Shown here: positions 1 to 64,000 of the stretch, piece by piece
How the letters are laid out: every line of letters begins with the position of its first letter
Position numbering within the stretch: position 1 is the first letter of the stretch
Source: Alcanivorax sp. 1008
GTDB lineage: Bacteria > Pseudomonadota > Gammaproteobacteria > Pseudomonadales > Alcanivoracaceae
Reading direction: 5' to 3'
DNA: 64,000 nt
NCBI RefSeq assembly: GCF_020667895.1
Contig: NZ_JAFMPS010000003.1
Span: forward strand, 63,586-127,585
Position numbers and translations under genes: made by a program
Notes under the pieces: model-generated
What the model was told of the DNA's origin: nothing
Database searches by the model: none
What the model saw: the letters and a program-made list of their open reading frames with translations, nothing else

Positions 1-1
1 G

Positions 2-3000
2 CCGGTGTTGCTCAAGAATTCCTATGATGCGCAGTTTGCTCCCGGCTGGTCCATCTCGAACTACCATGAGCTCGGGTCCGACGGCACTCTTTACCGTGGG
101 GATGGGGAAGTCGAGGAAAACTATTTCAAGTCGGAAATACTGAGAACCGGTATCACTACCAGTCAATATCCGGGCGACGATGGTAGCTATCGTAAAGGTG
201 GCAGTGATATCGACTACCGTGTCGCAGGCGATGGCATGCTCGTTGATACGGTCACCGGGCTTGCCTGGGAGTATACGGAAACCCCGCCAAAGTTCCGCAG
301 CGTTGTCGAAGCTCGTAATTACTGCGAGTCACTGGGTGCCACCTCAGGTTCAAACTGGCGCCTGCCCTCCGAGAAGGAGGCGATATATACGGTTGACAAA
401 TCCAGGGGCAATCATGATGCCGCCATGTATAACGTGGAGGCCCTCGGTTACTGGCGTGATACTACTTACAATCCCGCAGGCAATCCGCTGCCGGTTGTCT
501 GTGTAAACGGCGATCTGTTAGACGAGACCACTATCGACGGCCTTGTACGAGATGCGACGCGCGAAGTAGTGATCGACAGCAAAAATGGACTGATGTGGCA
601 GGATGATATGTCCACTACATCTGTAGAGCTGCCATGGGCGAGTGCTATTGACCACTGTGAGGCGTTGACTCACGCAGGCTTTGATGACTGGCGCTTGCCC
701 AATATCAATGAGCTGGTCTACACCTTGCCGAATACGGTGTTTGTCAATGAAACCGAGATTGACACGTCAATTCCATGGACCTATGCGGCGGGGCATCGTA
801 TGCCCTATTGGAGTTCCACACCGAACTTCCAGATCGCTGACACTTCCTGGGCGGTTGAAAGCGTCGGCTTTTCCTCGCCGCGATTCAGCCAGAATGAAGC
901 CAACCATGTACGTTGCGTTCGCGACGACCCGTCTGCTTTGCCGGTGCCCTATATTTTTGACGAGTACGGTCGCCATATCCGTACCATTGACCTGAATACT
1001 GGCGAAACACTCGTCACCTTCAACCACGATGCCGGCGGTCAGCTTGTTTCCATGACCAACCAGTATGGGCAAGACATCACTCTGCAACGTACAGGTTCAG
1101 TGCTGACGGGTATCACTGGCCCGTATGGCCATGAAACGACTATCCGGATGTCTGGCGCGCAGCAGATCAGTGCCATTGAGTACGAGGACGGCGGGTATAA
1201 CAACTTCACCTATACGGGTGATGGTTCGCTGCTGACACGCAGTTATAAGTCCAGTTATTCGTCTTCGTATGAGCGCTTCTACGATCAGCATGGCCGTGTT
1301 ACCCGGGCGATTGATCCGGAAGGTGGCGCATGGGACTTCTTCAGTGACAGGGTTGGCCTTAAGCAGGAGCGTTACGGCTACAGTACGGCTGAAAACAGTA
1401 TCTATCAGACCGTACGCAGTGTGCTGGATGGCGGTGATATTGAAAAGGTCACGACCCAGAAGAATGGCACAATCGTGATGGATACCATGCAGGCGGATCG
1501 CCTGAAGCAAACCACCGAGGTTTGCGGTGCAACCACGGTGATCGACAGTGTGCGCGACACCAAAACCCAGGAGGAGATCCCGTCTGTTGTGACGGTTACC
1601 CAGCCAAGTGGCTTGCAAAGCGTTACTCACATCACCAAGCAATATGGCGACAACGGTGCAAATTACCTGCAGCAGGTCATGAGTATTGATGCCAATGGCA
1701 GGACATCAAGCATTGCTATGGACTACGCCGCCGGAGAAAGCGTGGCTACGTCCGCAGAAGGTCGCATCACTCGCTCCGAGTTTGATCCATCTACTGGTCG
1801 CGTAACCCTGCGGGAAACCGATGGCTTGCTGCCGGTCGTCACGGACTATGACAGCGTTGGTCGTCCGACCACGATCACCCATGGCGCCCGCTCCACCCGC
1901 TACTACTACCACAGCAATGCCCAGGGCCAGATCAGCAGCATTGAGGCAAGCGATGGCAAGACCACAGAACTTACCTACGATGCCCTCGGCCGCATCGCCA
2001 CCATGAGTTACCCGGGCGGTGGCAGTGTGGCTTACGAGTACGACCTGCGTGGTAACTTGACTCAGGTGATCGTACCCTCCACCGGCGAGTACGACTTCAC
2101 CTTCAATGCTGTCGACAAGCCAGACAGCGACAGCAGCCCGCTTGATGAAGCCACTGTCCTGACTTATGACAAGGACCGCCGCCTGATCGATGTCGCCTTG
2201 CCATCAGGTGGCCATATCACCAATACCTACACCAATGACCAGCTCAGCCGTGTTGTCACGCCTGATACCACCATTGATTATCGGTACGCCTGCAATGGCA
2301 ACGTCAGCGAGATCAGCGAAGGCAGCGAAGTGCTGGCATTCTCCTACGATGGTGACCTGCTCACGGGTATCCAGTACAACGGCCAGCTGAATGCCACGAT
2401 CAGCCAGCGCTATAACAGCGACTTCGTCATCGACCAGATGAGCTACGCCGGTGCCAGCACCAGCTACGGCTACGACGACGACCTGTTGCTGACTCAAGCC
2501 AACGGCTTTGCCATCAGCAGAAACGCCCGGCATGGCTTGCCGGAGGCGATTACCGCGACAGGCTACCAGCAGCAGCGCAGCTACAATGCCTACGGCGAAC
2601 CACAGAACGTCAGCACCCGCGTAGCCGGCAACACCGCCTACAGCTACAGCCTGACCTACAACGACCTGGGCCTGATCGTCGGCAAAACCGAAACCCTGCA
2701 CGACGGCAGCAGCCACCAGTACGTCTACAGCTACGACGACAACCGCCGCCTGAAGAGCGTGATGAAAAATGGCGTGCTGGCTGAGTCCTACGCCTACGAC
2801 CACAACGGCAACCGTACCAGCCAGACCAATACGGCCCGCGGCATCCCCGGGCAAACGGCCAGTTACAACATCGCCGACCAGTTGACTCAGGACGGTAACG
2901 TCACCTACCAGTACGACGCCGATGGCTACCTGACCCGCAAAACCGACGGCAGTGATATCACCTACTACCAATACAGTCGGCAGGGCAGGCTGCTGAGCGT

Positions 3001-4015
3001 ACAAACCCCGACCGATCTGATCGAGTACCGCCACAACGCCCTGGGCAATCGCGTGGCCAAACTGTTCAACGGGCAAATAACAGAAAAATACCTGTGGCTG
3101 GACAAGACCACGTTGCTGGCGACCTATGATGGCAACAACAACCTCAAGCAGCGCTTCGAGTACACACTGGGGCATACACCGACCAGCTTTACGCAGAATG
3201 GCAATCGTTACTACATCGCGACCGATCACCTTGGCTCAATGAGAGCGATCAGCGACGCCAGCGGCAACATCGTAAAGGCTGTCAGCTACGACAGCTATGG
3301 TAATACACTGAACGACAGCAACCCCGCGTTCAGAATCCCGTTCGGCTTTGCCGGTGGCTTGCAGGATGGTGATACCGGACTGATCCGATTTGGGTTCAGG
3401 GATTATGATCCGAGTGTTGGGCGTTGGACGGCTAGGGATCCGATTGGGTTGGGTGGCGGGGATAACGTTTACGCATATGTTCAGAATGATCCTGTTCGGT
3501 TGATTGATCCAGCAGGTCAGTTTGGTTTGGTTGGGGGAGCGGTAGGTGCGGTTATAGGCGGTGTTGGCAATGCTGTTACTACGGGAATGACAGGTGGTAG
3601 TGCTGGGGATATTGCGATTGCATTCGGCGTAGGAGCATTAACCGGTGGGGTTATGGGGGCAACTGGAGGAGCGGCGGGAGGCCTTCTGACATGGATGCTC
3701 CCAGGGGCGGTTGGCGGTGCTATAACAGGCGGATTAACCAGCTTTGCCACTGGGGGGTCAGGATCTGATGCAGCTTTGGCTGCACTTTTGGGCGGATCTA
3801 TAGGGGCGCTTGGCGGTGGAGCCGGTAATGCTATGGCTTTTAAGAATGCTCTTGCAGCTTTTAGGAAGGGGTTAGGCGTTAACGGTAGTATTGCTCGTGG
3901 TGACATAGCTGGAAAATTGTCTGATTTTCTTGCAAGCTTGAGTATTTTTTTTACCGCCGAGCAACTTCAGCAGTTAATTGAAAATATGGATTTGTATGAA
4001 GGCGACGGCTGTTGA
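2..4015 (+). CDS. RHS-repeat polymorphic toxin, 5' partial, glycine-rich C-terminal tip
   Basis: The reading frame is open from the window edge, so the true N-terminus lies upstream; numbering here is from the GTG at base 5 (1336 residues). Two DUF1566/Lcl-type modules are visible at about 78-168 and 188-307 (GLAWEY...WRLP and GLMWQD...WRLP...YWSST). YD/RHS repeats run from about 320 to 1145 and end in the RHS core signature DPIGL at 1145-1149. After LIDPAG (1166-1171) comes a tip of about 165 residues, rich in G/A and glycine-zipper-like, with an AEQLQQLIENM end. RHS proteins are large secreted or surface proteins whose variable tip is the toxin. The tip is less GC-rich than the core, which suggests separate acquisition. 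The tip resembles that of the next cassette, and its stop overlaps a small membrane-protein gene. Membrane or pore action of the tip is my inference. Confidence 0.9.
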   Translation, partial: PVLLKNSYDAQFAPGWSISNYHELGSDGTLYRGDGEVEENYFKSEILRTGITTSQYPGDDGSYRKGGSDIDYRVAGDGMLVDTVTGLAWEYTETPPKFRSVVEARNYCESLGATSGSNWRLPSEKEAIYTVDKSRGNHDAAMYNVEALGYWRDTTYNPAGNPLPVVCVNGDLLDETTIDGLVRDATREVVIDSKNGLMWQDDMSTTSVELPWASAIDHCEALTHAGFDDWRLPNINELVYTLPNTVFVNETEIDTSIPWTYAAGHRMPYWSSTPNFQIADTSWAVESVGFSSPRFSQNEANHVRCVRDDPSALPVPYIFDEYGRHIRTIDLNTGETLVTFNHDAGGQLVSMTNQYGQDITLQRTGSVLTGITGPYGHETTIRMSGAQQISAIEYEDGGYNNFTYTGDGSLLTRSYKSSYSSSYERFYDQHGRVTRAIDPEGGAWDFFSDRVGLKQERYGYSTAENSIYQTVRSVLDGGDIEKVTTQKNGTIVMDTMQADRLKQTTEVCGATTVIDSVRDTKTQEEIPSVVTVTQPSGLQSVTHITKQYGDNGANYLQQVMSIDANGRTSSIAMDYAAGESVATSAEGRITRSEFDPSTGRVTLRETDGLLPVVTDYDSVGRPTTITHGARSTRYYYHSNAQGQISSIEASDGKTTELTYDALGRIATMSYPGGGSVAYEYDLRGNLTQVIVPSTGEYDFTFNAVDKPDSDSSPLDEATVLTYDKDRRLIDVALPSGGHITNTYTNDQLSRVVTPDTTIDYRYACNGNVSEISEGSEVLAFSYDGDLLTGIQYNGQLNATISQRYNSDFVIDQMSYAGASTSYGYDDDLLLTQANGFAISRNARHGLPEAITATGYQQQRSYNAYGEPQNVSTRVAGNTAYSYSLTYNDLGLIVGKTETLHDGSSHQYVYSYDDNRRLKSVMKNGVLAESYAYDHNGNRTSQTNTARGIPGQTASYNIADQLTQDGNVTYQYDADGYLTRKTDGSDITYYQYSRQGRLLSVQTPTDLIEYRHNALGNRVAKLFNGQITEKYLWLDKTTLLATYDGNNNLKQRFEYTLGHTPTSFTQNGNRYYIATDHLGSMRAISDASGNIVKAVSYDSYGNTLNDSNPAFRIPFGFAGGLQDGDTGLIRFGFRDYDPSVGRWTARDPIGLGGGDNVYAYVQNDPVRLIDPAGQFGLVGGAVGAVIGGVGNAVTTGMTGGSAGDIAIAFGVGALTGGVMGATGGAAGGLLTWMLPGAVGGAITGGLTSFATGGSGSDAALAALLGGSIGALGGGAGNAMAFKNALAAFRKGLGVNGSIARGDIAGKLSDFLASLSIFFTAEQLQQLIENMDLYEGDGC

Positions 4016-4035
4016 GAATAAGCGACGGGGTTCAA

Positions 4036-4323
4036 ATGGTGTATCTTATATCAGTGTTTTTGGGGCTGGCTTTGGCTGTAATTGGCATTTATGTAATCAG
4101 GTGGATTTTGAGTTATAAGAATAAAAAGCAGTTTCATCATATTCGTCTTTTAGGCATCGTGATCGTTTCTTTTGTTGGGCCTTTTTTTATTTATGTGCTT
4201 AGACTTATAGAGGGTAGATTGGGAATGGATGGGCTTCAGAGTGGCATTTTCTTTTCTATATCTGTTTTGGTCGGAATGTTAATGGTTGGATGGTACGTGA
4301 ATCCATTTAACAGGGGTCGATAA
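4036..4323 (+). CDS. small three-helix membrane protein, candidate RHS immunity protein (Imm-A1)
   Basis: A protein of about 95 residues starts at ATG 4036; a TTG at 4012 would overlap the RHS stop by 4 bases. Three hydrophobic segments are visible (about 2-25, 38-57, 69-88) with a basic loop KNKKQFHH between the first two. The second helix begins with IRLLGIVIVSFVGPFFIY, nearly the same motif as in the protein at 5684 (IRLLGIVVISSSGPLCIY). It lies directly behind a toxin tip, is AT-rich and matches no family I know, so an immunity role is the natural inference. An inner-membrane location would fit a membrane-active toxin. Confidence 0.7.
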   Translation: MVYLISVFLGLALAVIGIYVIRWILSYKNKKQFHHIRLLGIVIVSFVGPFFIYVLRLIEGRLGMDGLQSGIFFSISVLVGMLMVGWYVNPFNRGR

Positions 4324-4388
4324 AGGTAGGTCATGTAAGCGATTTTGAATGTGTGGCAGTGATTTCTAGGGATGGAGGCCGTCGACTT

Positions 4389-4441
4389 GCCTACAATGCC
4401 CTAGCCGCATCGCCACCATGAGTTAACCGCGCGGCAACCTG
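4389..4441 (+). pseudogene. degenerate RHS core scrap forming a chimeric junction
   Basis: Bases 4389-4423 match the RHS core DNA at 1974-2009 (YDALGRIATMS) but carry a deletion that shifts the frame. An in-frame TAA at 4424-4426 follows for the downstream cassette frame. A short RGNL-like piece then joins to core sequence that corresponds to base 2790 onward. The stretch is therefore a recombination scar between distant parts of the core and not a gene start. The sequence between 4324 and 4388 shows nothing recognisable. Confidence 0.6.
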
Positions 4442-5674
4442 GTTGAATCCTACGGCTACGACCACAACGGCAACCGTACCAGTCAGACCAATACGGCCCG
4501 CGGCATCGCAGGGCAAACGGCCAGCTACAACATCGCCGACCAGCTGACTCAGGACGGTAACGTCACCTACCAGTACGACGCCGATGGCTACCTGACCCGC
4601 AAAACCGACGGCAGTGACATCACCTACTACCAATACAGCCGACAGGGCAGGCTGCTGAGCGTGCAAACCCCGATTGACCTGATCGAGTACCGCCACAACG
4701 CCCTCGGCAATCGCGTGGCCAAACTGGTCAACGGGCAAGTAACAGAAAAATACCTGTGGCTGGACAAGACCACGCTGCTGGCGATCTACGATGGCAACAA
4801 CAACCTCAAGCAACGCTTCGAGTACACGCTTGGCCATACGCCGACCAGCTTTACGCAGAATGGCAATCGTTACTACATCGCGACCGATCACCTTGGCTCA
4901 ATGAGAGCGATCAGCGACGCCAGCGGCAACATCGTAAAGGCTGTCAGCTACGACAGCTATGGTAATACACTGAACGACAGCAACCCATCCTTCGTGATCC
5001 CGTTCGGCTTTGCCGGTGGCTTGCAGGATCGTGATACCGGACTGATCCGATTCGGGTTCAGGGATTATGATCCGAGTGTTGGGCGCTGGACGGCGAGGGA
5101 TCCGATTGGGTTGGGTGATGGGCCGAATATTTATGCTTATGTGAGGAATGACCCTGTCAGATTTGTTGATCCGACTGGTCGGTATGCGCATATTATTGCT
5201 GGAGGATTGATTGGCGGAGTAGGAAATGCCTTAGGAACTTACTTTGCTGGTAACAGAGATGCATTTTCTTTGGTAACTTCTTTTGCAATTGGTGCTGGTA
5301 CAGGAGCGGCTTTTGCAGCAACTGGTGGTGCTGCCGGTGGTGGAAGTGCGCTGGCATGGATGAAAAATGGCTTAGCTGCAGGAGCAATAACCGGAGGTGG
5401 TACTGAGCTTGCCTTGAACGGACTTTCATCTGACGTTGCAGTGCAAACTCTTATGGGGGCTTCGGTTGGTATTTTAGGTGGAGGCATAGGAAATGCGGCT
5501 GCATTAAAGAGTGCCTTACAGCAATTGCATAAAGGATTAGGTAAAAATATATCACGATCTGATTTAGCAGGAGCTCTGACTGATTTGTACGCTAGTTTAT
5601 TCATATCATTTACAGCCGATCAGCTGGCTCAGATTATTGACCAATATTTAGAGGCCGGCGGGTCTTGTAATTAA
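4427..5674 (+). CDS. orphan RHS C-terminal cassette 2 (core end plus glycine-rich tip)
   Basis: The frame is open from just after the TAA at 4424 to 5674; the first possible internal start is GTG 4661. It has no secretion or N-terminal region. Bases 4442-5120 repeat the core DNA of the first RHS gene (about 2787-3460) almost exactly, including WLDKTTLL and the DPIGL core signature. After VDPTG (ending 5179) a tip of about 164 residues begins. It is homologous to the first tip: both have a GG(V/A)GNA start, an ATGGAAGG block, GNA(M/A)A(F/L)K, a KGLG turn and an FTA(E/D)QL end. It is probably a silent or recombinational reserve tip that becomes functional when core homology swaps it onto the full-length gene, and its immunity gene follows. 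Independent translation is uncertain. Confidence 0.75.
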   Translation, partial: PRGNLVESYGYDHNGNRTSQTNTARGIAGQTASYNIADQLTQDGNVTYQYDADGYLTRKTDGSDITYYQYSRQGRLLSVQTPIDLIEYRHNALGNRVAKLVNGQVTEKYLWLDKTTLLAIYDGNNNLKQRFEYTLGHTPTSFTQNGNRYYIATDHLGSMRAISDASGNIVKAVSYDSYGNTLNDSNPSFVIPFGFAGGLQDRDTGLIRFGFRDYDPSVGRWTARDPIGLGDGPNIYAYVRNDPVRFVDPTGRYAHIIAGGLIGGVGNALGTYFAGNRDAFSLVTSFAIGAGTGAAFAATGGAAGGGSALAWMKNGLAAGAITGGGTELALNGLSSDVAVQTLMGASVGILGGGIGNAAALKSALQQLHKGLGKNISRSDLAGALTDLYASLFISFTADQLAQIIDQYLEAGGSCN

Positions 5675-5683
5675 GGAGTGAAA

Positions 5684-5983
5684 ATGCATTATCTTGTTCC
5701 AATAATTCTTGGAGTGATATTCTCATTTTTTACTATGTTTATTATTAAATGGATTATTGATAAAAGAGAGCATAAGAACATTGAGAATATAAGATTGTTA
5801 GGAATAGTTGTGATATCCAGCAGTGGTCCTTTATGTATCTATTTACTTAGAGTTTACTTAGAGAATTTTGATCTTGATAAAGATGTTTACGGTATTGCTT
5901 TTATGATCGTAGTGATAGGAGGGCTATTTACATTTTGGAACGTTTTAAAACCTTATAAGGATATTAATAAGAATAAGGATTAG
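5684..5983 (+). CDS. small three-helix membrane protein, candidate RHS immunity protein (Imm-A2)
   Basis: ATG 5684 has a good Shine-Dalgarno AAGGAG at 5673-5678; the in-frame GTG at 5678 lies inside that site, so ATG is preferred (99 residues). Three hydrophobic segments are visible (about 4-24, 37-57, 71-90) with a charged loop KREHKNIEN. It is clearly homologous to the protein at 4036: same size, same topology, and the shared motif N/H-I-R-L-L-G-I-V with GP further on. It follows a tip homologous to the tip ahead of the 4036 gene, so toxin tip and small membrane partner vary together. Base composition is very AT-rich compared with the RHS core. The immunity function is inferred from position and covariation. 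Confidence 0.75.
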   Translation: MHYLVPIILGVIFSFFTMFIIKWIIDKREHKNIENIRLLGIVVISSSGPLCIYLLRVYLENFDLDKDVYGIAFMIVVIGGLFTFWNVLKPYKDINKNKD

Positions 5984-5985
5984 TT

Positions 5986-6045
5986 CGTTTTGGTTATCGT
6001 GACTATGATCCAGCGATAGAGTAGTGGACAGCGCGGGAAGTGTAA
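5986..6045 (+). pseudogene. vestigial RHS core end with stop codons
   Basis: Read in frame from 5986 this encodes RFGYRDYDPAIE, then TAG at 6022, then WTAREV, then TAA at 6043. An intact core in this window reads RFGFRDYDPSVGRWTARDPIG. It is therefore the decayed end of an older RHS core, cut off when the next cassette arrived. It sits three bases after the stop of the candidate immunity gene. Confidence 0.75.
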
Positions 6046-7356
6046 TCCCCTGCCATCAGCTATAGCTACGACGACAACCGCCGCCTGAAAAGCGTGATGA
6101 AGGATGGCGTGCTGGCTGAATCCTACGGCTACGACCACAACGGCAACCGTACCAGCCAGACCAATACGGCCCGCGGCATCGCCTGGCAAACGGCCAGCTA
6201 CAACATCGCCGACCAGTTGACCCAGGACGGTAACGTCACCTACCAGTACGACGCCGATGGCTACCTGACCCGCAAAACCGACGGCAGTGACATCACCTAC
6301 TACCAGTACAGCCGACAGGGCAGGCTGCTGAGCGTACAAACCCCGACCGACCTGATCGAGTACCGCCACAACGCCCTGGGCAATCGCGTGGCCAAACTGT
6401 TCAACGGGCAAGTAACAGAAAAATACCTGTGGCTGGACAAGACCACGCTGCTGGCGATCTACGATGGCAACAACAACCTCAAGCAACGCTTCGAGTACAC
6501 GCTTGGCCATACGCCGACCAGCTTTACGCAGAATGGCAATCGTTACTACATCGCGACCGATCACCTTGGCTCAATGAGAGCGATCAGCGACGCCAGCGGC
6601 AACATCGTAAAGGCTGTCAGCTACGACAGCTATGGTAATACACTGAACGACAGCAACCCCGCGTTCAGAATCCCGTTCGGCTTTGCCGGTGGCTTGCAGG
6701 ATGGTGATACCGGACTGATCCGATTTGGGTTCAGGGATTATGACCCGAGTGTTGGGCGTTGGACGGCTAGGGATCCGATTGGGTTAAATGGGGGCTTAAA
6801 TGTTTACGGGTATGTTGGCGGAGATCCTTTGAGTTCGGTTGACCTTTTGGGGCTCCTTAGTCAAACGCAAATTGGAGGGATCGGCGGTGCTATTGGTGGC
6901 GCAATATCGGGTGCGATATCAGGTGCTGGGATTGGTGCTGCTGCAGGTATGATTACCGGTCCCGGAGCTCTTGCGTCAGCCGCGGTTGGGGGACTCATGG
7001 GGGCCATCGCTGGTGGTGCAAGTGGGTATATTGCTGGTTCTGCTGCCGCGGCTTCTCCGCTGATTGGTGGTCCGTTAGCTGCGGCCGGTATGGGCTTGAT
7101 TGCAGAAGGGCCGTCCGGTGCGATTGCTGCTGGGGTCGGTGCTCTGGCCGGAGGGATGATGTCGGGTTTGCCGGAGCCGGCCGCATCAATGGGCGGGGCG
7201 GCTGTTGGTGGTGCTGTTGTTGGAGGAATGATAGCAGGAGGCGGGTGGATTGGTGGCGCTATAGGAGGGGCTGTAGGTGGCGCTGTGGGGGCAGCCCTTA
7301 ATTGTGGCTATGGCTATTGCACGCCTTCGCCAGATCGACCTCGCTGCCCTAATTAG
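6046..7356 (+). CDS. orphan RHS C-terminal cassette 3 (core end plus long glycine-zipper tip)
   Basis: The frame is open from 6046, with a GTG at 6094 as the first likely start (420 residues from there). Bases 6060-6783 repeat the core DNA of the first RHS gene (about 2734-3450) nearly identically and end in DPIGLNGGLNVYGYV. From about 6850 comes a tip of about 168 residues almost wholly made of G/A/I/V small-residue repeats such as GGAIGGAISGAISGAGIG, followed by a Cys- and Pro-containing tail (CGYGYCTPSPDRPRCPN). The repeats resemble the glycine-zipper segments of membrane-inserting proteins. It is not obviously homologous to tips 1 and 2 beyond composition. It lacks an N-terminal delivery region, and its partner gene starts 14 bases downstream. 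Confidence 0.75.
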   Translation, partial: SPAISYSYDDNRRLKSVMKDGVLAESYGYDHNGNRTSQTNTARGIAWQTASYNIADQLTQDGNVTYQYDADGYLTRKTDGSDITYYQYSRQGRLLSVQTPTDLIEYRHNALGNRVAKLFNGQVTEKYLWLDKTTLLAIYDGNNNLKQRFEYTLGHTPTSFTQNGNRYYIATDHLGSMRAISDASGNIVKAVSYDSYGNTLNDSNPAFRIPFGFAGGLQDGDTGLIRFGFRDYDPSVGRWTARDPIGLNGGLNVYGYVGGDPLSSVDLLGLLSQTQIGGIGGAIGGAISGAISGAGIGAAAGMITGPGALASAAVGGLMGAIAGGASGYIAGSAAAASPLIGGPLAAAGMGLIAEGPSGAIAAGVGALAGGMMSGLPEPAASMGGAAVGGAVVGGMIAGGGWIGGAIGGAVGGAVGAALNCGYGYCTPSPDRPRCPN

Positions 7357-7370
7357 TTAATCCTTCCCGT

Positions 7371-7799
7371 ATGGAAAAGTTGGGCATTATTATGATCCTG
7401 AAAAAAAACCATATTTTTATCTTTTCTATTATAGCTGTTGTATTTTCGGCGTCCCTTCTGTGGATGTATTTCTCAGTGCTTATATTCTTGAGGCATGGTT
7501 TTGATGTAGTTCTATATTCTTTGATCTTGCCAACTTCTTTGCTATTTATATTTTTCATCCTTGTTTTTAATGAATGCTCATTTTTCATTGATGAGGGCGG
7601 GGTTGGGAAAGGTGTTTTTATAAAGAAAAAAATTGAATGGAATAAAATTAATTCCATTAAAATGGTGAGTAATAGGCCTTACATTGTCGAGATTTCTGGG
7701 CCTCAATATATTATTCGAATTAATATTTTATTTTTTAAAGACTTCTCTCGGGTTGTACTTTCTTTAGAAGAGGAGAGGGCGCGTAGGGGAAATTATTGA
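7371..7799 (+). CDS. two-helix membrane protein with soluble C-terminal domain, candidate immunity protein
   Basis: This protein of 142 residues starts at ATG 7371, or at ATG 7392, which gives MILKKNHIF; neither has a strong ribosome site. Two long hydrophobic helices (about 14-35 and 44-66) precede a soluble part of about 70 residues rich in beta-prone residues (KIEWNKINSIKMVSNRPYIV), a pattern seen in small membrane proteins with a PH-like domain. It is AT-rich, unlike the RHS core around it. It follows tip 3 directly, so immunity to that tip is inferred; I do not recognise the family. Its TGA overlaps the next RHS fragment frame by four bases. Confidence 0.65.
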   Translation: MEKLGIIMILKKNHIFIFSIIAVVFSASLLWMYFSVLIFLRHGFDVVLYSLILPTSLLFIFFILVFNECSFFIDEGGVGKGVFIKKKIEWNKINSIKMVSNRPYIVEISGPQYIIRINILFFKDFSRVVLSLEEERARRGNY

Positions 7800-8319
7800 A
7801 CCTGATCGAGTACACGCTTGGCCATACGCCGACTAGCTTTACGCAGAACGACAATCGTTACTACATCGCGACCGATCACCTTGGCTCGCCGAGCGCAATC
7901 AGTGATGCCAGCGGCAACATCGTCAAGGCTGTGAGCTATGACAGCTATGGTAATACACTCAGTGACAGCAACCCCGCATTCACCATTCCGTTTGGCTTTG
8001 CCGGTGGCTTGCAGGATAGCGATACCGGGCTAATCCGGTTTGGGTTTAGGGATTATGATCCGAGTGTCAGGCGATGGACGGCAAGGGATCCGATTGGATT
8101 GAATGGTGGGTTAAATGTTTACGGGTACGTTGTCGGGGATCCGGTCAATCTGGTTGACCCCGAGGGCCTAGAGCCAGCTTTCCCGGGGGTTTCGTTTGGG
8201 GGGGGGCAGATTTTGGTGGGCTCAGTCCATGGGGGGGTGCTAGTGCGGGGTATCGCGTGGCCGGCAATGTGGGTGGTGCTATTGATGGGATCAAATGTCA
8301 TGTTCAATGCTCTAGGTAA
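7796..8319 (+). pseudogene. RHS C-terminal cassette 4, frameshifted at a G9 tract
   Basis: From 7803 the sequence reads LIEYTLGHTPTSF and then follows the RHS core to DPIGLNGGLNVYGYV and VDPEGL (about 8166). Compared with cassette 3 it lacks about 134 bases, with the join inside CGAGTAC, present at both ends of the missing piece. At 8198-8206 there are nine G. With nine, the frame runs on into the lipoprotein gene and stops at 9139. In the next frame, reached with ten or seven G, it continues as GADFGGLSPWGGASAGYRV and NVGGAIDG and stops at 8317-8319, which looks like a normal short RHS ending. I therefore treat it as a frameshifted tip or a phase-variable one. Confidence 0.6.
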
Positions 8320-9139
8320 GGTGTGCCTCCATAGGTTTCCCCGGCTAGTCTTTTTTGTGCCCATTCTTTTTTTGGGCGCATGTGGCGAAAGCCCCAATGG
8401 TGGTATGCAGGCGCTTATCTACGGTAACAGTGACTCCGGCCATAGTGACGAGGTGTTGCTGAAGAAATATAAGGAAGTGCTTGAAGATGCTCACTATGTA
8501 GTGGTGGAAACAGATGGGCTGAATCCTGAAGCGGGTGATTACGTTGAGAAGGTCTACAAGAAGCTGTCACTCTGTCGTTACTCAGAGTGTAATGACTATA
8601 TTCAGGATTATGCGATTCTAGCTAAACTTATAGATCAGATTACCAGCAATGTTGTTTCGGAGTCTGAGCTGGCTCACTTTCGACCGTGGTCCATATACTA
8701 CAGTGCGATGGAGATTTTTACCTCTGAGTGTCGCCGTAGGACTGCAGCAAATAGCCGTTCTCTTGAAAAACGTATTATTGAGCATGCAAGGGGGCTTGAA
8801 TCTTATATGGGGGATGTTGTTGGCGTGCATGAGAAGATACTTGCTGCTTCATTGGAGGAAGACCATGTGTATCTCAATGCAATAAAATCATTTGATGCGC
8901 TATCTATAGATTCTCTTTGTGACGGCAATCCTGTTTATTCTCCCAAGGTCTTTGATGTTAGTCATTCGATGGTAAGAAGCATCGTAGAAAGTCGCATGAC
9001 TGATAGGATTTATTCATTAGAAAATAGATATGGCGTGGCGATTTTTCAATCGGAAATGTATTGCGGAAGCTCATATTTGAGGCGTCTGATTCCTCTTCAT
9101 AGGGAGTCGCTTTCTTGTGGAAACGCAGATGAATTTTGA
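8300..9139 (+). CDS. predicted lipoprotein of unknown function, in-frame fused to RHS cassette 4
   Basis: ATG 8300 (alternatives ATG 8285 and 8270) gives a type II signal peptide: basic n-region, hydrophobic RLVFFVPILF, lipobox LGAC. The mature part of about 250 residues is hydrophilic and mostly helical, with scattered cysteines (SLCRYSEC, TSECRRR, SLCDG, EMYCG). I do not recognise a family. Because of the G9 tract the same frame also runs in from the RHS fragment at 7796, so automatic annotation may fuse the two. A lipoprotein next to a toxin tip could be a periplasm-facing immunity protein; this is inference from position only. It overlaps the next small gene by about 11 bases. Confidence 0.6.
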   Translation: MFNALGKVCLHRFPRLVFFVPILFLGACGESPNGGMQALIYGNSDSGHSDEVLLKKYKEVLEDAHYVVVETDGLNPEAGDYVEKVYKKLSLCRYSECNDYIQDYAILAKLIDQITSNVVSESELAHFRPWSIYYSAMEIFTSECRRRTAANSRSLEKRIIEHARGLESYMGDVVGVHEKILAASLEEDHVYLNAIKSFDALSIDSLCDGNPVYSPKVFDVSHSMVRSIVESRMTDRIYSLENRYGVAIFQSEMYCGSSYLRRLIPLHRESLSCGNADEF

Positions 9140-9434
9140 AGTTTTACTATCATCTGCGTACGGTGCGGCATATGGAGCAGCATTTGCGGTAATATTGGTT
9201 CCTTTGTATTCATGGGCTTTACGTCAAAGGGAAAACGTGCGCATATTGACTACTACCTTTGTTGCGTGTTTAGGGCCTGCTTTCATGATTGCCAACAAAA
9301 AAACCACCGAATTTCTTATGATTCCTGAAAACGAAGACTGGAGTGGAATATCTTTTGCGCTTCTAGGCGTCATGATTTTCATTTTTTATGGAATAAAGTT
9401 AAAAATTTTTAGCCGTAAACCACGGCGGGATTAA
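9129..9434 (+). CDS. small three-helix membrane protein, distant relative of the Imm-A pair
   Basis: ATG 9129 (or GTG 9117 with four extra residues) gives 101 residues. There are three hydrophobic segments (about 8-30, 40-56, 72-90) and a basic tail KIFSRKPRRD. The second helix starts ENVRILTTTFVACLGPAFMI, which lines up with ENIRLLGIVVISSSGPLCIY of the 5684 protein: same position, [IV]-R-[IL]-L and GP kept. It is likely a third, diverged member of the same small membrane family. No matching glycine-rich tip lies directly before it; the lipoprotein does. It may be an orphan immunity gene left by an earlier tip replacement. Confidence 0.6.
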   Translation: MNFEVLLSSAYGAAYGAAFAVILVPLYSWALRQRENVRILTTTFVACLGPAFMIANKKTTEFLMIPENEDWSGISFALLGVMIFIFYGIKLKIFSRKPRRD

Positions 9435-9467
9435 TTTCTGTATTACATGAATGGTCAGTGAATCGCC

Positions 9468-9554
9468 CGAGATGAGCTACGCCGGCGCCACCATCAGCTA
9501 CGGCTATGACGACGACCTGTTGCTGACTCAGGCTAACGGCTTTGCTATCAGCGG
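9468..9554 (+). pseudogene. short RHS core remnant
   Basis: Translated in frame this gives EMSYAGATISYGYDDDLLLT and then QANGFAISG, matching the first RHS gene around base 2434-2520 (QMSYAGASTSYGYDDD). The match stops abruptly at about 9554, where unrelated sequence and a REP palindrome begin. It marks the right edge of the RHS locus. Confidence 0.8.
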
Positions 9555-9570
9555 CTTGAGACGCGAATTG

Positions 9571-9610
9571 TTTTTTAAAAAATCGATCGCGGCTGAAGCC
9601 GCTCCTACAG
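9571..9610 (-). terminator. REP-type palindrome acting as probable terminator
   Basis: On the minus strand the sequence reads TGTAGGAGCGGCTTCAGCCG followed by CGATCGATTTTTT. The stem GCGGC/GCCGC with a short loop is followed by six T, about 40 bases after the stop of the SH3-protein gene. The TGTAGGAGCGGCTTCAGCCG pattern is the well-known Pseudomonas-type REP element, so it may be both a repeat and a terminator. Confidence 0.6.
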
Positions 9611-9641
9611 CCGCTCTCTTGGAAAGACTTTCCTACAGAGA

Positions 9642-10319
9642 TCAGGCCCAGCTGCTACGAGCCTTGCCGGAGCGTGAGCGCATCAGCCAGCCAATCAGCC
9701 AGCCGCCAATCAGAATAGACGCGCCTACCATCCACATGCTGGAGGTTTTGTCGCTGCGCAACAGGGCATTCTCCGCGGTGACGCCATTCAGTTCGGTGCG
9801 CAGTCTGCTTAGTTGCTCGTTCAGCTCACGGTTGGCCTGGTCCAGTCGAATCGGGTCGGCGGCAACTTCCTGCAGTCTTTCTACTTCTTCGCTACGCGAG
9901 CTAAGGTCTCCACTGAGTCGCTGATTGTCCTGCTTCAGTTGATTGCGCTCACTGGTTAATGTTGTCAGTTGCTGGCGTGCTTCGCTGAGCTGTTGGGTGA
10001 CTTTCTGGTGCTGTGCTTCCAGCTGTTCAAGGCGGATCATGGAAGGGGCGGAGCGCACAACATATTGGGAATTAATATAGCCCTCAGTGTCGCCGTAACG
10101 TACCTGGGCCCAGTCGGAGCCTTCTTCCATGGCAATGATTTCCAGTCTTGTGCCGCTCTTCAAGCCACGGTGAATGATGCGGTACTCGTTGCCGGCGCCA
10201 GAGCGCATGGGCACATAGAGGGTGTCACTGATCCAGCCCGGGGCGGCCATGGCGGAAGTGCTTGCCATGGCTGACAGAGAGGCAACAACCATCAGAAGTG
10301 CTGAGAAAGTTACGCGCAT
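9642..10319 (-). CDS. SH3-domain envelope protein, TIGR04211 type (YgiM-like)
   Basis: 225 residues. A signal peptide is clear (about 1-26, cleavage near SAMA-APGW). A bacterial SH3 domain covers about 30-90 (LYVPMRSGAGNEYRIIHRGL, DWAQVRYGDTEGYINSQYV). A coiled coil follows to about 180, rich in Gln/Leu/Glu/Arg, and one transmembrane helix lies near the C-terminus (WMVGASILIGGWLIGWLM) with a basic tail. This order is that of the TIGR04211 family, whose function is poorly known; it probably sits in the inner membrane with its SH3 domain in the periplasm. It is transcribed alone, away from yciI, and followed by the REP terminator. Confidence 0.9.
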   Translation of the reverse strand: MRVTFSALLMVVASLSAMASTSAMAAPGWISDTLYVPMRSGAGNEYRIIHRGLKSGTRLEIIAMEEGSDWAQVRYGDTEGYINSQYVVRSAPSMIRLEQLEAQHQKVTQQLSEARQQLTTLTSERNQLKQDNQRLSGDLSSRSEEVERLQEVAADPIRLDQANRELNEQLSRLRTELNGVTAENALLRSDKTSSMWMVGASILIGGWLIGWLMRSRSGKARSSWA

Positions 10320-10414
10320 GGGGTAAAACTCCTTGAAATCAATCAGGCGAAGTCTGGGGGATTTCGCCGCAGAAAAGCGTGCGGTATTTCACTGGCCGGT
10401 ATTCGTGCGGCGCT

Positions 10415-10711
10415 TCAGAACACCCGCTTGAAAGGTTTCACCGTAACCCGGGCATAGACGCCAGCATCCAGATAGGGGTCCGCATCGGCCCATTGTTGCG
10501 CCGCATTCAGGGAGGAGAACTCGGCGACAACCAGTGAGCCGGTAAAGCCCGCATCACCGGGGTTGTCACTATCGATTGCCGGATGGGGGCCGGCAATTAT
10601 CAGGCGGCCAGCCTCATGTAGTGCTTCAAGGCGGGCCAGGTGATCTGGCCGGGCAGCCAGTCGCTGCGCCAGAGTGCCGGGATGGTCTTCGCTGATGATG
10701 GCGTAGAGCAT
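10415..10711 (-). CDS. yciI: YciI-like protein
   Basis: 98 residues from ATG 10711; the longer open frame upstream is overlap with yciB. Sequence [12 protein letters not shown]...[20 protein letters not shown]...[23 protein letters not shown] is the ferredoxin-like YCII fold with its conserved His and Asp. The biochemical role is unknown; related domains occur in catabolic enzymes. Only one base separates it from the yciB stop, so the two are cotranscribed, as in many gammaproteobacteria. Confidence 0.93.
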
Positions 10712-10712
10712 G

Positions 10713-11345
10713 TTATTCCGCTTCCTTTTGCTGGTTTTCCGGCGCGTTGGCCGAAGCAGGTTGTTTATCCTCGAAAAGTTTTTCCCGTTCCTCTGGCGAC
10801 ATACAGCGGTACAGATAAAACAGCACCCCACCATAGAAAAATATGCTGAGGATGGAAAAGCCGATGGCCTTGAATAGCACCCAGAAGTCAGTGCTGAAAC
10901 TGAACGCGATGTAGAGGTTGAGCACTCCGACAAACAGGAAGTAGCCAACGAAGACAAGATTGAGAATGCGCCACTGCAGCGGTTGCAGGGCGATGATGTG
11001 GCCAAGGCCGCGTAGCATTAGTGCTTCGAGCAGTCGTTGCAACAGATTGCGTCGCAGGAAATGTCCGGCTAATAGCACACCGGCAAACAGGAAGTTGATA
11101 ATGGTCGGGCGCCATTTGATAAAGGTGTCGTCGCGCAGCAGCAAGGTCATGCCGCCAAATACGGCGGTAAGCAGAAACACAAACCAGTGCATCTTTTCCA
11201 GCTTGCGCCAGATCAGCCAGCCGGCACTGACCTGAATCAGGCAGCCGATCAGGATTGCCCAGGTGGCGGTGTAGATATCGCGGCCGCTGATGAAATAGGC
11301 GCCGAAAAAGGCGATCACCGGCAGATAGTCAAAAAACTGCTTCAT
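10713..11345 (-). CDS. yciB: inner-membrane septation protein YciB/IspZ family
   Basis: 210 residues with five or six predicted membrane helices. Typical family marks are the start [18 protein letters not shown], the [14 protein letters not shown] segment and [17 protein letters not shown] hydrophilic tail ([11 protein letters not shown]...NQQKEAE) is longer than in E. coli. YciB proteins affect cell-envelope integrity and septation. It heads a two-gene unit with yciI and is divergent from rnm. Confidence 0.93.
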
Positions 11346-11489
11346 GGTCTGGCCCGCAGGGATGGAGCCGCGATGTTACCCCGTTCCCCGGCGCGGGCAA
11401 AACCGCCGATTCGCTGCGCCGGGTGGAACGGACTAGAATGGGGCCTGCGGACTTTGCCGACCTTATTGAAAACTTTACTGAAGAGTGCC

Positions 11490-12332
11490 GTGACTGATTG
11501 TCGCTTTGATTTTCATTGCCATAGCCTTGCGTCCGATGGCGCCCTGACGCCGACCGAGCTGGTCGAGCGGGCGGCTGGCGCTGGTGTGCAGCTGCTGGCG
11601 TTGACCGACCATGACACCTTGGCAGGGCAGCATGAGGCGCGCCAGGCGGCGTCGGCGGCTGGTATCCGCCTGATTGCGGGGATTGAGGTGTCGGTGGGTT
11701 GGGATGGTCGTGAGCTGCACCTGGTGGGGCTCGGCTTTGACCCGGATCACCCGGAGGTCAGTGCGCTGGTGGCCTCCCAGCAGCAGGCCCGGACCCTTCG
11801 TGCGGAACGTATTGGTGGTCGGCTGGACAAGGCTGCCGGGCTTGCCAACAGCTATCAGCGCACCGTGGCACTGTCCGCTCAGGACGCGCCGGGGAGGCCC
11901 TGGTTCGCCAAGATGTTGGTCGCAGCGGGCAAGGTTCGCGATGAGCAGCATGCCTTCAACCGCTACCTTAAGCCGGGGCAGTCCTGCTTTGTGGCCACCC
12001 CATGGGTGTCCATGGACGCGGCCGTGGCGGCTATCCGCGCCGGCGGTGGGGTTGCTGTATTGGCCCATCCCACCCGCTATAGCTTTACTCGGCGCAAGCT
12101 GCGCCGTTGCCTGGATCACTTTGTAGCCGCAGGGGGCGCCGCATTAGAGGTACTTACCCCGGGACTGAACCCCCAGCAACAGGCATTGTTAGCTGAGTGT
12201 TTGCGGGATTTTCCTTTGCATGCGTCAGGGGGGTCTGACTTCCATACTCCCAAACAAACCTGGCTGGAGCTGGGGCGTCTGCCCCCCGTGCCAGCGGATA
12301 TGCCACTGGTACATAGCCTGATCGGGGCCTAG
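11490..12332 (+). CDS. rnm: PHP-domain 5'-3' exoribonuclease RNase AM (YciV/TrpH)
   Basis: 280 residues from GTG 11490, chosen because the family begins just before the metal motif FDFHCHSLASDG and because GAAGAG lies upstream. Metal-binding PHP motifs are visible: HCHS near the start, LTDHDTL, the GIEVSV segment, AHPTRY and a terminal GGSDFH. This matches the E. coli enzyme, which trims 5' ends of rRNA and degrades short oligonucleotides. It starts the line rnm-yciO-trpS-scpA-scpB-rluB and is 11 bases from yciO. Confidence 0.92.
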   Translation: MTDCRFDFHCHSLASDGALTPTELVERAAGAGVQLLALTDHDTLAGQHEARQAASAAGIRLIAGIEVSVGWDGRELHLVGLGFDPDHPEVSALVASQQQARTLRAERIGGRLDKAAGLANSYQRTVALSAQDAPGRPWFAKMLVAAGKVRDEQHAFNRYLKPGQSCFVATPWVSMDAAVAAIRAGGGVAVLAHPTRYSFTRRKLRRCLDHFVAAGGAALEVLTPGLNPQQQALLAECLRDFPLHASGGSDFHTPKQTWLELGRLPPVPADMPLVHSLIGA

Positions 12333-12343
12333 AATCCGCCCCC

Positions 12344-12967
12344 ATGACGCAAATCTTCCATATCCATCCTGATAACCCGCAGCAGCGCCTGATTCGTCAG
12401 GCAGCAGATATCGTCCGTAAGGGCGGGTTGATCGCCTATCCGACGGACACCACCTATGCGCTGGGCTGTGCCATTGGCGAAAAGGCGGCGCTGGACCGGC
12501 TGATCCAGCTGCGGCGGCTGGATGACAAGCATCAGTTCTCCATTCTCTGTGCAGATCTGTCCGGGATTGCCACCTATGCCAAGGTCAGCAACACGGATTA
12601 CCGGCTGATCAAGGCCCATACCCCCGGTGCCTATACCTTTATCCTGCAGGGCACCAGCGAGGTGCCACGCCGCTTGATGCATGAGAAAAAGCGCACCATC
12701 GGCATCCGTGTGCCGGACAATGCCATCTGCCAGGCGCTGCTGGAGGAGTTGGGGGCGCCTTTGATGACCTCGACTTTGCTGCTGCCGGGGGAGGAGATGC
12801 CGCTGAGCGACCCCTATGACATCGAGAACGCCCTGGGGGGTCGGGTCGACCTGATTATTAACGGCGGTTTCGGCGGCATGGAGGAAACCACCGTGGTGTC
12901 ATTGGTAGATGAGGGCGGCCCTGTCATTGTTCGTGAGGGTGCCGGGCCTGTAGATCGTATTTTCTGA
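12344..12967 (+). CDS. yciO: YrdC/Sua5-domain protein YciO
   Basis: 207 residues. The Sua5/YciO/YrdC fold is recognisable from GGLIAYPTDTTYALGC, the KRTIGIRVPDN segment and the closing GPVIVREGAGPVDRIF. The family binds double-stranded RNA and is related to TsaC, which makes threonylcarbamoyl-AMP. The N-terminal PTDT(T/V)YALG motif and the position after rnm favour the YciO branch over TsaC. No frameshift or truncation. Confidence 0.92.
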   Translation: MTQIFHIHPDNPQQRLIRQAADIVRKGGLIAYPTDTTYALGCAIGEKAALDRLIQLRRLDDKHQFSILCADLSGIATYAKVSNTDYRLIKAHTPGAYTFILQGTSEVPRRLMHEKKRTIGIRVPDNAICQALLEELGAPLMTSTLLLPGEEMPLSDPYDIENALGGRVDLIINGGFGGMEETTVVSLVDEGGPVIVREGAGPVDRIF

Positions 12968-12980
12968 CCGGCCAACCCGC

Positions 12981-12986
12981 TATAAT
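12981..12986 (+). promoter_or_regulatory. candidate -10 box upstream of trpS
   Basis: A perfect TATAAT sits inside CGCTATAATCGC, 32 bases before the trpS start. I see no good -35 at the usual spacing. The same 12-base string occurs before the fumarase gene at 40700-40711. Confidence 0.5.
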
Positions 12987-13018
12987 CGCCACTTTCGTCA
13001 AGATCACCGGAGTCTGTC

Positions 13019-14236
13019 TTGAGTTCTGTTGTTTCTTCCCAGCGCGTCCTGTCTGGCATGCGACCCACAGGTCGGTTACATCTTGGTCACTATCATGGCG
13101 TGCTGAAGAACTGGGTAAAGCTGCAGCACGAGTATGAATGCTTCTTTTTCGTGGCTGATTGGCACGCGCTGACCACCGAGTATGAAAACCCGCAGAATAT
13201 CGAGTCATCAGTTTGGGAAATGGTGATTGATTGGTTGGCGGCGGGCGTTAACCCGGGCTCTGCGACCATGTTTATCCAGTCGAAAGTGCCAGAGCATGCT
13301 GAGCTGCACCTGTTGCTGTCGATGATGACGCCTCTGGGTTGGCTGGAAAGGGTGCCGACCTATAAGGATCAGCAGGAAAAGCTCAAAGAGAAAGATTTGG
13401 CTACCTATGGTTTTCTCGGCTACCCGCTGCTGCAGTCTGCGGATATCCTGATGTATCGTGCCGGTTTGGTGCCGGTTGGCGCCGATCAGGTTGCCCATGT
13501 GGAGATTACCCGTGAAGTGGCCCGCCGCTTCAATCATTTGTACGGTCGTGAACCCGGGTTTGAGGAGGCCGTAGAAGCGGCGATCCGCAAGATGGGCAAG
13601 AAGCAGTCGAAAATCTACCTCGACAGTCGCCGTAAGTATCAGCAGGATGGTGACGAGAGTGCGCTGGCGCTGGCTCAGGCGCTGGTCAATGATCAGTCCA
13701 ACATCACGCTGGGTGATAAAGAGCGCCTGCTCGGTGACCTGGAAGGTGGTGGCAAAATCATCTTGCCTGAGCCTCAGGCGTTGCTGACGCCGGCGTCAAA
13801 AATGCCGGGACTGGACGGTCAGAAAATGTCCAAGTCCTATGGTAATTACATCAGCCTGCGAGAAGAGCCGGCTGATGTGGACGAAAAAATTCGCAAGATG
13901 CCCACGGACCCGGCCAGAGTGCGCCGTACTGACCCCGGCAACCCCGATAAATGTCCGGTATGGCAGATGCACGAGGTGTATTCTTCCGAGTCGACGAAAC
14001 AATGGGTGCAGGAGGGGTGTCGTAACGCAGGTATTGGTTGTCTCGACTGCAAGCGTCCGATTATTGAGGCCGTGCAAGCTGAGCTCGAGCCCATTCGCAA
14101 GCGTGCACAAGAGCATAGCCGTAATCAGGACTTGGTCCGCAGTATTATTGCCGAAGGCTGTGAAGACGCTCGCGAGGCAGCGCGCGACACATTGGATGAA
14201 GTGCGTCAGGCCATGGGCTTGAAGTATCGTTCGTAA
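13019..14236 (+). CDS. trpS: tryptophanyl-tRNA synthetase
   Basis: 405 residues starting at TTG 13019, seven bases after GGAG. It charges tRNA-Trp with tryptophan in the cytoplasm. The class I signatures are present: the HIGH-type motif in RPTGRLHLGHYHG and the KMSKS motif in GQKMSKSYGN. The tryptophan pocket and dimer region (YPLLQSADILMYRAGLVPVGADQ) are intact. It is longer than the E. coli enzyme, with an insertion in the middle and a longer C-terminal part, as in pseudomonads. It precedes scpA by 45 bases. Confidence 0.97.
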   Translation: MSSVVSSQRVLSGMRPTGRLHLGHYHGVLKNWVKLQHEYECFFFVADWHALTTEYENPQNIESSVWEMVIDWLAAGVNPGSATMFIQSKVPEHAELHLLLSMMTPLGWLERVPTYKDQQEKLKEKDLATYGFLGYPLLQSADILMYRAGLVPVGADQVAHVEITREVARRFNHLYGREPGFEEAVEAAIRKMGKKQSKIYLDSRRKYQQDGDESALALAQALVNDQSNITLGDKERLLGDLEGGGKIILPEPQALLTPASKMPGLDGQKMSKSYGNYISLREEPADVDEKIRKMPTDPARVRRTDPGNPDKCPVWQMHEVYSSESTKQWVQEGCRNAGIGCLDCKRPIIEAVQAELEPIRKRAQEHSRNQDLVRSIIAEGCEDAREAARDTLDEVRQAMGLKYRS

Positions 14237-14281
14237 GCGGTTGATTTACCGTGCGTGAGCACCGTGAAAGAGGATGATGTA

Positions 14282-15217
14282 ATGAGTGGACCTGAGGTCC
14301 CTGAAGATACTCTTGAAGCGCTGGAGCAGCAGGCGGATCGTCTTGCTGCAGCTCAGGAGCTGCTAGCCACCGTCAAACCCAAGCAAAGCGAAATGCCGTT
14401 TGGTCTTATGTACGGCAAGGCGATCACCAAACTACCTGATGATCTGTATATTCCGCCAGATGCACTGGAGGTGTTCCTCGAAGCGTTCGAGGGGCCACTG
14501 GATTTGTTGCTGTATCTGATCAAGCGGCAGAATCTGGATATTCTCGATATTCCAGTGGCGCAGATTACCACCCAGTACATGCAGTACGTTGAATTGATGA
14601 AGTCGCTCAATTTTGAGTTGGCTGCCGAGTATCTGGTGATGGCGGCCATGCTCGGCGAAATCAAGTCGCGCATGTTGCTGCCGCGACCGAAGGCGGAAGA
14701 GGGCGAGGACGAGAACGATCCGCGCGCCGAATTGATCCGCCGTTTGCAGGAATACGAACGCTTCAAGAAGGCGGCGGAAGATATTGAAGCCTTGCCGCGT
14801 CTGGAGCGGGATTTCTGGGAAGTGAAAGCCAAGCGACCGGATTACACCCGCGAGCGGGCCGAGCCGGATGTGGACATGAAAGAGATGCTGCTGGCTCTCA
14901 AAGATGTCATGCATCGCGCCGACATGTTCGAGAGCCACCATGTTTCACGGGAGAAGCTGTCTACCCGAGAGCGGATGGCGGACGTGCTGGACCGCTTGCG
15001 TAGCGGTGAGTTCGTTCCCTTTTTTACCCTGTTCCGACCGGAGGAAGGCCGCGCCGGGGTAGTGGTGACTTTTATCGCCATTCTTGAGTTGATCAAGAGT
15101 TCACTGGTGGAAGTGATACAGAGTGAGCCATTTGCACCGCTCCATCTGAAAGCCCGCACCGTGCTGCTGGAAGACGAGGACCGGTTGCCTTTTGAAGTGA
15201 GTGCTGCCAATGACTGA
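14282..15217 (+). CDS. scpA: segregation and condensation protein A
   Basis: 311 residues from ATG 14282, preferred over GTG 14255 because AGAGG lies 8 bases upstream. The kleisin subunit links SMC/MukB-like ATPases for chromosome compaction. The diagnostic N-terminal block is FEGPLDLLLYLIKRQNLDIL, followed by AAEYLVMAAMLGEIKSRMLL, with a C-terminal winged-helix region (FTLFRPEEGRAGVVVTFIAI). It overlaps scpB by 8 bases, which suggests coupled translation. Confidence 0.96.
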   Translation: MSGPEVPEDTLEALEQQADRLAAAQELLATVKPKQSEMPFGLMYGKAITKLPDDLYIPPDALEVFLEAFEGPLDLLLYLIKRQNLDILDIPVAQITTQYMQYVELMKSLNFELAAEYLVMAAMLGEIKSRMLLPRPKAEEGEDENDPRAELIRRLQEYERFKKAAEDIEALPRLERDFWEVKAKRPDYTRERAEPDVDMKEMLLALKDVMHRADMFESHHVSREKLSTRERMADVLDRLRSGEFVPFFTLFRPEEGRAGVVVTFIAILELIKSSLVEVIQSEPFAPLHLKARTVLLEDEDRLPFEVSAAND

Positions 15218-16241
15218 AGACGTGAAAGACGAAGTGTCTGCCGAGCAGGAAGCGGCCAGCCAAGCCGTGCCTGAGGAAACTGCCCAGAGCGGGGAAACTG
15301 CCCAGAGCGAAGAAGAAAAAGTTGCCGCTCATATCGATACGGTGCTCATTCGTCGGGTGCTTGAAGCAGCCATTCTGGCTGCTGATGGGCCGATTGATCG
15401 GGACACCATGCTGTCGTTGTTCGATGAGGCAGAGCGTCCTGACAAGGACAACCTGAACCTGATTCTGGCGGAGCTGGCGGAAAGCTATGCGGGCCATGGC
15501 ATCGAGCTGAGGGAAGTGGCCTCCGGGTTCCGTTTTCAGGTGCGCAGTGAAATGGGCCCATGGGTTAGTCGCCTGTGGCAAGAAAAGGCGCCACGCTATA
15601 GCCGCGCCATTCTCGAGACCCTTGCCCTTATCGCTTATCGTCAGCCCATCACCCGTGGTGAAATTGAAGAAATTCGGGGCGTGGCGGTAAACACGCAGAT
15701 TATTAAGACGCTGCTGGAGCGCAACTGGGTGCGCGTGGTCGGTCATCGTGATGTGCCCGGCCGCCCGGCCATGTTTGCTTCCACCCGACAGTTCCTTGAT
15801 TACTTTGGTTTGAAGAGCCTGGAGGAGCTGCCGTCGTTGTCCGAGATTCGTGATCTGGACAAGATCAACGAAGAACTTGAGCTTGAAGAGGCCGCCCTGG
15901 CCATGCCACGGGGTGAGCAGGACGAAGAGGGCGGTGACGAAACTCGTCAGGTCACCATCATGGAAGCAATTGACAACAACGAGCCGGAAATTGATGAGTC
16001 CACCCTGATGAGTCTGGAACAGGTGGATTCTGTGCTGTCCAGTTTCGAGTCGGAATTCCGTCGCAAGCCGGGACAGACCGAGGAGCCAGAAGCAGAAGCA
16101 GAAGCAGAAGCAGAAGCAGAAGCAGAGTCTGTTACAGATGAGCAGGGATCTGATAGCGAATTATTCCCCGATGTCGATCAGGAAGATGAAGACCTCTCGC
16201 AGGATGACGACGTGAACGGGATTGAAACAAAGCATGAGTGA
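15210..16241 (+). CDS. scpB: segregation and condensation protein B with long acidic tail
   Basis: 343 residues from ATG 15210. Tandem winged helices bind ScpA; typical stretches are SRAILETLALIAYRQPITRG and the RNWVRVVGHRDVPGRPA segment. An N-terminal extension (about 50 residues, acidic, with a duplicated ETAQS) and a C-terminal extension of over 120 residues are unusual. The latter contains six EA dipeptide repeats encoded by an AGAAGC hexamer array at about 16088-16123. The last codons overlap rluB by 8 bases. Confidence 0.95.
   Translation: MTEDVKDEVSAEQEAASQAVPEETAQSGETAQSEEEKVAAHIDTVLIRRVLEAAILAADGPIDRDTMLSLFDEAERPDKDNLNLILAELAESYAGHGIELREVASGFRFQVRSEMGPWVSRLWQEKAPRYSRAILETLALIAYRQPITRGEIEEIRGVAVNTQIIKTLLERNWVRVVGHRDVPGRPAMFASTRQFLDYFGLKSLEELPSLSEIRDLDKINEELELEEAALAMPRGEQDEEGGDETRQVTIMEAIDNNEPEIDESTLMSLEQVDSVLSSFESEFRRKPGQTEEPEAEAEAEAEAEAESVTDEQGSDSELFPDVDQEDEDLSQDDDVNGIETKHE
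16088..16123 (+). repeat. AGAAGC hexanucleotide microsatellite inside scpB
   Basis: Six perfect copies of AGAAGC encode a run of Glu-Ala pairs in the acidic tail. Gain or loss of units would keep the frame, so length variation between strains is expected to be tolerated. Confidence 0.85.
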
Positions 16242-17079
16242 GAAACTGCAGAAAGTATTGGCTCGAGCAGGCCTGGGTTCCCGCCGTGAGCTGGAAACCT
16301 GGATCGAGTCTGGCCGAGTGTCCGTTAATGGCAAGATCGCCACTTTGGGCGATCGGGTCGAACCCGAGGATGTCATTCGCGTGGATGGTCATATCACCAA
16401 AACCAAAGCCCCGGAAGATATGGTGCGTCGTGTCATCGCCTACCACAAGCCAGTGGGTGAGGTGTGTTCACGCAATGATCCCGAGGGCAGGCCTACAGTA
16501 TTCGACAATCTGCCACGCTTGACCGGTCAGCGTTGGGTGCAGGTCGGCCGTTTGGATATCAACACCTCCGGGCTGTTGTTGTTTACTACCGATGGCGAGC
16601 TGGCCCACAGGTTAATGCATCCATCGAACGGCTTTGTGCGTGAGTACGCGGTTCGGGTGCGGGGTGAGCTTACCCGGGAAAAGCGCAAGGCGCTGCTAGA
16701 CGGAGTGATGCTGGAAGACGGTATATCGAAGTTTGACACCATCACAGATGCCGGCGGTGCCGAGGAGGCGGCCAATCATTGGTACAAGGTTTCCCTCAAG
16801 GGCGGCAAGTACCGTGAAGTGCGTCGTTTGTTTGAATCGCAGGAGTTGGAAGTGGCGCGCTTGATACGGGTCAGCTTCGGTGAAATCAATCTACCGCCAC
16901 AGCTTAAGGCTGGACGTTGGATGGATCTTACTCCCGACGAGATGAATCAGCTGGCGGGCAAAGTTGATCTTCGTGGCAAGCAGTACACCGGGCTATATGG
17001 TCGGGCCCGTCTACGTGGCCAGAGGGCAGACAAGAAGCCGCCTTCGAAAGCACGTCGTAATCCCTACCGCCGTTCGTAG
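16234..17079 (+). CDS. rluB: 23S rRNA pseudouridine(2605) synthase
   Basis: 281 residues from ATG 16234 (overlapping the scpB stop). An S4 RNA-binding domain comes first (KLQKVLARAGLGSRRELETW), then the RsuA-type catalytic domain with the active Asp in VGRLDINTSGLLLFT and the motif GGKYREVRRLFES. It modifies U2605 in helix 93 of 23S rRNA. The basic C-terminal tail (RADKKPPSKARRNPYRRS) is typical of RluB. It is the last gene of the trpS-scpA-scpB-rluB line. Confidence 0.95.
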   Translation: MSEKLQKVLARAGLGSRRELETWIESGRVSVNGKIATLGDRVEPEDVIRVDGHITKTKAPEDMVRRVIAYHKPVGEVCSRNDPEGRPTVFDNLPRLTGQRWVQVGRLDINTSGLLLFTTDGELAHRLMHPSNGFVREYAVRVRGELTREKRKALLDGVMLEDGISKFDTITDAGGAEEAANHWYKVSLKGGKYREVRRLFESQELEVARLIRVSFGEINLPPQLKAGRWMDLTPDEMNQLAGKVDLRGKQYTGLYGRARLRGQRADKKPPSKARRNPYRRS

Positions 17080-17118
17080 GTACCGCCCTGGCGCTGCGGC
17101 CTATATCCGGAGATTATT

Positions 17119-17760
17119 TTGCAACGAGTACGCGTCAAAGTTTGTGGCATTACCCGCGTTGCTGACATGCAGTCAGCGGCCCGTTTGGGGGCGGATGCTA
17201 TTGGCTTGGTGTTTTATCCGCCGAGCCCGCGTTTCGTGGGTATTGAACAGGCTGCTGCTATCTGTGCAGCGACACCAGCTTTCGTTACTACCGTTGGGTT
17301 GTTTGTGAATCCAACCTACGAACAGGTCTGCGAAGTGCTGGAGCGAGTGCCGCTTGATATTCTTCAGTTTCATGGCGAAGAGCCGGAAGTATTCTGTTGT
17401 CGTTTTGGCCGGCCTTATATGAAGGCCCTGCGTATGGCAGATGATCTGGATGTGCTGGCCGCTGCTGAACAATACCCGGCAGCCTGTGGCCTGTTGCTCG
17501 ATAGTCACGTTCCCGGTGTCCCGGGCGGTACAGGTACAACCTTTGATTGGCAGCGCATTCCGGCGCAACTCAGCCAGCCGCTGATTCTTGCCGGCGGACT
17601 TGACGCTGCCAATGTCAGTGATGCCATTGCCACCGTGCGCCCCTGGGCGGTGGATGTCAGTGGTGGTGTAGAACAGCTCGATGCGGATGGCCGTCGTCAT
17701 CCCGGCATCAAATCCGAGGCCGCTATGGCCGCTTTTATCGAAGGAGTTAATCGTGTCTGA
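17119..17760 (+). CDS. trpF: phosphoribosylanthranilate isomerase
   Basis: 213 residues starting at TTG 17119 with GGAG six bases upstream. It converts phosphoribosylanthranilate to the carboxyphenylamino-deoxyribulose phosphate in tryptophan synthesis. The catalytic Cys is in VKVCGITR near the start and the catalytic Asp in [15 protein letters not shown]; the phosphate site is [10 protein letters not shown]. It stands alone from trpC, as in pseudomonads. Overlaps trpB by 8 bases. Confidence 0.97.
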
Positions 17761-18964
17761 GAAGATCGACTTTGCCGCCTTTCCGGACCCCCGCGGGCAT
17801 TTCGGGCGTTACGGCGGTCGCTTCGTTTCTGAAACTCTGATGGCAGCGCTGGAAGATCTTGAGGCGGTGTATAACCGGCTTAAGGATGACCCCCAGTTTC
17901 AGGCCGATTTTGATTACGACATGGCTCACTATGTGGGTCGTCCTTCACCGCTATATTTTGCCGAGCGCCTGAGTAAGCAGGTTGGCGGCGCTCAAATCTG
18001 GCTGAAGCGCGAAGATCTTAATCACACCGGTGCCCACAAGGTAAATAACACCATTGGTCAGGCGTTGTTGGCCAAGCATATTGGCAAGCGCCGGGTGATC
18101 GCAGAAACCGGTGCCGGCCAGCACGGTGTGGCCAGTGCCACCGTGGCCGCGCGACTGGGTTTGGAATGTCAGGTGTATATGGGCGCCGATGATGTTGAGC
18201 GGCAGAAGCTCAACGTCTACCGGATGAAGCTGCTCGGCGCCGAAGTAATCCCGGTGACGTCCGGCTCGCGCACCCTTAAAGATGCACTGAACGAAGCGAT
18301 GCGTGATTGGGTGACCAACGTTGATCACACTTTCTACATTATCGGTACCGTAGCAGGCCCGCATCCTTATCCCATGTTGGTGCGCGATTTTCAGAGCATT
18401 ATTGGCCGCGAAGCCAGAGAGCAGTGCCTGAAAATGAATGGTCGATTGCCCGATGCGTTAGTTGCCTGTGTTGGTGGTGGTTCCAATGCCATTGGTCTGT
18501 TCCACCCATTCCTGAATGATGAATCAGTTTCCATGTATGGTGTTGAAGCCGCCGGCGATGGCATTGAGACCGGCCGTCACTCGGCGCCACTGGCGGCCGG
18601 TCGTCCCGGTGTATTGCACGGTAATCGCACCTATCTGATGGAAAACGACGACGGCCAGATTATCGATACACACTCTATTTCTGCTGGTCTGGACTATCCG
18701 GGAGTTGGCCCTGAACATGCCTGGCTCAAGGACCTTGGTCGGGTCAATTACGTGGGGGCTACGGATGATGAGGCGCTGGCCGCGTTTCGCACCCTGACCC
18801 ATGTTGAGGGCATCATGCCGGCTCTGGAGTCTGCCCATGCGGTGGCCTATGCCATGAAGCTGGCCGCTACCATGTCGGAGGATCAGATTATTGTGGTGAA
18901 CCTGTCTGGTCGTGGTGACAAGGACATTCTGACTGTCGCCGCTCTTGACGGTTTTACTTTCTGA
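17753..18964 (+). CDS. trpB: tryptophan synthase beta chain
   Basis: 403 residues from GTG 17753; AAGGAG lies about 6-11 bases upstream. The PLP lysine is in [10 protein letters not shown], the phosphate-binding loop is [10 protein letters not shown], and [10 protein letters not shown] is the substrate loop. It condenses indole with serine. The upstream in-frame residues belong to the overlap with trpF and are not part of the family. Followed by trpA after 13 bases. Confidence 0.97.
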
Positions 18965-18977
18965 GGTGGGTTTATCC

Positions 18978-19793
18978 ATGAATCGTATTGCCAAACGTTT
19001 TGCTGATCTGGCCGCCTCTGGCCGTAAGGCTCTTATTCCTTATGTAACCGCCGGTGATCCGACCCCAGATGTGACGTTGCCATTGCTGCAGGCCATGGTG
19101 GCAGCAGGCGCAGATATCATTGAGCTGGGCATGCCGTTTTCGGACCCCATGGCGGATGGACCGGTTATTCAGCTGGCCTGCGAGCGATCGTTGGCCGGAG
19201 GCACCTCGGTGCGCTCCTTGCTTGATACCGTGGCGAACTTTCGCAAGACCGATGATGACACCCCGATTGTACTAATGGGCTATCTCAACCCGGTTGAAGC
19301 GATGGGTTATGAAGTGTTTGCCCAGCGCTGTGCCGAGGTGGGCGTTGATGGCGTGCTGATTGTTGACCTGCCGCCGGAGGAAGCACTGGATGTGGCGCCG
19401 ACCTTCCGTGAGCACAATCTTGATCTGGTATTTCTGGTTGCGCCGACCACTACTGATGAGCGTATGGAGCTAATCGGCAAGGCGGGAAGCGGCTATCTGT
19501 ACTACGTGTCACTGAAGGGTGTCACCGGTGCGGCCACCCTGGATCCGGTCGAGGTGCGAGGCCGGGTGGAAACAATTCGCAAACACACCAAATTGCCCAT
19601 TGGTGTGGGCTTTGGTATCAAGGACGCTGAATCCGCCCGACTGGTTTCACAGGTGGCTGATGGGGTTGTGGTGGGCAGTGCGCTGGTACAGCAGATTGCC
19701 GATAATGCAGCCAACCCCGTAGTGATCCCGGAGAAGGTCGCCGCAGTGTTGCGGTCGATGCGTGAGGCGATGGATAACGGCAAGGCAGGTTGA
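18978..19793 (+). CDS. trpA: tryptophan synthase alpha chain
   Basis: 271 residues from ATG 18978 (MNRIAKRF). It cleaves indole-glycerol phosphate and passes indole to TrpB. The catalytic Glu and Asp lie in [17 protein letters not shown]; the phosphate loop is [12 protein letters not shown]. Length is usual. No attenuator or TrpI-type regulator gene is visible near this cluster. Confidence 0.97.
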
Positions 19794-19826
19794 ACCGGCC
19801 TTTGCAAATAGACGGAGCAGGGCAAC

Positions 19827-20705
19827 ATGAGTGGTGGTAACTGGCTGGAGAAAATTCTTCCTTCGGTGCGCAAGGGCGACGCGGATAGCCGTCGTGCCAG
19901 TGTGCCAGAGGGGCTTTGGCGTAAGTGCCCGCGCTGCGACAGTGTGATTTACCGGCCGGAGCTGGAGCGCAATCTGGATGTCTGTCCCAAGTGTGAACAT
20001 CATTTGCGTATCAATGCTCGAACCCGCCTCAGCTTGTTTCTGGACGATGGGCCGCAAAGTGAAATTGGTGCGGATATCGAGCCGGTGGATCGGCTCAAGT
20101 TCAAGGATTCTAAAAAGTATAAAGACCGTCTGACCGCTGCGCAGAAAGACACCGGCGAAAAAGATGCGCTTATCTGTCTGCGTGGCAAGGTAAATGGATT
20201 GCCGGTGGTGGCGGCGGCTTTCGAATTCGGTTTTATGGGCGGCTCCATGGGTTCGGTGGTGGGCGAACGCTTCCTGCGCTCAGTGGACGTCTGTCTGGAG
20301 AATCGTCTGCCGTTCGTTTGCTTCGCTGCCAGTGGTGGAGCGCGCATGCAGGAGGCACTGTTCTCATTGATGCAGATGGCGCGTACCAGTGCAGCACTGC
20401 AGCGGATGCGCGATGCGGGGCTGCCTTTTATTTCCGTGCTGACTGATCCGGTATATGGCGGTGTGTCCGCCTCGTTGGCCATGCTTGGCGATATAAACGT
20501 TGCCGAGCCTGGTGCCTTGATCGGTTTTGCCGGTCCGAGGGTGATTGAACAGACTGTCCGGCAGAAGCTGCCGGAGGGTTTCCAGCGCAGTGAATTTTTG
20601 CTCGAGCATGGTGCGATTGACATGATCGTCCACCGGCGCGATATGAAAGATACCCTGCATCGTCTGTTAGCTAACCTGACCCATGCGCCGCTGCCCGCTG
20701 CCTGA
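19827..20705 (+). CDS. accD: acetyl-CoA carboxylase carboxyltransferase subunit beta
   Basis: 292 residues. The N-terminal four-Cys zinc finger is visible ([10 protein letters not shown] and VCPKCEHH), followed by the crotonase-like carboxyltransferase domain with [17 protein letters not shown] and [12 protein letters not shown]. It pairs with AccA to make malonyl-CoA, the first step of fatty-acid synthesis. The stop is immediately followed by the folC start. Confidence 0.97.
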
Positions 20706-21929
20706 ATGAATCTGGATGACTGGCAGGCGCGTATAGAGCGTTTGCATCCGCAGGAAATCGAACTTGGCCTGGGGCGAATCCGTGCCGTGGCCGAGCGTCT
20801 TGAGGTAAACGTTTTTGCCTGCCCGGTGATCACTGTGGCGGGCACTAATGGCAAGGGTTCCACCGTCACCCTGATCGAGCGACTGGCCCGCGCCGCCGGT
20901 CGCAGCACTGCACTTTATACATCTCCTCATTTGCATCGTTTCAATGAGCGGGTGCGTCTTGATGGCGAGCCGGTCAGTGACGCCATGCTGTGTCAGGCCT
21001 TTGAACGGGTGGAAAGCGTTCGTGGCGATGTCGCATTAACCTATTTTGAGTTCACCACCCTGGCTGCTTTATGCGTATTCCAGCAAGCCGGTGTCGATCT
21101 GGTTGTTCTTGAAGTTGGCTTGGGTGGGCGCCTGGATGCGGTCAACCTGATCGATGCGGATATTGCAGTGATAACTTCCATCGGTCTGGACCATCAGGAC
21201 TGGCTCGGCGATAACGTGGAACAGATTGGTCGAGAGAAGGCCGGCATACTGCGCGCAGGTCGACCGCTGTTGTTTGCTGCCATGGATATGCCAGAGAGCA
21301 TTGCTCAGGCGGCGGAGCAGGGCGCAGCCCGGTTGATCCGCGCTGGCGAGGTTTTCGGTGTCCATGGCTCGGCGATCTATTGGCAGCAGTCCGGTAGTCA
21401 TCACCTTGAAGTGTCTGATCCACTGCCGCTGGGCCGGGATAATCTGGCGGCAGCGGTACAGGCATTGGCTCTGCTGGATATGTTGCCGGCTGATATCGCT
21501 GCGGTGGCCGCCAGCACTATTTTGCCAGGACGTTGTCAGCATAAACGTATTGATGGTTGTGACTGGTATTTTGATGTGGGTCACAATCGTGAGGCATTGC
21601 AGCGCTTTCTCAGTCTGCTGCCGGCTGTAACGGGGCGTCGCAGGGCGCTCTGTGCCATGCTTGCGGATAAGCCGGCGGAGCAGGTGCTGGCAGATTTTCA
21701 GGCTCATGTGGATGACTGGTATCTGGCGGGCCTTGGCGGAAGCCGCGGCCGGTCTGCTTCGGCCCTGGCAGGGTTGCTACCCGATATTGTTCCCAGACAG
21801 ATCTTTGCCAATGTGGCTGAGGCCGTGGCGGCGGTGCGGGAACAGCAGAGTGGGGAAGATCAGGTGCTGGTGTTCGGTTCTTTTTACACCGTTGCTGAAG
21901 CAGCAGCGGCCCTTGCTGTGGAGCTGTGA
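20706..21929 (+). CDS. folC: bifunctional folylpolyglutamate/dihydrofolate synthase
   Basis: 407 residues. The Mur-ligase-type P-loop is VAGTNGKGSTV; the YTSPHLHRFNERVRL motif and the central LGLGGRLDAVN-type segment (EVGLGGRLDAVNLIDAD) are typical. It adds glutamate to dihydropteroate and to folates. The C-terminal ligase domain (WYFDVGHNREAL) is intact. Its TGA shares a base with the ATG of the SPOR-domain gene. Confidence 0.95.
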   Translation: MNLDDWQARIERLHPQEIELGLGRIRAVAERLEVNVFACPVITVAGTNGKGSTVTLIERLARAAGRSTALYTSPHLHRFNERVRLDGEPVSDAMLCQAFERVESVRGDVALTYFEFTTLAALCVFQQAGVDLVVLEVGLGGRLDAVNLIDADIAVITSIGLDHQDWLGDNVEQIGREKAGILRAGRPLLFAAMDMPESIAQAAEQGAARLIRAGEVFGVHGSAIYWQQSGSHHLEVSDPLPLGRDNLAAAVQALALLDMLPADIAAVAASTILPGRCQHKRIDGCDWYFDVGHNREALQRFLSLLPAVTGRRRALCAMLADKPAEQVLADFQAHVDDWYLAGLGGSRGRSASALAGLLPDIVPRQIFANVAEAVAAVREQQSGEDQVLVFGSFYTVAEAAAALAVEL

Positions 21930-22450
21930 TGAGGTTTTCGGTACGTCACCCTCTGGTGGCGATTCTGCTGATTGTGCTGATCTCGGCCATCGTGGCGCCA
22001 TTGCTACTGCGTCAGGAAAGTGTGGTGATGCGACCGCTGGATATGGAGTTGCCAGCAGTGCCTGAGCTGCCTACGCCAGACGCGCTGCCGCCGGTATCGA
22101 CTAGCGAAATAGAGCTAGCGGAGCAGGCCATCAATGATGCCCGTGAGCAATTGCGGGGTGGCTCGGCTAAGCCTTCGCAGAATGACCCCCTGCCCGTGCC
22201 GGCAGCTTGGGCTGTACAGGTGGCAGTGCTGGAAACCGAGCAACAGGCGCAGGCTGAGAAGCAGCGTCTGCTGGATAGTGGCTACCGGGGCTATTTGCGC
22301 ATGTTGCCTGAGAATCAGGGCTGGCAGCTGTTCGCCGGGCCGGAGTTGGAGCGAGCCGCGGCGCAGGCCACACTGGAGCGCCTCAAGATTGACCCACAGT
22401 GGTCCATTGAGACAGATATTCAGACCCCTATCGTACCTTTCAGCCCCTGA
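21929..22450 (+). CDS. SPOR-domain membrane protein (DedD-like)
   Basis: 173 residues from ATG 21929. A short cytoplasmic start, one transmembrane helix (about 9-28), a Pro/Glu-rich linker, and a C-terminal SPOR domain (WAVQVAVLETEQQAQAEKQR, then WQLFAGPELERAAAQ) are visible. SPOR domains bind denuded peptidoglycan at the division septum. Position between folC and cvpA is that of dedD in E. coli and pseudomonads, though the protein is diverged. Confidence 0.9.
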   Translation: MRFSVRHPLVAILLIVLISAIVAPLLLRQESVVMRPLDMELPAVPELPTPDALPPVSTSEIELAEQAINDAREQLRGGSAKPSQNDPLPVPAAWAVQVAVLETEQQAQAEKQRLLDSGYRGYLRMLPENQGWQLFAGPELERAAAQATLERLKIDPQWSIETDIQTPIVPFSP

Positions 22451-22503
22451 CCGTCGCCGTCTCTTTCTGCTACCATGCGCCCTTCTTCGCTGCCGTCCCG
22501 ACA

Positions 22504-22998
22504 ATGAATGTAGCAGACGCTGTAATCCTGCTGGTGATCGCCATTTCGGCGCTGCTCAGTCTGCGCCGCGGCTTTACCCGTGAGGCATTTTCCCTGCTTA
22601 CCTGGGTGGCAGCCTTTATTGTTGCCCGTCTGTTCGGACCGTCGCTAGAGCTGATGCTGGAGGGCGCCATCGAAACCCCCAGTGCCCGTATGGCGACAGC
22701 GTTTGGCGTGCTGTTTGCGGCGACACTGGTGGTCGGGGCACTGATTAATCATCTGCTTGGCGAGCTGATCAGGGTAACTGGCCTGTCCACCACAGACCGT
22801 TTGTTCGGCATGGTGTTTGGTGCCGTGCGTGGGGTGTTGTTGGTGGTCGTGCTGGTGGCCATCGGGGGACATTTGTTTTCGGGCGACAGCTGGTGGCGCG
22901 AGTCGCTTCTGGTGCCGCATTTTGCTTTGCTGGAAGACTGGACGCGGACAGTTGCAGCGGAACTGGTCAAGTTCATCATCCAAATTGGATCAGCCTAG
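22504..22998 (+). CDS. cvpA: CvpA family membrane protein
   Basis: 164 residues with four predicted membrane helices; family marks are ADAVILLVIAISALLSLRRG and FGMVFGAVRGVLLVVVLV. CvpA is needed for envelope homeostasis and colicin V production in E. coli, where it also precedes purF. Here purF starts 12 bases downstream. Confidence 0.94.
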   Translation: MNVADAVILLVIAISALLSLRRGFTREAFSLLTWVAAFIVARLFGPSLELMLEGAIETPSARMATAFGVLFAATLVVGALINHLLGELIRVTGLSTTDRLFGMVFGAVRGVLLVVVLVAIGGHLFSGDSWWRESLLVPHFALLEDWTRTVAAELVKFIIQIGSA

Positions 22999-23010
22999 GG
23001 GACAGGTCAC

Positions 23011-24534
23011 ATGTGCGGAATAGTCGGTATCGTTGGTCGCTCATTCGTCAATCAGGCGATTTATGATGCTCTCACCGTGTTGCAGCATCGCGGCCAGGAC
23101 GCTGCTGGCATTGTTACCTGTGAGGGTGACCGGCTTTTCCTGCGCAAGGACAACGGTATGGTGCGTGATGTGTTCCAGAGCCGCCATATGCGCCGTCTGG
23201 TGGGTAATATGGGCATAGGCCATGTGCGTTATCCCACCGCTGGTACAGCCAGCTCCGCCGAAGCACAACCTTTTTACGTCAACTCCCCCTATGGCATTAC
23301 CCTGGCGCATAACGGTAACCTGACAAATACCACGGCGCTGGCGGAGGACATCTACAGAGCGGATCTACGCCATATCAATACCTCGTCAGACTCTGAGGTG
23401 CTGCTCAACGTGTTTGCCCATGAGTTGCAGCAGATGGGAAAACTGATTCCTCAGCCGGATGATATTTTTACTGCGGTAGCGCGTGTGCACCAGCGTATTG
23501 AGGGCGCCTATGCCGTGATCGCGATGATCACCGGGTATGGCATCCTCGCGTTTCGCGACCCCCATGGTATTCGTCCGGTTTGTTATGGCCGTCGTGATAC
23601 GGAGCAGGGCCCCGAATATATGATCGCTTCGGAAAGTGTTGCGCTTTCTGGTTTGGGTTTCCATCTGGTTCGCGATCTGGCGCCGGGCGAGGCCATATAC
23701 ATCAGCGCTGAGGGAGAGGTGTATACCCGTCAGTGCTCGGAGAATGCGCAGCTGAGTCCATGCATCTTTGAGCAGGTTTATCTGGCTCGCCCGGACTCTA
23801 TTATTGACGGCATCTCGGTATACAAAGCGCGCTTGCGCATGGGCGAGAAACTGGCCGAGAAAATCCAGCGTGAGTGGCCTGATCATGATATCGATGTGGT
23901 AATACCAATTCCGGATACCAGTCGCACCGCGGCTTTGCAGATGGCTAATATGCTGGATGTGAAGTACCGCGAGGGCTTTATCAAGAATCGCTATATTGGT
24001 CGTACCTTCATCATGCCTGGGCAACAGCAGCGAAAAAAGTCTGTGCGCCAGAAGCTTAATGCGATTGAGCTGGAGTTCTCCGGCAAGAATGTACTGCTGG
24101 TCGATGACTCCATTGTGCGCGGTACTACCTGCAATGAGATTATTCAGATGGCCAGGGAGGCCGGCGCCAACAAGGTGTATTTTGCCTCTGCCGCACCTGC
24201 GGTGATCTATCCCAATGTCTACGGCATTGATATGCCGGCGGCTCAGGAGCTGATTGCCCATGGTCGTACTAATGACGAAATCTGCACGCTGATCGGCGCT
24301 GACAAGCTGGTTTATCAGGATCTGGAGGATCTGGTCGCCGCCTGTCGCGAAGGCAACCCGGATGTCGTCGAATTTGACTGTTCCGTATTTGATGGCCGCT
24401 ACATTGCTGGCAAGATTGACCGGGACTATCTGGACTCGCTGGAGAAGCAGCGTAACGATGCGGTGAAAAAGCCGAAAAATCTGGCCGCTGCATTGGCCAG
24501 TAATGAAGCGGTTGATCTGCATAACTCAAATTGA
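23011..24534 (+). CDS. purF: amidophosphoribosyltransferase
   Basis: 507 residues. The N-terminal nucleophile Cys follows the initiator (MCGIVGIVG), giving a glutaminase domain ([20 protein letters not shown]). The phosphoribosyltransferase domain has the PRPP loop [18 protein letters not shown]. It makes phosphoribosylamine, the first step of purine synthesis. Operon position with cvpA is conserved. Confidence 0.98.
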
Positions 24535-24548
24535 AACAGGATGAGTGA

Positions 24549-25766
24549 ATGAGCAAGCGGCGCCTGCCTGAGAATCTTTCTGTCGAAACACTGGCTATTC
24601 GCGCCGCCGAGTTGCGCACCGATGAGATGTCTCACTCGGAAGCACTCTTTCTGACATCCAGCTTTGTATATGAAAGTGCGGCGCAGGCTGCTGCCCGGTT
24701 TGCGGGCACTGAGCCTGGCAACATCTATTCGCGCTTCAGTAATCCTACAGTGCGTTCGTTCGAGGAGCGTTTGGCTGCCCTTGAAGGCGGCGAACAATGT
24801 GTGGCTTTTGCTTCTGGTATGGCTGCCATTACTGCTGTATTCATGGCCAGTCTCAAGCCCGGTGATCATATTCTTAGCTCTCGTAGTCTGTTTGGTACCA
24901 CCCATGTTTTGTACGAGAAGTACCTGCGCAAGTTCGGCATAGAAGTGACCCTGGTTGATATTGACGACCTTGACCAGTGGCGTGCAGCCATGCGCCCGGA
25001 AACCCGATTTCTATTTGTCGAAACGCCATCCAACCCGCTAGCTGAAGTGGCAGATATCCCGGCGTTAGCGAGCATCGCCCATGAAGGTAACGCCAAGCTG
25101 ATTGTTGATAACTGTTTCTGCACACCGGCCCTACAACGGCCGCTGCAACTGGGAGCAGATATCGTCATTCACAGTGCCACCAAATATCTGGATGGTCAGG
25201 GCCGTTGTTTGGGTGGGGCAGTAGTTGGCCAGGCACAGGATATGGCCGAGGTGTATGGCTATCTCCGCACTGCGGGCGCCACCTTGAGCGCTTTTAATGC
25301 CTGGGTGTTCCTCAAGGGGCTGGAGACCCTGTCCCTACGCATGCATGCACATTCCAGTAATGCCCTGGCAATGGCTGCCTGGCTGCAAACCCAGCCGGGG
25401 GTAAAGCGGGTTCATTACGCTGGCTTGACGGACAACCCGTATCATTCTTTGGCGGCGAGGCAGCAAAGTGGCTTTGGCGGAGTGCTGTCGTTTGAGGTGG
25501 TTGATAGCGAAGGTAAGGAAGACCGTCAGGCAGCGTGGCGTTTTATAGATGCCACTCGTCTGGTATCGATCACGGCCAATCTGGGAGATGTGAAGACCAC
25601 TATTACCCACCCTGGCAGCACGACTCATGGGCGTCTGGCTGACGAGGACAAACGTCGCGCAGGTATAAGTGAGAATCTGGTCCGACTGGCTGTTGGTCTG
25701 GAAGGTATTGAAGATCTCAAGGCAGACATGCGCAGGGGGCTGGCAGCACTCGGCTTCTCAGAGTAA
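24549..25766 (+). CDS. metZ: O-succinylhomoserine sulfhydrylase
   Basis: 405 residues; a Cys/Met-metabolism PLP enzyme. The PLP lysine is in VIHSATKYLDGQGRCLGG, and YSRFSNPTVRSFEERLAALE and FASGMAAI are typical. It makes homocysteine directly from O-succinylhomoserine and sulfide. The assignment to MetZ rather than MetB/MetC rests on the start (LSVETLAIRAAELRTDEMSH) and on the purF-metZ order found in pseudomonads. Confidence 0.94.
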   Translation: MSKRRLPENLSVETLAIRAAELRTDEMSHSEALFLTSSFVYESAAQAAARFAGTEPGNIYSRFSNPTVRSFEERLAALEGGEQCVAFASGMAAITAVFMASLKPGDHILSSRSLFGTTHVLYEKYLRKFGIEVTLVDIDDLDQWRAAMRPETRFLFVETPSNPLAEVADIPALASIAHEGNAKLIVDNCFCTPALQRPLQLGADIVIHSATKYLDGQGRCLGGAVVGQAQDMAEVYGYLRTAGATLSAFNAWVFLKGLETLSLRMHAHSSNALAMAAWLQTQPGVKRVHYAGLTDNPYHSLAARQQSGFGGVLSFEVVDSEGKEDRQAAWRFIDATRLVSITANLGDVKTTITHPGSTTHGRLADEDKRRAGISENLVRLAVGLEGIEDLKADMRRGLAALGFSE

Positions 25767-25802
25767 ATCGTAGAATAAAGCGCCAGCTTTCGGAGAATAA
25801 TA

Positions 25803-26720
25803 ATGTCAACGACGATCAGTCGGGCGATTACTGCAGTTTCATCGGTGGTGCTAGGCAAGGACGAGCAAATCAGGCTGGCTGTGGCATGTATGCTGGCCCG
25901 TGGACACTTGTTAATTGAAGACCTTCCCGGCATGGGTAAGACCACATTAGCTCATGCCCTCGCCAGAGTGTTTTCTCTCGACTACCGTCGGGTGCAGTTC
26001 ACCAGCGACATGCTGCCGGCGGATATTCTTGGTGTCTCCATCTACGACCCGGATACCCGCCAGTTCCAGTTGCGACAGGGCCCTGTGTTTGCTCAGTTAT
26101 TGCTGGCCGATGAAGTCAATCGGGCGACTCCGAAAACTCAGGGCGCACTGCTGGAAGCAATGGAAGAGCGTCAGGTAACGCTGGATGGTGTGTCGCGGCC
26201 GCTGCCAGAGCCATTTTTTGTGATTGCGACGCAGAATCCGGTCACTCAAGCGGGTACTTTCCCGTTGCCAGAGTCGCAACTGGATCGTTTTCTGATGCGT
26301 ATTTCACTGGGCTACCCCTCTGCGGAAACCGAGTTGGCATTGCTCAGTGGTAGCGACCGACGCGACCACGCGTCAACTATGAAGCCTGAAATCAGCAGCG
26401 CAGAACTGATGCAGCAGATGGCACTGGTTGGCAAGGTGCACGCCTCTGCTGATCTTATCGATTACGTGCAGCGCCTGTTAGCTCACAGTCGTGATAGTGG
26501 TTTGTTTGTGGTTGGTCTGTCGCCACGGGCGGGGTTGGGTCTATTGCGTGCTGCTCGCGCTTGGGCATTACTGGCAGGCCGCGACTATGTCACTCCAGAA
26601 GATGTTCAGGTGGTACTTGGCCCGGTTACAGCCCATCGCATCCAGGCCAGTACTGGAGGCGCCAGTGCCACCTCCACCCAGCAGTTACTTGAAGCCGTGC
26701 CGGTGGTTCGGCGCAGCTGA
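25803..26720 (+). CDS. MoxR-type AAA+ ATPase
   Basis: 305 residues. Walker A is LPGMGKTTLAHA, Walker B LLLADEVNRATPK, with LEAMEERQVTLDG and IATQNP as sensor-region signatures. MoxR proteins act as chaperones in maturation of partner complexes. It overlaps the DUF58 gene by one base, and that gene overlaps the transglutaminase gene, a three-gene cluster common in pseudomonads. VWA-domain partners are absent here. Confidence 0.95.
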   Translation: MSTTISRAITAVSSVVLGKDEQIRLAVACMLARGHLLIEDLPGMGKTTLAHALARVFSLDYRRVQFTSDMLPADILGVSIYDPDTRQFQLRQGPVFAQLLLADEVNRATPKTQGALLEAMEERQVTLDGVSRPLPEPFFVIATQNPVTQAGTFPLPESQLDRFLMRISLGYPSAETELALLSGSDRRDHASTMKPEISSAELMQQMALVGKVHASADLIDYVQRLLAHSRDSGLFVVGLSPRAGLGLLRAARAWALLAGRDYVTPEDVQVVLGPVTAHRIQASTGGASATSTQQLLEAVPVVRRS

Positions 26721-27682
26721 TGAAGCGCTTCGGGCGGATGGTCAGGCAGCGCTGGCAGCGCTGGTTGCAGCGGCGCATTCCACCGTCTCGCAAGGTGACG
26801 TTGGATCAGCGGCGCATATTTATCTTCCCAACGGGTTATGGGTTCCTGTTTCTGCTGATCGCCGCACTTCTTTTTATTGGTGGCATCAATTACGAAAACA
26901 ATTTGCTACTTGGCTTTTCCTTTCTGCTGGTCGGTCTATTCCTGATCGCCATTTTGCATACCTTTCGTAATCTTGCTGGCGTGACTCTGGTCGCTGGCGG
27001 TATGCGGCCGGGCTTTGCTGGCGCCCGAGGTGCTCTGGAAGTGCGAGTTCAGGGCGGTGCGCATGCTCACCGTAGTTTGTGGCTTAGGTGGCCTGCTGCG
27101 GTGGCGGAAGAAGTATCGGTGGAGCCTGGGCAGCAGCAGAGTCTGTGGCTGAGTGTTCGGCTGAGCCATCGTGGTCGTCAGGATCCCGGCCGGCTGCGCG
27201 TGGAAACCCGTTATCCACTGGGATTGTTGCGTAGCTGGAGCCTGGTAGACCTGGATCACCTGTGTCTGGCCTGGCCCAGGCCATTGCCGGGCGGCGAGTG
27301 TCCCGCCAGCGGTGGAGAGAATGATGCCGGGCAGCAACATCAGCGCGGAGGTAATGAAGAGTTTGAGGGGCTGCGCAGTTATGTGGCTGGGGACTCGCTG
27401 CGTTTGGTGGACTGGAAAAGTTATGCCCGCGGGCGTGGTTTGAATACCAAGCAGTTCAGTGATCCGGCAGAGGGGCGTTTGTGGTTGGAGTGGCAAAGGC
27501 TGCCTGGGCTTGACCCGGAGAGCCGCTATAGCCGCCTGTGTTTCTGGGTTTTAGAGCTGGACCGTGCAGCTGAGCGGTATGGCTTGGTATTGCCCGACGG
27601 TTCGCTGGAGCCGGACCTCGGGCCGCTGCAGCGCGAGCGCGCGCTGGAGATGCTGGCATTGTCTGGCGAGGGGGGCGGCTGA
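26720..27682 (+). CDS. DUF58 domain membrane protein
   Basis: 320 residues. Basic N-terminus, two adjacent membrane helices (about 38-56 and 60-80), then a soluble region ending in the DUF58 core (EFEGLRSYVAGDSLRLVDWK with SYARGRGLNTKQF). DUF58 proteins nearly always sit next to MoxR ATPases and transglutaminase-like proteins; the exact role is unknown. Coupled by one-base overlaps to both neighbours. Confidence 0.92.
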   Translation: MKRFGRMVRQRWQRWLQRRIPPSRKVTLDQRRIFIFPTGYGFLFLLIAALLFIGGINYENNLLLGFSFLLVGLFLIAILHTFRNLAGVTLVAGGMRPGFAGARGALEVRVQGGAHAHRSLWLRWPAAVAEEVSVEPGQQQSLWLSVRLSHRGRQDPGRLRVETRYPLGLLRSWSLVDLDHLCLAWPRPLPGGECPASGGENDAGQQHQRGGNEEFEGLRSYVAGDSLRLVDWKSYARGRGLNTKQFSDPAEGRLWLEWQRLPGLDPESRYSRLCFWVLELDRAAERYGLVLPDGSLEPDLGPLQRERALEMLALSGEGGG

Positions 27683-29757
27683 TGGCCCGGGTCTATCAGG
27701 TTCCCCGTCATGCATTTCCATGGTTGCTGGCCGGGGCCCTGTTGGCGTCATTGCCGCACCTGTGGCGTGGTCCGTTATGGCTTGCGGTGGCTGTACCGGT
27801 TCTACTTGGCTGGCGCACGCTGATTCAGCGTGGCCTGCTGGCGATGCCCGGCAAGCTGATTCGTTTTCCCCTGCTTCTTGCCGTCGTTGGTGCCACGCTT
27901 TACAGCCATGGCACGGTGCTCGGGCCAGAAGCAGGGGTGACTCTACTGGTGGCCGCATTCGCTCTGAAGATGCTGGAAATGTTCCGATTACGTGATGCTT
28001 ATGTGGCGATTATTTTGGCCAGCTTTGTGCTCGCCACTACTTTCCTGTTTTCCCGTGATCCACTTACCACCTTGTATATTGGTTCGGCGCTGGTAGTAGT
28101 GATGGCTGCGCTGGTTGGGATTAATGACCCGGAAAGTGGAGTCTCTCCCTGGCGTCACCTGCGTCAGTCCGGGGTGATGGTGTTGCAGGCACTGCCGTTA
28201 ATGTTGGTGTTTTTCGTGCTTGTGCCGAGAATGCCGCCACTGTGGAATTTGCAGGTCAATCAACAGCAGGCTAAAACCGGCATGAGTGACTCCATGTCAC
28301 CGGGTGAGATTAGTCGTTTGTCGCGGCAAAGCGGTATTGCCTTTCGAGTGGAGTTTGACGGTGAGGTGCCGCCGCCGGCCCAGCGCTACTGGCGTGGTTT
28401 GACCTACGGTTGGTTTGATGGTCGACGCTGGAGTCAGGCTCTGCCGCCGGAAGTCAGACAGCAGGAATACCTGCATTTTGCCAACGGGCCGCCGCCAGAG
28501 TGGTACGAGCAATTACTTGCAGAGCGTGGCGAGCCAGATTGGCGCTATCGAGTGGTGATGGAGCGTACTGGCCAGCAATGGTTATATGCGCTTTCTGTGC
28601 CTTTCAGTAATCGGCAGGAGGTCGGGCTGGCGCGAGATCTTCGGCTGGTGCGTAGAACCGATATTGAGTCCACATTTGATTATCAGGTCGACAGTTACCA
28701 GATGCCGGTGGCTCGTCAGGGCTTGGCGGACTGGGAGCGACGTTTCTACACCAGTTTGCCGCAGCAGGGTGGCAACCCAAGAGCAAGGCAAATGGCCAGT
28801 GAATGGCGTGCCGGTGCTAGCGGTGATGCCGCATATATCACCCGACTACTGCTTTGGTTCAATCAGGAAGAGTTCTATTACACTCTGGAGCCGCCTTTGC
28901 TTGGCGAGAACACGGTGGATGAATTCCTGTTTCGGACCCGACGTGGCTTTTGTGAGCACTACGCATCCAGTTTTGCCTTTATGTTGCGTGCTGCAGGTAT
29001 TCCCGCCCGTATTGTTGCCGGTTACCAGGGCGGTGAGTTGAACCCGTTGGGTAACCACCTGCTGGTGCGGCAATACGACGCTCATGTCTGGGTAGAAGCA
29101 TGGTTGCAGGGGCAGGGCTGGGTCGAGTTTGATCCTACCGGGGCGGTAGCGCCCACCCGTATTGAGCAGGGCCTGGATGCTGCACTGGCTGAGTACGGAG
29201 AGAGCGCGCTCACTGGTCTGGCTGGCGCTCTTCGGGGAGTGCCGCTGTTTGCCAGGTTAAGTCTGCTGGCCGACTACATTGAGTTTGGCTGGGCAAAATG
29301 GGTGCTTGGCTACAGCCAGCAGAATCAACTCGAGTTTCTCAGTCGCTGGCTTGGCAAGGTTACGCCGCAGCGTATGGTAATGGCGCTGGCGGCGGTGGGT
29401 GGCGTCATCATGCTGGCCATGTTGCTATGGATGCTGTGGCGGGTACGACGGCCCCGTCTGGTATGGTGGCAGCGCGAGCACCGCCGCATGACTCAGATGC
29501 TGTCGCGCCGGGGAGTGCCGCTGGCGCCACATCTGACCACTGCCCAGATTGTGCAGATTGCCAGCCAATATTTTCCCGCTGCAAGCCAGCCATTACAGGA
29601 TTGGCAGCGTTGCTATGACACCATCGCTTATCGTAAAGAGATCACTGAGCCGATGGTGCTGCGTCGCCAGTTGCGTGGTTTACGCCGACGGGTGGGGCGT
29701 CGTTTGATCCGGCCCATGAGCCTGAATCCTAACCCAGACCAGCAAAGAGAAGCTTGA
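27682..29757 (+). CDS. DUF3488/transglutaminase-like membrane protein (TgpA type)
   Basis: 691 residues. An N-terminal block of about five or six helices is followed by a periplasmic transglutaminase-like domain with the Cys of RRGFCEHYASSFAFMLR, the His of YDAHVWVEAW and the Asp of VEFDPTGAV. A further helix near 570-590 precedes a C-terminal DUF4129-like tail. The P. aeruginosa homologue TgpA is essential for growth. It ends the moxR cluster. Confidence 0.93.
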   Translation: MARVYQVPRHAFPWLLAGALLASLPHLWRGPLWLAVAVPVLLGWRTLIQRGLLAMPGKLIRFPLLLAVVGATLYSHGTVLGPEAGVTLLVAAFALKMLEMFRLRDAYVAIILASFVLATTFLFSRDPLTTLYIGSALVVVMAALVGINDPESGVSPWRHLRQSGVMVLQALPLMLVFFVLVPRMPPLWNLQVNQQQAKTGMSDSMSPGEISRLSRQSGIAFRVEFDGEVPPPAQRYWRGLTYGWFDGRRWSQALPPEVRQQEYLHFANGPPPEWYEQLLAERGEPDWRYRVVMERTGQQWLYALSVPFSNRQEVGLARDLRLVRRTDIESTFDYQVDSYQMPVARQGLADWERRFYTSLPQQGGNPRARQMASEWRAGASGDAAYITRLLLWFNQEEFYYTLEPPLLGENTVDEFLFRTRRGFCEHYASSFAFMLRAAGIPARIVAGYQGGELNPLGNHLLVRQYDAHVWVEAWLQGQGWVEFDPTGAVAPTRIEQGLDAALAEYGESALTGLAGALRGVPLFARLSLLADYIEFGWAKWVLGYSQQNQLEFLSRWLGKVTPQRMVMALAAVGGVIMLAMLLWMLWRVRRPRLVWWQREHRRMTQMLSRRGVPLAPHLTTAQIVQIASQYFPAASQPLQDWQRCYDTIAYRKEITEPMVLRRQLRGLRRRVGRRLIRPMSLNPNPDQQREA

Positions 29758-29763
29758 TTCGCT

Positions 29764-30453
29764 ATGGCCCGACTGCACCCGATGCTTAAGCAGGCTTTGC
29801 CACTATTGCCAGAAAGTGTGCCAGTGCATCTGTTTACCAGGCACTCAGTACGCGAGCTGGCCACGGATGGCTTTGCTGACTACCGCTTGCCGTTGACTCC
29901 TGAAGGCATTGCCATGGCTCGAGATTGGGGGGCTGATCTGGGCAGGCCAATCAGTCGCTTCAGCAGCAGTCCGGTGGGCCGCTGTGTGGACACTGCAAAG
30001 GCGATGATGGAGGGTGGTATTGAGGCCGGGCTGCTGGATAAGCCGGTGGAGATTGAGCGCAGTATGGTACTGGTTGAGCCGGGCTGCTACGTGGAAGACG
30101 TTGCCCGGGTAGGCCCCCATTTCCTGAAAATGGGGGCGCTGCGCTTTATCAACCAGCACTTGCGTGAAGGAATGGACGGCCTGCTGAGTCCACAGGCGGG
30201 GCGGCAAAAGCTACTTGCCTTCATGCGTGAACGAGAGCCCCAGGCTGGCGGGTTGGCAGTGCATGTTTCCCACGACACTATTCTGATCGCCTTTGTGGCC
30301 AGCTTACTGGGTCTTGATCAGGTTGCGGAGAAAGACTGGCCATGGATGATGGAGGGCTGCTGGTTGTGGTTCGATGAAAACGAGTTGCACTGGATCTGGC
30401 GCGGTGACTGGCATCGCAAGCCGTTGCAGCAGCTGCTACTTGAGAGCCCCTGA
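29764..30453 (+). CDS. histidine phosphatase family protein
   Basis: 229 residues. The phosphate pocket is visible as FTRHSVRELA near the start, with a second Arg in SSPVGRCVDTAKAM and a C-terminal catalytic His in HVSHDTILIAFV. The RHS form instead of RHG is a little unusual. No signal peptide. Substrate unknown; branch 2-like features (HD near the C-terminus) are compatible with a phytase/acid-phosphatase-like fold. Follows the transglutaminase gene by 6 bases. Confidence 0.88.
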   Translation: MARLHPMLKQALPLLPESVPVHLFTRHSVRELATDGFADYRLPLTPEGIAMARDWGADLGRPISRFSSSPVGRCVDTAKAMMEGGIEAGLLDKPVEIERSMVLVEPGCYVEDVARVGPHFLKMGALRFINQHLREGMDGLLSPQAGRQKLLAFMREREPQAGGLAVHVSHDTILIAFVASLLGLDQVAEKDWPWMMEGCWLWFDENELHWIWRGDWHRKPLQQLLLESP

Positions 30454-30553
30454 ACTTCTTAGTGCTACAGCCCTGAGTCCGTTTGAGATTCAGCTTTGGC
30501 CTGGCCGCTTCTGATATAGTGTTTGCCCGTCATTAATTGGAGGTTTCTGCACC

Positions 30554-31489
30554 TTGTCTGCCGCCCTTGTATTGCGCGATGTGCGCAAAACCTACGCCAA
30601 TGGCGTAGAAGCCCTGAAGGGCATCAGTCTGGAAGTTCAGGCTGGTGATTTTTTTGCTTTGCTGGGCCCCAATGGGGCCGGCAAGTCCACCACCATCGGG
30701 ATTATTAGCTCTCTGGTGAACAGCAGCGGGGGTTCGGTAGAAGTATTTGGCTACGATCTTGACCGTCAGCGGGTATTGGCCAAGCAGCGCGTCGGTGTGG
30801 TGCCGCAGGAGTTCAATTTCAATCAGTTCGAAAAGGTCTTCGATATTCTTATCTCCCAGGCTGGCTTTTATGGCATCCCCGCAGGCAGGGCCGCTGAACG
30901 CGCCGAGCATTACCTGCGCAAGCTGGGTTTGTGGGATAAGCGAGAGAGCCAATCTCGCATGTTGTCTGGTGGCATGAAGCGTCGCCTGATGATTGCCCGG
31001 GCGCTGGTGCATGAGCCTGATCTGTTGATTCTGGATGAGCCCACAGCGGGAGTGGATATCGAATTGCGTCGATCCATGTGGGATTTTCTTATTGAGCTGA
31101 ACCAGCAGGGCAAGACAATCATTCTTACTACCCACTATCTGGAAGAGGCGGAGTCCCTGTGCCGGCGTATCGCCATTATTGACCGAGGCCAGATCGTCGA
31201 AAATACGGATATGAAGTCTTTGCTGGAAAAGTTGGATGTGGAAACCTTTGTACTGGATCTGGCCGAGCCGCTAAGTGAAGCGCCTTCCCTTGAAGGTCTG
31301 GAGGTACGTCTGCGTGATGCGCGCACTCTGGAAGTGGCAGTGCCAAAAACCAGACCGTTGAATGACTTGTTTGTGGCGCTTGGGGAAAAGGGTATCTCGG
31401 TGCTGAGTATGCGTAATAAGAGCAATCGTCTGGAAGAGCTTTTTTTGCGTTTGGTAGAGCGCAACCTGCCGGCCGGAGGTGGCGTATGA
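30554..31489 (+). CDS. ABC transporter ATP-binding protein (YadG-like)
   Basis: 311 residues from TTG 30554, with GGAGG about 10 bases upstream. Walker A is GPNGAGKSTT, the signature LSGGMKRRL, Walker B LLILDEPTAGVD, and the switch His is in ILTTHYLEEAESL. An extra C-terminal part of about 90 residues is typical of YadG/DrrA-type exporters. Substrate unknown. It overlaps its permease gene by 4 bases. A TATAGT at 30515-30520 may be part of its promoter. Confidence 0.94.
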   Translation: MSAALVLRDVRKTYANGVEALKGISLEVQAGDFFALLGPNGAGKSTTIGIISSLVNSSGGSVEVFGYDLDRQRVLAKQRVGVVPQEFNFNQFEKVFDILISQAGFYGIPAGRAAERAEHYLRKLGLWDKRESQSRMLSGGMKRRLMIARALVHEPDLLILDEPTAGVDIELRRSMWDFLIELNQQGKTIILTTHYLEEAESLCRRIAIIDRGQIVENTDMKSLLEKLDVETFVLDLAEPLSEAPSLEGLEVRLRDARTLEVAVPKTRPLNDLFVALGEKGISVLSMRNKSNRLEELFLRLVERNLPAGGGV

Positions 31490-32259
31490 ACGTATCTTTT
31501 CAGTGGGTGGCGTTTAGTACCATTGTTGCCAAGGAAATACGTCGTTTTGTCCGCATTTGGCCCCAGACTCTGCTGCCGCCAGCTATCACCATGACTCTCT
31601 ATTTCGTTATCTTCGGTAACCTTATTGGTAGCCGCATTGGTGATATGGGGGGCTTTGATTATATGCAGTTCATTGTCCCGGGTCTGGTGATGATGAGCGT
31701 GATCCAGAATAGTTATGGCAACGTGGTTAGCTCGTTCTATTCAACCAAGTTCCAGCGCTCGATTGAGGAGATGCTGGTTTCCCCAATGTCCGCCACCACT
31801 ATTCTACTAGGCTATATCGCTGGTGGCGTGGCCCGTGGCTTATGTGTTGGTGTAATTGTCACTCTGCTGTCGCTGTTCTTCACCCACTTGCAGGTGCAGC
31901 ATATTCTGGTCACGGTGCTGGTGGTATTGCTCACTGCTGTGCTGTTTGCAATTGCCGGTTTTATCAATGCAATTTTTGCCAATAAGTTTGATGACGTGGC
32001 AATTATTCCAACCTTCGTACTGACCCCGCTGACCTACCTGGGCGGGGTGTTTTACTCAATTGACCTGTTGCCCGAATTCTGGCGCATGGTGTCGTTGCTT
32101 AATCCGGTGGTTTATATGGTCAACGTGTTTCGCTACGGCTTGTTGGGCGTCAGCGATGTGAACGTGGTCGCTTCACTGGCAGCAATTGTTGTGTTTACTG
32201 GTGGTCTGTTTTTCTGGGCCCTGTGGTTGCTTAAACGGGGTGTCGGTATTCGGCACTAA
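31486..32259 (+). CDS. ABC-2 type transporter permease (YadH-like)
   Basis: 257 residues with six predicted helices. The conserved ABC-2 segment [20 protein letters not shown] and the [14 protein letters not shown] loop match YadH. It pairs with the ATPase encoded just upstream to form an exporter of unknown substrate. Confidence 0.93.
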
Positions 32260-32294
32260 TTGCAGATCGGTTATTGGTTTTCGGAGAGTCACCT

Positions 32295-33119
32295 ATGGCC
32301 AATCCGTTTGATGAAACGCCGCTCGGTCGGCGTACTGATTATATAGACCAGTACACTCCGTCTTTGCTTTGTCCTGTGCCGCGCTGGGATGCCCGTGAGG
32401 CGCTGGAGCTTGATCCTCAATCCTTACCATTCCATGGTGTGGATCTTTGGACCGCCTACGAGGTGTCATGGCTGGATAATCGGGGAAAGCCGGTCGTCGC
32501 TATGGCAGAGTTTGCCGTGCCTTGTAATAGCCGCAATCTGGTTGAGTCCAAATCCCTCAAGCTATACCTCAATTCCTTCGCTAACAGCCGTTTCGGTTCG
32601 ACGAAGGATGTTCGCACGTTGATGGAGAAGGATCTCACTGATTGTGCCGGTGGTCCGGTGGATGTGCGACTGATGTCTTTGGATGAGGCAGCGCGAGAGC
32701 CATGGCTGGAGATCAGGGGCCAGTGCATTGATCTGCTTGACATTGATATTGATGATGGCGCGCAGCAGGTGACGCTGCTGGCCGATCAGGGGGCGGAGCG
32801 GAGCGAGACGCTGTATAGCCATTTGTTGCGCAGTCTCTGCCCGGTCACTGGACAGCCGGACTGGGCCACGCTGGTGGTACGTTATACCGGTGCGCCGATT
32901 AGTCAGGTGACATTGCTGCGCTATGTGGTGGCGCTGCGCAATCATCAGGGTTTTCACGAGCAGATTGTTGAGCAGGTGTTCAGCGATATTCTCAAGCAGT
33001 GTGAGCCGCGCCAATTAAGTGTTTATGGTCGGTTTACTCGCCGTGGTGGGCTGGATATCAATCCATTTCGCTCCAACTTCGAGGATCGTCCCCTCAATCG
33101 CAGAGTAGTCCGTCAGTAG
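32295..33119 (+). CDS. queF: NADPH-dependent 7-cyano-7-deazaguanine reductase
   Basis: 274 residues from ATG 32295 (the in-frame ATG at 32274 is less likely; GGAGAG lies upstream of 32295). It reduces preQ0 to preQ1 in queuosine synthesis. It is the two-domain type: the QueF motif ESKSLKLY at 84-91 in the first half and the catalytic Cys182 in [10 protein letters not shown] in the second. No preQ1 riboswitch is visible upstream. Convergent with the AbgT gene, 3 bases apart. Confidence 0.96.
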
Positions 33120-33122
33120 GTT

Positions 33123-34601
33123 TTAGTTCGGGCCAAGGGGCAAACCGATGCTTAGCCAAATCGCCAGCAGAGCTGTCCAGCTTAACAGCAGGGCCAGACT
33201 GTAGGGCAGCATCATTGCCATCAGCGTACCAATGCCGGCATCACTCTGATGACGGCGGACAAAACCCAGCACCAGGGCAAAGTAAGGCATCAGCGGAGTG
33301 ATGATGTTGGTGCTGGAATCACCAACGCGAAACGCAGCTTGCGTGGCTTCCGGAGAAACCCCGGCCAGCATCAGCATGGGTATCAGTAGCGGAGCCAGCA
33401 AGGCCCACTTTGCAGAGGCGCTGCCGATCATCAGGTTAAGCATGGCTACCAGCAGTACCAGTCCGGTCATCATTGCAGCGATAGGCAAATCCGCCGCTGC
33501 AAGTAGTGCCGCTCCCTTCACCGCAAGCACCAGGGCAAGGCCGGTCCAGTTGAACCAGGCAATAAATTGGGCGGCAAAAAACATCAGCACCAAATAACCA
33601 GCCAACTGGGTCATGGTGCTTTCCATGGCGGTGATAACATCCGCGCCATTTTTGAAACGGCCACTGCTGCGCCCGAAAACCAATCCGCAAATTGCGAATC
33701 CCAGAGCAACGATAATCACAATCGAGCTCATAAACGGTGAGCTAAGCAGGGAGCCGCTATCGGGGTGTCGCAGTGGAGCATCAGTGGGTAATGTCAGCCA
33801 GGCCAGGGTGGCCAGATAGATTAGTGCGCTGGCCGTGGTAAGTAATTTCGTCCGCCGCGTGGCTGATGCATTGTCATCATGTAGTGCTGAGGGCCGGCAG
33901 GTTTTCTCTGGCTGGAGGGCGGCGACCAGACTGATCACTGCCGTGACTAACAAGGTGGAAGCCAGCATAAACCAGTAATTGGCTGCGGCTGCTACCGTCT
34001 TGGTGGGATCGATGCTGTGTGCCGCTTCAGTGCTGATGCCCGCAAGCAATGCATCAATTGGGCCCAGTAGCAGGTTGGCACTGAAGCCACCAGACACGCC
34101 AGCGAAGGCCACTGCGATGCCGGTTAATGGTGATCGACCGGCCCGTTGAAACAGCAGGGCGGCGAGCGGAATCAGCACCACATAGCCTGCGTCCGCGGCA
34201 AGACTGGACAGAACGCCTGCAAGGGCCACCAGGGGTGTAAGCCATGCCTTGGGTGCGAGACGAACCACGCCGGCAAGCATACTGCCGAGCAAACCAGACT
34301 GTTCGGCAAGACCAATGCCCAGCATGGCCACTAAAACCACCCCCAGTGGTGCAAAGCCGGTGAAGTTACTAACGGCGCTGGTCAGCATCCAGCGAATACC
34401 TTCGCCGGATAGCAGTGACCGCACTTGCAGGGGGTCGCCACTGATCGGGTGCAGGGCGTCAACGGGGAAAAGCTGAAACAGGAGGCTGATCGGCAGAATC
34501 AACAGGCTTAACCAGACAAAAAGCAGAGTCGGGTGGGGCAGGCGATTGCCGATTCGCTCTACCTGCGCTAACCAGTTAGATGTCGACACGATGCGCCTCA
34601 A
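33123..34601 (-). CDS. AbgT family transporter
   Basis: 492 residues with about 12 membrane helices. The AbgT signatures are visible: a long N-terminal helix, ADAGYVVLIPLAALLF, GVSGGFSANLLLG, and near the end SAKWALLAPLLIPMLML with GDSSTNIITPLMPYFALVL. Family members take up p-aminobenzoyl-glutamate or export sulfonamides/antimetabolites. The start appears to be TTG 34601, overlapping the cyclase stop in TTGA; a GTG four codons on is possible. Translational coupling to the cyclase is notable. Confidence 0.9.
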   Translation of the reverse strand: MRRIVSTSNWLAQVERIGNRLPHPTLLFVWLSLLILPISLLFQLFPVDALHPISGDPLQVRSLLSGEGIRWMLTSAVSNFTGFAPLGVVLVAMLGIGLAEQSGLLGSMLAGVVRLAPKAWLTPLVALAGVLSSLAADAGYVVLIPLAALLFQRAGRSPLTGIAVAFAGVSGGFSANLLLGPIDALLAGISTEAAHSIDPTKTVAAAANYWFMLASTLLVTAVISLVAALQPEKTCRPSALHDDNASATRRTKLLTTASALIYLATLAWLTLPTDAPLRHPDSGSLLSSPFMSSIVIIVALGFAICGLVFGRSSGRFKNGADVITAMESTMTQLAGYLVLMFFAAQFIAWFNWTGLALVLAVKGAALLAAADLPIAAMMTGLVLLVAMLNLMIGSASAKWALLAPLLIPMLMLAGVSPEATQAAFRVGDSSTNIITPLMPYFALVLGFVRRHQSDAGIGTLMAMMLPYSLALLLSWTALLAIWLSIGLPLGPN

Positions 34602-36145
34602 ACAATCAGACGGTCTTTAACCGTCATGGCGGTTTTGCCGAGCACTTCCATGATTTTGCTACGATCGCGGTCGCGCATCTTGCTGCTGTCAACGTGCAGG
34701 GAGAAGCCTTCGGTTTGTAGATCGACCTTGGTCTCTTCAGTCTTTTTCAGCCCGGTGGCAGCACCGGCAAGGCCAATCAGAATGCGCTTCTTATCAAAGT
34801 TGCGTACCTTTGGCAGGTCCATAAATATGGCAAAGCCCGGGGCTTCCAAAGACAGGAAGCCGGCACCACTGCCCGCGCGGCTTTTCATTTCCAGTACTTC
34901 ATAAACAGGAATAGGGCGGTTGAAGCCCTTGGCCTGAATGTCACCCATTGCCCGGCACAGGATGCGGTCCTTGACCAGCTCATAGGTTGTCTGGGAGATA
35001 AGGATATGACTTGGTCGGCAGGCGGACTCCAATCTGCTGGCCAGGTTTACGTCGGTGCCAAGGATGGTGTAGTCAAGCCGTGTGTCAGTGCCGAAGTTAC
35101 CCACGGTGCAGTAGCCGGTGTTGATGCCGATGCGGATCTCCAGCTTGTGCTCTATCCCTTCGCGTTTCCATTGCTGCCGCAATAGCTTCATCTGCTTTTG
35201 CATATCGATGGCCATGGCCACGCAGGCAGTGGCGTCTTCCTTGGAGCCCTTGCTGCTTGGGTCGCCGAAGAACACCATCACGGCATCGCCAATAAACTTG
35301 TCTACGGTGCCGCCGTGGCGGCTGGCAATGCGGGTCATTTCGCTGAGATAAGTATTCAGCATCTTAGTCAGGGTATCGAGAGGTAGCTCTTCCGACATGG
35401 CGCTAAAGCCCTTGATGTCAGAAAAGAACACGGTAAGTTTTTTACGCCGTGTTTCAACTTTTGCATCACGTTTGCCAGAAAACAGGGAGCCCCATATTTG
35501 TGGAGACAGATATTTGGCTAGCTTGCGTGATAGTTCTACGGCCTGCTTTTGCTGGTTGGCCATCTGTGCCTGAGCAGATAGCAGAATGCGGGTTTGAGAG
35601 TGGGTTTGAAATGAGGTGGCACCTACGAATAGTCCAAGGCCAACCATGGACATCATCGATAGCAGCACCGGTGTTTGTTCTACCGGCAGGATGTGGAAGC
35701 CCATGATCAGTGCGCCGGCCACGGCGCCCACTACAGTGCCGAAAATATTCATTAGCCAGATGTACAAGCCACCACTGGTCACCGCGTTGGCATGGACAAT
35801 GATCAGTAGTGCCAATGCGGGCACCATTGAGAAGTGCAGGGCGGCAATGGCTATACCAACCATGACGGCATCGACCTGCACTAGTACCCGGCTGGTTTCC
35901 TGCTGTCGTTGCCCTTTGCGCTCCATATGGGCAGCGATGATCTGGGCAATTAATGGGTAGGCCAGTAGTACCGCAAGAATGATCAGGTAATCGAATGGAT
36001 AGACGCCATGCTGAATGCCCACCGATAGCAGCAATACGGCGACCACGAACTCCAGCATACGGATGTAGTTGGCCATCCGCCGGGCATGGGCCTGCGGGTC
36101 TTCATCAATACGGCGACGTTTGCCGGGGGTGGGGCTTGCCTTCAT
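34598..36145 (-). CDS. membrane-bound class III adenylate/guanylate cyclase
   Basis: 515 residues from ATG 36145 (a GTG at 36160 would add five). About six N-terminal helices are followed by a CYC domain: FFSDIKGFSAMSEELP holds the first metal Asp, DKFIGDAVMVFFGDP the second, and LDYTILGTDVNLASRLE the transition-state region. A C-terminal extension of about 100 residues is unassigned. Nucleotide specificity cannot be read with certainty. The product could regulate the AbgT transporter encoded in overlap downstream, but that is inference. Confidence 0.9.
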   Translation of the reverse strand: MKASPTPGKRRRIDEDPQAHARRMANYIRMLEFVVAVLLLSVGIQHGVYPFDYLIILAVLLAYPLIAQIIAAHMERKGQRQQETSRVLVQVDAVMVGIAIAALHFSMVPALALLIIVHANAVTSGGLYIWLMNIFGTVVGAVAGALIMGFHILPVEQTPVLLSMMSMVGLGLFVGATSFQTHSQTRILLSAQAQMANQQKQAVELSRKLAKYLSPQIWGSLFSGKRDAKVETRRKKLTVFFSDIKGFSAMSEELPLDTLTKMLNTYLSEMTRIASRHGGTVDKFIGDAVMVFFGDPSSKGSKEDATACVAMAIDMQKQMKLLRQQWKREGIEHKLEIRIGINTGYCTVGNFGTDTRLDYTILGTDVNLASRLESACRPSHILISQTTYELVKDRILCRAMGDIQAKGFNRPIPVYEVLEMKSRAGSGAGFLSLEAPGFAIFMDLPKVRNFDKKRILIGLAGAATGLKKTEETKVDLQTEGFSLHVDSSKMRDRDRSKIMEVLGKTAMTVKDRLIV

Positions 36146-36294
36146 GGTGCTCGGGGTCACTCTTTTACCGGCGAATTAGGCTGTAAAGGTTAACCGTAAT
36201 GAAGATAAGAAAGAAGGCGTAGGTGCTATTCTGCCCATCTACAGGGTGGCTCCGCTACAATGCGGGCACTTCATATGGCAGCGAGTTGAAAAAC

Positions 36295-36858
36295 ATGGAT
36301 ATGGAAACAGCCATCCGGGAACGAGTCTCCTGTCCGCGGCTGGATGGTCCGGCACCCACTGCAGACGAGCTTGAGCAGCTGCTGGCGGCGGCTATCCGAG
36401 CGCCTGACCATGGTCTGCTGCGGCCGTGGCGATTTATCGTTATACAGGGTGAGGAGCGGGTGCGTTTCGGCGAGATGCTGGCCCAGTGCTGCCGCGAGGA
36501 CCAGCCCGATCTTAGTGAAGCACAGTGCGAGAAACTACGTCAGGCGCCACTACGGGCGCCGATGATGCTGATTGTGCTGGCCGAGGTAACAACGGGGCAT
36601 AGGGTATCAGTCATTGATCAGATTATGGCCTGTGCTGCTGCAGTGCAGAACTTGCTGCTTTGTGCCCATTCCATCGGTGTTGGGGCCATGTGGCGCACTG
36701 GCGCACCAGCCCTTAGCCCGAGCCTGAAAACACGGCTGGGTTTTTGTGCTGAAGATGAAATCGTTGGCTTCGTCTATCTGGGTACTCCCTGTGGAAATGG
36801 CAAGGAACCTTCTGTCGATACGCCGGCAAGCTATATGAGAACCCTGCCAGATGCCTGA
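36295..36858 (+). CDS. nitroreductase family protein (YdjA-like)
   Basis: 187 residues from ATG 36295 (MDMETAIRERVS). The FMN-binding pattern is clear: RAPDHGLLRPWRFIVIQG and the AVQNLLLCAHSIGVGAMWRTG segment. It matches the small YdjA subfamily of putative NAD(P)H nitroreductases. A TACAAT at 36256-36261 could be a -10 box. It overlaps the next gene by 8 bases. Confidence 0.92.
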   Translation: MDMETAIRERVSCPRLDGPAPTADELEQLLAAAIRAPDHGLLRPWRFIVIQGEERVRFGEMLAQCCREDQPDLSEAQCEKLRQAPLRAPMMLIVLAEVTTGHRVSVIDQIMACAAAVQNLLLCAHSIGVGAMWRTGAPALSPSLKTRLGFCAEDEIVGFVYLGTPCGNGKEPSVDTPASYMRTLPDA

Positions 36859-37297
36859 TCTCCTGCAGTTGGCTGCGCGTGTCCGCGAGCATATTCCGCT
36901 CACCCGATATATGGATTTTCGGTTGCAGGAGTTTGCCGCAGACCAGCTAATTCTGTGCGCTCCCTTGGCGCCGAATATCAATGATAAGGGCACCATGTTT
37001 GCTGGCAGTCAGGCGGCGCTGATGGCTTTGGCAGGCTGGTGTCTGACCACTTTGCAGGCTGAGATGCAGTTGCCAGACGCGGATGTGCTGGCGATGCAAA
37101 ATAGTTTGCGCTACCAGCGCCCGGTTACCGGCGAGCTGACCATCGTGGTGACAAGTTCTGCTGAATCATTGGCCCATTTCCGCCAGCGGCTCGCTCGCGG
37201 CGAGCGGGGCGTTCTGGAGGTTGTGGCGGAGGGGCTCAATGTGGATGGCAGTGTGGCCAGCGTCTATCAAGCGCAATATATGGCCAGAGGCCTGTGA
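36851..37297 (+). CDS. hotdog-fold thioesterase, YiiD C-terminal domain family
   Basis: 148 residues. The pattern DFRLQEF, LAPNINDKGTMFAGS and AALMALAGWCLTTL is that of the YiiD C-terminal domain, a hotdog fold in the putative thioesterase group. Substrate unknown. Likely cotranscribed with the nitroreductase because of the 8-base overlap. Confidence 0.85.
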   Translation: MPDLLQLAARVREHIPLTRYMDFRLQEFAADQLILCAPLAPNINDKGTMFAGSQAALMALAGWCLTTLQAEMQLPDADVLAMQNSLRYQRPVTGELTIVVTSSAESLAHFRQRLARGERGVLEVVAEGLNVDGSVASVYQAQYMARGL

Positions 37298-37333
37298 TTG
37301 CTCAGTAATTGGCCATTGGACCCGCTTTTCCCG

Positions 37334-37362
37334 TTGCTACCCCTGCACGCCTCGGGTAACCT
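37334..37362 (+). promoter_or_regulatory. candidate promoter of tRNA-Ser
   Basis: TTGCTA (37334-37339), a 17-base spacer and TAACCT (37357-37362) precede a GC-rich ACGCGCC stretch, the discriminator type seen at stringently controlled stable-RNA promoters. The tRNA begins 50 bases later. Confidence 0.5.
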
Positions 37363-37412
37363 ACGCGCCTTCAAAAAACCGGCTTCAGTGCTGTTTTTTT
37401 GATCCAGGTTCC

Positions 37413-37503
37413 GGTGAGGTGGCCGAGTGGCTGAAGGCGCACGCCTGGAAAGTGTGTATACGTTAATAGCGTATCGAGGGTTCGAATCCCTCTCTCACCG
37501 CCA
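37413..37503 (+). tRNA. tRNA-Ser (anticodon GGA)
   Basis: 91 nt including an encoded CCA. The acceptor stem GGTGAGG pairs with TCTCACC (one G-T), the discriminator is G, the anticodon loop is CCTGGAAAG with GGA, and the T arm contains GGTTCGAATCC. A long variable arm (GTGTATACGTTAATAGCGTAT region) is the mark of a class II serine tRNA. Its last bases take part in a large hairpin with downstream DNA. Confidence 0.95.
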
Positions 37504-37555
37504 GATACCAAAAGGCCCCGCAATGCGGGGCCTTTTGGTATCTGGCGGTGAGAGA
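37491..37555. terminator. perfect 31-bp inverted repeat hairpin spanning the tRNA 3' end
   Basis: Bases 37491-37521 and 37525-37555 are exact reverse complements with the loop AAT. The core is AAAAGGCCCCGC-AAT-GCGGGGCCTTTT, a bidirectional rho-independent terminator. It lies between tRNA-Ser and the convergent rdgC. What is unusual is that the left arm starts inside the tRNA (TCTCACCG CCA), so its end is copied in inverted form downstream. Confidence 0.85.
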
Positions 37556-37560
37556 TGAAA

Positions 37561-37615
37561 TGATTCGACCCTCCGTTCGACAAGCCGCGCCAGCGGCGCA
37601 GGGGTTGACGAATCA
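37561..37615. repeat. short cruciform-type inverted repeat
   Basis: TGATTCG (37561-37567) pairs with CGAATCA (37609-37615), and an inner GCGCC-AGC-GGCGC hairpin sits between them. It may be a small REP-like element or a second terminator for rdgC. Nothing else is seen to 37700. Confidence 0.45.
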
Positions 37616-37700
37616 ATCCTGATGCCCGACGTCCTGTAATAAGCTTATAGAAAGTGTCGGCTCCATGGCCTTTTGTTTAGGGTTCGTCCGTATCACCTCT

Positions 37701-38603
37701 TCATTCCCCGGAGCTAAACGCCTCACTCAACGCCCCAAGCATCTCCCGTAAAACCCCACCTTGCAAAGCAATCCGCGCCATCATCTCGGCCAGCGCGTCC
37801 TCCTCATCAACTCCGTCAAGGCTCTCACGAATCACATCCAGCGCCTTGACTCGCTTGATCTGCATTTCTTCGGTTAGGTCAAACTCAAGCTCGTCGCGAA
37901 AGCCAAGGTTCAGCTTCACCACCTGCATGCCAGCTTCGATATGGTTGAGGATGTCTTCCTTGCTCAGATCGAATGAAGTAAAGCGCACGCTGGCGGCTTC
38001 TTCGCCAGTGCCTTTCAGTTCGCAGCGATCGCCCAGGCCGAAACCGTGAGGCAGTTGTTCTGGGTGCTTTAGCCATTCCGTCATTAGCATGGCGGGTGAC
38101 GTTTCTGCGTCGGCACGGCTGACCGGCAGGCTGCCCAGAGCTTTACGCAGGCAGGAAATAACTTGCTCGGCACGGTTGTCAGATGAGCTATCTACCAAAA
38201 TACGTTTTGTATTGAGGTCAATAAGAAAGCCGATGCGCCGCTGGCGGGTAAATGCGCGCGGCATCAGTTCGAAGGTAATCTCGTCTTTTAATGCGGCTTT
38301 TTCCTTGCGGCCGGGGCGACGACCATCCCGTGCTTCGATAGCGTCCAGTCGCTCCTCCAGTTCTTCCTTGATGACACCACCGGGCAGCAACCGGCTGGTT
38401 TCCTGCCAGACGCCATAGAGCAGGTTGTCGGTGGCGTGGATCAGGTTGTCATAGGCTTTCAGCGGGGCTATGAATCCATCTACGGTAAGTTGTTGCTGGC
38501 TGATTTTTGGGCAGCGCAGGGTGGTTAATTTTTCTTCAAGCTGTTGCGCGGACCAGGGAAAGGGTTCGGCGCTTTGGTAAACACAGAGATTGCGGATCCA
38601 CAT
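37701..38603 (-). CDS. rdgC: recombination-associated protein RdgC
   Basis: 300 residues, usual length. Typical start MWIRNLCVYQSAEPFPWSA, with the FTRQRRIGFLIDLNTKRILV segment and ALGSLPVSRADAETSPAMLM. RdgC forms a ring-shaped DNA-binding dimer that limits RecA activity. Transcribed toward the tRNA and ended by the shared hairpin. Upstream lies the repeat-rich gap. Confidence 0.96.
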   Translation of the reverse strand: MWIRNLCVYQSAEPFPWSAQQLEEKLTTLRCPKISQQQLTVDGFIAPLKAYDNLIHATDNLLYGVWQETSRLLPGGVIKEELEERLDAIEARDGRRPGRKEKAALKDEITFELMPRAFTRQRRIGFLIDLNTKRILVDSSSDNRAEQVISCLRKALGSLPVSRADAETSPAMLMTEWLKHPEQLPHGFGLGDRCELKGTGEEAASVRFTSFDLSKEDILNHIEAGMQVVKLNLGFRDELEFDLTEEMQIKRVKALDVIRESLDGVDEEDALAEMMARIALQGGVLREMLGALSEAFSSGE

Positions 38604-38617
38604 GGGGAGATAAACCG

Positions 38618-38700
38618 AGTTGCTGTGGGAGGGTGGCCACCATAAAGGAGTGACGGGGGTGGCTCAACCACCTTGCTAAAGGAGTGGCTTTAACCGCCGA
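38618..38700. repeat. cluster of three short REP-like palindromes
   Basis: Three units follow each other: GGTGGCCACC (38632-38641), GGTGG-CTCAA-CCACC (38658-38672) and GTGGCTTTAACCGC (about 38684-38697). The last two are each preceded by a version of AAAGGAGTG. This is the arrangement of a mosaic of repeated extragenic palindromes; it lies just upstream of rdgC. Confidence 0.6.
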
Positions 38701-38737
38701 ATTTCTGGTTGGGTAGTGAACCTCCCCGGTTCTGTTA

Positions 38738-38831
38738 CCTGTTCGGGATTTGCGGGACACGCCGTGAACCCATCCATGGGGGCTTGAGTTCGGCATCCAT
38801 GCCTCACACAGTCCCGCAAACCCCAAACAGG
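38738..38831. repeat. large imperfect inverted repeat
   Basis: Bases 38738-38758 and 38811-38831 are complementary at 19 of 21 positions. The 52-base interior holds GTGAACCCATCCATGGGGGC, which I remember as part of intergenic repeats in marine gammaproteobacteria; this memory was not checked. No open frame of note crosses it. Confidence 0.6.
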
Positions 38832-38909
38832 CGCCAGAACCTCGCATCCTGCTTTTTCCCGGCTTCACCCCTGACCCTCGTTGGCTCGGTGTCTCCCTTA
38901 GGCGTGAAC

Positions 38910-38967
38910 GCCACCATAATCCGGAGGGTGACTCAGCGTAGCGGGCACCCCGGAGGATTATGGCGGC
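38910..38967. repeat. imperfect inverted repeat near the end of the dehydratase gene
   Basis: Bases 38910-38922 (GCCACCATAATCC) and 38955-38967 (GGATTATGGCGGC) are complementary at 12 of 13 positions. It lies just past the 3' end of the minus-strand gene at 39003 and could end its transcript. It closes the 400-base gap 38604-39002, in which I see no gene. Confidence 0.55.
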
Positions 38968-39002
38968 GGTTGCGCCCGGGCACGGTGGTGAAGGTGGTGG
39001 GG

Positions 39003-40514
39003 TCAGGCTTGTTTGATGCCCGCCAGCTTTCTGGCATGCCACTTTTTCTTCTCCACATCCATGCCGCGCATAATCTGGATGCGCTGGGCCTGTGGGCTGC
39101 CCGCGCCGTGCATTGATTCGGTCAGGTAACCGACCGCATTACGGCCCAAAGTCATGTTCTCGATCAGGCGCAGAATACGCATGCGGTCTTCCACCGGCAG
39201 GTCGTCGCGGCCCTTGAGGAACTTTTTGATGATCTCACCGGCTTCCTCGTGCTGATAATCTGCCTCGCTGGGCATGGTCACCATGATGCCGCCGGCCAGA
39301 TCCTGAGCCAGTCGGGAAATTTCGTAGGGGAAGCGGGTGACGTTGTGCTTGCACACATTGGCCAGCATTGAGTCATTCATATAGATTCCACTGGCCAGTT
39401 TTTTTGCTTCATGGGAGCTGGCAATTCCGCTGGAGTAAATGGTTTCGTTGAGGTGCACCATTTCCACCAGCTTGTCGCGGATATGACTGACCTTGTCGAG
39501 GCCGTTGTATTCCGCAATGGAGGCGGCAGCACCGACTAAAACATCGCCAAGGCCTGTTTTGCATACATAGCTGGCGCGATGGTATGAGGTAAAGCGTGCC
39601 ACCATGTCCTGAGCGAACTCGTACTCACCATCCATCAGTACGTGCTCCCACGGAATAAATACGTCGTCGAAGTACACCAGCACTTCCTGGCCACCGTACT
39701 CGGCGTTGCCAGCATCAATATCACCCGCTTCCATAGAACGGGTGTCACAGCTCTGGCGGCCATATATATAGGTCAGGCCTTCGGCATCGCCCGGGATCAT
39801 GCCGACCACGGCATAGTTCTTGTCTTCTTCGGTTAGGTTCATGGTTGGCATCACACAGATCCAGTGCTGATTCCAGCCGCCAGTCATATGCGCTTTGGCG
39901 CCGCGCACAAAAATGCCTTTGTCATTACGGCCGGAGACATGCATAAACATGTCCGGATCGGCCTGCTCGTGGGGGCGCTTGGAGCGATCACCTTTCGGAT
40001 CGGTCATGGCAGCGGCAATCAGTATATTTTTGCGCTGCGCCTCTTTTAGCCACTCCAAGTAGCGCTGGTGATACTGGGTGCCATGCTTCTGGTCGATGTC
40101 ATAGGTGATCGAGTGCAGCACGGAAATGGTGTCCAACCCGGTGCAGCGTTGAAAACAGGTGCCGGTAATTTGACCCATACGGCGCTGCATTTTGTTCTTC
40201 ATCACCAGATCATCCGGAGACTCAACAATATGCAGGAAGCGATTGACCTGAGCGTTGATCAGAGGCGAGTAGGCAGTAGCCAGATCAGGGTCCTCAATGG
40301 CCAGATCGTAGCTGGCGCGCAGGGCATTGATCGAGGGTTTGATCATCGGGTGATCGGCCGGCTCATCAATCAGCTCGCCAAACAGGAACATCCGGGTGCC
40401 ACGGCCGCGCAGGCTCTGCAGGTACTCCTCACCGGTGCCAATGGTGGGCATGCGAGCCCAGCGCTCGGCGGCGGACTCTTGTCGGCGGGCTTTGATCGGG
40501 GTGACGGCGTTCAT
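39003..40514 (-). CDS. abfD: 4-hydroxybutyryl-CoA dehydratase / vinylacetyl-CoA isomerase (HpaB superfamily)
   Basis: 503 residues. The protein belongs to the HpaB flavoprotein superfamily, but its motifs fit AbfD, which dehydrates 4-hydroxybutyryl-CoA to crotonyl-CoA with FAD and a [4Fe-4S] cluster. Visible marks are DHPMIKPSIN, the cluster pair C120 and C124 in GTCFQRCTG, H312 and C318 in SYHRASYVCKTG, YGRQSCDTR, NVCKHNVTRFPYEI, and E466 in YLTESMHGAGSPQAQRI. Ordinary HpaB hydroxylases lack these Cys/His ligands. The spacing between H312 and C318 is, from memory, one residue shorter than in the clostridial enzyme. It is transcribed alone, divergent from fumarase. No CoA-transferase or 4-hydroxybutyrate gene lies nearby, so the pathway is unknown. 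Substrate is inferred from motifs. Confidence 0.8.
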   Translation of the reverse strand: MNAVTPIKARRQESAAERWARMPTIGTGEEYLQSLRGRGTRMFLFGELIDEPADHPMIKPSINALRASYDLAIEDPDLATAYSPLINAQVNRFLHIVESPDDLVMKNKMQRRMGQITGTCFQRCTGLDTISVLHSITYDIDQKHGTQYHQRYLEWLKEAQRKNILIAAAMTDPKGDRSKRPHEQADPDMFMHVSGRNDKGIFVRGAKAHMTGGWNQHWICVMPTMNLTEEDKNYAVVGMIPGDAEGLTYIYGRQSCDTRSMEAGDIDAGNAEYGGQEVLVYFDDVFIPWEHVLMDGEYEFAQDMVARFTSYHRASYVCKTGLGDVLVGAAASIAEYNGLDKVSHIRDKLVEMVHLNETIYSSGIASSHEAKKLASGIYMNDSMLANVCKHNVTRFPYEISRLAQDLAGGIMVTMPSEADYQHEEAGEIIKKFLKGRDDLPVEDRMRILRLIENMTLGRNAVGYLTESMHGAGSPQAQRIQIMRGMDVEKKKWHARKLAGIKQA

Positions 40515-40548
40515 CGGGCTCTCCGGTTTTTGTTGTGGGCGGGGCAGG

Positions 40549-40562
40549 GCTTGTCGACAAGC
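40549..40562. promoter_or_regulatory. 14-bp perfect palindrome, candidate operator
   Basis: GCTTGTCGACAAGC lies 35 bases upstream of the dehydratase start, in the divergent region with fumarase (40515-40739). Its symmetry and position suit a repressor site for the minus-strand gene. No adjacent regulator gene is seen. Confidence 0.35.
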
Positions 40563-40701
40563 GAGTGACCCGGTAGTCGCTCCATGTTAGACGGCGCGGC
40601 AGGGAAGGCAATGTCCTCAGATGACAGCTGGCCTTCTCTTTTGGTCGCTGCTAGTGCTCTTATTCACGTTACGGGGTCGCCAGCGGGGTGGGGCAATCCG
40701 C

Positions 40702-40707
40702 TATAAT
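40702..40707 (+). promoter_or_regulatory. candidate -10 box upstream of fumarase
   Basis: TATAAT within CGCTATAATCGC, 32 bases before the start codon; GGAG at about 40730 is the ribosome site. No good -35 is seen at standard spacing. Confidence 0.5.
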
Positions 40708-40739
40708 CGCGGCCCCAACCGAGCTAACCGGAGCCAGTC

Positions 40740-42251
40740 ATGACGGTCATTCGCCAAGACGATGTGATCCAGAGCGTCGCCGACGCCCTGCAGTACATTT
40801 CCTACTATCACCCGCAGGATTTCGTTGAGGCGGTGCATGAGGCATATCAGCGCGAAGAAAGTCCGGCGGCCAAGGATGCCATGGCGCAGATTCTGGTGAA
40901 TTCGCGCATGTCGGCCATGGGCCATCGACCAATCTGTCAGGACACCGGGATCGTCACTGTGTTTTGCAAGGTCGGCATGAATGTGAGCTTTGAGGGTGAT
41001 ATGTCGCTAACAGACATGATCAACGAGGGCGTGCGGCGGGCGTACAACCATCCGGACAATGTCCTCAGGGCTTCTGTACTGTCCGATCCGGATGGTAAGC
41101 GGGCCAACACCAAAGACAACACTCCGGCGGTCATTCACTACGACATCGTACCGGGCGGTACGGTGGATTTTCAGGTGGCGGCCAAGGGTGGCGGTTCGGA
41201 AGCTAAATCCAAGTTTGCCATGCTTAATCCTTCCGACTCGGTGGTTGACTGGGTGCTGGAGCAGGTGCCGAAGATGGGTGCTGGTTGGTGCCCGCCGGGT
41301 ATGCTGGGAATCGGTATCGGCGGAACCGCGGAAAAGGCCATGCTGCTGGCTAAAGAATCGTTGATGGAGTCCATCGACATTCATGAGCTGAAGGCCCGTG
41401 GTGCGCAGACTCGTTCTGAAGAACTGCGTCTTGAGTTGTTCGAAAAAGTGAACGCGCTGGGTATCGGCGCGCAGGGTCTGGGCGGTCTGACCACGGTGCT
41501 GGATGTCAAGGTGTACGACACTCCGACTCACGCTGCTAACAAGCCGGTGGCGATCATTCCCAACTGTGCTGCAACTCGTCACGCCCACTTTGTTCTGGAC
41601 GGTTCAGGTCCGGCGCACCTTGAAGCGCCAAAACTGGAAAACTGGCCAGAAATTGCCTGGGGCAATGATGGCAAGTCCAAACGAGTCAACCTGGACAGTA
41701 TTACCCCGGAAGAAGTGCAGAGCTGGAAGTCCGGCGATACCCTGCTGCTCAACGGTAAACTGCTGACCGGTCGTGATGCTGCGCACAAGCGTATGGTCGA
41801 TATGATTAATCGAGGTGAAGCGCTGCCGGTGGACTTCACTAATCGCTTTATCTACTACGTTGGTCCAGTTGACCCGGTTGGCGACGAAGTTGTAGGGCCC
41901 GCTGGCCCGACCACGGCAACCCGCATGGACAAGTTCACCCGTACCATGCTGGAAAAAACCGGCCTGATCGGTATGGTCGGCAAAGCCGAGCGTGGTGATA
42001 CTGCGATTGATGCAATCCGTGACAGTAAGGCGGTCTATCTAATGGCCGTCGGTGGTGCTGCATATCTGGTGTCGAAGGCAATTCGTAAATCTCGAGTGGT
42101 TGCTTTTGAAGATCTGGGCATGGAGGCAATCTACGAGTTTGAGGTGGAAGATATGCCGGTCACCGTGGCGGTGGACTCCAGCGGCGTATCGGTTCATAAA
42201 ACCGGACCGAAGATTTGGCAGGCGAAGATCGCCTTGAAGGAAGAAGCCTGA
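40740..42251 (+). CDS. fumarate hydratase class I
   Basis: 503 residues. This oxygen-sensitive [4Fe-4S] enzyme converts fumarate to malate. Cluster cysteines are C66 (RPICQDTG), C184 (GAGWCPPGMLG) and C276 (IIPNCAATRH). The C-terminal beta domain holds IYYVGPVDPVGDEVVGPAGP and RTMLEKTGLIGMVGKAERG. Full length. The gene could be called fumA or fumB by homology; I cannot separate these. Confidence 0.95.
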   Translation: MTVIRQDDVIQSVADALQYISYYHPQDFVEAVHEAYQREESPAAKDAMAQILVNSRMSAMGHRPICQDTGIVTVFCKVGMNVSFEGDMSLTDMINEGVRRAYNHPDNVLRASVLSDPDGKRANTKDNTPAVIHYDIVPGGTVDFQVAAKGGGSEAKSKFAMLNPSDSVVDWVLEQVPKMGAGWCPPGMLGIGIGGTAEKAMLLAKESLMESIDIHELKARGAQTRSEELRLELFEKVNALGIGAQGLGGLTTVLDVKVYDTPTHAANKPVAIIPNCAATRHAHFVLDGSGPAHLEAPKLENWPEIAWGNDGKSKRVNLDSITPEEVQSWKSGDTLLLNGKLLTGRDAAHKRMVDMINRGEALPVDFTNRFIYYVGPVDPVGDEVVGPAGPTTATRMDKFTRTMLEKTGLIGMVGKAERGDTAIDAIRDSKAVYLMAVGGAAYLVSKAIRKSRVVAFEDLGMEAIYEFEVEDMPVTVAVDSSGVSVHKTGPKIWQAKIALKEEA

Positions 42252-42273
42252 AATATCTGACGAGTACACAGGT

Positions 42274-42888
42274 ATGACCAGCTTGCATGATAATGCCAGT
42301 GAGCTGGCTCAACTGCGCAATGGAGATGAAGCGGCCTTCGCCAGGCTGGTGCGCGCTCATCACCGTGCTTTGCTGGCGCTGGCCCGGCCCATCGTTGGCG
42401 AGTCCGAGGCCGCTGAAGTGGTACAAATCGCCTGGATCAAGGCCCACGCGGCATTAAAGGATTTCGAAGGCCGCTCTGCGCTGCGTACCTGGCTATCGCG
42501 CATTGTCATTAACGAGGCACGGATGATGCTGCGCCAGCGCAAGCGTGAAGTGTTTCTCGAGGACATGCAGGCGGAGGCCCCGGGACCGCTTGTAGACCGA
42601 TTCCGCAGCGATGGCCACTGGTCAGTGCCACCGGTGAACTGGCATGCAGACAGCCCGGACAGCCTGCTGACCCGGGAGGAGTTGGCTGATTGTTTGGCCG
42701 CTCTACTGGATAGCTTGCCGTCGAATCAGCGAGCCTTGCTGGAGCTGCGCGACAGCGACGGGATGCCGTTTGATGAGGTGTGTAACATGTTGGGCGTGTC
42801 CGCATCCAATGCCCGGGTATTGTTGCACCGCGCCAGAAGCAGATTATTTGCGTTGGTGGACCACTTTGAGGAGACGGGCGAATGCTGA
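42274..42888 (+). CDS. ECF-type RNA polymerase sigma factor
   Basis: 204 residues. Region 2 is visible as FARLVRAHHRALLALARPIV and the EAAEVVQIAWIKAHAALKDF stretch; region 4 as LPSNQRALLELRDSDGMPFD and VCNMLGVSASNARVLLHRAR. The linker is long. It overlaps the zinc anti-sigma gene by 7 bases and heads a likely operon to 46641. It starts 22 bases after fumarase, so readthrough from that gene is possible. Confidence 0.93.
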   Translation: MTSLHDNASELAQLRNGDEAAFARLVRAHHRALLALARPIVGESEAAEVVQIAWIKAHAALKDFEGRSALRTWLSRIVINEARMMLRQRKREVFLEDMQAEAPGPLVDRFRSDGHWSVPPVNWHADSPDSLLTREELADCLAALLDSLPSNQRALLELRDSDGMPFDEVCNMLGVSASNARVLLHRARSRLFALVDHFEETGEC

Positions 42889-43109
42889 AGTGTCGTGATG
42901 TTCCTGCAGAAGCAGAAGCGTTGCTGGACGGCGAGCTAAGCCTTGGTCGGCGGGTGGCGCTGCGCTTTCACTTGTTTATGTGCGGTAATTGTCGGCGCTA
43001 CCTGGGCCAGCTACGCCTGTTGCTGGGAGCCGTTCCGCAGATGCACGGTCAAGCCTCGGACGAGGAGGTGGACCAGGTGCTTAAGCGTTTACACGATCAC
43101 TCGCACTGA
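42882..43109 (+). CDS. zinc-finger anti-sigma factor (ZAS, zf-HC2)
   Basis: 75 residues, fully cytoplasmic, no membrane helix. The zinc motif H-x3-C-x2-C is visible in FHLFMCGNCRRYLG with an upstream Cys in KCRDVPAEAEALLDGEL. Such soluble ZAS proteins bind their ECF sigma and often respond to thiol oxidation. The overlap with the sigma gene fixes the partnership. Confidence 0.9.
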   Translation: MLKCRDVPAEAEALLDGELSLGRRVALRFHLFMCGNCRRYLGQLRLLLGAVPQMHGQASDEEVDQVLKRLHDHSH

Positions 43110-43113
43110 AGCT

Positions 43114-43141
43114 TGTAACAAGCAGGGCGCTCACGCATCTG
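43114..43141 (+). promoter_or_regulatory. possible ECF-type promoter before doxX
   Basis: TGTAAC at 43114-43119, then a spacer of about 16 bases, then CATCTG. GTAAC-type -35 boxes are known for several ECF factors, including those that control DoxX genes. The TGTAAC also lies within a GCTTG-TAA-CAAGC inverted repeat. Weak evidence. Confidence 0.3.
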
Positions 43142-43168
43142 AGTCTGAACCCGATGCAGGAGCTAGCT

Positions 43169-43834
43169 ATGTCGCCATTGATCCAGTTGTTCAGCCGCCT
43201 TCACTCTCTGTTTAATCACACCCGCAGGCTTGATTTCCTTGCACCCTTGCTACTGCGCCTGTTTCTGGCTCCAGTGATGATTGCGGCTGGCTGGCAAAAG
43301 GCGGGTAGTTTCGAGTCTACCGTCGCGTGGTTCGGCAATGACGACTGGGGATTGGGACTGCCGTTTCCTGCACTATTGGCGGCGCTTGCCATCGCTACCG
43401 AGTTGTTCGGGGGCATCTTGCTACTGGTCGGGCTGGCAACACGCTATGTGGCCGTGCCACTGATGATCACCATGCTGGTGGCGGCGCTCAGTGTGCATTG
43501 GCAGAACGGTTGGTTCGCAGTGGCACCGTCCAATCCGCAAACCAGCATGGCCCGACCGCTAGCAGTATTGGGAATTCCGGCGGCGCAGCGTAGTCTGGAG
43601 AACAGCGCGGAAGTGGGGCAGCGTCTTCAGGCGGCTAAAGGCCTGTTACGAGAGCATGGCAATTACAGCTGGCTGACGGAAAAAGGAAGTTTTGTTGTTC
43701 TGAATAACGGCATTGAATTTGCTGCAACCTATTTCGTTATGTTGCTAGCCCTGTTTTTTTATGGCGCTGGCCGCTGGCTAAGCATGGATTACTGGATTGA
43801 ACGGCGTTTCCACTTGGCCCCGGAGAGTCAATAA
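43169..43834 (+). CDS. DoxX family membrane protein
   Basis: 221 residues from ATG 43169, with AGGAG about 6 bases before it (an ATG at 43154 lacks a ribosome site). Four helices; the DoxX marks LLLRLFLAPVMIAAGWQKAG and ATELFGGILLLVGLATRYVA are clear. An extra loop of about 80 residues lies before the last helix (FVVLNNGIEFAATYFVML). DoxX proteins take part in redox and thiosulfate/quinone functions. Here it sits under an ECF/ZAS pair. Confidence 0.9.
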   Translation: MSPLIQLFSRLHSLFNHTRRLDFLAPLLLRLFLAPVMIAAGWQKAGSFESTVAWFGNDDWGLGLPFPALLAALAIATELFGGILLLVGLATRYVAVPLMITMLVAALSVHWQNGWFAVAPSNPQTSMARPLAVLGIPAAQRSLENSAEVGQRLQAAKGLLREHGNYSWLTEKGSFVVLNNGIEFAATYFVMLLALFFYGAGRWLSMDYWIERRFHLAPESQ

Positions 43835-43837
43835 CAT

Positions 43838-44677
43838 ATGAAGCTGAAATCCTTGTTTATTTCGCTTTGGATAGCACTGCTGGTGCTGGGGGTTGGCCGC
43901 AGCGGCTGGATCCTCTGGCAGCAACCGGCGCAGGGGGCGGCTTGGGGCGTAGCTGTTGCGCTGCTGCCCGCACTGGTGTTTTTCATGTGGTTGCTGGTGG
44001 CGCCCGTGGCGCGCACCGGCGCCACACTCTGGCCGTTGACTGCCGGGCCACTAATTGGCTTGTTAGTATGGCTGCTGTTGGACCCTGTCAGTCTGATGCC
44101 TCTGCTGCATATTCTTGGCACAGGCTTGGCCGGCGGCTTGCTTTACCAGTTCTGGTATTCGCGTTTTAACCGTGAGCAAAGTGACGGGCTGACGGTGGGG
44201 CAGCGGCTGCCCTCGCTGCAGTTTGCTGGTGGTGATGGCAAAGCGGTGCGTACCGATGAGTTGACTGGGCCGTTGTTGCTGATTTTCTATCGTGGCAACT
44301 GGTGCCCCCTGTGTATGGCTCAGATTCGTGAGGTGGCGGGGCAATATCGTGAACTTCACGCCCGCGGTGTTACTACCCTTTTAGTCAGCCCCCAGCCCCA
44401 TGAAAACACTAGCAGTCTGGCGGAACGCTTTGATGTGCCATTTTTGTTCCTGGTGGATGAGGATAATCATGTTGCCCGGCAGCTTGGCATCGTCGCCGAG
44501 AATGGTTTGCCAGCGGGACTGGCAATGCTTGGTTATGACAGTGATACGGTAATGCCGACAGTGGTAATGACGAATGCGGACGGGGTGATTATCTTCTCAG
44601 ATCAGACAGATAATTACCGGGTCCGTCCGGAGCCAGATGTATTCATTCGTATTCTTGACGAAGCGGGAGTGAGTTAA
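43838..44677 (+). CDS. membrane-anchored peroxiredoxin-like (AhpC/TSA) protein
   Basis: 279 residues. Three or four N-terminal helices (about 5-23, 33-53, 64-84, 86-105) are followed by a thioredoxin-fold domain with the active motif NWCPLCMAQIREV, that is CPLC. The C-terminal region carries a typical redoxin strand (VVMTNADGVIIFSDQTDNYR). The redox domain follows the last helix; its side of the membrane is uncertain. The stop shares a base with the methyltransferase start. Confidence 0.87.
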   Translation: MKLKSLFISLWIALLVLGVGRSGWILWQQPAQGAAWGVAVALLPALVFFMWLLVAPVARTGATLWPLTAGPLIGLLVWLLLDPVSLMPLLHILGTGLAGGLLYQFWYSRFNREQSDGLTVGQRLPSLQFAGGDGKAVRTDELTGPLLLIFYRGNWCPLCMAQIREVAGQYRELHARGVTTLLVSPQPHENTSSLAERFDVPFLFLVDEDNHVARQLGIVAENGLPAGLAMLGYDSDTVMPTVVMTNADGVIIFSDQTDNYRVRPEPDVFIRILDEAGVS

Positions 44678-45720
44678 TGCGGGAAGATGTGCGCGAGTAC
44701 TACGGTCAGACATTGCAGAGTAGCAGTGACCTGCAGACCAATGCTTGCTGCGATCAGATACCGCCAGACTGGCTCAAGCCTGTGCTGGCGCAGCTGCATG
44801 ATGAGGTAGTCAATCGTTATTATGGCTGTGGCCTGGTGGCGCCGCAGTTATTGGAAGGCATGCGCGTACTGGATCTCGGTTGTGGTAGCGGCCGTGATGT
44901 CTATGTGCTTTCGGCGCTGGTTGGTGAGCATGGCGAGGTGGTCGGTGTGGACATGACCCCGGAGCAGCTTGAAGTAGCCGAGCGCCACAAGGACTTTCAT
45001 CGGCAGGCATTCGGTCATGGTAAGAGTAACGTCCGTTTTCTGCATGGCTATATTGAGCAGCTTGACCTGTTGGGGCTGCCGGACAACTACTTCGATATTG
45101 TTGTTTCGAATTGCGTTATCAATCTTAGTCCAGACAAGGAGAGAGTCCTGCGCGAAGTGCACCGTGTGCTAAAGCCAGGCGGCGAAATGTACTTCTCCGA
45201 TGTCTATGCGGACCGTCGTATTGCAGAGCCTTTGCGGCAGGACCCTGTGCTATACGGCGAGTGCCTCTCCGGTGCGCTTTACTGGAATGATTTTATTACG
45301 CTATCCAAAAAGGCGGGCTTCGCCGATCCTCGGCTGGTGGAGGATCGTCCAATTACCATCGCCAATGATGAGATCGGAGCCAAGCTGGCGCCGACCAGGT
45401 TCTGGTCCGCCACCTACCGGCTATTCAAGCTTGAGGGGCTGGAGCCAGCCTGCGAGGATTACGGTCAGGCAGTTATCTATCGCGGCACGGTGCCCGGTTC
45501 TGCCCAACAATTTATGCTTGATGGGCATCATTTGATTGAACGGGGCAAGGTGTTCCCTGTTTGTGGTAATACCTGGCATATGCTCAGTGGTACTCGCTTC
45601 CGCGAGCATTTCGATTTTATCGGCAACTTTGACACTCATTACGGCATTTTTCTGGGTTGCGGAACCAGTGTGCCGTTTTCGGATGATGCGGGCGCCAGTG
45701 TGGGTCCTTCTTGCTGTTGA
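44677..45720 (+). CDS. arsM: ArsM-like arsenite S-adenosylmethionine methyltransferase
   Basis: 347 residues. The SAM site is VLDLGCGSGRDVYVLS. The cysteines expected for As(III) binding are present: C24/C25 near the start, C51, C146 in VSNCVINLSPDK and C196 in YGECLSGALY, and a Cys-Cys pair ends the protein. ArsM methylates arsenite. There is no ArsR or ars transporter gene nearby, so a different thiol-binding substrate cannot be excluded. It is tightly linked to the redoxin and radical SAM genes. Confidence 0.85.
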   Translation: MREDVREYYGQTLQSSSDLQTNACCDQIPPDWLKPVLAQLHDEVVNRYYGCGLVAPQLLEGMRVLDLGCGSGRDVYVLSALVGEHGEVVGVDMTPEQLEVAERHKDFHRQAFGHGKSNVRFLHGYIEQLDLLGLPDNYFDIVVSNCVINLSPDKERVLREVHRVLKPGGEMYFSDVYADRRIAEPLRQDPVLYGECLSGALYWNDFITLSKKAGFADPRLVEDRPITIANDEIGAKLAPTRFWSATYRLFKLEGLEPACEDYGQAVIYRGTVPGSAQQFMLDGHHLIERGKVFPVCGNTWHMLSGTRFREHFDFIGNFDTHYGIFLGCGTSVPFSDDAGASVGPSCC

Positions 45721-45729
45721 GGCACGATT

Positions 45730-46641
45730 ATGCAAATGATTCGTACTGAAAGCTGGTATCGCACGCCGAACGACGATCCGCGTGGCTACATTGAAAGTGA
45801 CTCCCTGCGAGAACTTTGGTTTCACACTGGAACTGCCTGCAATCTGGCTTGCCCATTCTGCCTTGAAGGCTCGAAGCCGGGGGATGACCGCCTTGGTTTG
45901 ATGACACTGGATGATGTGGTGCCATTTATTGATGAGGCCTGTGAGCTTGGTGTTGGGCAGTTTTCTTTTACTGGTGGTGAGCCCTTCGTGGCCAAGCAAT
46001 TCCCTCGAATTCTCCAGTATGCAGCGGCGCGCAAGCCCTGTTTGGTTCTTACCAATGGCACACGGCCGTTGCTGCAACGCATGGATGAAGTGCTGCCGCT
46101 GGCCGAAGCAGCAAATCCGGTGTCATTTCGCATCAGTATCGATTATCCCGATGTGGTCAGACATGAGGCAGGTCGTGGGGATGGCACTTTTGTGGAATCT
46201 TTGCAGGCTTTGCGCGAATTAAGTGCAGGGGGTTTCGCTGTGTCGGTGGCGCGGCAGTGGGAGCCTGATGAGAATACTGTAGAGGTTGAGCAGGCATACC
46301 AGAAAATTTTTGCTGATAATGGAATTCCTGATGCGATCCGTCTGGTTTCCTTTCCCGACTTTGCCACACCAGGTACTGAGCGTGTGACACCGCATATAAC
46401 CGAAAGCTGCATGACCACCTATCACACGGCGGAAAGTCGTGCCGGTTTTATGTGTGCCTTCAGTCGAATGGTGGTCAAGGATAAGGGCAAGATGCGGGTT
46501 TATGCCTGCACCCTGGTGGATGATGATCCGAGTTATGATCTCGGCGCTACCTTGCGGGATAGTCTGAATCAGCGAATTATGATGAAGCATCACCGCTGTT
46601 TTACCTGCTTCAAGTTTGGTGCTTCCTGCAGTGAGCTGTGA
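45730..46641 (+). CDS. radical SAM protein of unknown function, linked to arsM
   Basis: 303 residues. The cluster motif is CNLACPFC (C37, C41, C44) and the SAM-binding motif is FTGGEPF. A C-terminal Cys group (VYACTLVDD, HHRCFTCFKFGASC) could hold an auxiliary cluster, in SPASM fashion. ArsS, the arsenosugar radical SAM enzyme, also follows arsM in many bacteria, but the motifs here differ from the ArsS pattern as I remember it. Function remains open. Convergent with recQ, 31 bases apart. Confidence 0.8.
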   Translation: MQMIRTESWYRTPNDDPRGYIESDSLRELWFHTGTACNLACPFCLEGSKPGDDRLGLMTLDDVVPFIDEACELGVGQFSFTGGEPFVAKQFPRILQYAAARKPCLVLTNGTRPLLQRMDEVLPLAEAANPVSFRISIDYPDVVRHEAGRGDGTFVESLQALRELSAGGFAVSVARQWEPDENTVEVEQAYQKIFADNGIPDAIRLVSFPDFATPGTERVTPHITESCMTTYHTAESRAGFMCAFSRMVVKDKGKMRVYACTLVDDDPSYDLGATLRDSLNQRIMMKHHRCFTCFKFGASCSEL

Positions 46642-46672
46642 AAACACAGCTCCATAGAATCAGGCCAGACAA

Positions 46673-48481
46673 TCAAGCTGGATATTCAAACTCCCGGATG
46701 ACCTCAAGAAACTGGCCGCCAAATCGCTCCAGCTTGACGTCACCCACGCCACTTACACTAAGCATGGCACTGGCAGTTGTTGGGCGTTGCTCAAGCATGT
46801 CGCGTAAGGTGGCGTCGTTGAAAATAACGTAGGGTGGAACACCGTGCTCTTCGGCCAGACGTTTGCGGCAACTGCGAAGTGCCTGCCACAGCTCGCGGTC
46901 AGCAGGCTCGATATCCTGATGACGGCGTTTGCTGCTGGCAGCTGCAATAGGCACGGAGACCTTGTCACGGCGCAGAGAGATTTTTTCTTCTCCCCGCAGA
47001 ATGGCCCTGCAGCGCTCTGTTAACCGCAGGGTGCCAAAACCATCCGGGTCCACGTCCAGATAGCCCTGAGCGACAAGCTGGCGCATGATTGCCCGCCACT
47101 CATCCTGACCGAGTTCGCGGCCAATGCCCCAGGTGGATAGCTTGTCATGGCCAGCGCTGGTGACTTTCTCACTGCTACTGCCACGCAGTACCTCAATCAC
47201 ATGGATAGCGCCGTAGCGTTGGCCGGTGCGATAGACGCAGGACAGGGCTTTCTGTACCGCTTCTGTGGCGTCCCAGGTATCCGGTGGGGTCAGGCAGTTA
47301 TCGCAGTTGCCGCAGGGTTTCGGTAGTTCATCGCCGAAGTAGCGTAACAGTGCCTGACGTCGGCAACTGGTGATCTCACACAGGCCGAGCATGGCATTGA
47401 GGCGCTGCTGCTCGTGCCGTTTGAATTCTTCACTCCCCTCCGAGCCTGCCATCATCTGGCGCAGCTTTACTACATCTTCCAGGCCATACAGCAACAGGGC
47501 GGTGGCCGGATCGCCATCACGCCCGGCGCGGCCGGTTTCCTGATAGTAGGCCTCGATACTTTTCGGCAGGTCCAGATGAGCAACAAAGCGTACGTCGGGT
47601 TTATCGATGCCCATACCGAAAGCAATAGTGGCCACCATGATGACGCTGTCTTCGCGGAGAAAACGTTTTTGATGGGTGGCGCGCAGGCTGGCGGGAAGGC
47701 CCGCATGATAGGGCAGGGCAGTGAAGCCTTCGCCGCTCAGCCATTCGGCGGTTTGCTCGACTTTCGCCCGGCTCAGGCAATAGACGATGCCGGCATTACT
47801 GCTTTGCTCCTCACGCAGGAAGCGTAGCAACTGCTGGCGAGGCTTGTCTTTCTGACGTATGCGGTACTGGATATTGGGCCGGTCGAAGCCGCTAATGAAT
47901 TGTTGCGCCTTGTGCAGTGACAAGCGCTCGGTAATCTCGTCACGGGTGCGGGCGTCGGCGGTGGCCGTCAGTGCAATGCGAGGGATGTTCGGGAACTGCT
48001 CCTGCAAAACGTTCAGGCGCAGGTAGTCGGCACGGAAATCATGCCCCCACTGGGCCACGCAGTGGGCCTCGTCGATGGCGAACAGGGCAATCTGGCAGCT
48101 GGCAAGCAAGGCAAGAGTGCGAGGCTGGATCAGCCGCTCCGGCGCTACGTAGAGCATGTCCAGCTCGCCTTGTTGCAGCGCTTGCTCAGTCTGCCATACC
48201 TCGGCAGCGCTCAGTGTGGAGTTAAGGAAGCCAGCCCGGACCCCCAGTTCGCGCAGGGCACTGACCTGATCTTGCATCAGGGCAATCAGTGGGCTGATCA
48301 CTACACCGACGCCCTCGCGGGCCAGTGCAGGAATCTGGTAGCACAGTGATTTACCGCCGCCGGTGGGCATCACTACCAGCGCATCACCGCCACCGATCAG
48401 ACTATCGATAATCGCCTGCTGGGGGCCGCGAAAGCTGCTGTAGCCAAAGGTGTGTTGGAGAATATGGTGGGCATCAGTCAT
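46673..48481 (-). CDS. recQ: ATP-dependent DNA helicase RecQ
   Basis: 602 residues from ATG 48481 ([13 protein letters not shown]); the longer frame upstream is not conserved in kind. Helicase motifs: [51 protein letters not shown] and [10 protein letters not shown]. The zinc site [21 protein letters not shown] and a C-terminal HRDC domain are present. It unwinds DNA during RecF-pathway repair. Confidence 0.96.
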
Positions 48482-48659
48482 GGGGGGCGAGTATAGCTGT
48501 TGCGAGCGCCACATGCAGAACCGCGGCGAATCAGGTATAAAGCCAGCGCTACAAGGTTGTCGCACGCTACAGAGCAAAGACCGTGCATGGTTCACGGTGT
48601 TCTTGCGCCGTATGGCCGAGGATGCTCACACATTGGTACTGCCCGAGCTGCACAGACGT

Positions 48660-49535
48660 ATGGTTTCTGTCCTTCCCCGCTGGTCGACGATTGTCTTGAC
48701 CTCCTTTTGCCTGCTGGCAACTGGTTGCACAGCTTTGCGCGAAAATGCCCCGGATTCACTGGCGGCACTTATTGACCGAGCTATGCCGCCGGCGCAAGTG
48801 GCCGGGCTGGATTTTCAGTCAATTGAGACTCTGGGTGTCCATGGCTCCTGTGATGTGCTGGCCGAGATGTGGCGGCAGAACCGAACTGTCCCGCGGCGTG
48901 AGCTGGAAGGCCGTTTACTGCCAACCTGCGAGGCTGACGTGCAGGCAGCGCTTGCCCGTCAGCGCGAGGCGCAGCGTCTTGATGGGCTGATTGAGGAGGC
49001 TTGGCAGGCACTGCTGGCCCGTCGCGAGCAGCAACGCTTGCTCACGGAGCGTCGTCAGCTTGAGGAGGGTCTGCGACGCCGCCAGATGCAGAAGCAGCAA
49101 GCCAGAGAGGAGCAGATCAAGCAGCAAATGGCCACGCGGCAATCTCGTATTGAGTCATTGGCAGTGGCCTTGCAGGCGGCTGCAGTTCATCAGGCGCTGG
49201 CCGAGTTGAACGTGCAGGACAAGTCATTGGCTTACAGCGCTGGACAGGTGTCAGAACGTAGCTTGAGTAATTTCCTTGCCTGCGTGGAAATCGCTTACCC
49301 GAACCAAGGTTACAAGATTCGCCGCGATGGTCGCCGGCTGGTGGTGATCGCCGAGAAGGCGGCCCTACCCAGAGGGCGCATGCCAATAGAGCTGCGCTTT
49401 ACCGAGAATGAAGGCTACTGGTTGCTGACTTTTCTTAAGGTGGCAGAGATTACCGCCAGTAACGCTCAGGACCGCTTCATCCTGGCCCAGAATCTGGTGG
49501 CCCAGAGCTGTTATGGCGAAGACGGCCTGCTCTAG
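48660..49535 (+). CDS. predicted coiled-coil lipoprotein of unknown function
   Basis: 291 residues from ATG 48660, chosen because it gives a clean type II signal (VLPRWSTIVLTSFCLLATGC); an ATG at 48612 is also in frame. A central coiled coil (about 90-185) rich in Glu/Arg/Gln is followed by a globular C-terminal region (SNFLACVEIAYPNQGYKIRR). I do not recognise the family. Its stop shares the tetranucleotide CTAG with the stop of the convergent ParA gene. Confidence 0.75.
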   Translation: MVSVLPRWSTIVLTSFCLLATGCTALRENAPDSLAALIDRAMPPAQVAGLDFQSIETLGVHGSCDVLAEMWRQNRTVPRRELEGRLLPTCEADVQAALARQREAQRLDGLIEEAWQALLARREQQRLLTERRQLEEGLRRRQMQKQQAREEQIKQQMATRQSRIESLAVALQAAAVHQALAELNVQDKSLAYSAGQVSERSLSNFLACVEIAYPNQGYKIRRDGRRLVVIAEKAALPRGRMPIELRFTENEGYWLLTFLKVAEITASNAQDRFILAQNLVAQSCYGEDGLL

Positions 49536-50284
49536 CCATGCAGCTTGAGCTTGCCAGCCAGTTCAAACCATAGATGACGGTAAGCGCGCGCAGCCGGAGT
49601 ATGGCTGGCAAACTCACCGACAGGCGCCCGATGCTCGCCCATCTGCTCCACATGGGTGGAGTAGGGGATGTAGGTCTGCAGGCCTCCGCGCATGGCGGCC
49701 GGCGGTTTGGCGATCATTTCCAGATGCAGCAGGCGGCGCCGGTCGACCATGTTGAAAAATGGCAGCACCTTCAGGTTTCCGTAGTTTTTCTCTTTCAGCC
49801 ATGTCCTGACCTGTTCCAGCGAGCGTAGTGACAGGTGGCTGGGAATGACCGGTATTACCAGCACATCGGCGGCGGCAAATATGCTTTCTGCCAGTGGGCT
49901 CAGGGTGGGCGGGCAGTCCAATAGCGTTAGTCGATAGTGCTCGCCAAGGGGTTCGATGAGCTTCTTCAAGGCGCTACGAGGGTTGCCTGCCTCACTGAGT
50001 TTGATGTCCAGGTTGCGCAGGGTGATGTCCGATGGGATCACATCCAGGCCTTCCCAGCGCGTGCCGACCTTGAGCCGGCCGATCGGCTGGCGACCCTTGA
50101 GAAGACTGCCCGCTTTATAGCCCTTTTCGTTATCCGCTCCCAAATAGAAGCTGGCGGCGCCCTGTGGGTCCAGGTCCCACAGTAGGGTTCGGTGTTTCCA
50201 GCGTGCTGCGTGCCAGGCGAGATTGACGGCAGTAGAGGTCTTTCCGACCCCACCTTTCAGGTTATAGAAGGCAATGGTATGCAT
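49532..50284 (-). CDS. orphan ParA-type ATPase
   Basis: 250 residues from ATG 50284 (MHTIAFYNLKGGVGKTST). Deviant Walker A KGGVGKTST with the signature Lys, the LLWDLDPQGAASF motif, and LLDCPPTLSPL as Walker B. No ParB or centromere-like repeats are nearby, so it is not a partition cassette but a stand-alone positioning or cellulose/chemotaxis-type MinD/ParA relative. Promoter region is shared with the divergent DUF4062 gene. Confidence 0.88.
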   Translation of the reverse strand: MHTIAFYNLKGGVGKTSTAVNLAWHAARWKHRTLLWDLDPQGAASFYLGADNEKGYKAGSLLKGRQPIGRLKVGTRWEGLDVIPSDITLRNLDIKLSEAGNPRSALKKLIEPLGEHYRLTLLDCPPTLSPLAESIFAAADVLVIPVIPSHLSLRSLEQVRTWLKEKNYGNLKVLPFFNMVDRRRLLHLEMIAKPPAAMRGGLQTYIPYSTHVEQMGEHRAPVGEFASHTPAARAYRHLWFELAGKLKLHG

Positions 50285-50433
50285 GCTGCTCCTTGCTCTG
50301 CGGCCCCTTTTTCTTGGCAGGCTAGCATGGCCGGCGGAGGATGTCCGCTCCTGTTCGGGTTGTGGATGATCGGCAAAGGGGATTAAATACACGCCTACCG
50401 CCGCATTAATGTGATCTCTCCCCGGGGCTCTTC

Positions 50434-51462
50434 GTGACCAGCGACAAGAAGTATCAGGTGTTTGTCAGCTCAACCTTTGCAGACCTGCAGGATGCCCGGC
50501 AGGAGCTGATGATGGCTCTGCTCTCCATGGGTATGATTCCCACGGGGATGGAGCTCTATCCCTCTGAGCAGAATAACCAGTGGCCGATGATCCAGAAGGT
50601 CATCAATGAATGTGACTACTATGTTGTGCTGGTGGGTGGGCGTTATGGCTCGTTGTCGCCCATTGGCCTGAGCTATACCCACCGTGAATATGTCTATGCA
50701 GCCACCAAGAAAAAGCCGGTGATTGCCTTTCTACACGACCATCCCGAGTCGTTGACGCCTGATCGTCGCGAAACCACTCGCGAGGGCGATGTGCGGTTCC
50801 GTGATTTTCGCAAGCTGGTGCAGGAAAAGGCCGCCATTTTTCGTCACTGGAGCAACCCTGCGGACCTCGCCGAGGTGGTGCGCAAGTCCATGCCGGTATT
50901 GATTCGCCAGAACCCGGCCCCCGGCTGGGTGCGTGCAGGTCAGGTGGCAGACCTATCTCAGGTACGTGAAGTTCAGGATCTGAAGAAACGCATTGAGGAT
51001 CTGGAAAGAGAAAAAAGTGAATTGACTGCCGGCTGGCGGCCACCGCTGGACACACTGGCTCGCGGCAGTGACAGCGTAACCCTTCAGTACAGTTGCAACG
51101 CCTATATTAAGGGTGACTGCAAGGTCACCATGGCCGACAGCAAGATGACCTGGGACCAGGTGTTTGCGGCAGTGGGCCCGCAGATGATGAATGAAGTGCC
51201 CGAGGCCGTAATGCGCGAGGCATTGGAGGAAGCCATTGCCGCTCGGGCTCTGGTCGATGTCCAGCAGTTGATGCCGAAAGCACATGCGGTGCGCAATGTG
51301 GTGTTGTCTACGGCATCATTCAATCAGGTCAAGATTCAATTACGGGCACTGGGCCTGATTCGTAAGAATCCGGCGCGTGAAGCCACCGGCCAGATCTGGT
51401 GGCAGCTGACGCCGCATGGTGATCACACCATGACACAGGTGCTGTCGCTTATTCGTAGTTAA
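50434..51462 (+). CDS. DUF4062 protein with coiled coil and winged-helix-like C-terminus
   Basis: 342 residues from GTG 50434. The DUF4062 domain covers about 6-160 (YQVFVSSTFADLQDARQELM, then CDYYVVLVGGRYGSLSP), a TIR-like fold often found in defence proteins. A coiled coil (DLKKRIEDLEREKSEL) leads to a C-terminal region ending in a winged-helix-like unit (KIQLRALGLIRKNPAREATG, then IWWQLTPHGDH). A sensor or effector role in defence is possible but not shown. Convergent with the liu operon. Confidence 0.85.
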   Translation: MTSDKKYQVFVSSTFADLQDARQELMMALLSMGMIPTGMELYPSEQNNQWPMIQKVINECDYYVVLVGGRYGSLSPIGLSYTHREYVYAATKKKPVIAFLHDHPESLTPDRRETTREGDVRFRDFRKLVQEKAAIFRHWSNPADLAEVVRKSMPVLIRQNPAPGWVRAGQVADLSQVREVQDLKKRIEDLEREKSELTAGWRPPLDTLARGSDSVTLQYSCNAYIKGDCKVTMADSKMTWDQVFAAVGPQMMNEVPEAVMREALEEAIAARALVDVQQLMPKAHAVRNVVLSTASFNQVKIQLRALGLIRKNPAREATGQIWWQLTPHGDHTMTQVLSLIRS

Positions 51463-51478
51463 ATCTGGCCGCCCCGAT

Positions 51479-53428
51479 TTATTGATTTAGTTCGGGGCGA
51501 TCACGGAAGTACTGTAGCGCCTCCGGGTTGGCCAGTGCACCCTGATTGGTTACCGGTCGGCCATGAATCACTTCTCTCACTGCCAGCTCGACAATTTTCC
51601 CGCTGACGGTTCTCGGAATAGCTTCCACCTGAAGGATTTTAGCTGGTACATGGCGTGGACTGGCTCCGTCTCGTATGGCTCTGCGAATCCGGGCCTGTAG
51701 CTGTTCGCTCATTTGATATTCCGGTTGCAGTACTACAAACAGCACTACCCGCACATCACCTTGCCAGTCCTGACCAACTACTATGCTTTCACGAATTTCC
51801 GTCAGAGCTTCTACCTGCCGGTAAATTTCCGCCGTGCCAATGCGTACCCCTCCCGGGTTTAGGACGGCATCACTGCGACCATGAATAATGAGTCCAGTGT
51901 GATCTTCATGGGGCCGTGTTTCTGCGTAGTCACCATGGGCCCAGACATTTTCGAAGCGGCTGAAGTAAGCACGCTGGTATTTGCTGCCGTCTGGATCGTT
52001 CCAGAAACCAATCGGCATGGAGGGAAATGGGGTGCGGCAGACCAACTCGCCTTTTTGATTATCTACTGATATACCGGCGTCACTATATACGGCCACATCC
52101 ATTGCCAAGCCAAGACATTGCAGTTCGCCACGGAATACCGGTAATAGAGGGTTGCCCAAGGCAAAGCAGGAGACGATATCCGTACCCCCGGAAATCGATG
52201 CTACCAGTAGATCGGCTTTCACATCTCGATAGATATAATCGTAGCTTTCATGCAGTAGCGGTGAGCCCGTGGAGAACAGGACTTGCAACGTTTTCAAAGA
52301 ATGCTTCTGCATAGGTTTCAAACCAGACTTTTCCACCGCCTGAATAAATTTGGCGCTGGTGCCAAAGTGACTGATCTGCTCGGCATCAATCAAGTCGAAT
52401 AGCCTGGCGGTGTCTGGCCATGCCGGGTTGCCATCATAGAGCACGATACTGGCTCCGGCCTGTAAGCCCGACACCAGCCAGTTCCACATCATCCAGCCAC
52501 AGGTGGTGAAATAGAAAAGTCGGTCTTTGGCGCCGATATCACTGTGAAGTTGCAGCTCTTTGGCATGTTGAAGCAGGGTGCCACCGGCACCATGGACGAT
52601 GCATTTCGGTACCCCAGTAGTGCCAGATGAATAGAGGATATATAGCGGGTGTTCGAAGGGTAAGCGAACAAACTCCGGAATGCCGTCAGTATCGTCTAGC
52701 CAATCCTCCAGCGTCACGCTTGGAACCGTAGTGGGGACTGATGTCTGCGCCACACAAACCAGACACTCCACCTGTAACTGATTGGCAATCTCAGATACCC
52801 GGGGAGCCAGATCGATAAGTTTGCCGTTGTAGTGATAGTGATCTGCGGCAACCAGGATACGCGGTTGTATCTGGCCGAATCGATCGAGTACCGCGCTGAC
52901 ACCAAAATCAGGCGAGCAGGACGACCAGACAGCGCCGATCCAGCTGGCGCCCAGCGCCGCAATCACAGCCTCAATGCGGTTGGGCATATAACCTGCGATA
53001 CGGTCACCTGGAGCAATGCCGTGACGTTTCAATGCAGCGGCAAAGTGTCCAGCACGTTCATATAGCTGATGCCAGTTCAGCTCAGTGCGGCTGCCGATTT
53101 CATCCACCGCAATAATTGCCAGATCGTTATCGCGACGCTTGAGCAAGTTCTCCGCAAAATTCAGTCTTGCCTCGGGAAACCAGTGACTGTCCTGAAAGCG
53201 CTCGCCGCGCTGAAGTACGGTTGTGCCCGGGTTCTCACCAACGATGTCGCAGAATTTCCAGATATGCTTCCAGAACGCATCCGGATGTGCGACGGACCAA
53301 TGATGCAGTTCCTGATAGTTATTAAGCGTGCAGTTGTGCAGTCGTTCGACGCTTTCCAGAAAGGCCTGCATGCGGCTGGCGTTGCGACGCTCTGGCGACG
53401 GGCTCCACAGAGGCATTTGCTGAGTCAT
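51479..53428 (-). CDS. acetoacetyl-CoA synthetase
   Basis: 649 residues, the usual length of acetoacetate-CoA ligase. The AMP-binding motif is ILYSSGTTGVPKCIVHG; WSSCSPDFG and the late GRSDAVLNPGGVRIGTAEIY are typical. It activates acetoacetate, the end product of leucine breakdown after HMG-CoA lyase. Last gene of the liu operon; its start overlaps the liuD stop by 4 bases. Confidence 0.93.
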   Translation of the reverse strand: MTQQMPLWSPSPERRNASRMQAFLESVERLHNCTLNNYQELHHWSVAHPDAFWKHIWKFCDIVGENPGTTVLQRGERFQDSHWFPEARLNFAENLLKRRDNDLAIIAVDEIGSRTELNWHQLYERAGHFAAALKRHGIAPGDRIAGYMPNRIEAVIAALGASWIGAVWSSCSPDFGVSAVLDRFGQIQPRILVAADHYHYNGKLIDLAPRVSEIANQLQVECLVCVAQTSVPTTVPSVTLEDWLDDTDGIPEFVRLPFEHPLYILYSSGTTGVPKCIVHGAGGTLLQHAKELQLHSDIGAKDRLFYFTTCGWMMWNWLVSGLQAGASIVLYDGNPAWPDTARLFDLIDAEQISHFGTSAKFIQAVEKSGLKPMQKHSLKTLQVLFSTGSPLLHESYDYIYRDVKADLLVASISGGTDIVSCFALGNPLLPVFRGELQCLGLAMDVAVYSDAGISVDNQKGELVCRTPFPSMPIGFWNDPDGSKYQRAYFSRFENVWAHGDYAETRPHEDHTGLIIHGRSDAVLNPGGVRIGTAEIYRQVEALTEIRESIVVGQDWQGDVRVVLFVVLQPEYQMSEQLQARIRRAIRDGASPRHVPAKILQVEAIPRTVSGKIVELAVREVIHGRPVTNQGALANPEALQYFRDRPELNQ

Positions 53429-55386
53429 GGCTGCTCCGCTTGCCCGGGCTCGAACTGTGCCAACAGGGCACCCTCGCTGACCTGCTCGCCAATGCTGGCG
53501 AGCAGGTCACTGATTATGCCGTCCGCCGGTGCTCTCAGGGTATGCTCCATCTTCATGGCCTCCATTGTAACCACGGCAGTCCCCGCGCTCACCGCTGCTC
53601 CCGGTGCCACATGCAATGCCACCACGGTGCCGCTCATCGGTGCGGCGAAGGGAGCGTGGCGGCTACCGTGTTGTTGTTGTCCGCGGCGGCTGTCCACATC
53701 GCTGATGGAGATGCTGTCCGCGCATACATTCAAAAGTACACCGTTATGCTGATGGATAAATTGTGCCTTGAGTGTGTCGCTTCCCCAGGCCAGAGATACC
53801 TGCTTTTGATCCTTGTGCCAGTGAAGGGTACGCTGCTCGCCGTTAACCTTTGCGCCGCATTGGTGGCCATCAACATTAATCTGCACCAGCACGCCGTTGC
53901 CATCGACCATCAACTCATATTGCTGTAGCTGCCTGGCGAATGGACGCCAGCCATTGAGTGATTGCCAAGGATCGCCACCTGGCTGGGTATCTGTCAGTGC
54001 CGCCGCCGCCGCTACTGCTACCAGCTCAGGCTGGAGGTGGGGCTTTTCCATTAGCTGAGCATGTCGCTCCAGCAGACGTGTATCCAGCTCGGCATTGGCG
54101 AAAGCGGCGCTACCAAGTACCTGATAAAGAAACCCGCAGTTGTGATGAATGCCGTCGATCATGGTGGTAGATAGTGCTTGCATCAGTTTTTGGCGCGCTG
54201 CGTCGCGGTCTTCACCATGACAAATGATCTTGGCAATCATTGGATCGTAGAAGGATTCAACCCTGTCACCCTGTTCATAGCCACTGTCTACTCTGGCATT
54301 ACCATGGGGCCAAACCAGTGTGTTGAGCAGGCCAGAGGAGGGCATAAAGTTCTGCCATGGATCTTCCGCATAGATGCGCACTTCCATGGCAGCGCCATGA
54401 ATACGAAGCTCATGCTGCCGCTTGGGTAGCGGGTTGCCGGAGGCAACACAGAGCTGCCACCAAACCAGATCCTCGCCGGTGATCATTTCAGTTACCGGGT
54501 GCTCCACCTGCAGGCGCGTGTTCATTTCCATAAAGTAGAAATGACCATCGGCAAACAGGAACTCCACGGTGCCGGCACCAACATAATCGATAGCTTGGGC
54601 GGCTTGCACCGCAGCTTCTCCCACCGCGATGCGCTGGCTCTCGGTTAAACCCGGTGCAGGCGCCTCTTCGATGATTTTCTGGTGACGCCGCTGCACAGAG
54701 CAATCTCGCTCGAACAGATGCAGGGCCTGACCATGCTGATCGGCGAACACTTGCACTTCGATGTGGCGGGCGCTGGACAGGTATCGTTCGAGTAGAACGC
54801 GGTCGTCGCCAAAGGCTGCCTTGGCCTCGCGGCGGGCACTATGCAAGGCTTCGATGAAGTCTGCTTCGCGGTGCACTACTCGCATGCCTTTACCGCCACC
54901 GCCGGCTACGGCTTTGACCAGAAGTGGGAAGCCTATCTGTTTTGCTTCCTCCAGTAGCTGGTTGTCATCACGGATATCCTGATCACAGCCTGGCAGGACC
55001 GGGACGCCGCTTTCCGTCATTAGCTTGCGTGCTGCTGCCTTGTCGCCCATCAGTTCAATGGCTTTCGCCGGCGGACCGACAAAGATAATTCCAGCCTCGG
55101 TGCAGGCTGCGGCAAAGGCGGTGTTCTCGGAGAGAAAGCCGTAGCCGGGATGAACCGCATCGGCGCCGCTACTGACCGCTGCGGCCATCACTTTGCTGAT
55201 ATCCAGATAGCTTTCCCGAGCCGGTGCTGGGCCAAGTCGTACCGCCATATCCGCTTCGCGGACATGGGCTAGATTAGCGTCGGCATCAGAATACACGGCA
55301 ACTGTTTCAATGCCGTTGGCTCGACAGGTGCGAATAATGCGCCGGGCAATTTCACCGCGGTTGGCGATCAGAAGACGTTTGATCAT
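53425..55386 (-). CDS. liuD: methylcrotonyl-CoA carboxylase biotin-containing alpha subunit
   Basis: 653 residues. Biotin carboxylase domain first (LIANRGEIARRIIRTCRANG, VKAVAGGGGKGMRVV), then a BT domain and a C-terminal biotin carrier with EAMKMEHTLRAPADG. It carboxylates 3-methylcrotonyl-CoA with LiuB. Start overlaps liuC stop by 4 bases (ATGA), its own stop overlaps the ligase start likewise. Confidence 0.96.
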   Translation of the reverse strand: MIKRLLIANRGEIARRIIRTCRANGIETVAVYSDADANLAHVREADMAVRLGPAPARESYLDISKVMAAAVSSGADAVHPGYGFLSENTAFAAACTEAGIIFVGPPAKAIELMGDKAAARKLMTESGVPVLPGCDQDIRDDNQLLEEAKQIGFPLLVKAVAGGGGKGMRVVHREADFIEALHSARREAKAAFGDDRVLLERYLSSARHIEVQVFADQHGQALHLFERDCSVQRRHQKIIEEAPAPGLTESQRIAVGEAAVQAAQAIDYVGAGTVEFLFADGHFYFMEMNTRLQVEHPVTEMITGEDLVWWQLCVASGNPLPKRQHELRIHGAAMEVRIYAEDPWQNFMPSSGLLNTLVWPHGNARVDSGYEQGDRVESFYDPMIAKIICHGEDRDAARQKLMQALSTTMIDGIHHNCGFLYQVLGSAAFANAELDTRLLERHAQLMEKPHLQPELVAVAAAAALTDTQPGGDPWQSLNGWRPFARQLQQYELMVDGNGVLVQINVDGHQCGAKVNGEQRTLHWHKDQKQVSLAWGSDTLKAQFIHQHNGVLLNVCADSISISDVDSRRGQQQHGSRHAPFAAPMSGTVVALHVAPGAAVSAGTAVVTMEAMKMEHTLRAPADGIISDLLASIGEQVSEGALLAQFEPGQAEQP

Positions 55387-56162
55387 GATGCACTCCAGCG
55401 CGGTGTGCGCTTGTCGAGAAAGGCGGTTAGGCCTTCGCGGCCTTCATCTTCGGTGCGCAGGCAGGCAATCAGATCGGCGGTGTACCCGATTACGTCTGCA
55501 TCAATGGGCCGATCAGCCACTTGTTCAATCAGGTCGCGGCTTTTCAGTTGTGCCAGCGGTGCGCCCTGACGCAGTGCCTGAATAATCGCCTGAATACGCT
55601 CATCAAGCTGATCGGCGGTTGCTAGCTCGTGAACAATACCCAGTCGTTCGGCAACGGCTGCTGGAATGATCTCTGCGGTCATAAAATAGCGCTGCGCCTG
55701 ACGGGGGCCCATGGCACGCACTACATAGGGAGCAATAACCGCAGGCAGGATGCCTAGTTTGACCTCGCTGAGACAGAAACGGGCGTCGTCACTGGCAATG
55801 GCGATATCACACGCGCAAATCAAGCCCAGAGCGCCGCCGAAGGCAGCGCCCTGAACCCGACAGATCACTGGTTTGCCTGCCCTATCGATGGTTCGCATCA
55901 GCTCCGCCAGGCGCAGAGAGTCGGCCCGGTTTTGTGTCCGGTCCAGTTCTCCCATGCGTTTCATCCAGTTCAGATCCGCTCCTGCGCTGAAGTGCTTGCC
56001 GTTAGCGCCAAGAACAATGATGCGTACATTGTCGTTGGCGGAGGCTGCATTGAAGGCACTAATCAGCTCTTCAATAATGGCATCATCGAAGGCGTTGTAT
56101 TTTGCCGGGTTGTCCAGTGTGATCCGTGCCAGATCCTTTTCCACTGTCAGGGAGATGCTCAT
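55383..56162 (-). CDS. liuC: 3-methylglutaconyl-CoA hydratase
   Basis: 259 residues from ATG 56162 (MSISLTVEKDLARITLDNPA); the longer upstream frame is overlap with liuB. Crotonase marks: HFSAGADLNWMKRMG, VQGAAFGGALGLICACDIAI and ARFCLSEVKLGILPA. It makes HMG-CoA in leucine degradation. Ten bases separate it from liuB. Confidence 0.95.
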   Translation of the reverse strand: MSISLTVEKDLARITLDNPAKYNAFDDAIIEELISAFNAASANDNVRIIVLGANGKHFSAGADLNWMKRMGELDRTQNRADSLRLAELMRTIDRAGKPVICRVQGAAFGGALGLICACDIAIASDDARFCLSEVKLGILPAVIAPYVVRAMGPRQAQRYFMTAEIIPAAVAERLGIVHELATADQLDERIQAIIQALRQGAPLAQLKSRDLIEQVADRPIDADVIGYTADLIACLRTEDEGREGLTAFLDKRTPRWSAS

Positions 56163-56172
56163 GGCTTTTTCC

Positions 56173-57780
56173 TTACATGCGGAACACGCCGTAGCGTGTT
56201 TCGCTGATCTCTGCATTGAGGCTGGCCGACAAAGACAGGCCGAGCACATCGCGGGTATCTGCGGGATCAATCACGCCGTCATCCCACAAACGTGCACTTG
56301 CATAAACGGGTCGCGCCATGGTGTCGTAGCGATCGACCATTTCTGCTTTGAATGCTTCTGCTTCTTCCTTGGTCCAGCTTTTCCCCTTATTACGCAGAGA
56401 AGCGCCCTTGACTTGAGTGAGCACGCTGGCTGCCTGCTCTCCACCCATCACAGAGATTCGCGCGTTTGGCCACATAAACAAAAAGCGCGGATCATAGGCG
56501 CGGCCGCACATGCCATAGTTTCCGGCACCAAAACTGCCACCAATCACTACGGTAAATTTTGGCACCCGTGCACAGGCTACGGCGTTGACCATCTTGGCGC
56601 CGTGTTTGGCAATGCCTTCGGCTTCGTACTTCTTGCCAACCATAAAGCCAGTGATGTTCTGCAGGAAGATTAGTGGGGTCTTACGTTGATTGCACAGTTC
56701 GACGAAGTGCGCTCCTTTTAACGCGGATTCAGAGTAGAGCACACCGTCATTGGCGACGATCCCCACGGGAATGCCATGTATGCGAGCAAAGCCAGTGACC
56801 AGGGTTGTGCCATAGCGGCTTTTGAACTCATCCAGATCAGAGTCATCCACAATTCGGGCAATGATTTCCCGCACCGGCATGGGTTGGCGGGTGCTGGGCG
56901 GAATAATGCCCAGTAGCTCTTCCGGGTTAAATGCGGGTGGTCGGGCAGGGCGAATGTCGAGCTGCTCGGGCTTGCGCCAGTTTAGTCTCTTGATGCACTG
57001 ACGAGTCAGTTGCAGAGCGTGTGGCTCGTCTTCGGCAAGATGATCAGCAACTCCCGATTGTTCGCAGTGCAGTGCCGCGCCACCCAAATCTTCCGCTGTA
57101 ACTTCTTCGCCGGTGGCCGCTTTGACCAGCGGCGGTCCGGCGAGAAAGATGGTGCCGTTGTTGCGCACCATAATGGTTTCATCCGCCATAGCCGGTACAT
57201 AGGCACCACCAGCAGTGCAGGAGCCTAATACGACAGCTATTTGCGGGATGCCGCGGGCGGACATGTTGGCCATGTTGAAAAAGATCCGGCCAAAATGTTC
57301 TCGATCCGGGAATACTTCATCCTGACGCGGCAGATTGGCGCCACCGGAGTCCACCAGGTATATGCAGGGCAGGTTATTCTCGGCGGCGACGGCCTGAGCG
57401 CGAAGGTGTTTTTTTACCGTGAGGGGATAGTAGCTACCCCCTTTTACGGTGGGGTCATTGGCGACGATGACACACTCAATGCCTTCCACACGGCCAATAC
57501 CACCGACGCATCCTGCGGCCGGGACATCCTCACCATAGACACCTTCAGCGGCTAATGCAGAGAGCTCCAGAAACGGGGAGCCAGGGTCCAGCAGTCGATT
57601 GATGCGCTCGCGCACGGGCAGCTTGCCGCGCTGCCTGAGTTTTTCTTCCGCCGCTTCGCCTCCACCATGGGCGATGCGGTCTAGCATGCCTTTGAGGTCA
57701 GCGCGCAGTTTCAGGTTGTGCTCGCGGTTGGCGGCGAACTCGGCTGATCCGGTCTGGATGTTGCTGTGGATTTTCGGCAT
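56173..57780 (-). CDS. liuB: methylcrotonyl-CoA carboxylase carboxyltransferase beta subunit
   Basis: 535 residues. Carboxyltransferase pattern: [53 protein letters not shown] and [13 protein letters not shown]. Works with the biotin subunit LiuD. A 132-base spacer separates it from liuA, in which I see no clear operator. Confidence 0.96.
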
Positions 57781-57912
57781 CGTTCGGGTGCCTCTTGTCT
57801 GTTTTTCGGTCGCGAGAGAGAAGCCACATACTCCTCACGCTATTCATCAGTTCGCACAATCTGTCATCGTCAGGAAAACTGCCCCAAGCCGCTTTTAATA
57901 GCGCACAGAAAA

Positions 57913-59076
57913 TCAGGAAGTTTCTTTAAACAGCTCCCGGCCAATCAGCATCCGCCGAATCTCACTGGTGCCGGCACCAATCTCATACAGCTTGGCGTCG
58001 CGCAGGAAACGTCCAGTCGGATAGTCATTGATATAGCCATTGCCACCGAGTACCTGAATGGCCTCAAGTGCCATCTTGGTGGCATTCTCGGCGCAATACA
58101 GAATTGCGCCGGCAGCATCCTTGCGGCTTGTTTCTCCGCGATCACAGGCGCGCGCCACCGCATACAAATAGGCGCGACTGGCATTCAGCATTACGTACAT
58201 GTCTGCCAGCTTGCCTTGCATTAGCTGAAATTCACCGATTGCCTGACCAAACTGCTTGCGCTCATGCACATAAGGGACAACCACATCCATGCACGCCTGC
58301 ATCAAACCAATACAGCCGCCGGACAGCACGGTGCGCTCATAGTCGAGGCCGCTCATCAGCACTCGCACACCATCGCCTTCCTTGCCCAGAATGTTCTGCG
58401 CTGGCACTTCGCAGTTCTGGAAAACCAGCTCACAGGTATTCGAGCCACGCATGCCCAGCTTGTCCAGCTTCTGCGCCCGGGAAAAACCGGGGAGGTCACG
58501 TTCGACGATAAACGCCGTGATGCCGCGGGGACCTGCCTGAAGATCGGTCTTCGCATAAATCACATAGGTGTTGGCATCGGGCCCATTGGTGATCCACATC
58601 TTGTTGCCATTCAGCAGGTAATGGTCGCCGCGCTTTTCGGCCCGCAGCTTCATGCTGACCACATCTGAGCCGGCTCCTGGCTCGCTCATTGCCAGTGCGC
58701 CAACATGTTCGCCACTGACCAGCTTGGGCAGATATTTTGCGCGTTGGTCATCGTTGCCATTGAGCCAGATCTGGTTTACGCAAAGATTTGAATGGGCGCC
58801 GTAGGACAGCCCTACGGAGGCGGATGCTCTGGATATTTCCTCCATAACAATGGTGTGAGCCATGTAGCCCATGCCAGTGCCGCCGTACTCTTCGCCAACA
58901 GTCATACCAAGCAGCCCCATATCACCCATCTTGCGCCATAGCTCCATAGGGAATTGGTTGCTGCGATCGATCTCCGCCGCCTGAGGGGCGATTTCATTAC
59001 TGGCAAAGGCGCGCACGCTGTCACGCAGTGCATCCAGAGTTTCACCGAGATCGTGGTTCAGGGAGGGGAAGGTCAT
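57913..59076 (-). CDS. liuA: isovaleryl-CoA dehydrogenase
   Basis: 387 residues. Acyl-CoA dehydrogenase pattern: [40 protein letters not shown]; the catalytic Glu is in [13 protein letters not shown], the site typical of isovaleryl-CoA dehydrogenase. It performs the first oxidation of isovaleryl-CoA. Ordered directly after liuR. Confidence 0.96.
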
Positions 59077-59091
59077 GGATCTCTCCGTTGG

Positions 59092-59469
59092 TTATTTAAG
59101 GAACTCGAGGCAGCGCTGTTCGGCCTCGTCCAGTTCCAGTTGCATCACTTCAATATCGCGCAGCTGCTGGATCAGTTGGGCACGACGTTCGTGGATCTTG
59201 CCAAGTAGCGCTTCCAGTTGGGCGCGATTGGCGTCCGGGTTGTACATTTGAATCAGCTGCCGGCTTTCAGCCAGGGAAAAGCCCAGCCGTTTGCCACGCA
59301 GGATAAGCTTTAGCGCAGTACGGTCGGCTGCACTGTAAACCCGCGTTTGCCCGCGACGCTCGGGCTGCAGCAGTCCCTCATCTTCATAGAAGCGAATGGT
59401 TCGGGTGGTTACGTCAAATTCCCGGGCCAGATCGCCAATGCTCCAGGAGGTCTTTTTCTTAGCTGTCAT
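59092..59469 (-). CDS. liuR: MerR family regulator of leucine degradation
   Basis: 125 residues. N-terminal MerR helix-turn-helix (WSIGDLAREFDVTTRTIRFY), the arm region YEDEGLLQPERRGQTRVY, and a helical dimer/effector part. No metal-binding Cys. LiuR represses liu genes in the absence of leucine breakdown intermediates. The 18-bp palindrome at 59513-59530 lies about 44 bases before its start. Confidence 0.94.
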   Translation of the reverse strand: MTAKKKTSWSIGDLAREFDVTTRTIRFYEDEGLLQPERRGQTRVYSAADRTALKLILRGKRLGFSLAESRQLIQMYNPDANRAQLEALLGKIHERRAQLIQQLRDIEVMQLELDEAEQRCLEFLK

Positions 59470-59512
59470 GGCAGGTCTGGGCGTTAGCAGAGGTGAAGTG
59501 AGTTTAGGAGAA

Positions 59513-59530
59513 GTTTACGTTAACGTAAAC
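59513..59530. promoter_or_regulatory. LiuR operator palindrome
   Basis: GTTTACGTTAACGTAAAC is an 18-bp perfect inverted repeat, 44 bases upstream of liuR. It fits the TTTACGTnAACGTAAA type of site described for LiuR in proteobacteria, so it probably controls liuR and the operon. Its central position would suit a MerR promoter, though I see no clear -35/-10 around it. Confidence 0.75.
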
Positions 59531-59631
59531 TAGTAGCTGGCAGATTTGCCGCTCGATATCGTCACATAAAGACGCTTTTCACTAGATTGGGCTGGTATAC
59601 ACTCTGTTGTCCCTAATAAGAGCTTGCCGCC

Positions 59632-61947
59632 ATGCTTGATCGCTGGAACCGTCTGGTTGTAGACCACCCCTGGCTGGTCGTTGTGCTTACCGTGCTGCTG
59701 GCCGGCCTTGCCACGGTGAGCTTGAAGGACTTTACCAACAATAACGATCCACGCATTTTCTTTAGCGAAGATAACCCGGACTATCGTTTGTTCCGCGAGC
59801 TGGAAGATCGGTTTACCAGCAACGAGGCGGTTTACTTTATTGTCCACCCGGCCAACGGAGACATCTTTACCCGGGATAACCTGGCTGCGCTCGAGGAGCT
59901 CACTGAGGCAGCCTGGACCCTGCCTAACTCCACCCGGGTCGATTCTCTGACCAACTTCCAGCATACCGAGGTGGATCAGGATGATCTTACCGTTAGCTAT
60001 CTGGTTGAGGACGCTGCGCAGCTCAGTGACGAACAGGTTGCCAGAATTCGCCAGATTGCCCTGAATGAGCCCTCGCTGATTGGTCGTAGTATTTCTGCCA
60101 GCGGCCATGTGGCCGGTGTCGTAGTGACGGTGACCATGGCAGAGGGAAGCCGTGAGGCGCCAATGATTACTGAGGCCTCACGGCAGCTGGCGTTGCAGTT
60201 TGCCGAGCGTTATCCGGACATCGAATTTCTCCTGACCGGCACCGTGGTGTTTGCCGAGGCCACCCGACAGGCTACCGATCAGGCCATGTCGTTTACCCTG
60301 CCGCTGGCGTTTTTGGCCATGTTGCTCTGTCTTTTGCTGATTCTGCGCAGCGCGCTGTTTACCGGCATCGTGATTGCTGTGGTTGGCCTGTCCATTGGCA
60401 TGGCAATGGGCGCGTCCGTCTGGCTGGGTATCGAGTTCTCGCCTGTGGTGGGGATGGCCCCCGCCATGATCCTTACTTTGGCAGTGGCGGACTGTGTGCA
60501 TATCCTCGCCACCTACCGTCACGAAAGGCTGGCAGGCAATCTCAAGCGTGCTGCCATGCTGGAAAGCTTGCGAGTCAATTTTCAACCGGTATGGCTGACT
60601 AGCCTGACCACAGCGATAGGCTTTGCCATTCTCAACTTCTCCGATTCCCAACCATTCAGGGCTCTGGGTGATGTGGTTTTTATGGGGGTGCTCATTGCCT
60701 TCCTGCTTTCAGTGGCGCTGCTGCCGGCTCTGGTTATGTTGGTGCCTCACCGAGTTACGGCACAGCGGCAAACGGATTACCAGCCGTGGATGAATGCTCT
60801 GGCGGAATGGGTTATCGGCCACCATAGACGCCTGTTGCTGGGCATGGGGGCATTGGTCCTGATGCTGGTTGCCTGTATTCCGCTAAACACCATTAACGAT
60901 GTGTTTAATGAATACTTCGATCGGTCTTTTGAGGTGCGGAGGGTAAATGATTTTGCCATGCGTGAGCTGACTGGGATGCATCGTATTGACTACATGGTGC
61001 CCAGTGGTCAGGCAGGAGCCGCCATGGAGCCGGATTTTTTGCACAATCTTGACAAGTTGGTGGACTGGCTCGAGCAGCAGCCAGAGGTGCGCTACGTCAG
61101 TGCCTACACCGACGTTATCAAACGCCTCAATCGTGACCTCAACGGCGGGAATGGGGAGTTTTACCGGGTGCCGGATCGACGTGATCTGATCAGTCAGTAC
61201 ACCCTGATGTATGAGCTGTCCCTGCCGCAGGGGCTCGGTCTGGAAAGTCAGCTGGATATCAACAAGGAATATGCCCGGGTCGTACTGATGCTGGAGAACA
61301 TTGGCTCGCACCCGGTACTTGATTTCAATGACCGGGTAGAGGCGTGGATGAATGCCAACTGGCCGCAGCAGATGCAGGCCCGTGGCACGGGCATGGATAT
61401 CCTGTTTGGCCGGGTGACTATGAAGAATATCGAGAGCATGCTCACCGGCGCCGTGCTGGCTTTGCTCAGCGTGTCTCTGTTGCTGGTATTGGCGCTGCGC
61501 TCCTGGTGGTATGGATTTCTGTCGTTATTACCCAACTTGCTTCCCGCCGCCATGGCTTTCGGACTGTGGGGCTTGGTTAGTGGAGAGATTGGTCTGGCGG
61601 TATCCGTGGTGGCCTGCATGACCCTGGGTATTGTGGTGGATGATACCGTCCACTTCCTCAGCAAGTATGTCCGAGCGAAGCGCGAGCATGGCCTTGGTAC
61701 CGCAGATGCAGTGCGCTATGCCTTCCGTACCGTGGGGGTGGCCTTAATCGCTACCTCAGTGGTGTTGGTGGCTAATTTTGCGGTGATCGGTACCAGCAAC
61801 TTCTACCCCAATTCGAGCATGGGCCAGCTGTCTGCGATCACCATCGCCATGGCATTGGTGGTCGATTTCTTCTTCTTTGTGCCAATGTTGATCGAGCTTG
61901 ACCGGCGTCGCCGTAGTGGCAGGGGAGAGGGGGCAGTGGTAACTTAA
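59632..61947 (+). CDS. RND superfamily exporter (MMPL type)
   Basis: 771 residues. Two repeated halves, each with a large periplasmic loop and six helices; the segments FTLPLAFLAMLLCLLLILRS, MAPAMILTLAVADCVHILAT, LTSLTTAIGFAILNFSD and VSVVACMTLGIVVDDTVHFL are typical of MMPL/HpnN-like RND proteins. Substrate unknown, perhaps lipid or hydrophobic. A TATACA at 59596-59601 could be its -10 box. A hybrid kinase gene follows at 28 bases. Confidence 0.93.
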   Translation: MLDRWNRLVVDHPWLVVVLTVLLAGLATVSLKDFTNNNDPRIFFSEDNPDYRLFRELEDRFTSNEAVYFIVHPANGDIFTRDNLAALEELTEAAWTLPNSTRVDSLTNFQHTEVDQDDLTVSYLVEDAAQLSDEQVARIRQIALNEPSLIGRSISASGHVAGVVVTVTMAEGSREAPMITEASRQLALQFAERYPDIEFLLTGTVVFAEATRQATDQAMSFTLPLAFLAMLLCLLLILRSALFTGIVIAVVGLSIGMAMGASVWLGIEFSPVVGMAPAMILTLAVADCVHILATYRHERLAGNLKRAAMLESLRVNFQPVWLTSLTTAIGFAILNFSDSQPFRALGDVVFMGVLIAFLLSVALLPALVMLVPHRVTAQRQTDYQPWMNALAEWVIGHHRRLLLGMGALVLMLVACIPLNTINDVFNEYFDRSFEVRRVNDFAMRELTGMHRIDYMVPSGQAGAAMEPDFLHNLDKLVDWLEQQPEVRYVSAYTDVIKRLNRDLNGGNGEFYRVPDRRDLISQYTLMYELSLPQGLGLESQLDINKEYARVVLMLENIGSHPVLDFNDRVEAWMNANWPQQMQARGTGMDILFGRVTMKNIESMLTGAVLALLSVSLLLVLALRSWWYGFLSLLPNLLPAAMAFGLWGLVSGEIGLAVSVVACMTLGIVVDDTVHFLSKYVRAKREHGLGTADAVRYAFRTVGVALIATSVVLVANFAVIGTSNFYPNSSMGQLSAITIAMALVVDFFFFVPMLIELDRRRRSGRGEGAVVT

Positions 61948-61975
61948 GCCCCTCGAAATTTTCCGGGAATTGCCC

Positions 61976-64000
61976 ATGCCGAGCCAGTCGCCACCGCCGA
62001 TGAAAGACCGCAAGGTGCTGCGCAGGATCGACTATGCTGCCGCCCGCACATCGGTGCCAGGGATGCTCGCCGCTCTGATGGTGTTTTTCGTGCTCGGCAG
62101 TGTTGGCCAGCTGTATCATGAGGAGCAGTCGCTGACTCTGGGTTTTGGCCTCGCAATTATCGTCACAGCGATCTATCGCATCTTCCTGATGGCTCGATTT
62201 GATAGTCTTTATGGCGCAGCGCCGGGGCGCTGGCGGCGACTCTTTGGCTTTGGTTTGCTGGCTCATGCACTGGTCTGGGGGCTGCTGTTAGCCGTTATAG
62301 TGGTTCTGGATGGAACCTCCTTTAACTTTCTGCTGGTGGTGGTCTATGCCATCGGCGTTGCTACCGCATTGAGCACATCCTGGATGGCGGCGCTGAGGAT
62401 TCGGCAGAGCTACGCCATTTTGATGCTGGCGCCGGGTATCGCAGCATTACTGTCGTTAAAAAATGTTGAGGGGCTGGTTCTGGCTGCGTTGTTGGCCGTC
62501 TACCTGCTGTATCTTTCCCGTCTTTATCGCGAGCAGTATCTGGCTTTCTGGCATGGCCTGAACCGAGAGCGGCGTGCGCCTGTGGAAGCGACTCAGCCAG
62601 TGAAGCTTGCCTCTAACCAGATCCAGCTTAGTCTGGTTTACCGGCTTGCCCATGAAATCCGCACGCCCATGAACTCAATTATGGGGATGCTCTCCCTGAT
62701 GCGCGAGACGCGCATGGATGACGAGCAGCTTGAGTACCATTTGCACGCCACCCAATCGGGCAACCTGCTGTTAACCCTGATTGATGATGTGCTGGATTAC
62801 AGTCGTGTATTGACTCGTCGAATCACCCTGAATCCGGACTGGTTTGATTTGCGCACTGCTCTGGAGGAAAGTCTGGATGCCTATGGTGCCGCGGCACAGC
62901 ACGATGGCCTGGAGCTGTCTTGCGTGGTCGATCATTATTTGCCAGAGCGGCTACGCGGCGACCGCGAGCGGCTTATGCAAATCATTAATAATCTGATTAG
63001 CAATGCGATCAAGTTCAGTGAGCAAGGTGAGATCTGTGTCGAGATCAGCTTCTCTGCACTGTCAGATCAGGATGGCATGCTCAAGGTGTCCGTTACAGAC
63101 CAGGGTGCGGGTATGGAACCGGCCACCTTGGCAGGCTTGTTTCATGATGAAGCGCTTGAGGAAGGTGAGGATCTCTTTTCTGCCCGTCGTACCGGCTTTG
63201 GTTTGCTGGTGTGTAAAGGCCTGGTTGAGGCCATGGGGGGAAGTATCGATGCCACTAGCGAGCCGGGCAAAGGCAGTCGTTTCTCGTTCAATGCCAAAGT
63301 CGGCATGCAACCCGATATGCAAAGCCGGGACAAGCTACGTACTGTGATGGCCGGCCAGTCTGTGCTGATTGCCGGTGCTGCGACTGGCAGTGTTGCCGCC
63401 CTGACCGAGGAAATTGAAGCGCTGGATGTGAACTGCGTGAGTGCCAATGATTATGATCATGCTTTGCAAGCGCTGCGCGGAGGTCTGCGCGAGCACACCA
63501 GCTTCTCTGTGCTGCTAGTTGATACCTTTGTGCGCCGTGATTCCGCTCTGAATCTGGCTCGCACGGTGCTGGACGACCCCAAGCTGGCTGCCATGCGAGT
63601 CATACTGCTTACCACACTGGCGGAACGCGGCGATCATTCCGTTCAGCAGCTCAAGGGTAAATCTCCGCGTCTTGATGTGTTGGTGAAGCCAGTTCATAGA
63701 CGTACATTGCGTGAATCTCTGCGCAGTCTTTTTGACCTGGAAAGCACTCGGCCCACGGAAGACAGACGGGTTGCCAGTGAGCCTGACAAAGCTCAGCGAA
63801 AGCGCTGGCGCCTGCTATTGGTAGAGGATAATGAAATCAACCAGATTGTTACCCGAGGCATGCTCGACAAGCTTGGCTATCAGGTGAAAACGGTCGGTGA
63901 TGGCAGAGCCGCGTTGACCCTGTTAGAGCGTGAATCCTTTGACCTGATTCTGATGGACTGCATGATGCCAGAGGTGGATGGATTTGAGACTACGCGTATT
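61976..64000 (+). CDS. hybrid sensor histidine kinase/response regulator, 3' partial
   Basis: ATG 61976; the frame is open to the last base (675 residues shown). About six N-terminal helices (roughly 30-160) are followed by a HisKA domain with the phosphorylated H226 in RLAHEIRTPMNSIMGM, an ATPase domain with the N-box IINNLISNAIKFS and GFGLLVCKGLVEAMGG, a pseudo-receiver, then a receiver domain with VEDNEINQ and the phospho-acceptor D661 in LMDCMMPEVDGFE. More domains, perhaps an HPt, may lie beyond the window edge. It probably is cotranscribed with the RND exporter. Confidence 0.93.
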   Translation, partial: MPSQSPPPMKDRKVLRRIDYAAARTSVPGMLAALMVFFVLGSVGQLYHEEQSLTLGFGLAIIVTAIYRIFLMARFDSLYGAAPGRWRRLFGFGLLAHALVWGLLLAVIVVLDGTSFNFLLVVVYAIGVATALSTSWMAALRIRQSYAILMLAPGIAALLSLKNVEGLVLAALLAVYLLYLSRLYREQYLAFWHGLNRERRAPVEATQPVKLASNQIQLSLVYRLAHEIRTPMNSIMGMLSLMRETRMDDEQLEYHLHATQSGNLLLTLIDDVLDYSRVLTRRITLNPDWFDLRTALEESLDAYGAAAQHDGLELSCVVDHYLPERLRGDRERLMQIINNLISNAIKFSEQGEICVEISFSALSDQDGMLKVSVTDQGAGMEPATLAGLFHDEALEEGEDLFSARRTGFGLLVCKGLVEAMGGSIDATSEPGKGSRFSFNAKVGMQPDMQSRDKLRTVMAGQSVLIAGAATGSVAALTEEIEALDVNCVSANDYDHALQALRGGLREHTSFSVLLVDTFVRRDSALNLARTVLDDPKLAAMRVILLTTLAERGDHSVQQLKGKSPRLDVLVKPVHRRTLRESLRSLFDLESTRPTEDRRVASEPDKAQRKRWRLLLVEDNEINQIVTRGMLDKLGYQVKTVGDGRAALTLLERESFDLILMDCMMPEVDGFETTRI

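What the first reader, a model, noticed from the sequence alone, without database searches (positions are those of the whole stretch)
3518..5983. A homologous pair of glycine-rich toxin tips, each with a homologous three-helix membrane partner
Tips 1 and 2 (each about 165 residues) share order and end motif, and the genes right after them (4036 and 5684) share size, topology and the motif IRLLGIV...GP. Tip and partner therefore co-vary, as expected of a toxin-immunity pair. The Gly/Ala-rich tip and the membrane partner together suggest a membrane-inserting toxin family that I cannot name.
Basis: partly seen in the sequence, partly recalled or inferred. Interest (0 to 1): 0.8.

Follow-up and report, generated by a model that had tools for sequence, protein, structure and literature searches.

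The report
Putative membrane toxins on teneurin-like protein
A giant bacterial surface protein related to animal teneurins carries swappable toxin-like tips, two of which look built to act on membranes and each comes with its own matching membrane bodyguard gene; the tips also carry a telltale odd cysteine that may leash them inside the protein shell.

Summary
Tips 1 and 2 are 52% identical over 109 residues and their partners 38% over 88. A third homologous pair occurs in an Oceanospirillales MAG; non-homologous tips there and here have non-homologous partners. Pfam, NCBIfam, PADLOC and PHROGs name no family for them.

The carrier is a lipoprotein Rhs of the bacterial Teneurin-like (TLP) type, aligning to the cryo-EM TLP 9pt5 at E 5e-66 and 1e-83, but without a detected NHL propeller. 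Tip 2 sits in a downstream cassette without the carrier start. Most likely the tips are membrane-acting toxins neutralised by three-helix immunity proteins; toxicity, pore formation and immunity are inferred.

The shared "end motif" is mainly a terminal cysteine and looks carrier-wide: 37 of 37 counted TLP tips have an odd cysteine number, against 14 of 22 size-matched tips on other Rhs (p 1.4e-4; post hoc, rows dropped as told). All 30 TLP carriers examined have a cysteine just before the FN-plug cleavage site. This fits a general disulfide leash, seen once before (C719-C2216). One TLP outside the data set has an even count, against the rule.

The parts
2..4015 (+). 3' part of the giant TLP/Rhs lipoprotein gene (open frame 3738 aa, begins upstream of the window): Lcl_C domains, YD-shell, tip 1
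3437..3517 (+). DPIGL-18-DPAG autocleavage motif that should release tip 1
   Evidence: meaning of the motif from PMC9637101 (passages) and PMC13018210 (section 7)
3518..4015 (+). tip 1: 165-aa Gly/Ala-rich putative membrane toxin; its only Cys is its last residue (4010-4012)
4036..4323 (+). partner 1: 95-aa three-helix membrane protein, putative immunity
4439..5179 (+). Rhs core fragment without the carrier start (4439-5157 is 93% identical in DNA to 2777-3495); could graft tip 2 onto the main gene by recombination
5180..5674 (+). tip 2: homologue of tip 1; its single Cys is the second-last residue (5666-5668)
5684..5983 (+). partner 2: 99-aa membrane protein with three hydrophobic segments, putative immunity; AAGGAG just upstream of the ATG
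6060..6849 (+). third Rhs core fragment (6060-6816 is 95% identical in DNA to 2725-3481); second catalytic motif reads DLLG
6850..7356 (+). tip 3: not homologous to tips 1/2; glycine-zipper pattern beyond composition (14 GxxxGxxxG, 4.08 expected)
7371..7799 (+). partner 3: 142 aa with two strong hydrophobic segments; not homologous to partners 1/2
7806..8142 (+). fourth Rhs core fragment, followed by a tip 4 whose frame is unclear (G9 run)
9117..9434 (+). weak homologue of the partners (three hydrophobic segments, R..GP..G.xF pattern), perhaps an orphan immunity gene

Best explanation
A lipid-anchored Teneurin-like/Rhs surface protein displays a YD-repeat shell that encloses and, by aspartyl autoproteolysis at DPIGL-18-DPxG, releases a C-terminal tip. 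Tips 1 and 2 belong to one new family of Gly/Ala-rich helical tips. They most likely insert in the inner membrane of a contacted competitor and depolarise or permeabilise it. The downstream three-helix inner-membrane protein binds the inserted tip and protects the producer. Tip 2 and partner 2 are a silent cassette that can replace tip 1 by recombination in the 93%-identical core. While stored, the tip's single terminal cysteine probably forms a disulfide with the FN-plug cysteine (AAC-T-G-S) next to the other cleavage site, leashing tip to carrier until reduction or delivery. Shown here: homology, carrier type, motif, cassette structure, co-variation, cysteine pattern. Inferred: toxicity, membrane target, immunity, recombination, disulfide, delivery.
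For: Tip and partner homology far above shuffles, a third pair in another organism, and no partner cross-matches among non-homologous pairs. Carrier aligned to the solved bacterial TLP over TTR-TIP-FN-plug and YD-shell. LSAC lipobox read by eye. VipB/TssC not found in the 99.78%-complete genome, so no T6SS route was seen. Same carrier with a different tip and a different following gene in another genus of the family. Tips 3, 1 and 2 are the three most hydrophobic of the 34 tips tabulated, and tips whose partner has a hydrophobic segment beyond residue 30 are more hydrophobic (28 clusters, 8 against 20, Mann-Whitney p 6e-4). Partner model with three helices at mean pLDDT 82. Recombination that expresses an orphan tip is published for Salmonella Rhs (PMC3967940, abstract). 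A hydrophobic TLP tip that permeabilises E. coli when given a signal peptide is published (PMC13018210, section 8).
Against: No toxicity or immunity data. The tip model is poor (pLDDT 48) and tip hydropathy is marginal: one segment above 1.6 in tip 1, none in tip 2. GxxxGxxxG is not in excess of composition in tips 1 and 2 (p 0.052 and 0.30). The family is very rare: own genome only in 46, 390, 369 and 398 genomes, apart from three hits judged OmpA-type or lipoprotein, plus one MAG. The C-terminal ~45 residues are poorly conserved in the third member. In one search some moderately hydrophobic tips (up to GRAVY 0.20) had no such partner, and two tips at -0.25 did.
Confidence: 0.62

Rival explanations
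1. The Gly-rich half is a translocation/entry module, and the toxic act resides in the C-terminal 60-110 residues inside the cell; the membrane partner blocks entry rather than a pore.
For: A glycine zipper can serve effector entry (Tde1, PMC10240207, abstract), and CDI ionophores have separate entry and toxin domains (PMC11630599, abstract and passages). Unrelated Rhs tips printed carry look-alike Gly-rich N-terminal stretches (L060, L068, L069, L119; by eye). The ~2400-aa Rhs proteins carry long Gly-rich stretches before other C-termini (by eye).
Against: Of these look-alikes only L069 (E 0.0077) and L060 (0.16) score to the N-part profile, and L069 scores 8.7e-4 to the C-part profile, so shared ancestry of a module is not established. 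The C-terminal stretch is short for an enzyme and matched no family.
Confidence: 0.22
2. The partners are not immunity proteins but membrane accessories (chaperone, receptor or export helper) needed by this tip type.
For: Only position and co-variation are known; accessory genes can co-vary too.
Against: In the published TLP study almost all TLP genes have a gene in this position, and one (M. fibrata) was shown to bind and neutralise its tip (PMC13018210, passages). The carrier has its own export signal. Partners differ with the tip, not with the carrier.
Confidence: 0.08
3. The downstream cassettes are decaying remnants without function; only tip 1 matters.
For: The core fragments lack the carrier start; tip 3 has DLLG instead of DPxG; tip 4's frame is unclear at a G9 run.
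Against: Tips 2 and 3 and their partners are intact reading frames; tip 2 keeps both catalytic Asp and the terminal Cys; core identity of 93-97% among the first three copies allows recombination.
Confidence: 0.15
4. The likeness between tips, and between partners, is low-complexity or membrane-protein coincidence.
For: Gly/Ala-rich and transmembrane sequences often match spuriously; profile searches gave OmpA-type and lipoprotein false hits.
Against: z 26.5 and 22.2 against composition-preserving shuffles, and a third pair elsewhere.
Confidence: 0.01

Closest known systems
Bacterial Teneurin-like proteins (BiTLP, PDB 9pt5/9ifo; PMC13018210)
   Same: TTR, TIP, FN-plug and YD-shell align; DPxG motif; lipobox; gene directly downstream; BiTLP's own tip is hydrophobic and membrane-active; Cys beside the FN-plug G|S cleavage site
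   Different: No NHL propeller detected, Lcl_C domains instead; thrombospondin-3 and PKD repeats; tip 1 alone does not find BiTLP, although the whole-window alignment runs 46 residues into tip 1; cassette array
Tse5/Tsi5 (P. aeruginosa T6SS Rhs pore-former; PMC9637101)
   Same: Rhs shell, DPXGL-18-DPXGL release, membrane-acting tip, membrane immunity protein
   Different: VgrG/T6SS-delivered, whereas TssC was not found here; Tsi5 has two predicted transmembrane regions, these partners three; tip likeness to Tse5-CT could not be tested
CDI type-10 ionophores with CdiI (EC93; PMC11630599)
   Same: Small (72-100 aa) very hydrophobic immunity proteins with ~30% identity within groups; polymorphic cognate pairs
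   Different: CdiI are predicted two-helix hairpins; CdiA carrier with VENN; ionophore domains are predicted five-helix bundles
EsxX/ExiCD glycine-zipper toxin (S. aureus; PMC12744356)
   Same: C-terminal membrane-depolarising toxin with glycine zipper, polytopic membrane immunity proteins
   Different: LXG/T7SS carrier; two membrane plus two soluble immunity proteins; here only tip 3 has a zipper beyond composition
Salmonella orphan Rhs tips (PMC3967940)
   Same: Downstream gene fragment with its own immunity gene, activated by recombination
   Different: Carrier and tip families differ (not compared by sequence); recombination not observed here

Membership tests
Bacterial Teneurin-like proteins | TTR, TIP and FN-plug homologous to BiTLP | tested here: met
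   query residues 24-456 of 544 aligned, E 5e-66; Pfam TTR_TEN1-4 33.0 bits, cutoff 27
Bacterial Teneurin-like proteins | YD-shell homologous to Teneurin | tested here: met
   TEN_YD-shell 110.3 bits, cutoff 50; 9pt5 E 1e-83
Bacterial Teneurin-like proteins | NHL beta-propeller between FN-plug and YD-shell | tested here: not met
   no NHL family at E<=0.01, Lcl_C reported; alignment to 9pt5 starts at its residue 1277, FN-plug alignment ends at 836
Bacterial Teneurin-like proteins | Lipoprotein (SPII) signal in Gram-negatives | tested here: inconclusive
   LTLSAC lipobox near the start, read by eye; no signal-peptide predictor available
Bacterial Teneurin-like proteins | Tip enclosed in the shell with disulfide to FN-plug (seen in BiTLP) | not testable with these tools
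   Compatible cysteines present; no structure
Rhs polymorphic toxins | Rhs core, bipartite DPxG-18-DPxG motif, variable tip, downstream partner gene | tested here: met
Rhs polymorphic toxins | Tip toxic, partner protective | not testable with these tools
   needs expression
T6SS PAAR-Rhs pore-formers (Tse5) | T6SS in the genome | tested here: not met
   VipB/TssC in 0 of 1 genome; of 14 control genomes it rings in E. coli only
T6SS PAAR-Rhs pore-formers (Tse5) | Tip homologous to Tse5-CT | tested here: inconclusive
   no Tse5 hit, but the Tse5 chain listed (8cp6_B) is 1121 aa long and so seems to lack the toxin part (1169-1317 in PMC9637101)
CDI type-10 ionophores | Two-helix hairpin immunity protein | tested here: not met
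   three helices in partner 1; three hydrophobic segments in both partners
Glycine-zipper toxins | GxxxGxxxG beyond composition | tested here: not met
   tip 1 p 0.052, tip 2 p 0.30, third member p 0.58; only tip 3 exceeds it (p 0.000 of 1000 shuffles)

The most novel reading that the evidence does not exclude
Bacterial teneurin-like toxins in general store their tip on a disulfide leash. Every carrier has a cysteine beside the FN-plug cleavage site and every tip, whatever its family, keeps one cysteine unpaired, so its cysteine count is odd. Cassette swapping is then restricted to tips that obey the odd-cysteine rule, and release would depend on reduction. Tips 1 and 2 of this window obey it with their only cysteine at the very C-terminus. 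(Probability lowered from 0.5 to 0.45 after the size-matched control.)
Probability: 0.45. Interest if true: 0.7.

Novelty: new variant of a known kind. Interest (0 to 1): 0.55.

Why it matters
It adds an undescribed membrane-type toxin/immunity family to the recently described bacterial teneurin relatives. It also offers a simple, testable rule (odd cysteines in the tip, one cysteine at the FN-plug cut) for how such tips are stored, matched to a carrier and released. If right, the rule could help find tip boundaries and cassettes and say which tips are exchangeable, and it bears on what animal teneurins lost when they stopped being toxins.

Tried and rejected
Tip hits outside the family: L007, L010 and L011 were read and rejected as OmpA-type or lipoprotein glycine-rich proteins. 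The tip was sought without result in viral contigs, plasmids and phages, the partners in plasmids, and the carrier in phages and viral contigs; in plasmids the carrier gave one Streptomyces TLP. Foldseek of partner 1 against the PDB gave nothing at E<=0.001; the tip model was not searched because of its low confidence. PADLOC gave nothing and PHROGs nothing below E 0.005. Strict glycine-zipper status of tips 1/2 was dropped. A shared, widespread Gly-rich pre-toxin module was tested and left open (weak). Covariation of the FN-plug Cys with the tip Cys could not be tested because no examined carrier lacks the Cys.

Cysteine parity, rows and choices. Seen first and formalised on mostly the same data, so it is post hoc. 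At FN score 45 the TLP set was 37 odd of 38; the even one, L137 (score 47), looks like the ~2400-aa Rhs family whose other members were labelled control, and I moved it to the controls after seeing its count. L057's 36-aa tip with no Cys was dropped by the 60-aa limit. Not counted: tips at contig ends (L058, L063, L065, L067, L072, L078), the broken main frames of L069 and L076, window tip 4 (frame unclear; one frame would hold 2 Cys), and a 69-aa L066 tip with 1 Cys that one search listed and one search's regex missed. The near-identical L023 and L024 tips are counted as TLP because their core matches this carrier, though no carrier lies beside them. The three L005 tips (3, 1 and 1 Cys) were left out because their carrier is not on the contig. 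Controls: 38 genomes I chose by handle from the family and order, 40 stretches fetched; 8 of them (L123, L124, L125, L127, L131, L132, L138, L147) gave no counted control tip, although one search had listed L124 with 5 (open frame) and L127 with 4; L134 proved to be a TLP. The full control set is 17 odd of 35 (Fisher 1e-7 by tip, 7e-5 by cluster), but 13 of those 35 are longer than 260 aa: eight are even-numbered members of the ~2400-aa family and two (L149, L150) have misplaced boundaries inside the Rhs repeats. With controls of 60-260 aa the figures are 14 odd of 22 (p 1.4e-4 by tip, 2.7e-4 by cluster; among tips with two or more Cys 13 of 13 against 7 of 12, p 0.015). Three of these controls, all odd, belong to tip clusters also found on TLP carriers, so parity may travel with a tip family. 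The one TLP from outside the data set (Streptomyces) has 2 Cys and breaks the rule; with it and L057 added as failures p is 0.003 against the size-matched controls.
Full report
What is there. The window starts inside one very long gene. The contig upstream shows it as part of a 3738-aa open frame that begins after a gene I take for murB (from recall). It has a lipobox (LTLSAC, read by eye). Pfam finds thrombospondin type 3 repeats, PKD domains, Lcl_C domains and a Teneurin TTR domain, then a Teneurin YD-shell at 110 bits. It ends with DPIGL-18-DPAG and tip 1. Downstream lie three more pieces of the same core DNA: 4439-5157 and 6060-6816 match the main gene at 93% and 95%, and 7806-8123 at 86%. 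The second and third lead into a tip and a following membrane-type gene; the fourth leads into a tip of unclear frame. A 91-base remnant at 9462-9552 closes the array. This resembles the main-gene-plus-orphan layout published for Salmonella Rhs (PMC3967940, abstract).

Check of the observation. Tip 1 and tip 2 match at 52% identity over 109 aa (E 7e-29). Partners 1 and 2 match at 38% over 88 aa (E 3e-17). Because such sequences are compositionally odd, I compared real scores with 500 shuffles each: tips z 26.5, partners z 22.2, no shuffle as high. AlphaFold2 on three-row alignments gave a three-helix partner (mean pLDDT 82) and an all-helical but poor tip (pLDDT 48).

Recurrence elsewhere. A profile of the two tips found one relative among 560 candidate stretches in the species-genome collection: L005, an Oceanospirillales MAG contig. 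Its tip is followed after 75 bases by a 95-aa protein with the pattern ...VRFFALISISLLGP.... Its tip scores z 18.2 and 21.6 to tips 1 and 2, its partner 12.4 and 10.9 to partners 1 and 2. The same contig carries a second tip type twice (z 78.8), each time next to a second partner type (z 56.8). Partners 1, 2 and L5b against the partners L5a, L5c and 7371 give z between -0.7 and 0.9 in all nine comparisons. Among tips 1, 2 and L5b against tips 3, L5a and L5c the highest z is 2.9 (tip 1 with Gly-rich tip 3), far below the homologous pairs; tip 3 with L5a gives 3.6. Tip and partner thus change together.

Rarity. The tip protein or profile found only the own genome (two matches) in 46 family genomes. 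It found the own genome plus one OmpA-type protein in 390 order genomes, the own genome plus two false hits in 369 class genomes, and the own genome only in 398 phylum genomes at E<=1e-5. The partner profile found only the own genome in 369 class genomes. These samples overlap. Pfam, NCBIfam, PADLOC, PHROGs and the PDB give no family.

Carrier. The TTR-to-FN-plug stretch aligns to the cryo-EM bacterial Teneurin-like protein (9pt5/9ifo) at E 5e-66, and the window part aligns along its YD-shell at E 1e-83, running 46 residues into tip 1. Tip 1 with twelve core residues, searched alone up to E 10, found only a spider fibroin at 0.038, so likeness to the BiTLP tip is not established. No NHL propeller was found at E<=0.01; Lcl_C domains were. 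So it is a TLP variant rather than a textbook member. The same carrier in another genus of the family (G040) ends in an unrelated tip with a different following gene, the mark of a polymorphic toxin. TssC was not found in the genome, so T6SS delivery is unlikely; how the tip would reach a target is not known from these data.

Why membrane action. Carrier relatives occur at 28 places in 21 of 340 class genomes, own genome included. I fetched 26 stretches and read tips and following genes there, in this window, in the G040/G041 loci and in L134. Among 28 tip clusters with a following gene, the 8 whose partner has a hydrophobic segment starting beyond residue 30 have more hydrophobic tips than the other 20 (Mann-Whitney p 6e-4); tip hydropathy correlates with the partner's number of hydrophobic segments (Spearman 0.51, p 0.006). 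Tips 3, 1 and 2 of this window rank first to third of 34. Following genes were picked by a simple start/Shine-Dalgarno score, five labelled tips had none, and L137 was still in the 34. Because the window's own pairs are among the 8, the test is not independent of them. BiTLP's hydrophobic tip permeabilises E. coli when sent to the periplasm (PMC13018210, section 8). All this supports, and does not prove, a membrane target. Strict glycine zippers are not in excess in tips 1 and 2.

The end motif and the cysteine rule. Tip 1 has one cysteine, its last residue; tip 2 has one, the second last; the third member ends GSCR and has two more near its start. BiTLP has one known disulfide of this kind, C2216 of the tip to C719 beside the second (FN-plug) cleavage site (PMC13018210, section 7). 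The carrier here has AACTGS at that place; in the alignment its Cys lies two residues from C719. All 30 TLP carriers examined have a cysteine within ten residues before that site, placed by alignment to queries that themselves hold the Cys. All 37 counted tips on TLP loci (31 sequence clusters) have an odd number of cysteines: 24 with one, 13 with 3, 5 or 11. On other Rhs carriers the count is odd in 17 of 35 tips, and in 14 of 22 of comparable length, which is the fairer control (Fisher 1.4e-4 by tip, 2.7e-4 by cluster). The simplest reading is that other cysteines pair within the tip and one is left for the carrier. Against it: the pattern was noticed in these data, one borderline locus was reassigned, a short tip was dropped, three odd controls share a tip family with TLP tips, and the only TLP from outside the set (Streptomyces) has two cysteines; counting that and the short tip as failures, p is 0.003. 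The main text of PMC13018210 mentions the disulfide for BiTLP only in the passages seen ('disulfide' twice, 'cysteine' once); its supplement was not available. Two searches listed no paper whose title or abstract start states such a rule.

Papers seen. PMC13018210: outline, passages, sections 7 and 8. PMC11630599: abstract, passages, first part of the Discussion. PMC9637101 and PMC12744356: abstract and passages. PMC3482391: passages. PMC10240207 and PMC3967940: abstract. All others: search listings only.

Verdict. Real, and best read as two members of an undescribed membrane-type toxin/immunity family on a teneurin-like Rhs carrier. The function is inferred. The wider cysteine pattern is the more surprising lead and needs an independent count.

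Noticed in passing
window 4010-4012 and 5666-5668; L022, L055-L080, L134: Counted tips on Teneurin-like carriers have an odd number of cysteines (37 of 37) more often than size-matched tips on other Rhs carriers (14 of 22); all 30 carriers have a Cys just before the FN-plug cleavage site. One Streptomyces TLP (L151) breaks the rule.
   Followed up: partly
window 9117-9434: A weak homologue of the partners overlaps the end of a lipoprotein-like gene (8300-9139) after a tip 4 of unclear frame; perhaps an orphan immunity gene.
   Followed up: partly
window 6850-7799: Tip 3 is extremely Gly/Ala-rich (53%) with 14 GxxxGxxxG and is followed by an unrelated membrane protein with two strong hydrophobic segments; its core has DLLG instead of DPxG, so release may fail.
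   Followed up: partly
L005 2-867 and 3848-4922: A second tip family occurs twice on the MAG contig, each time with a 97-aa partner that has CPxC-type cysteine pairs and a hydrophobic segment.
   Followed up: partly
window 2-950 and L008 8969-13999: The teneurin-like carrier has Lcl_C domains where teneurins have the NHL propeller.
   Followed up: no
window 8198-8206: A run of nine G lies in tip 4, whose frame is unclear; it could be a phase-variable or decayed tip.
   Followed up: no
L023 and L024: Two genomes of another genus share nearly the same orphan Rhs tip segment, flanked by pieces that look like recombinase or transposase genes (by eye, not searched), suggesting movement of the cassette.
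   Followed up: no
L119, L122, L126: Some tips on ordinary Rhs carriers cluster with tips on Teneurin-like carriers (clusters 36 and 66), so tips seem to move between carrier types.
   Followed up: no
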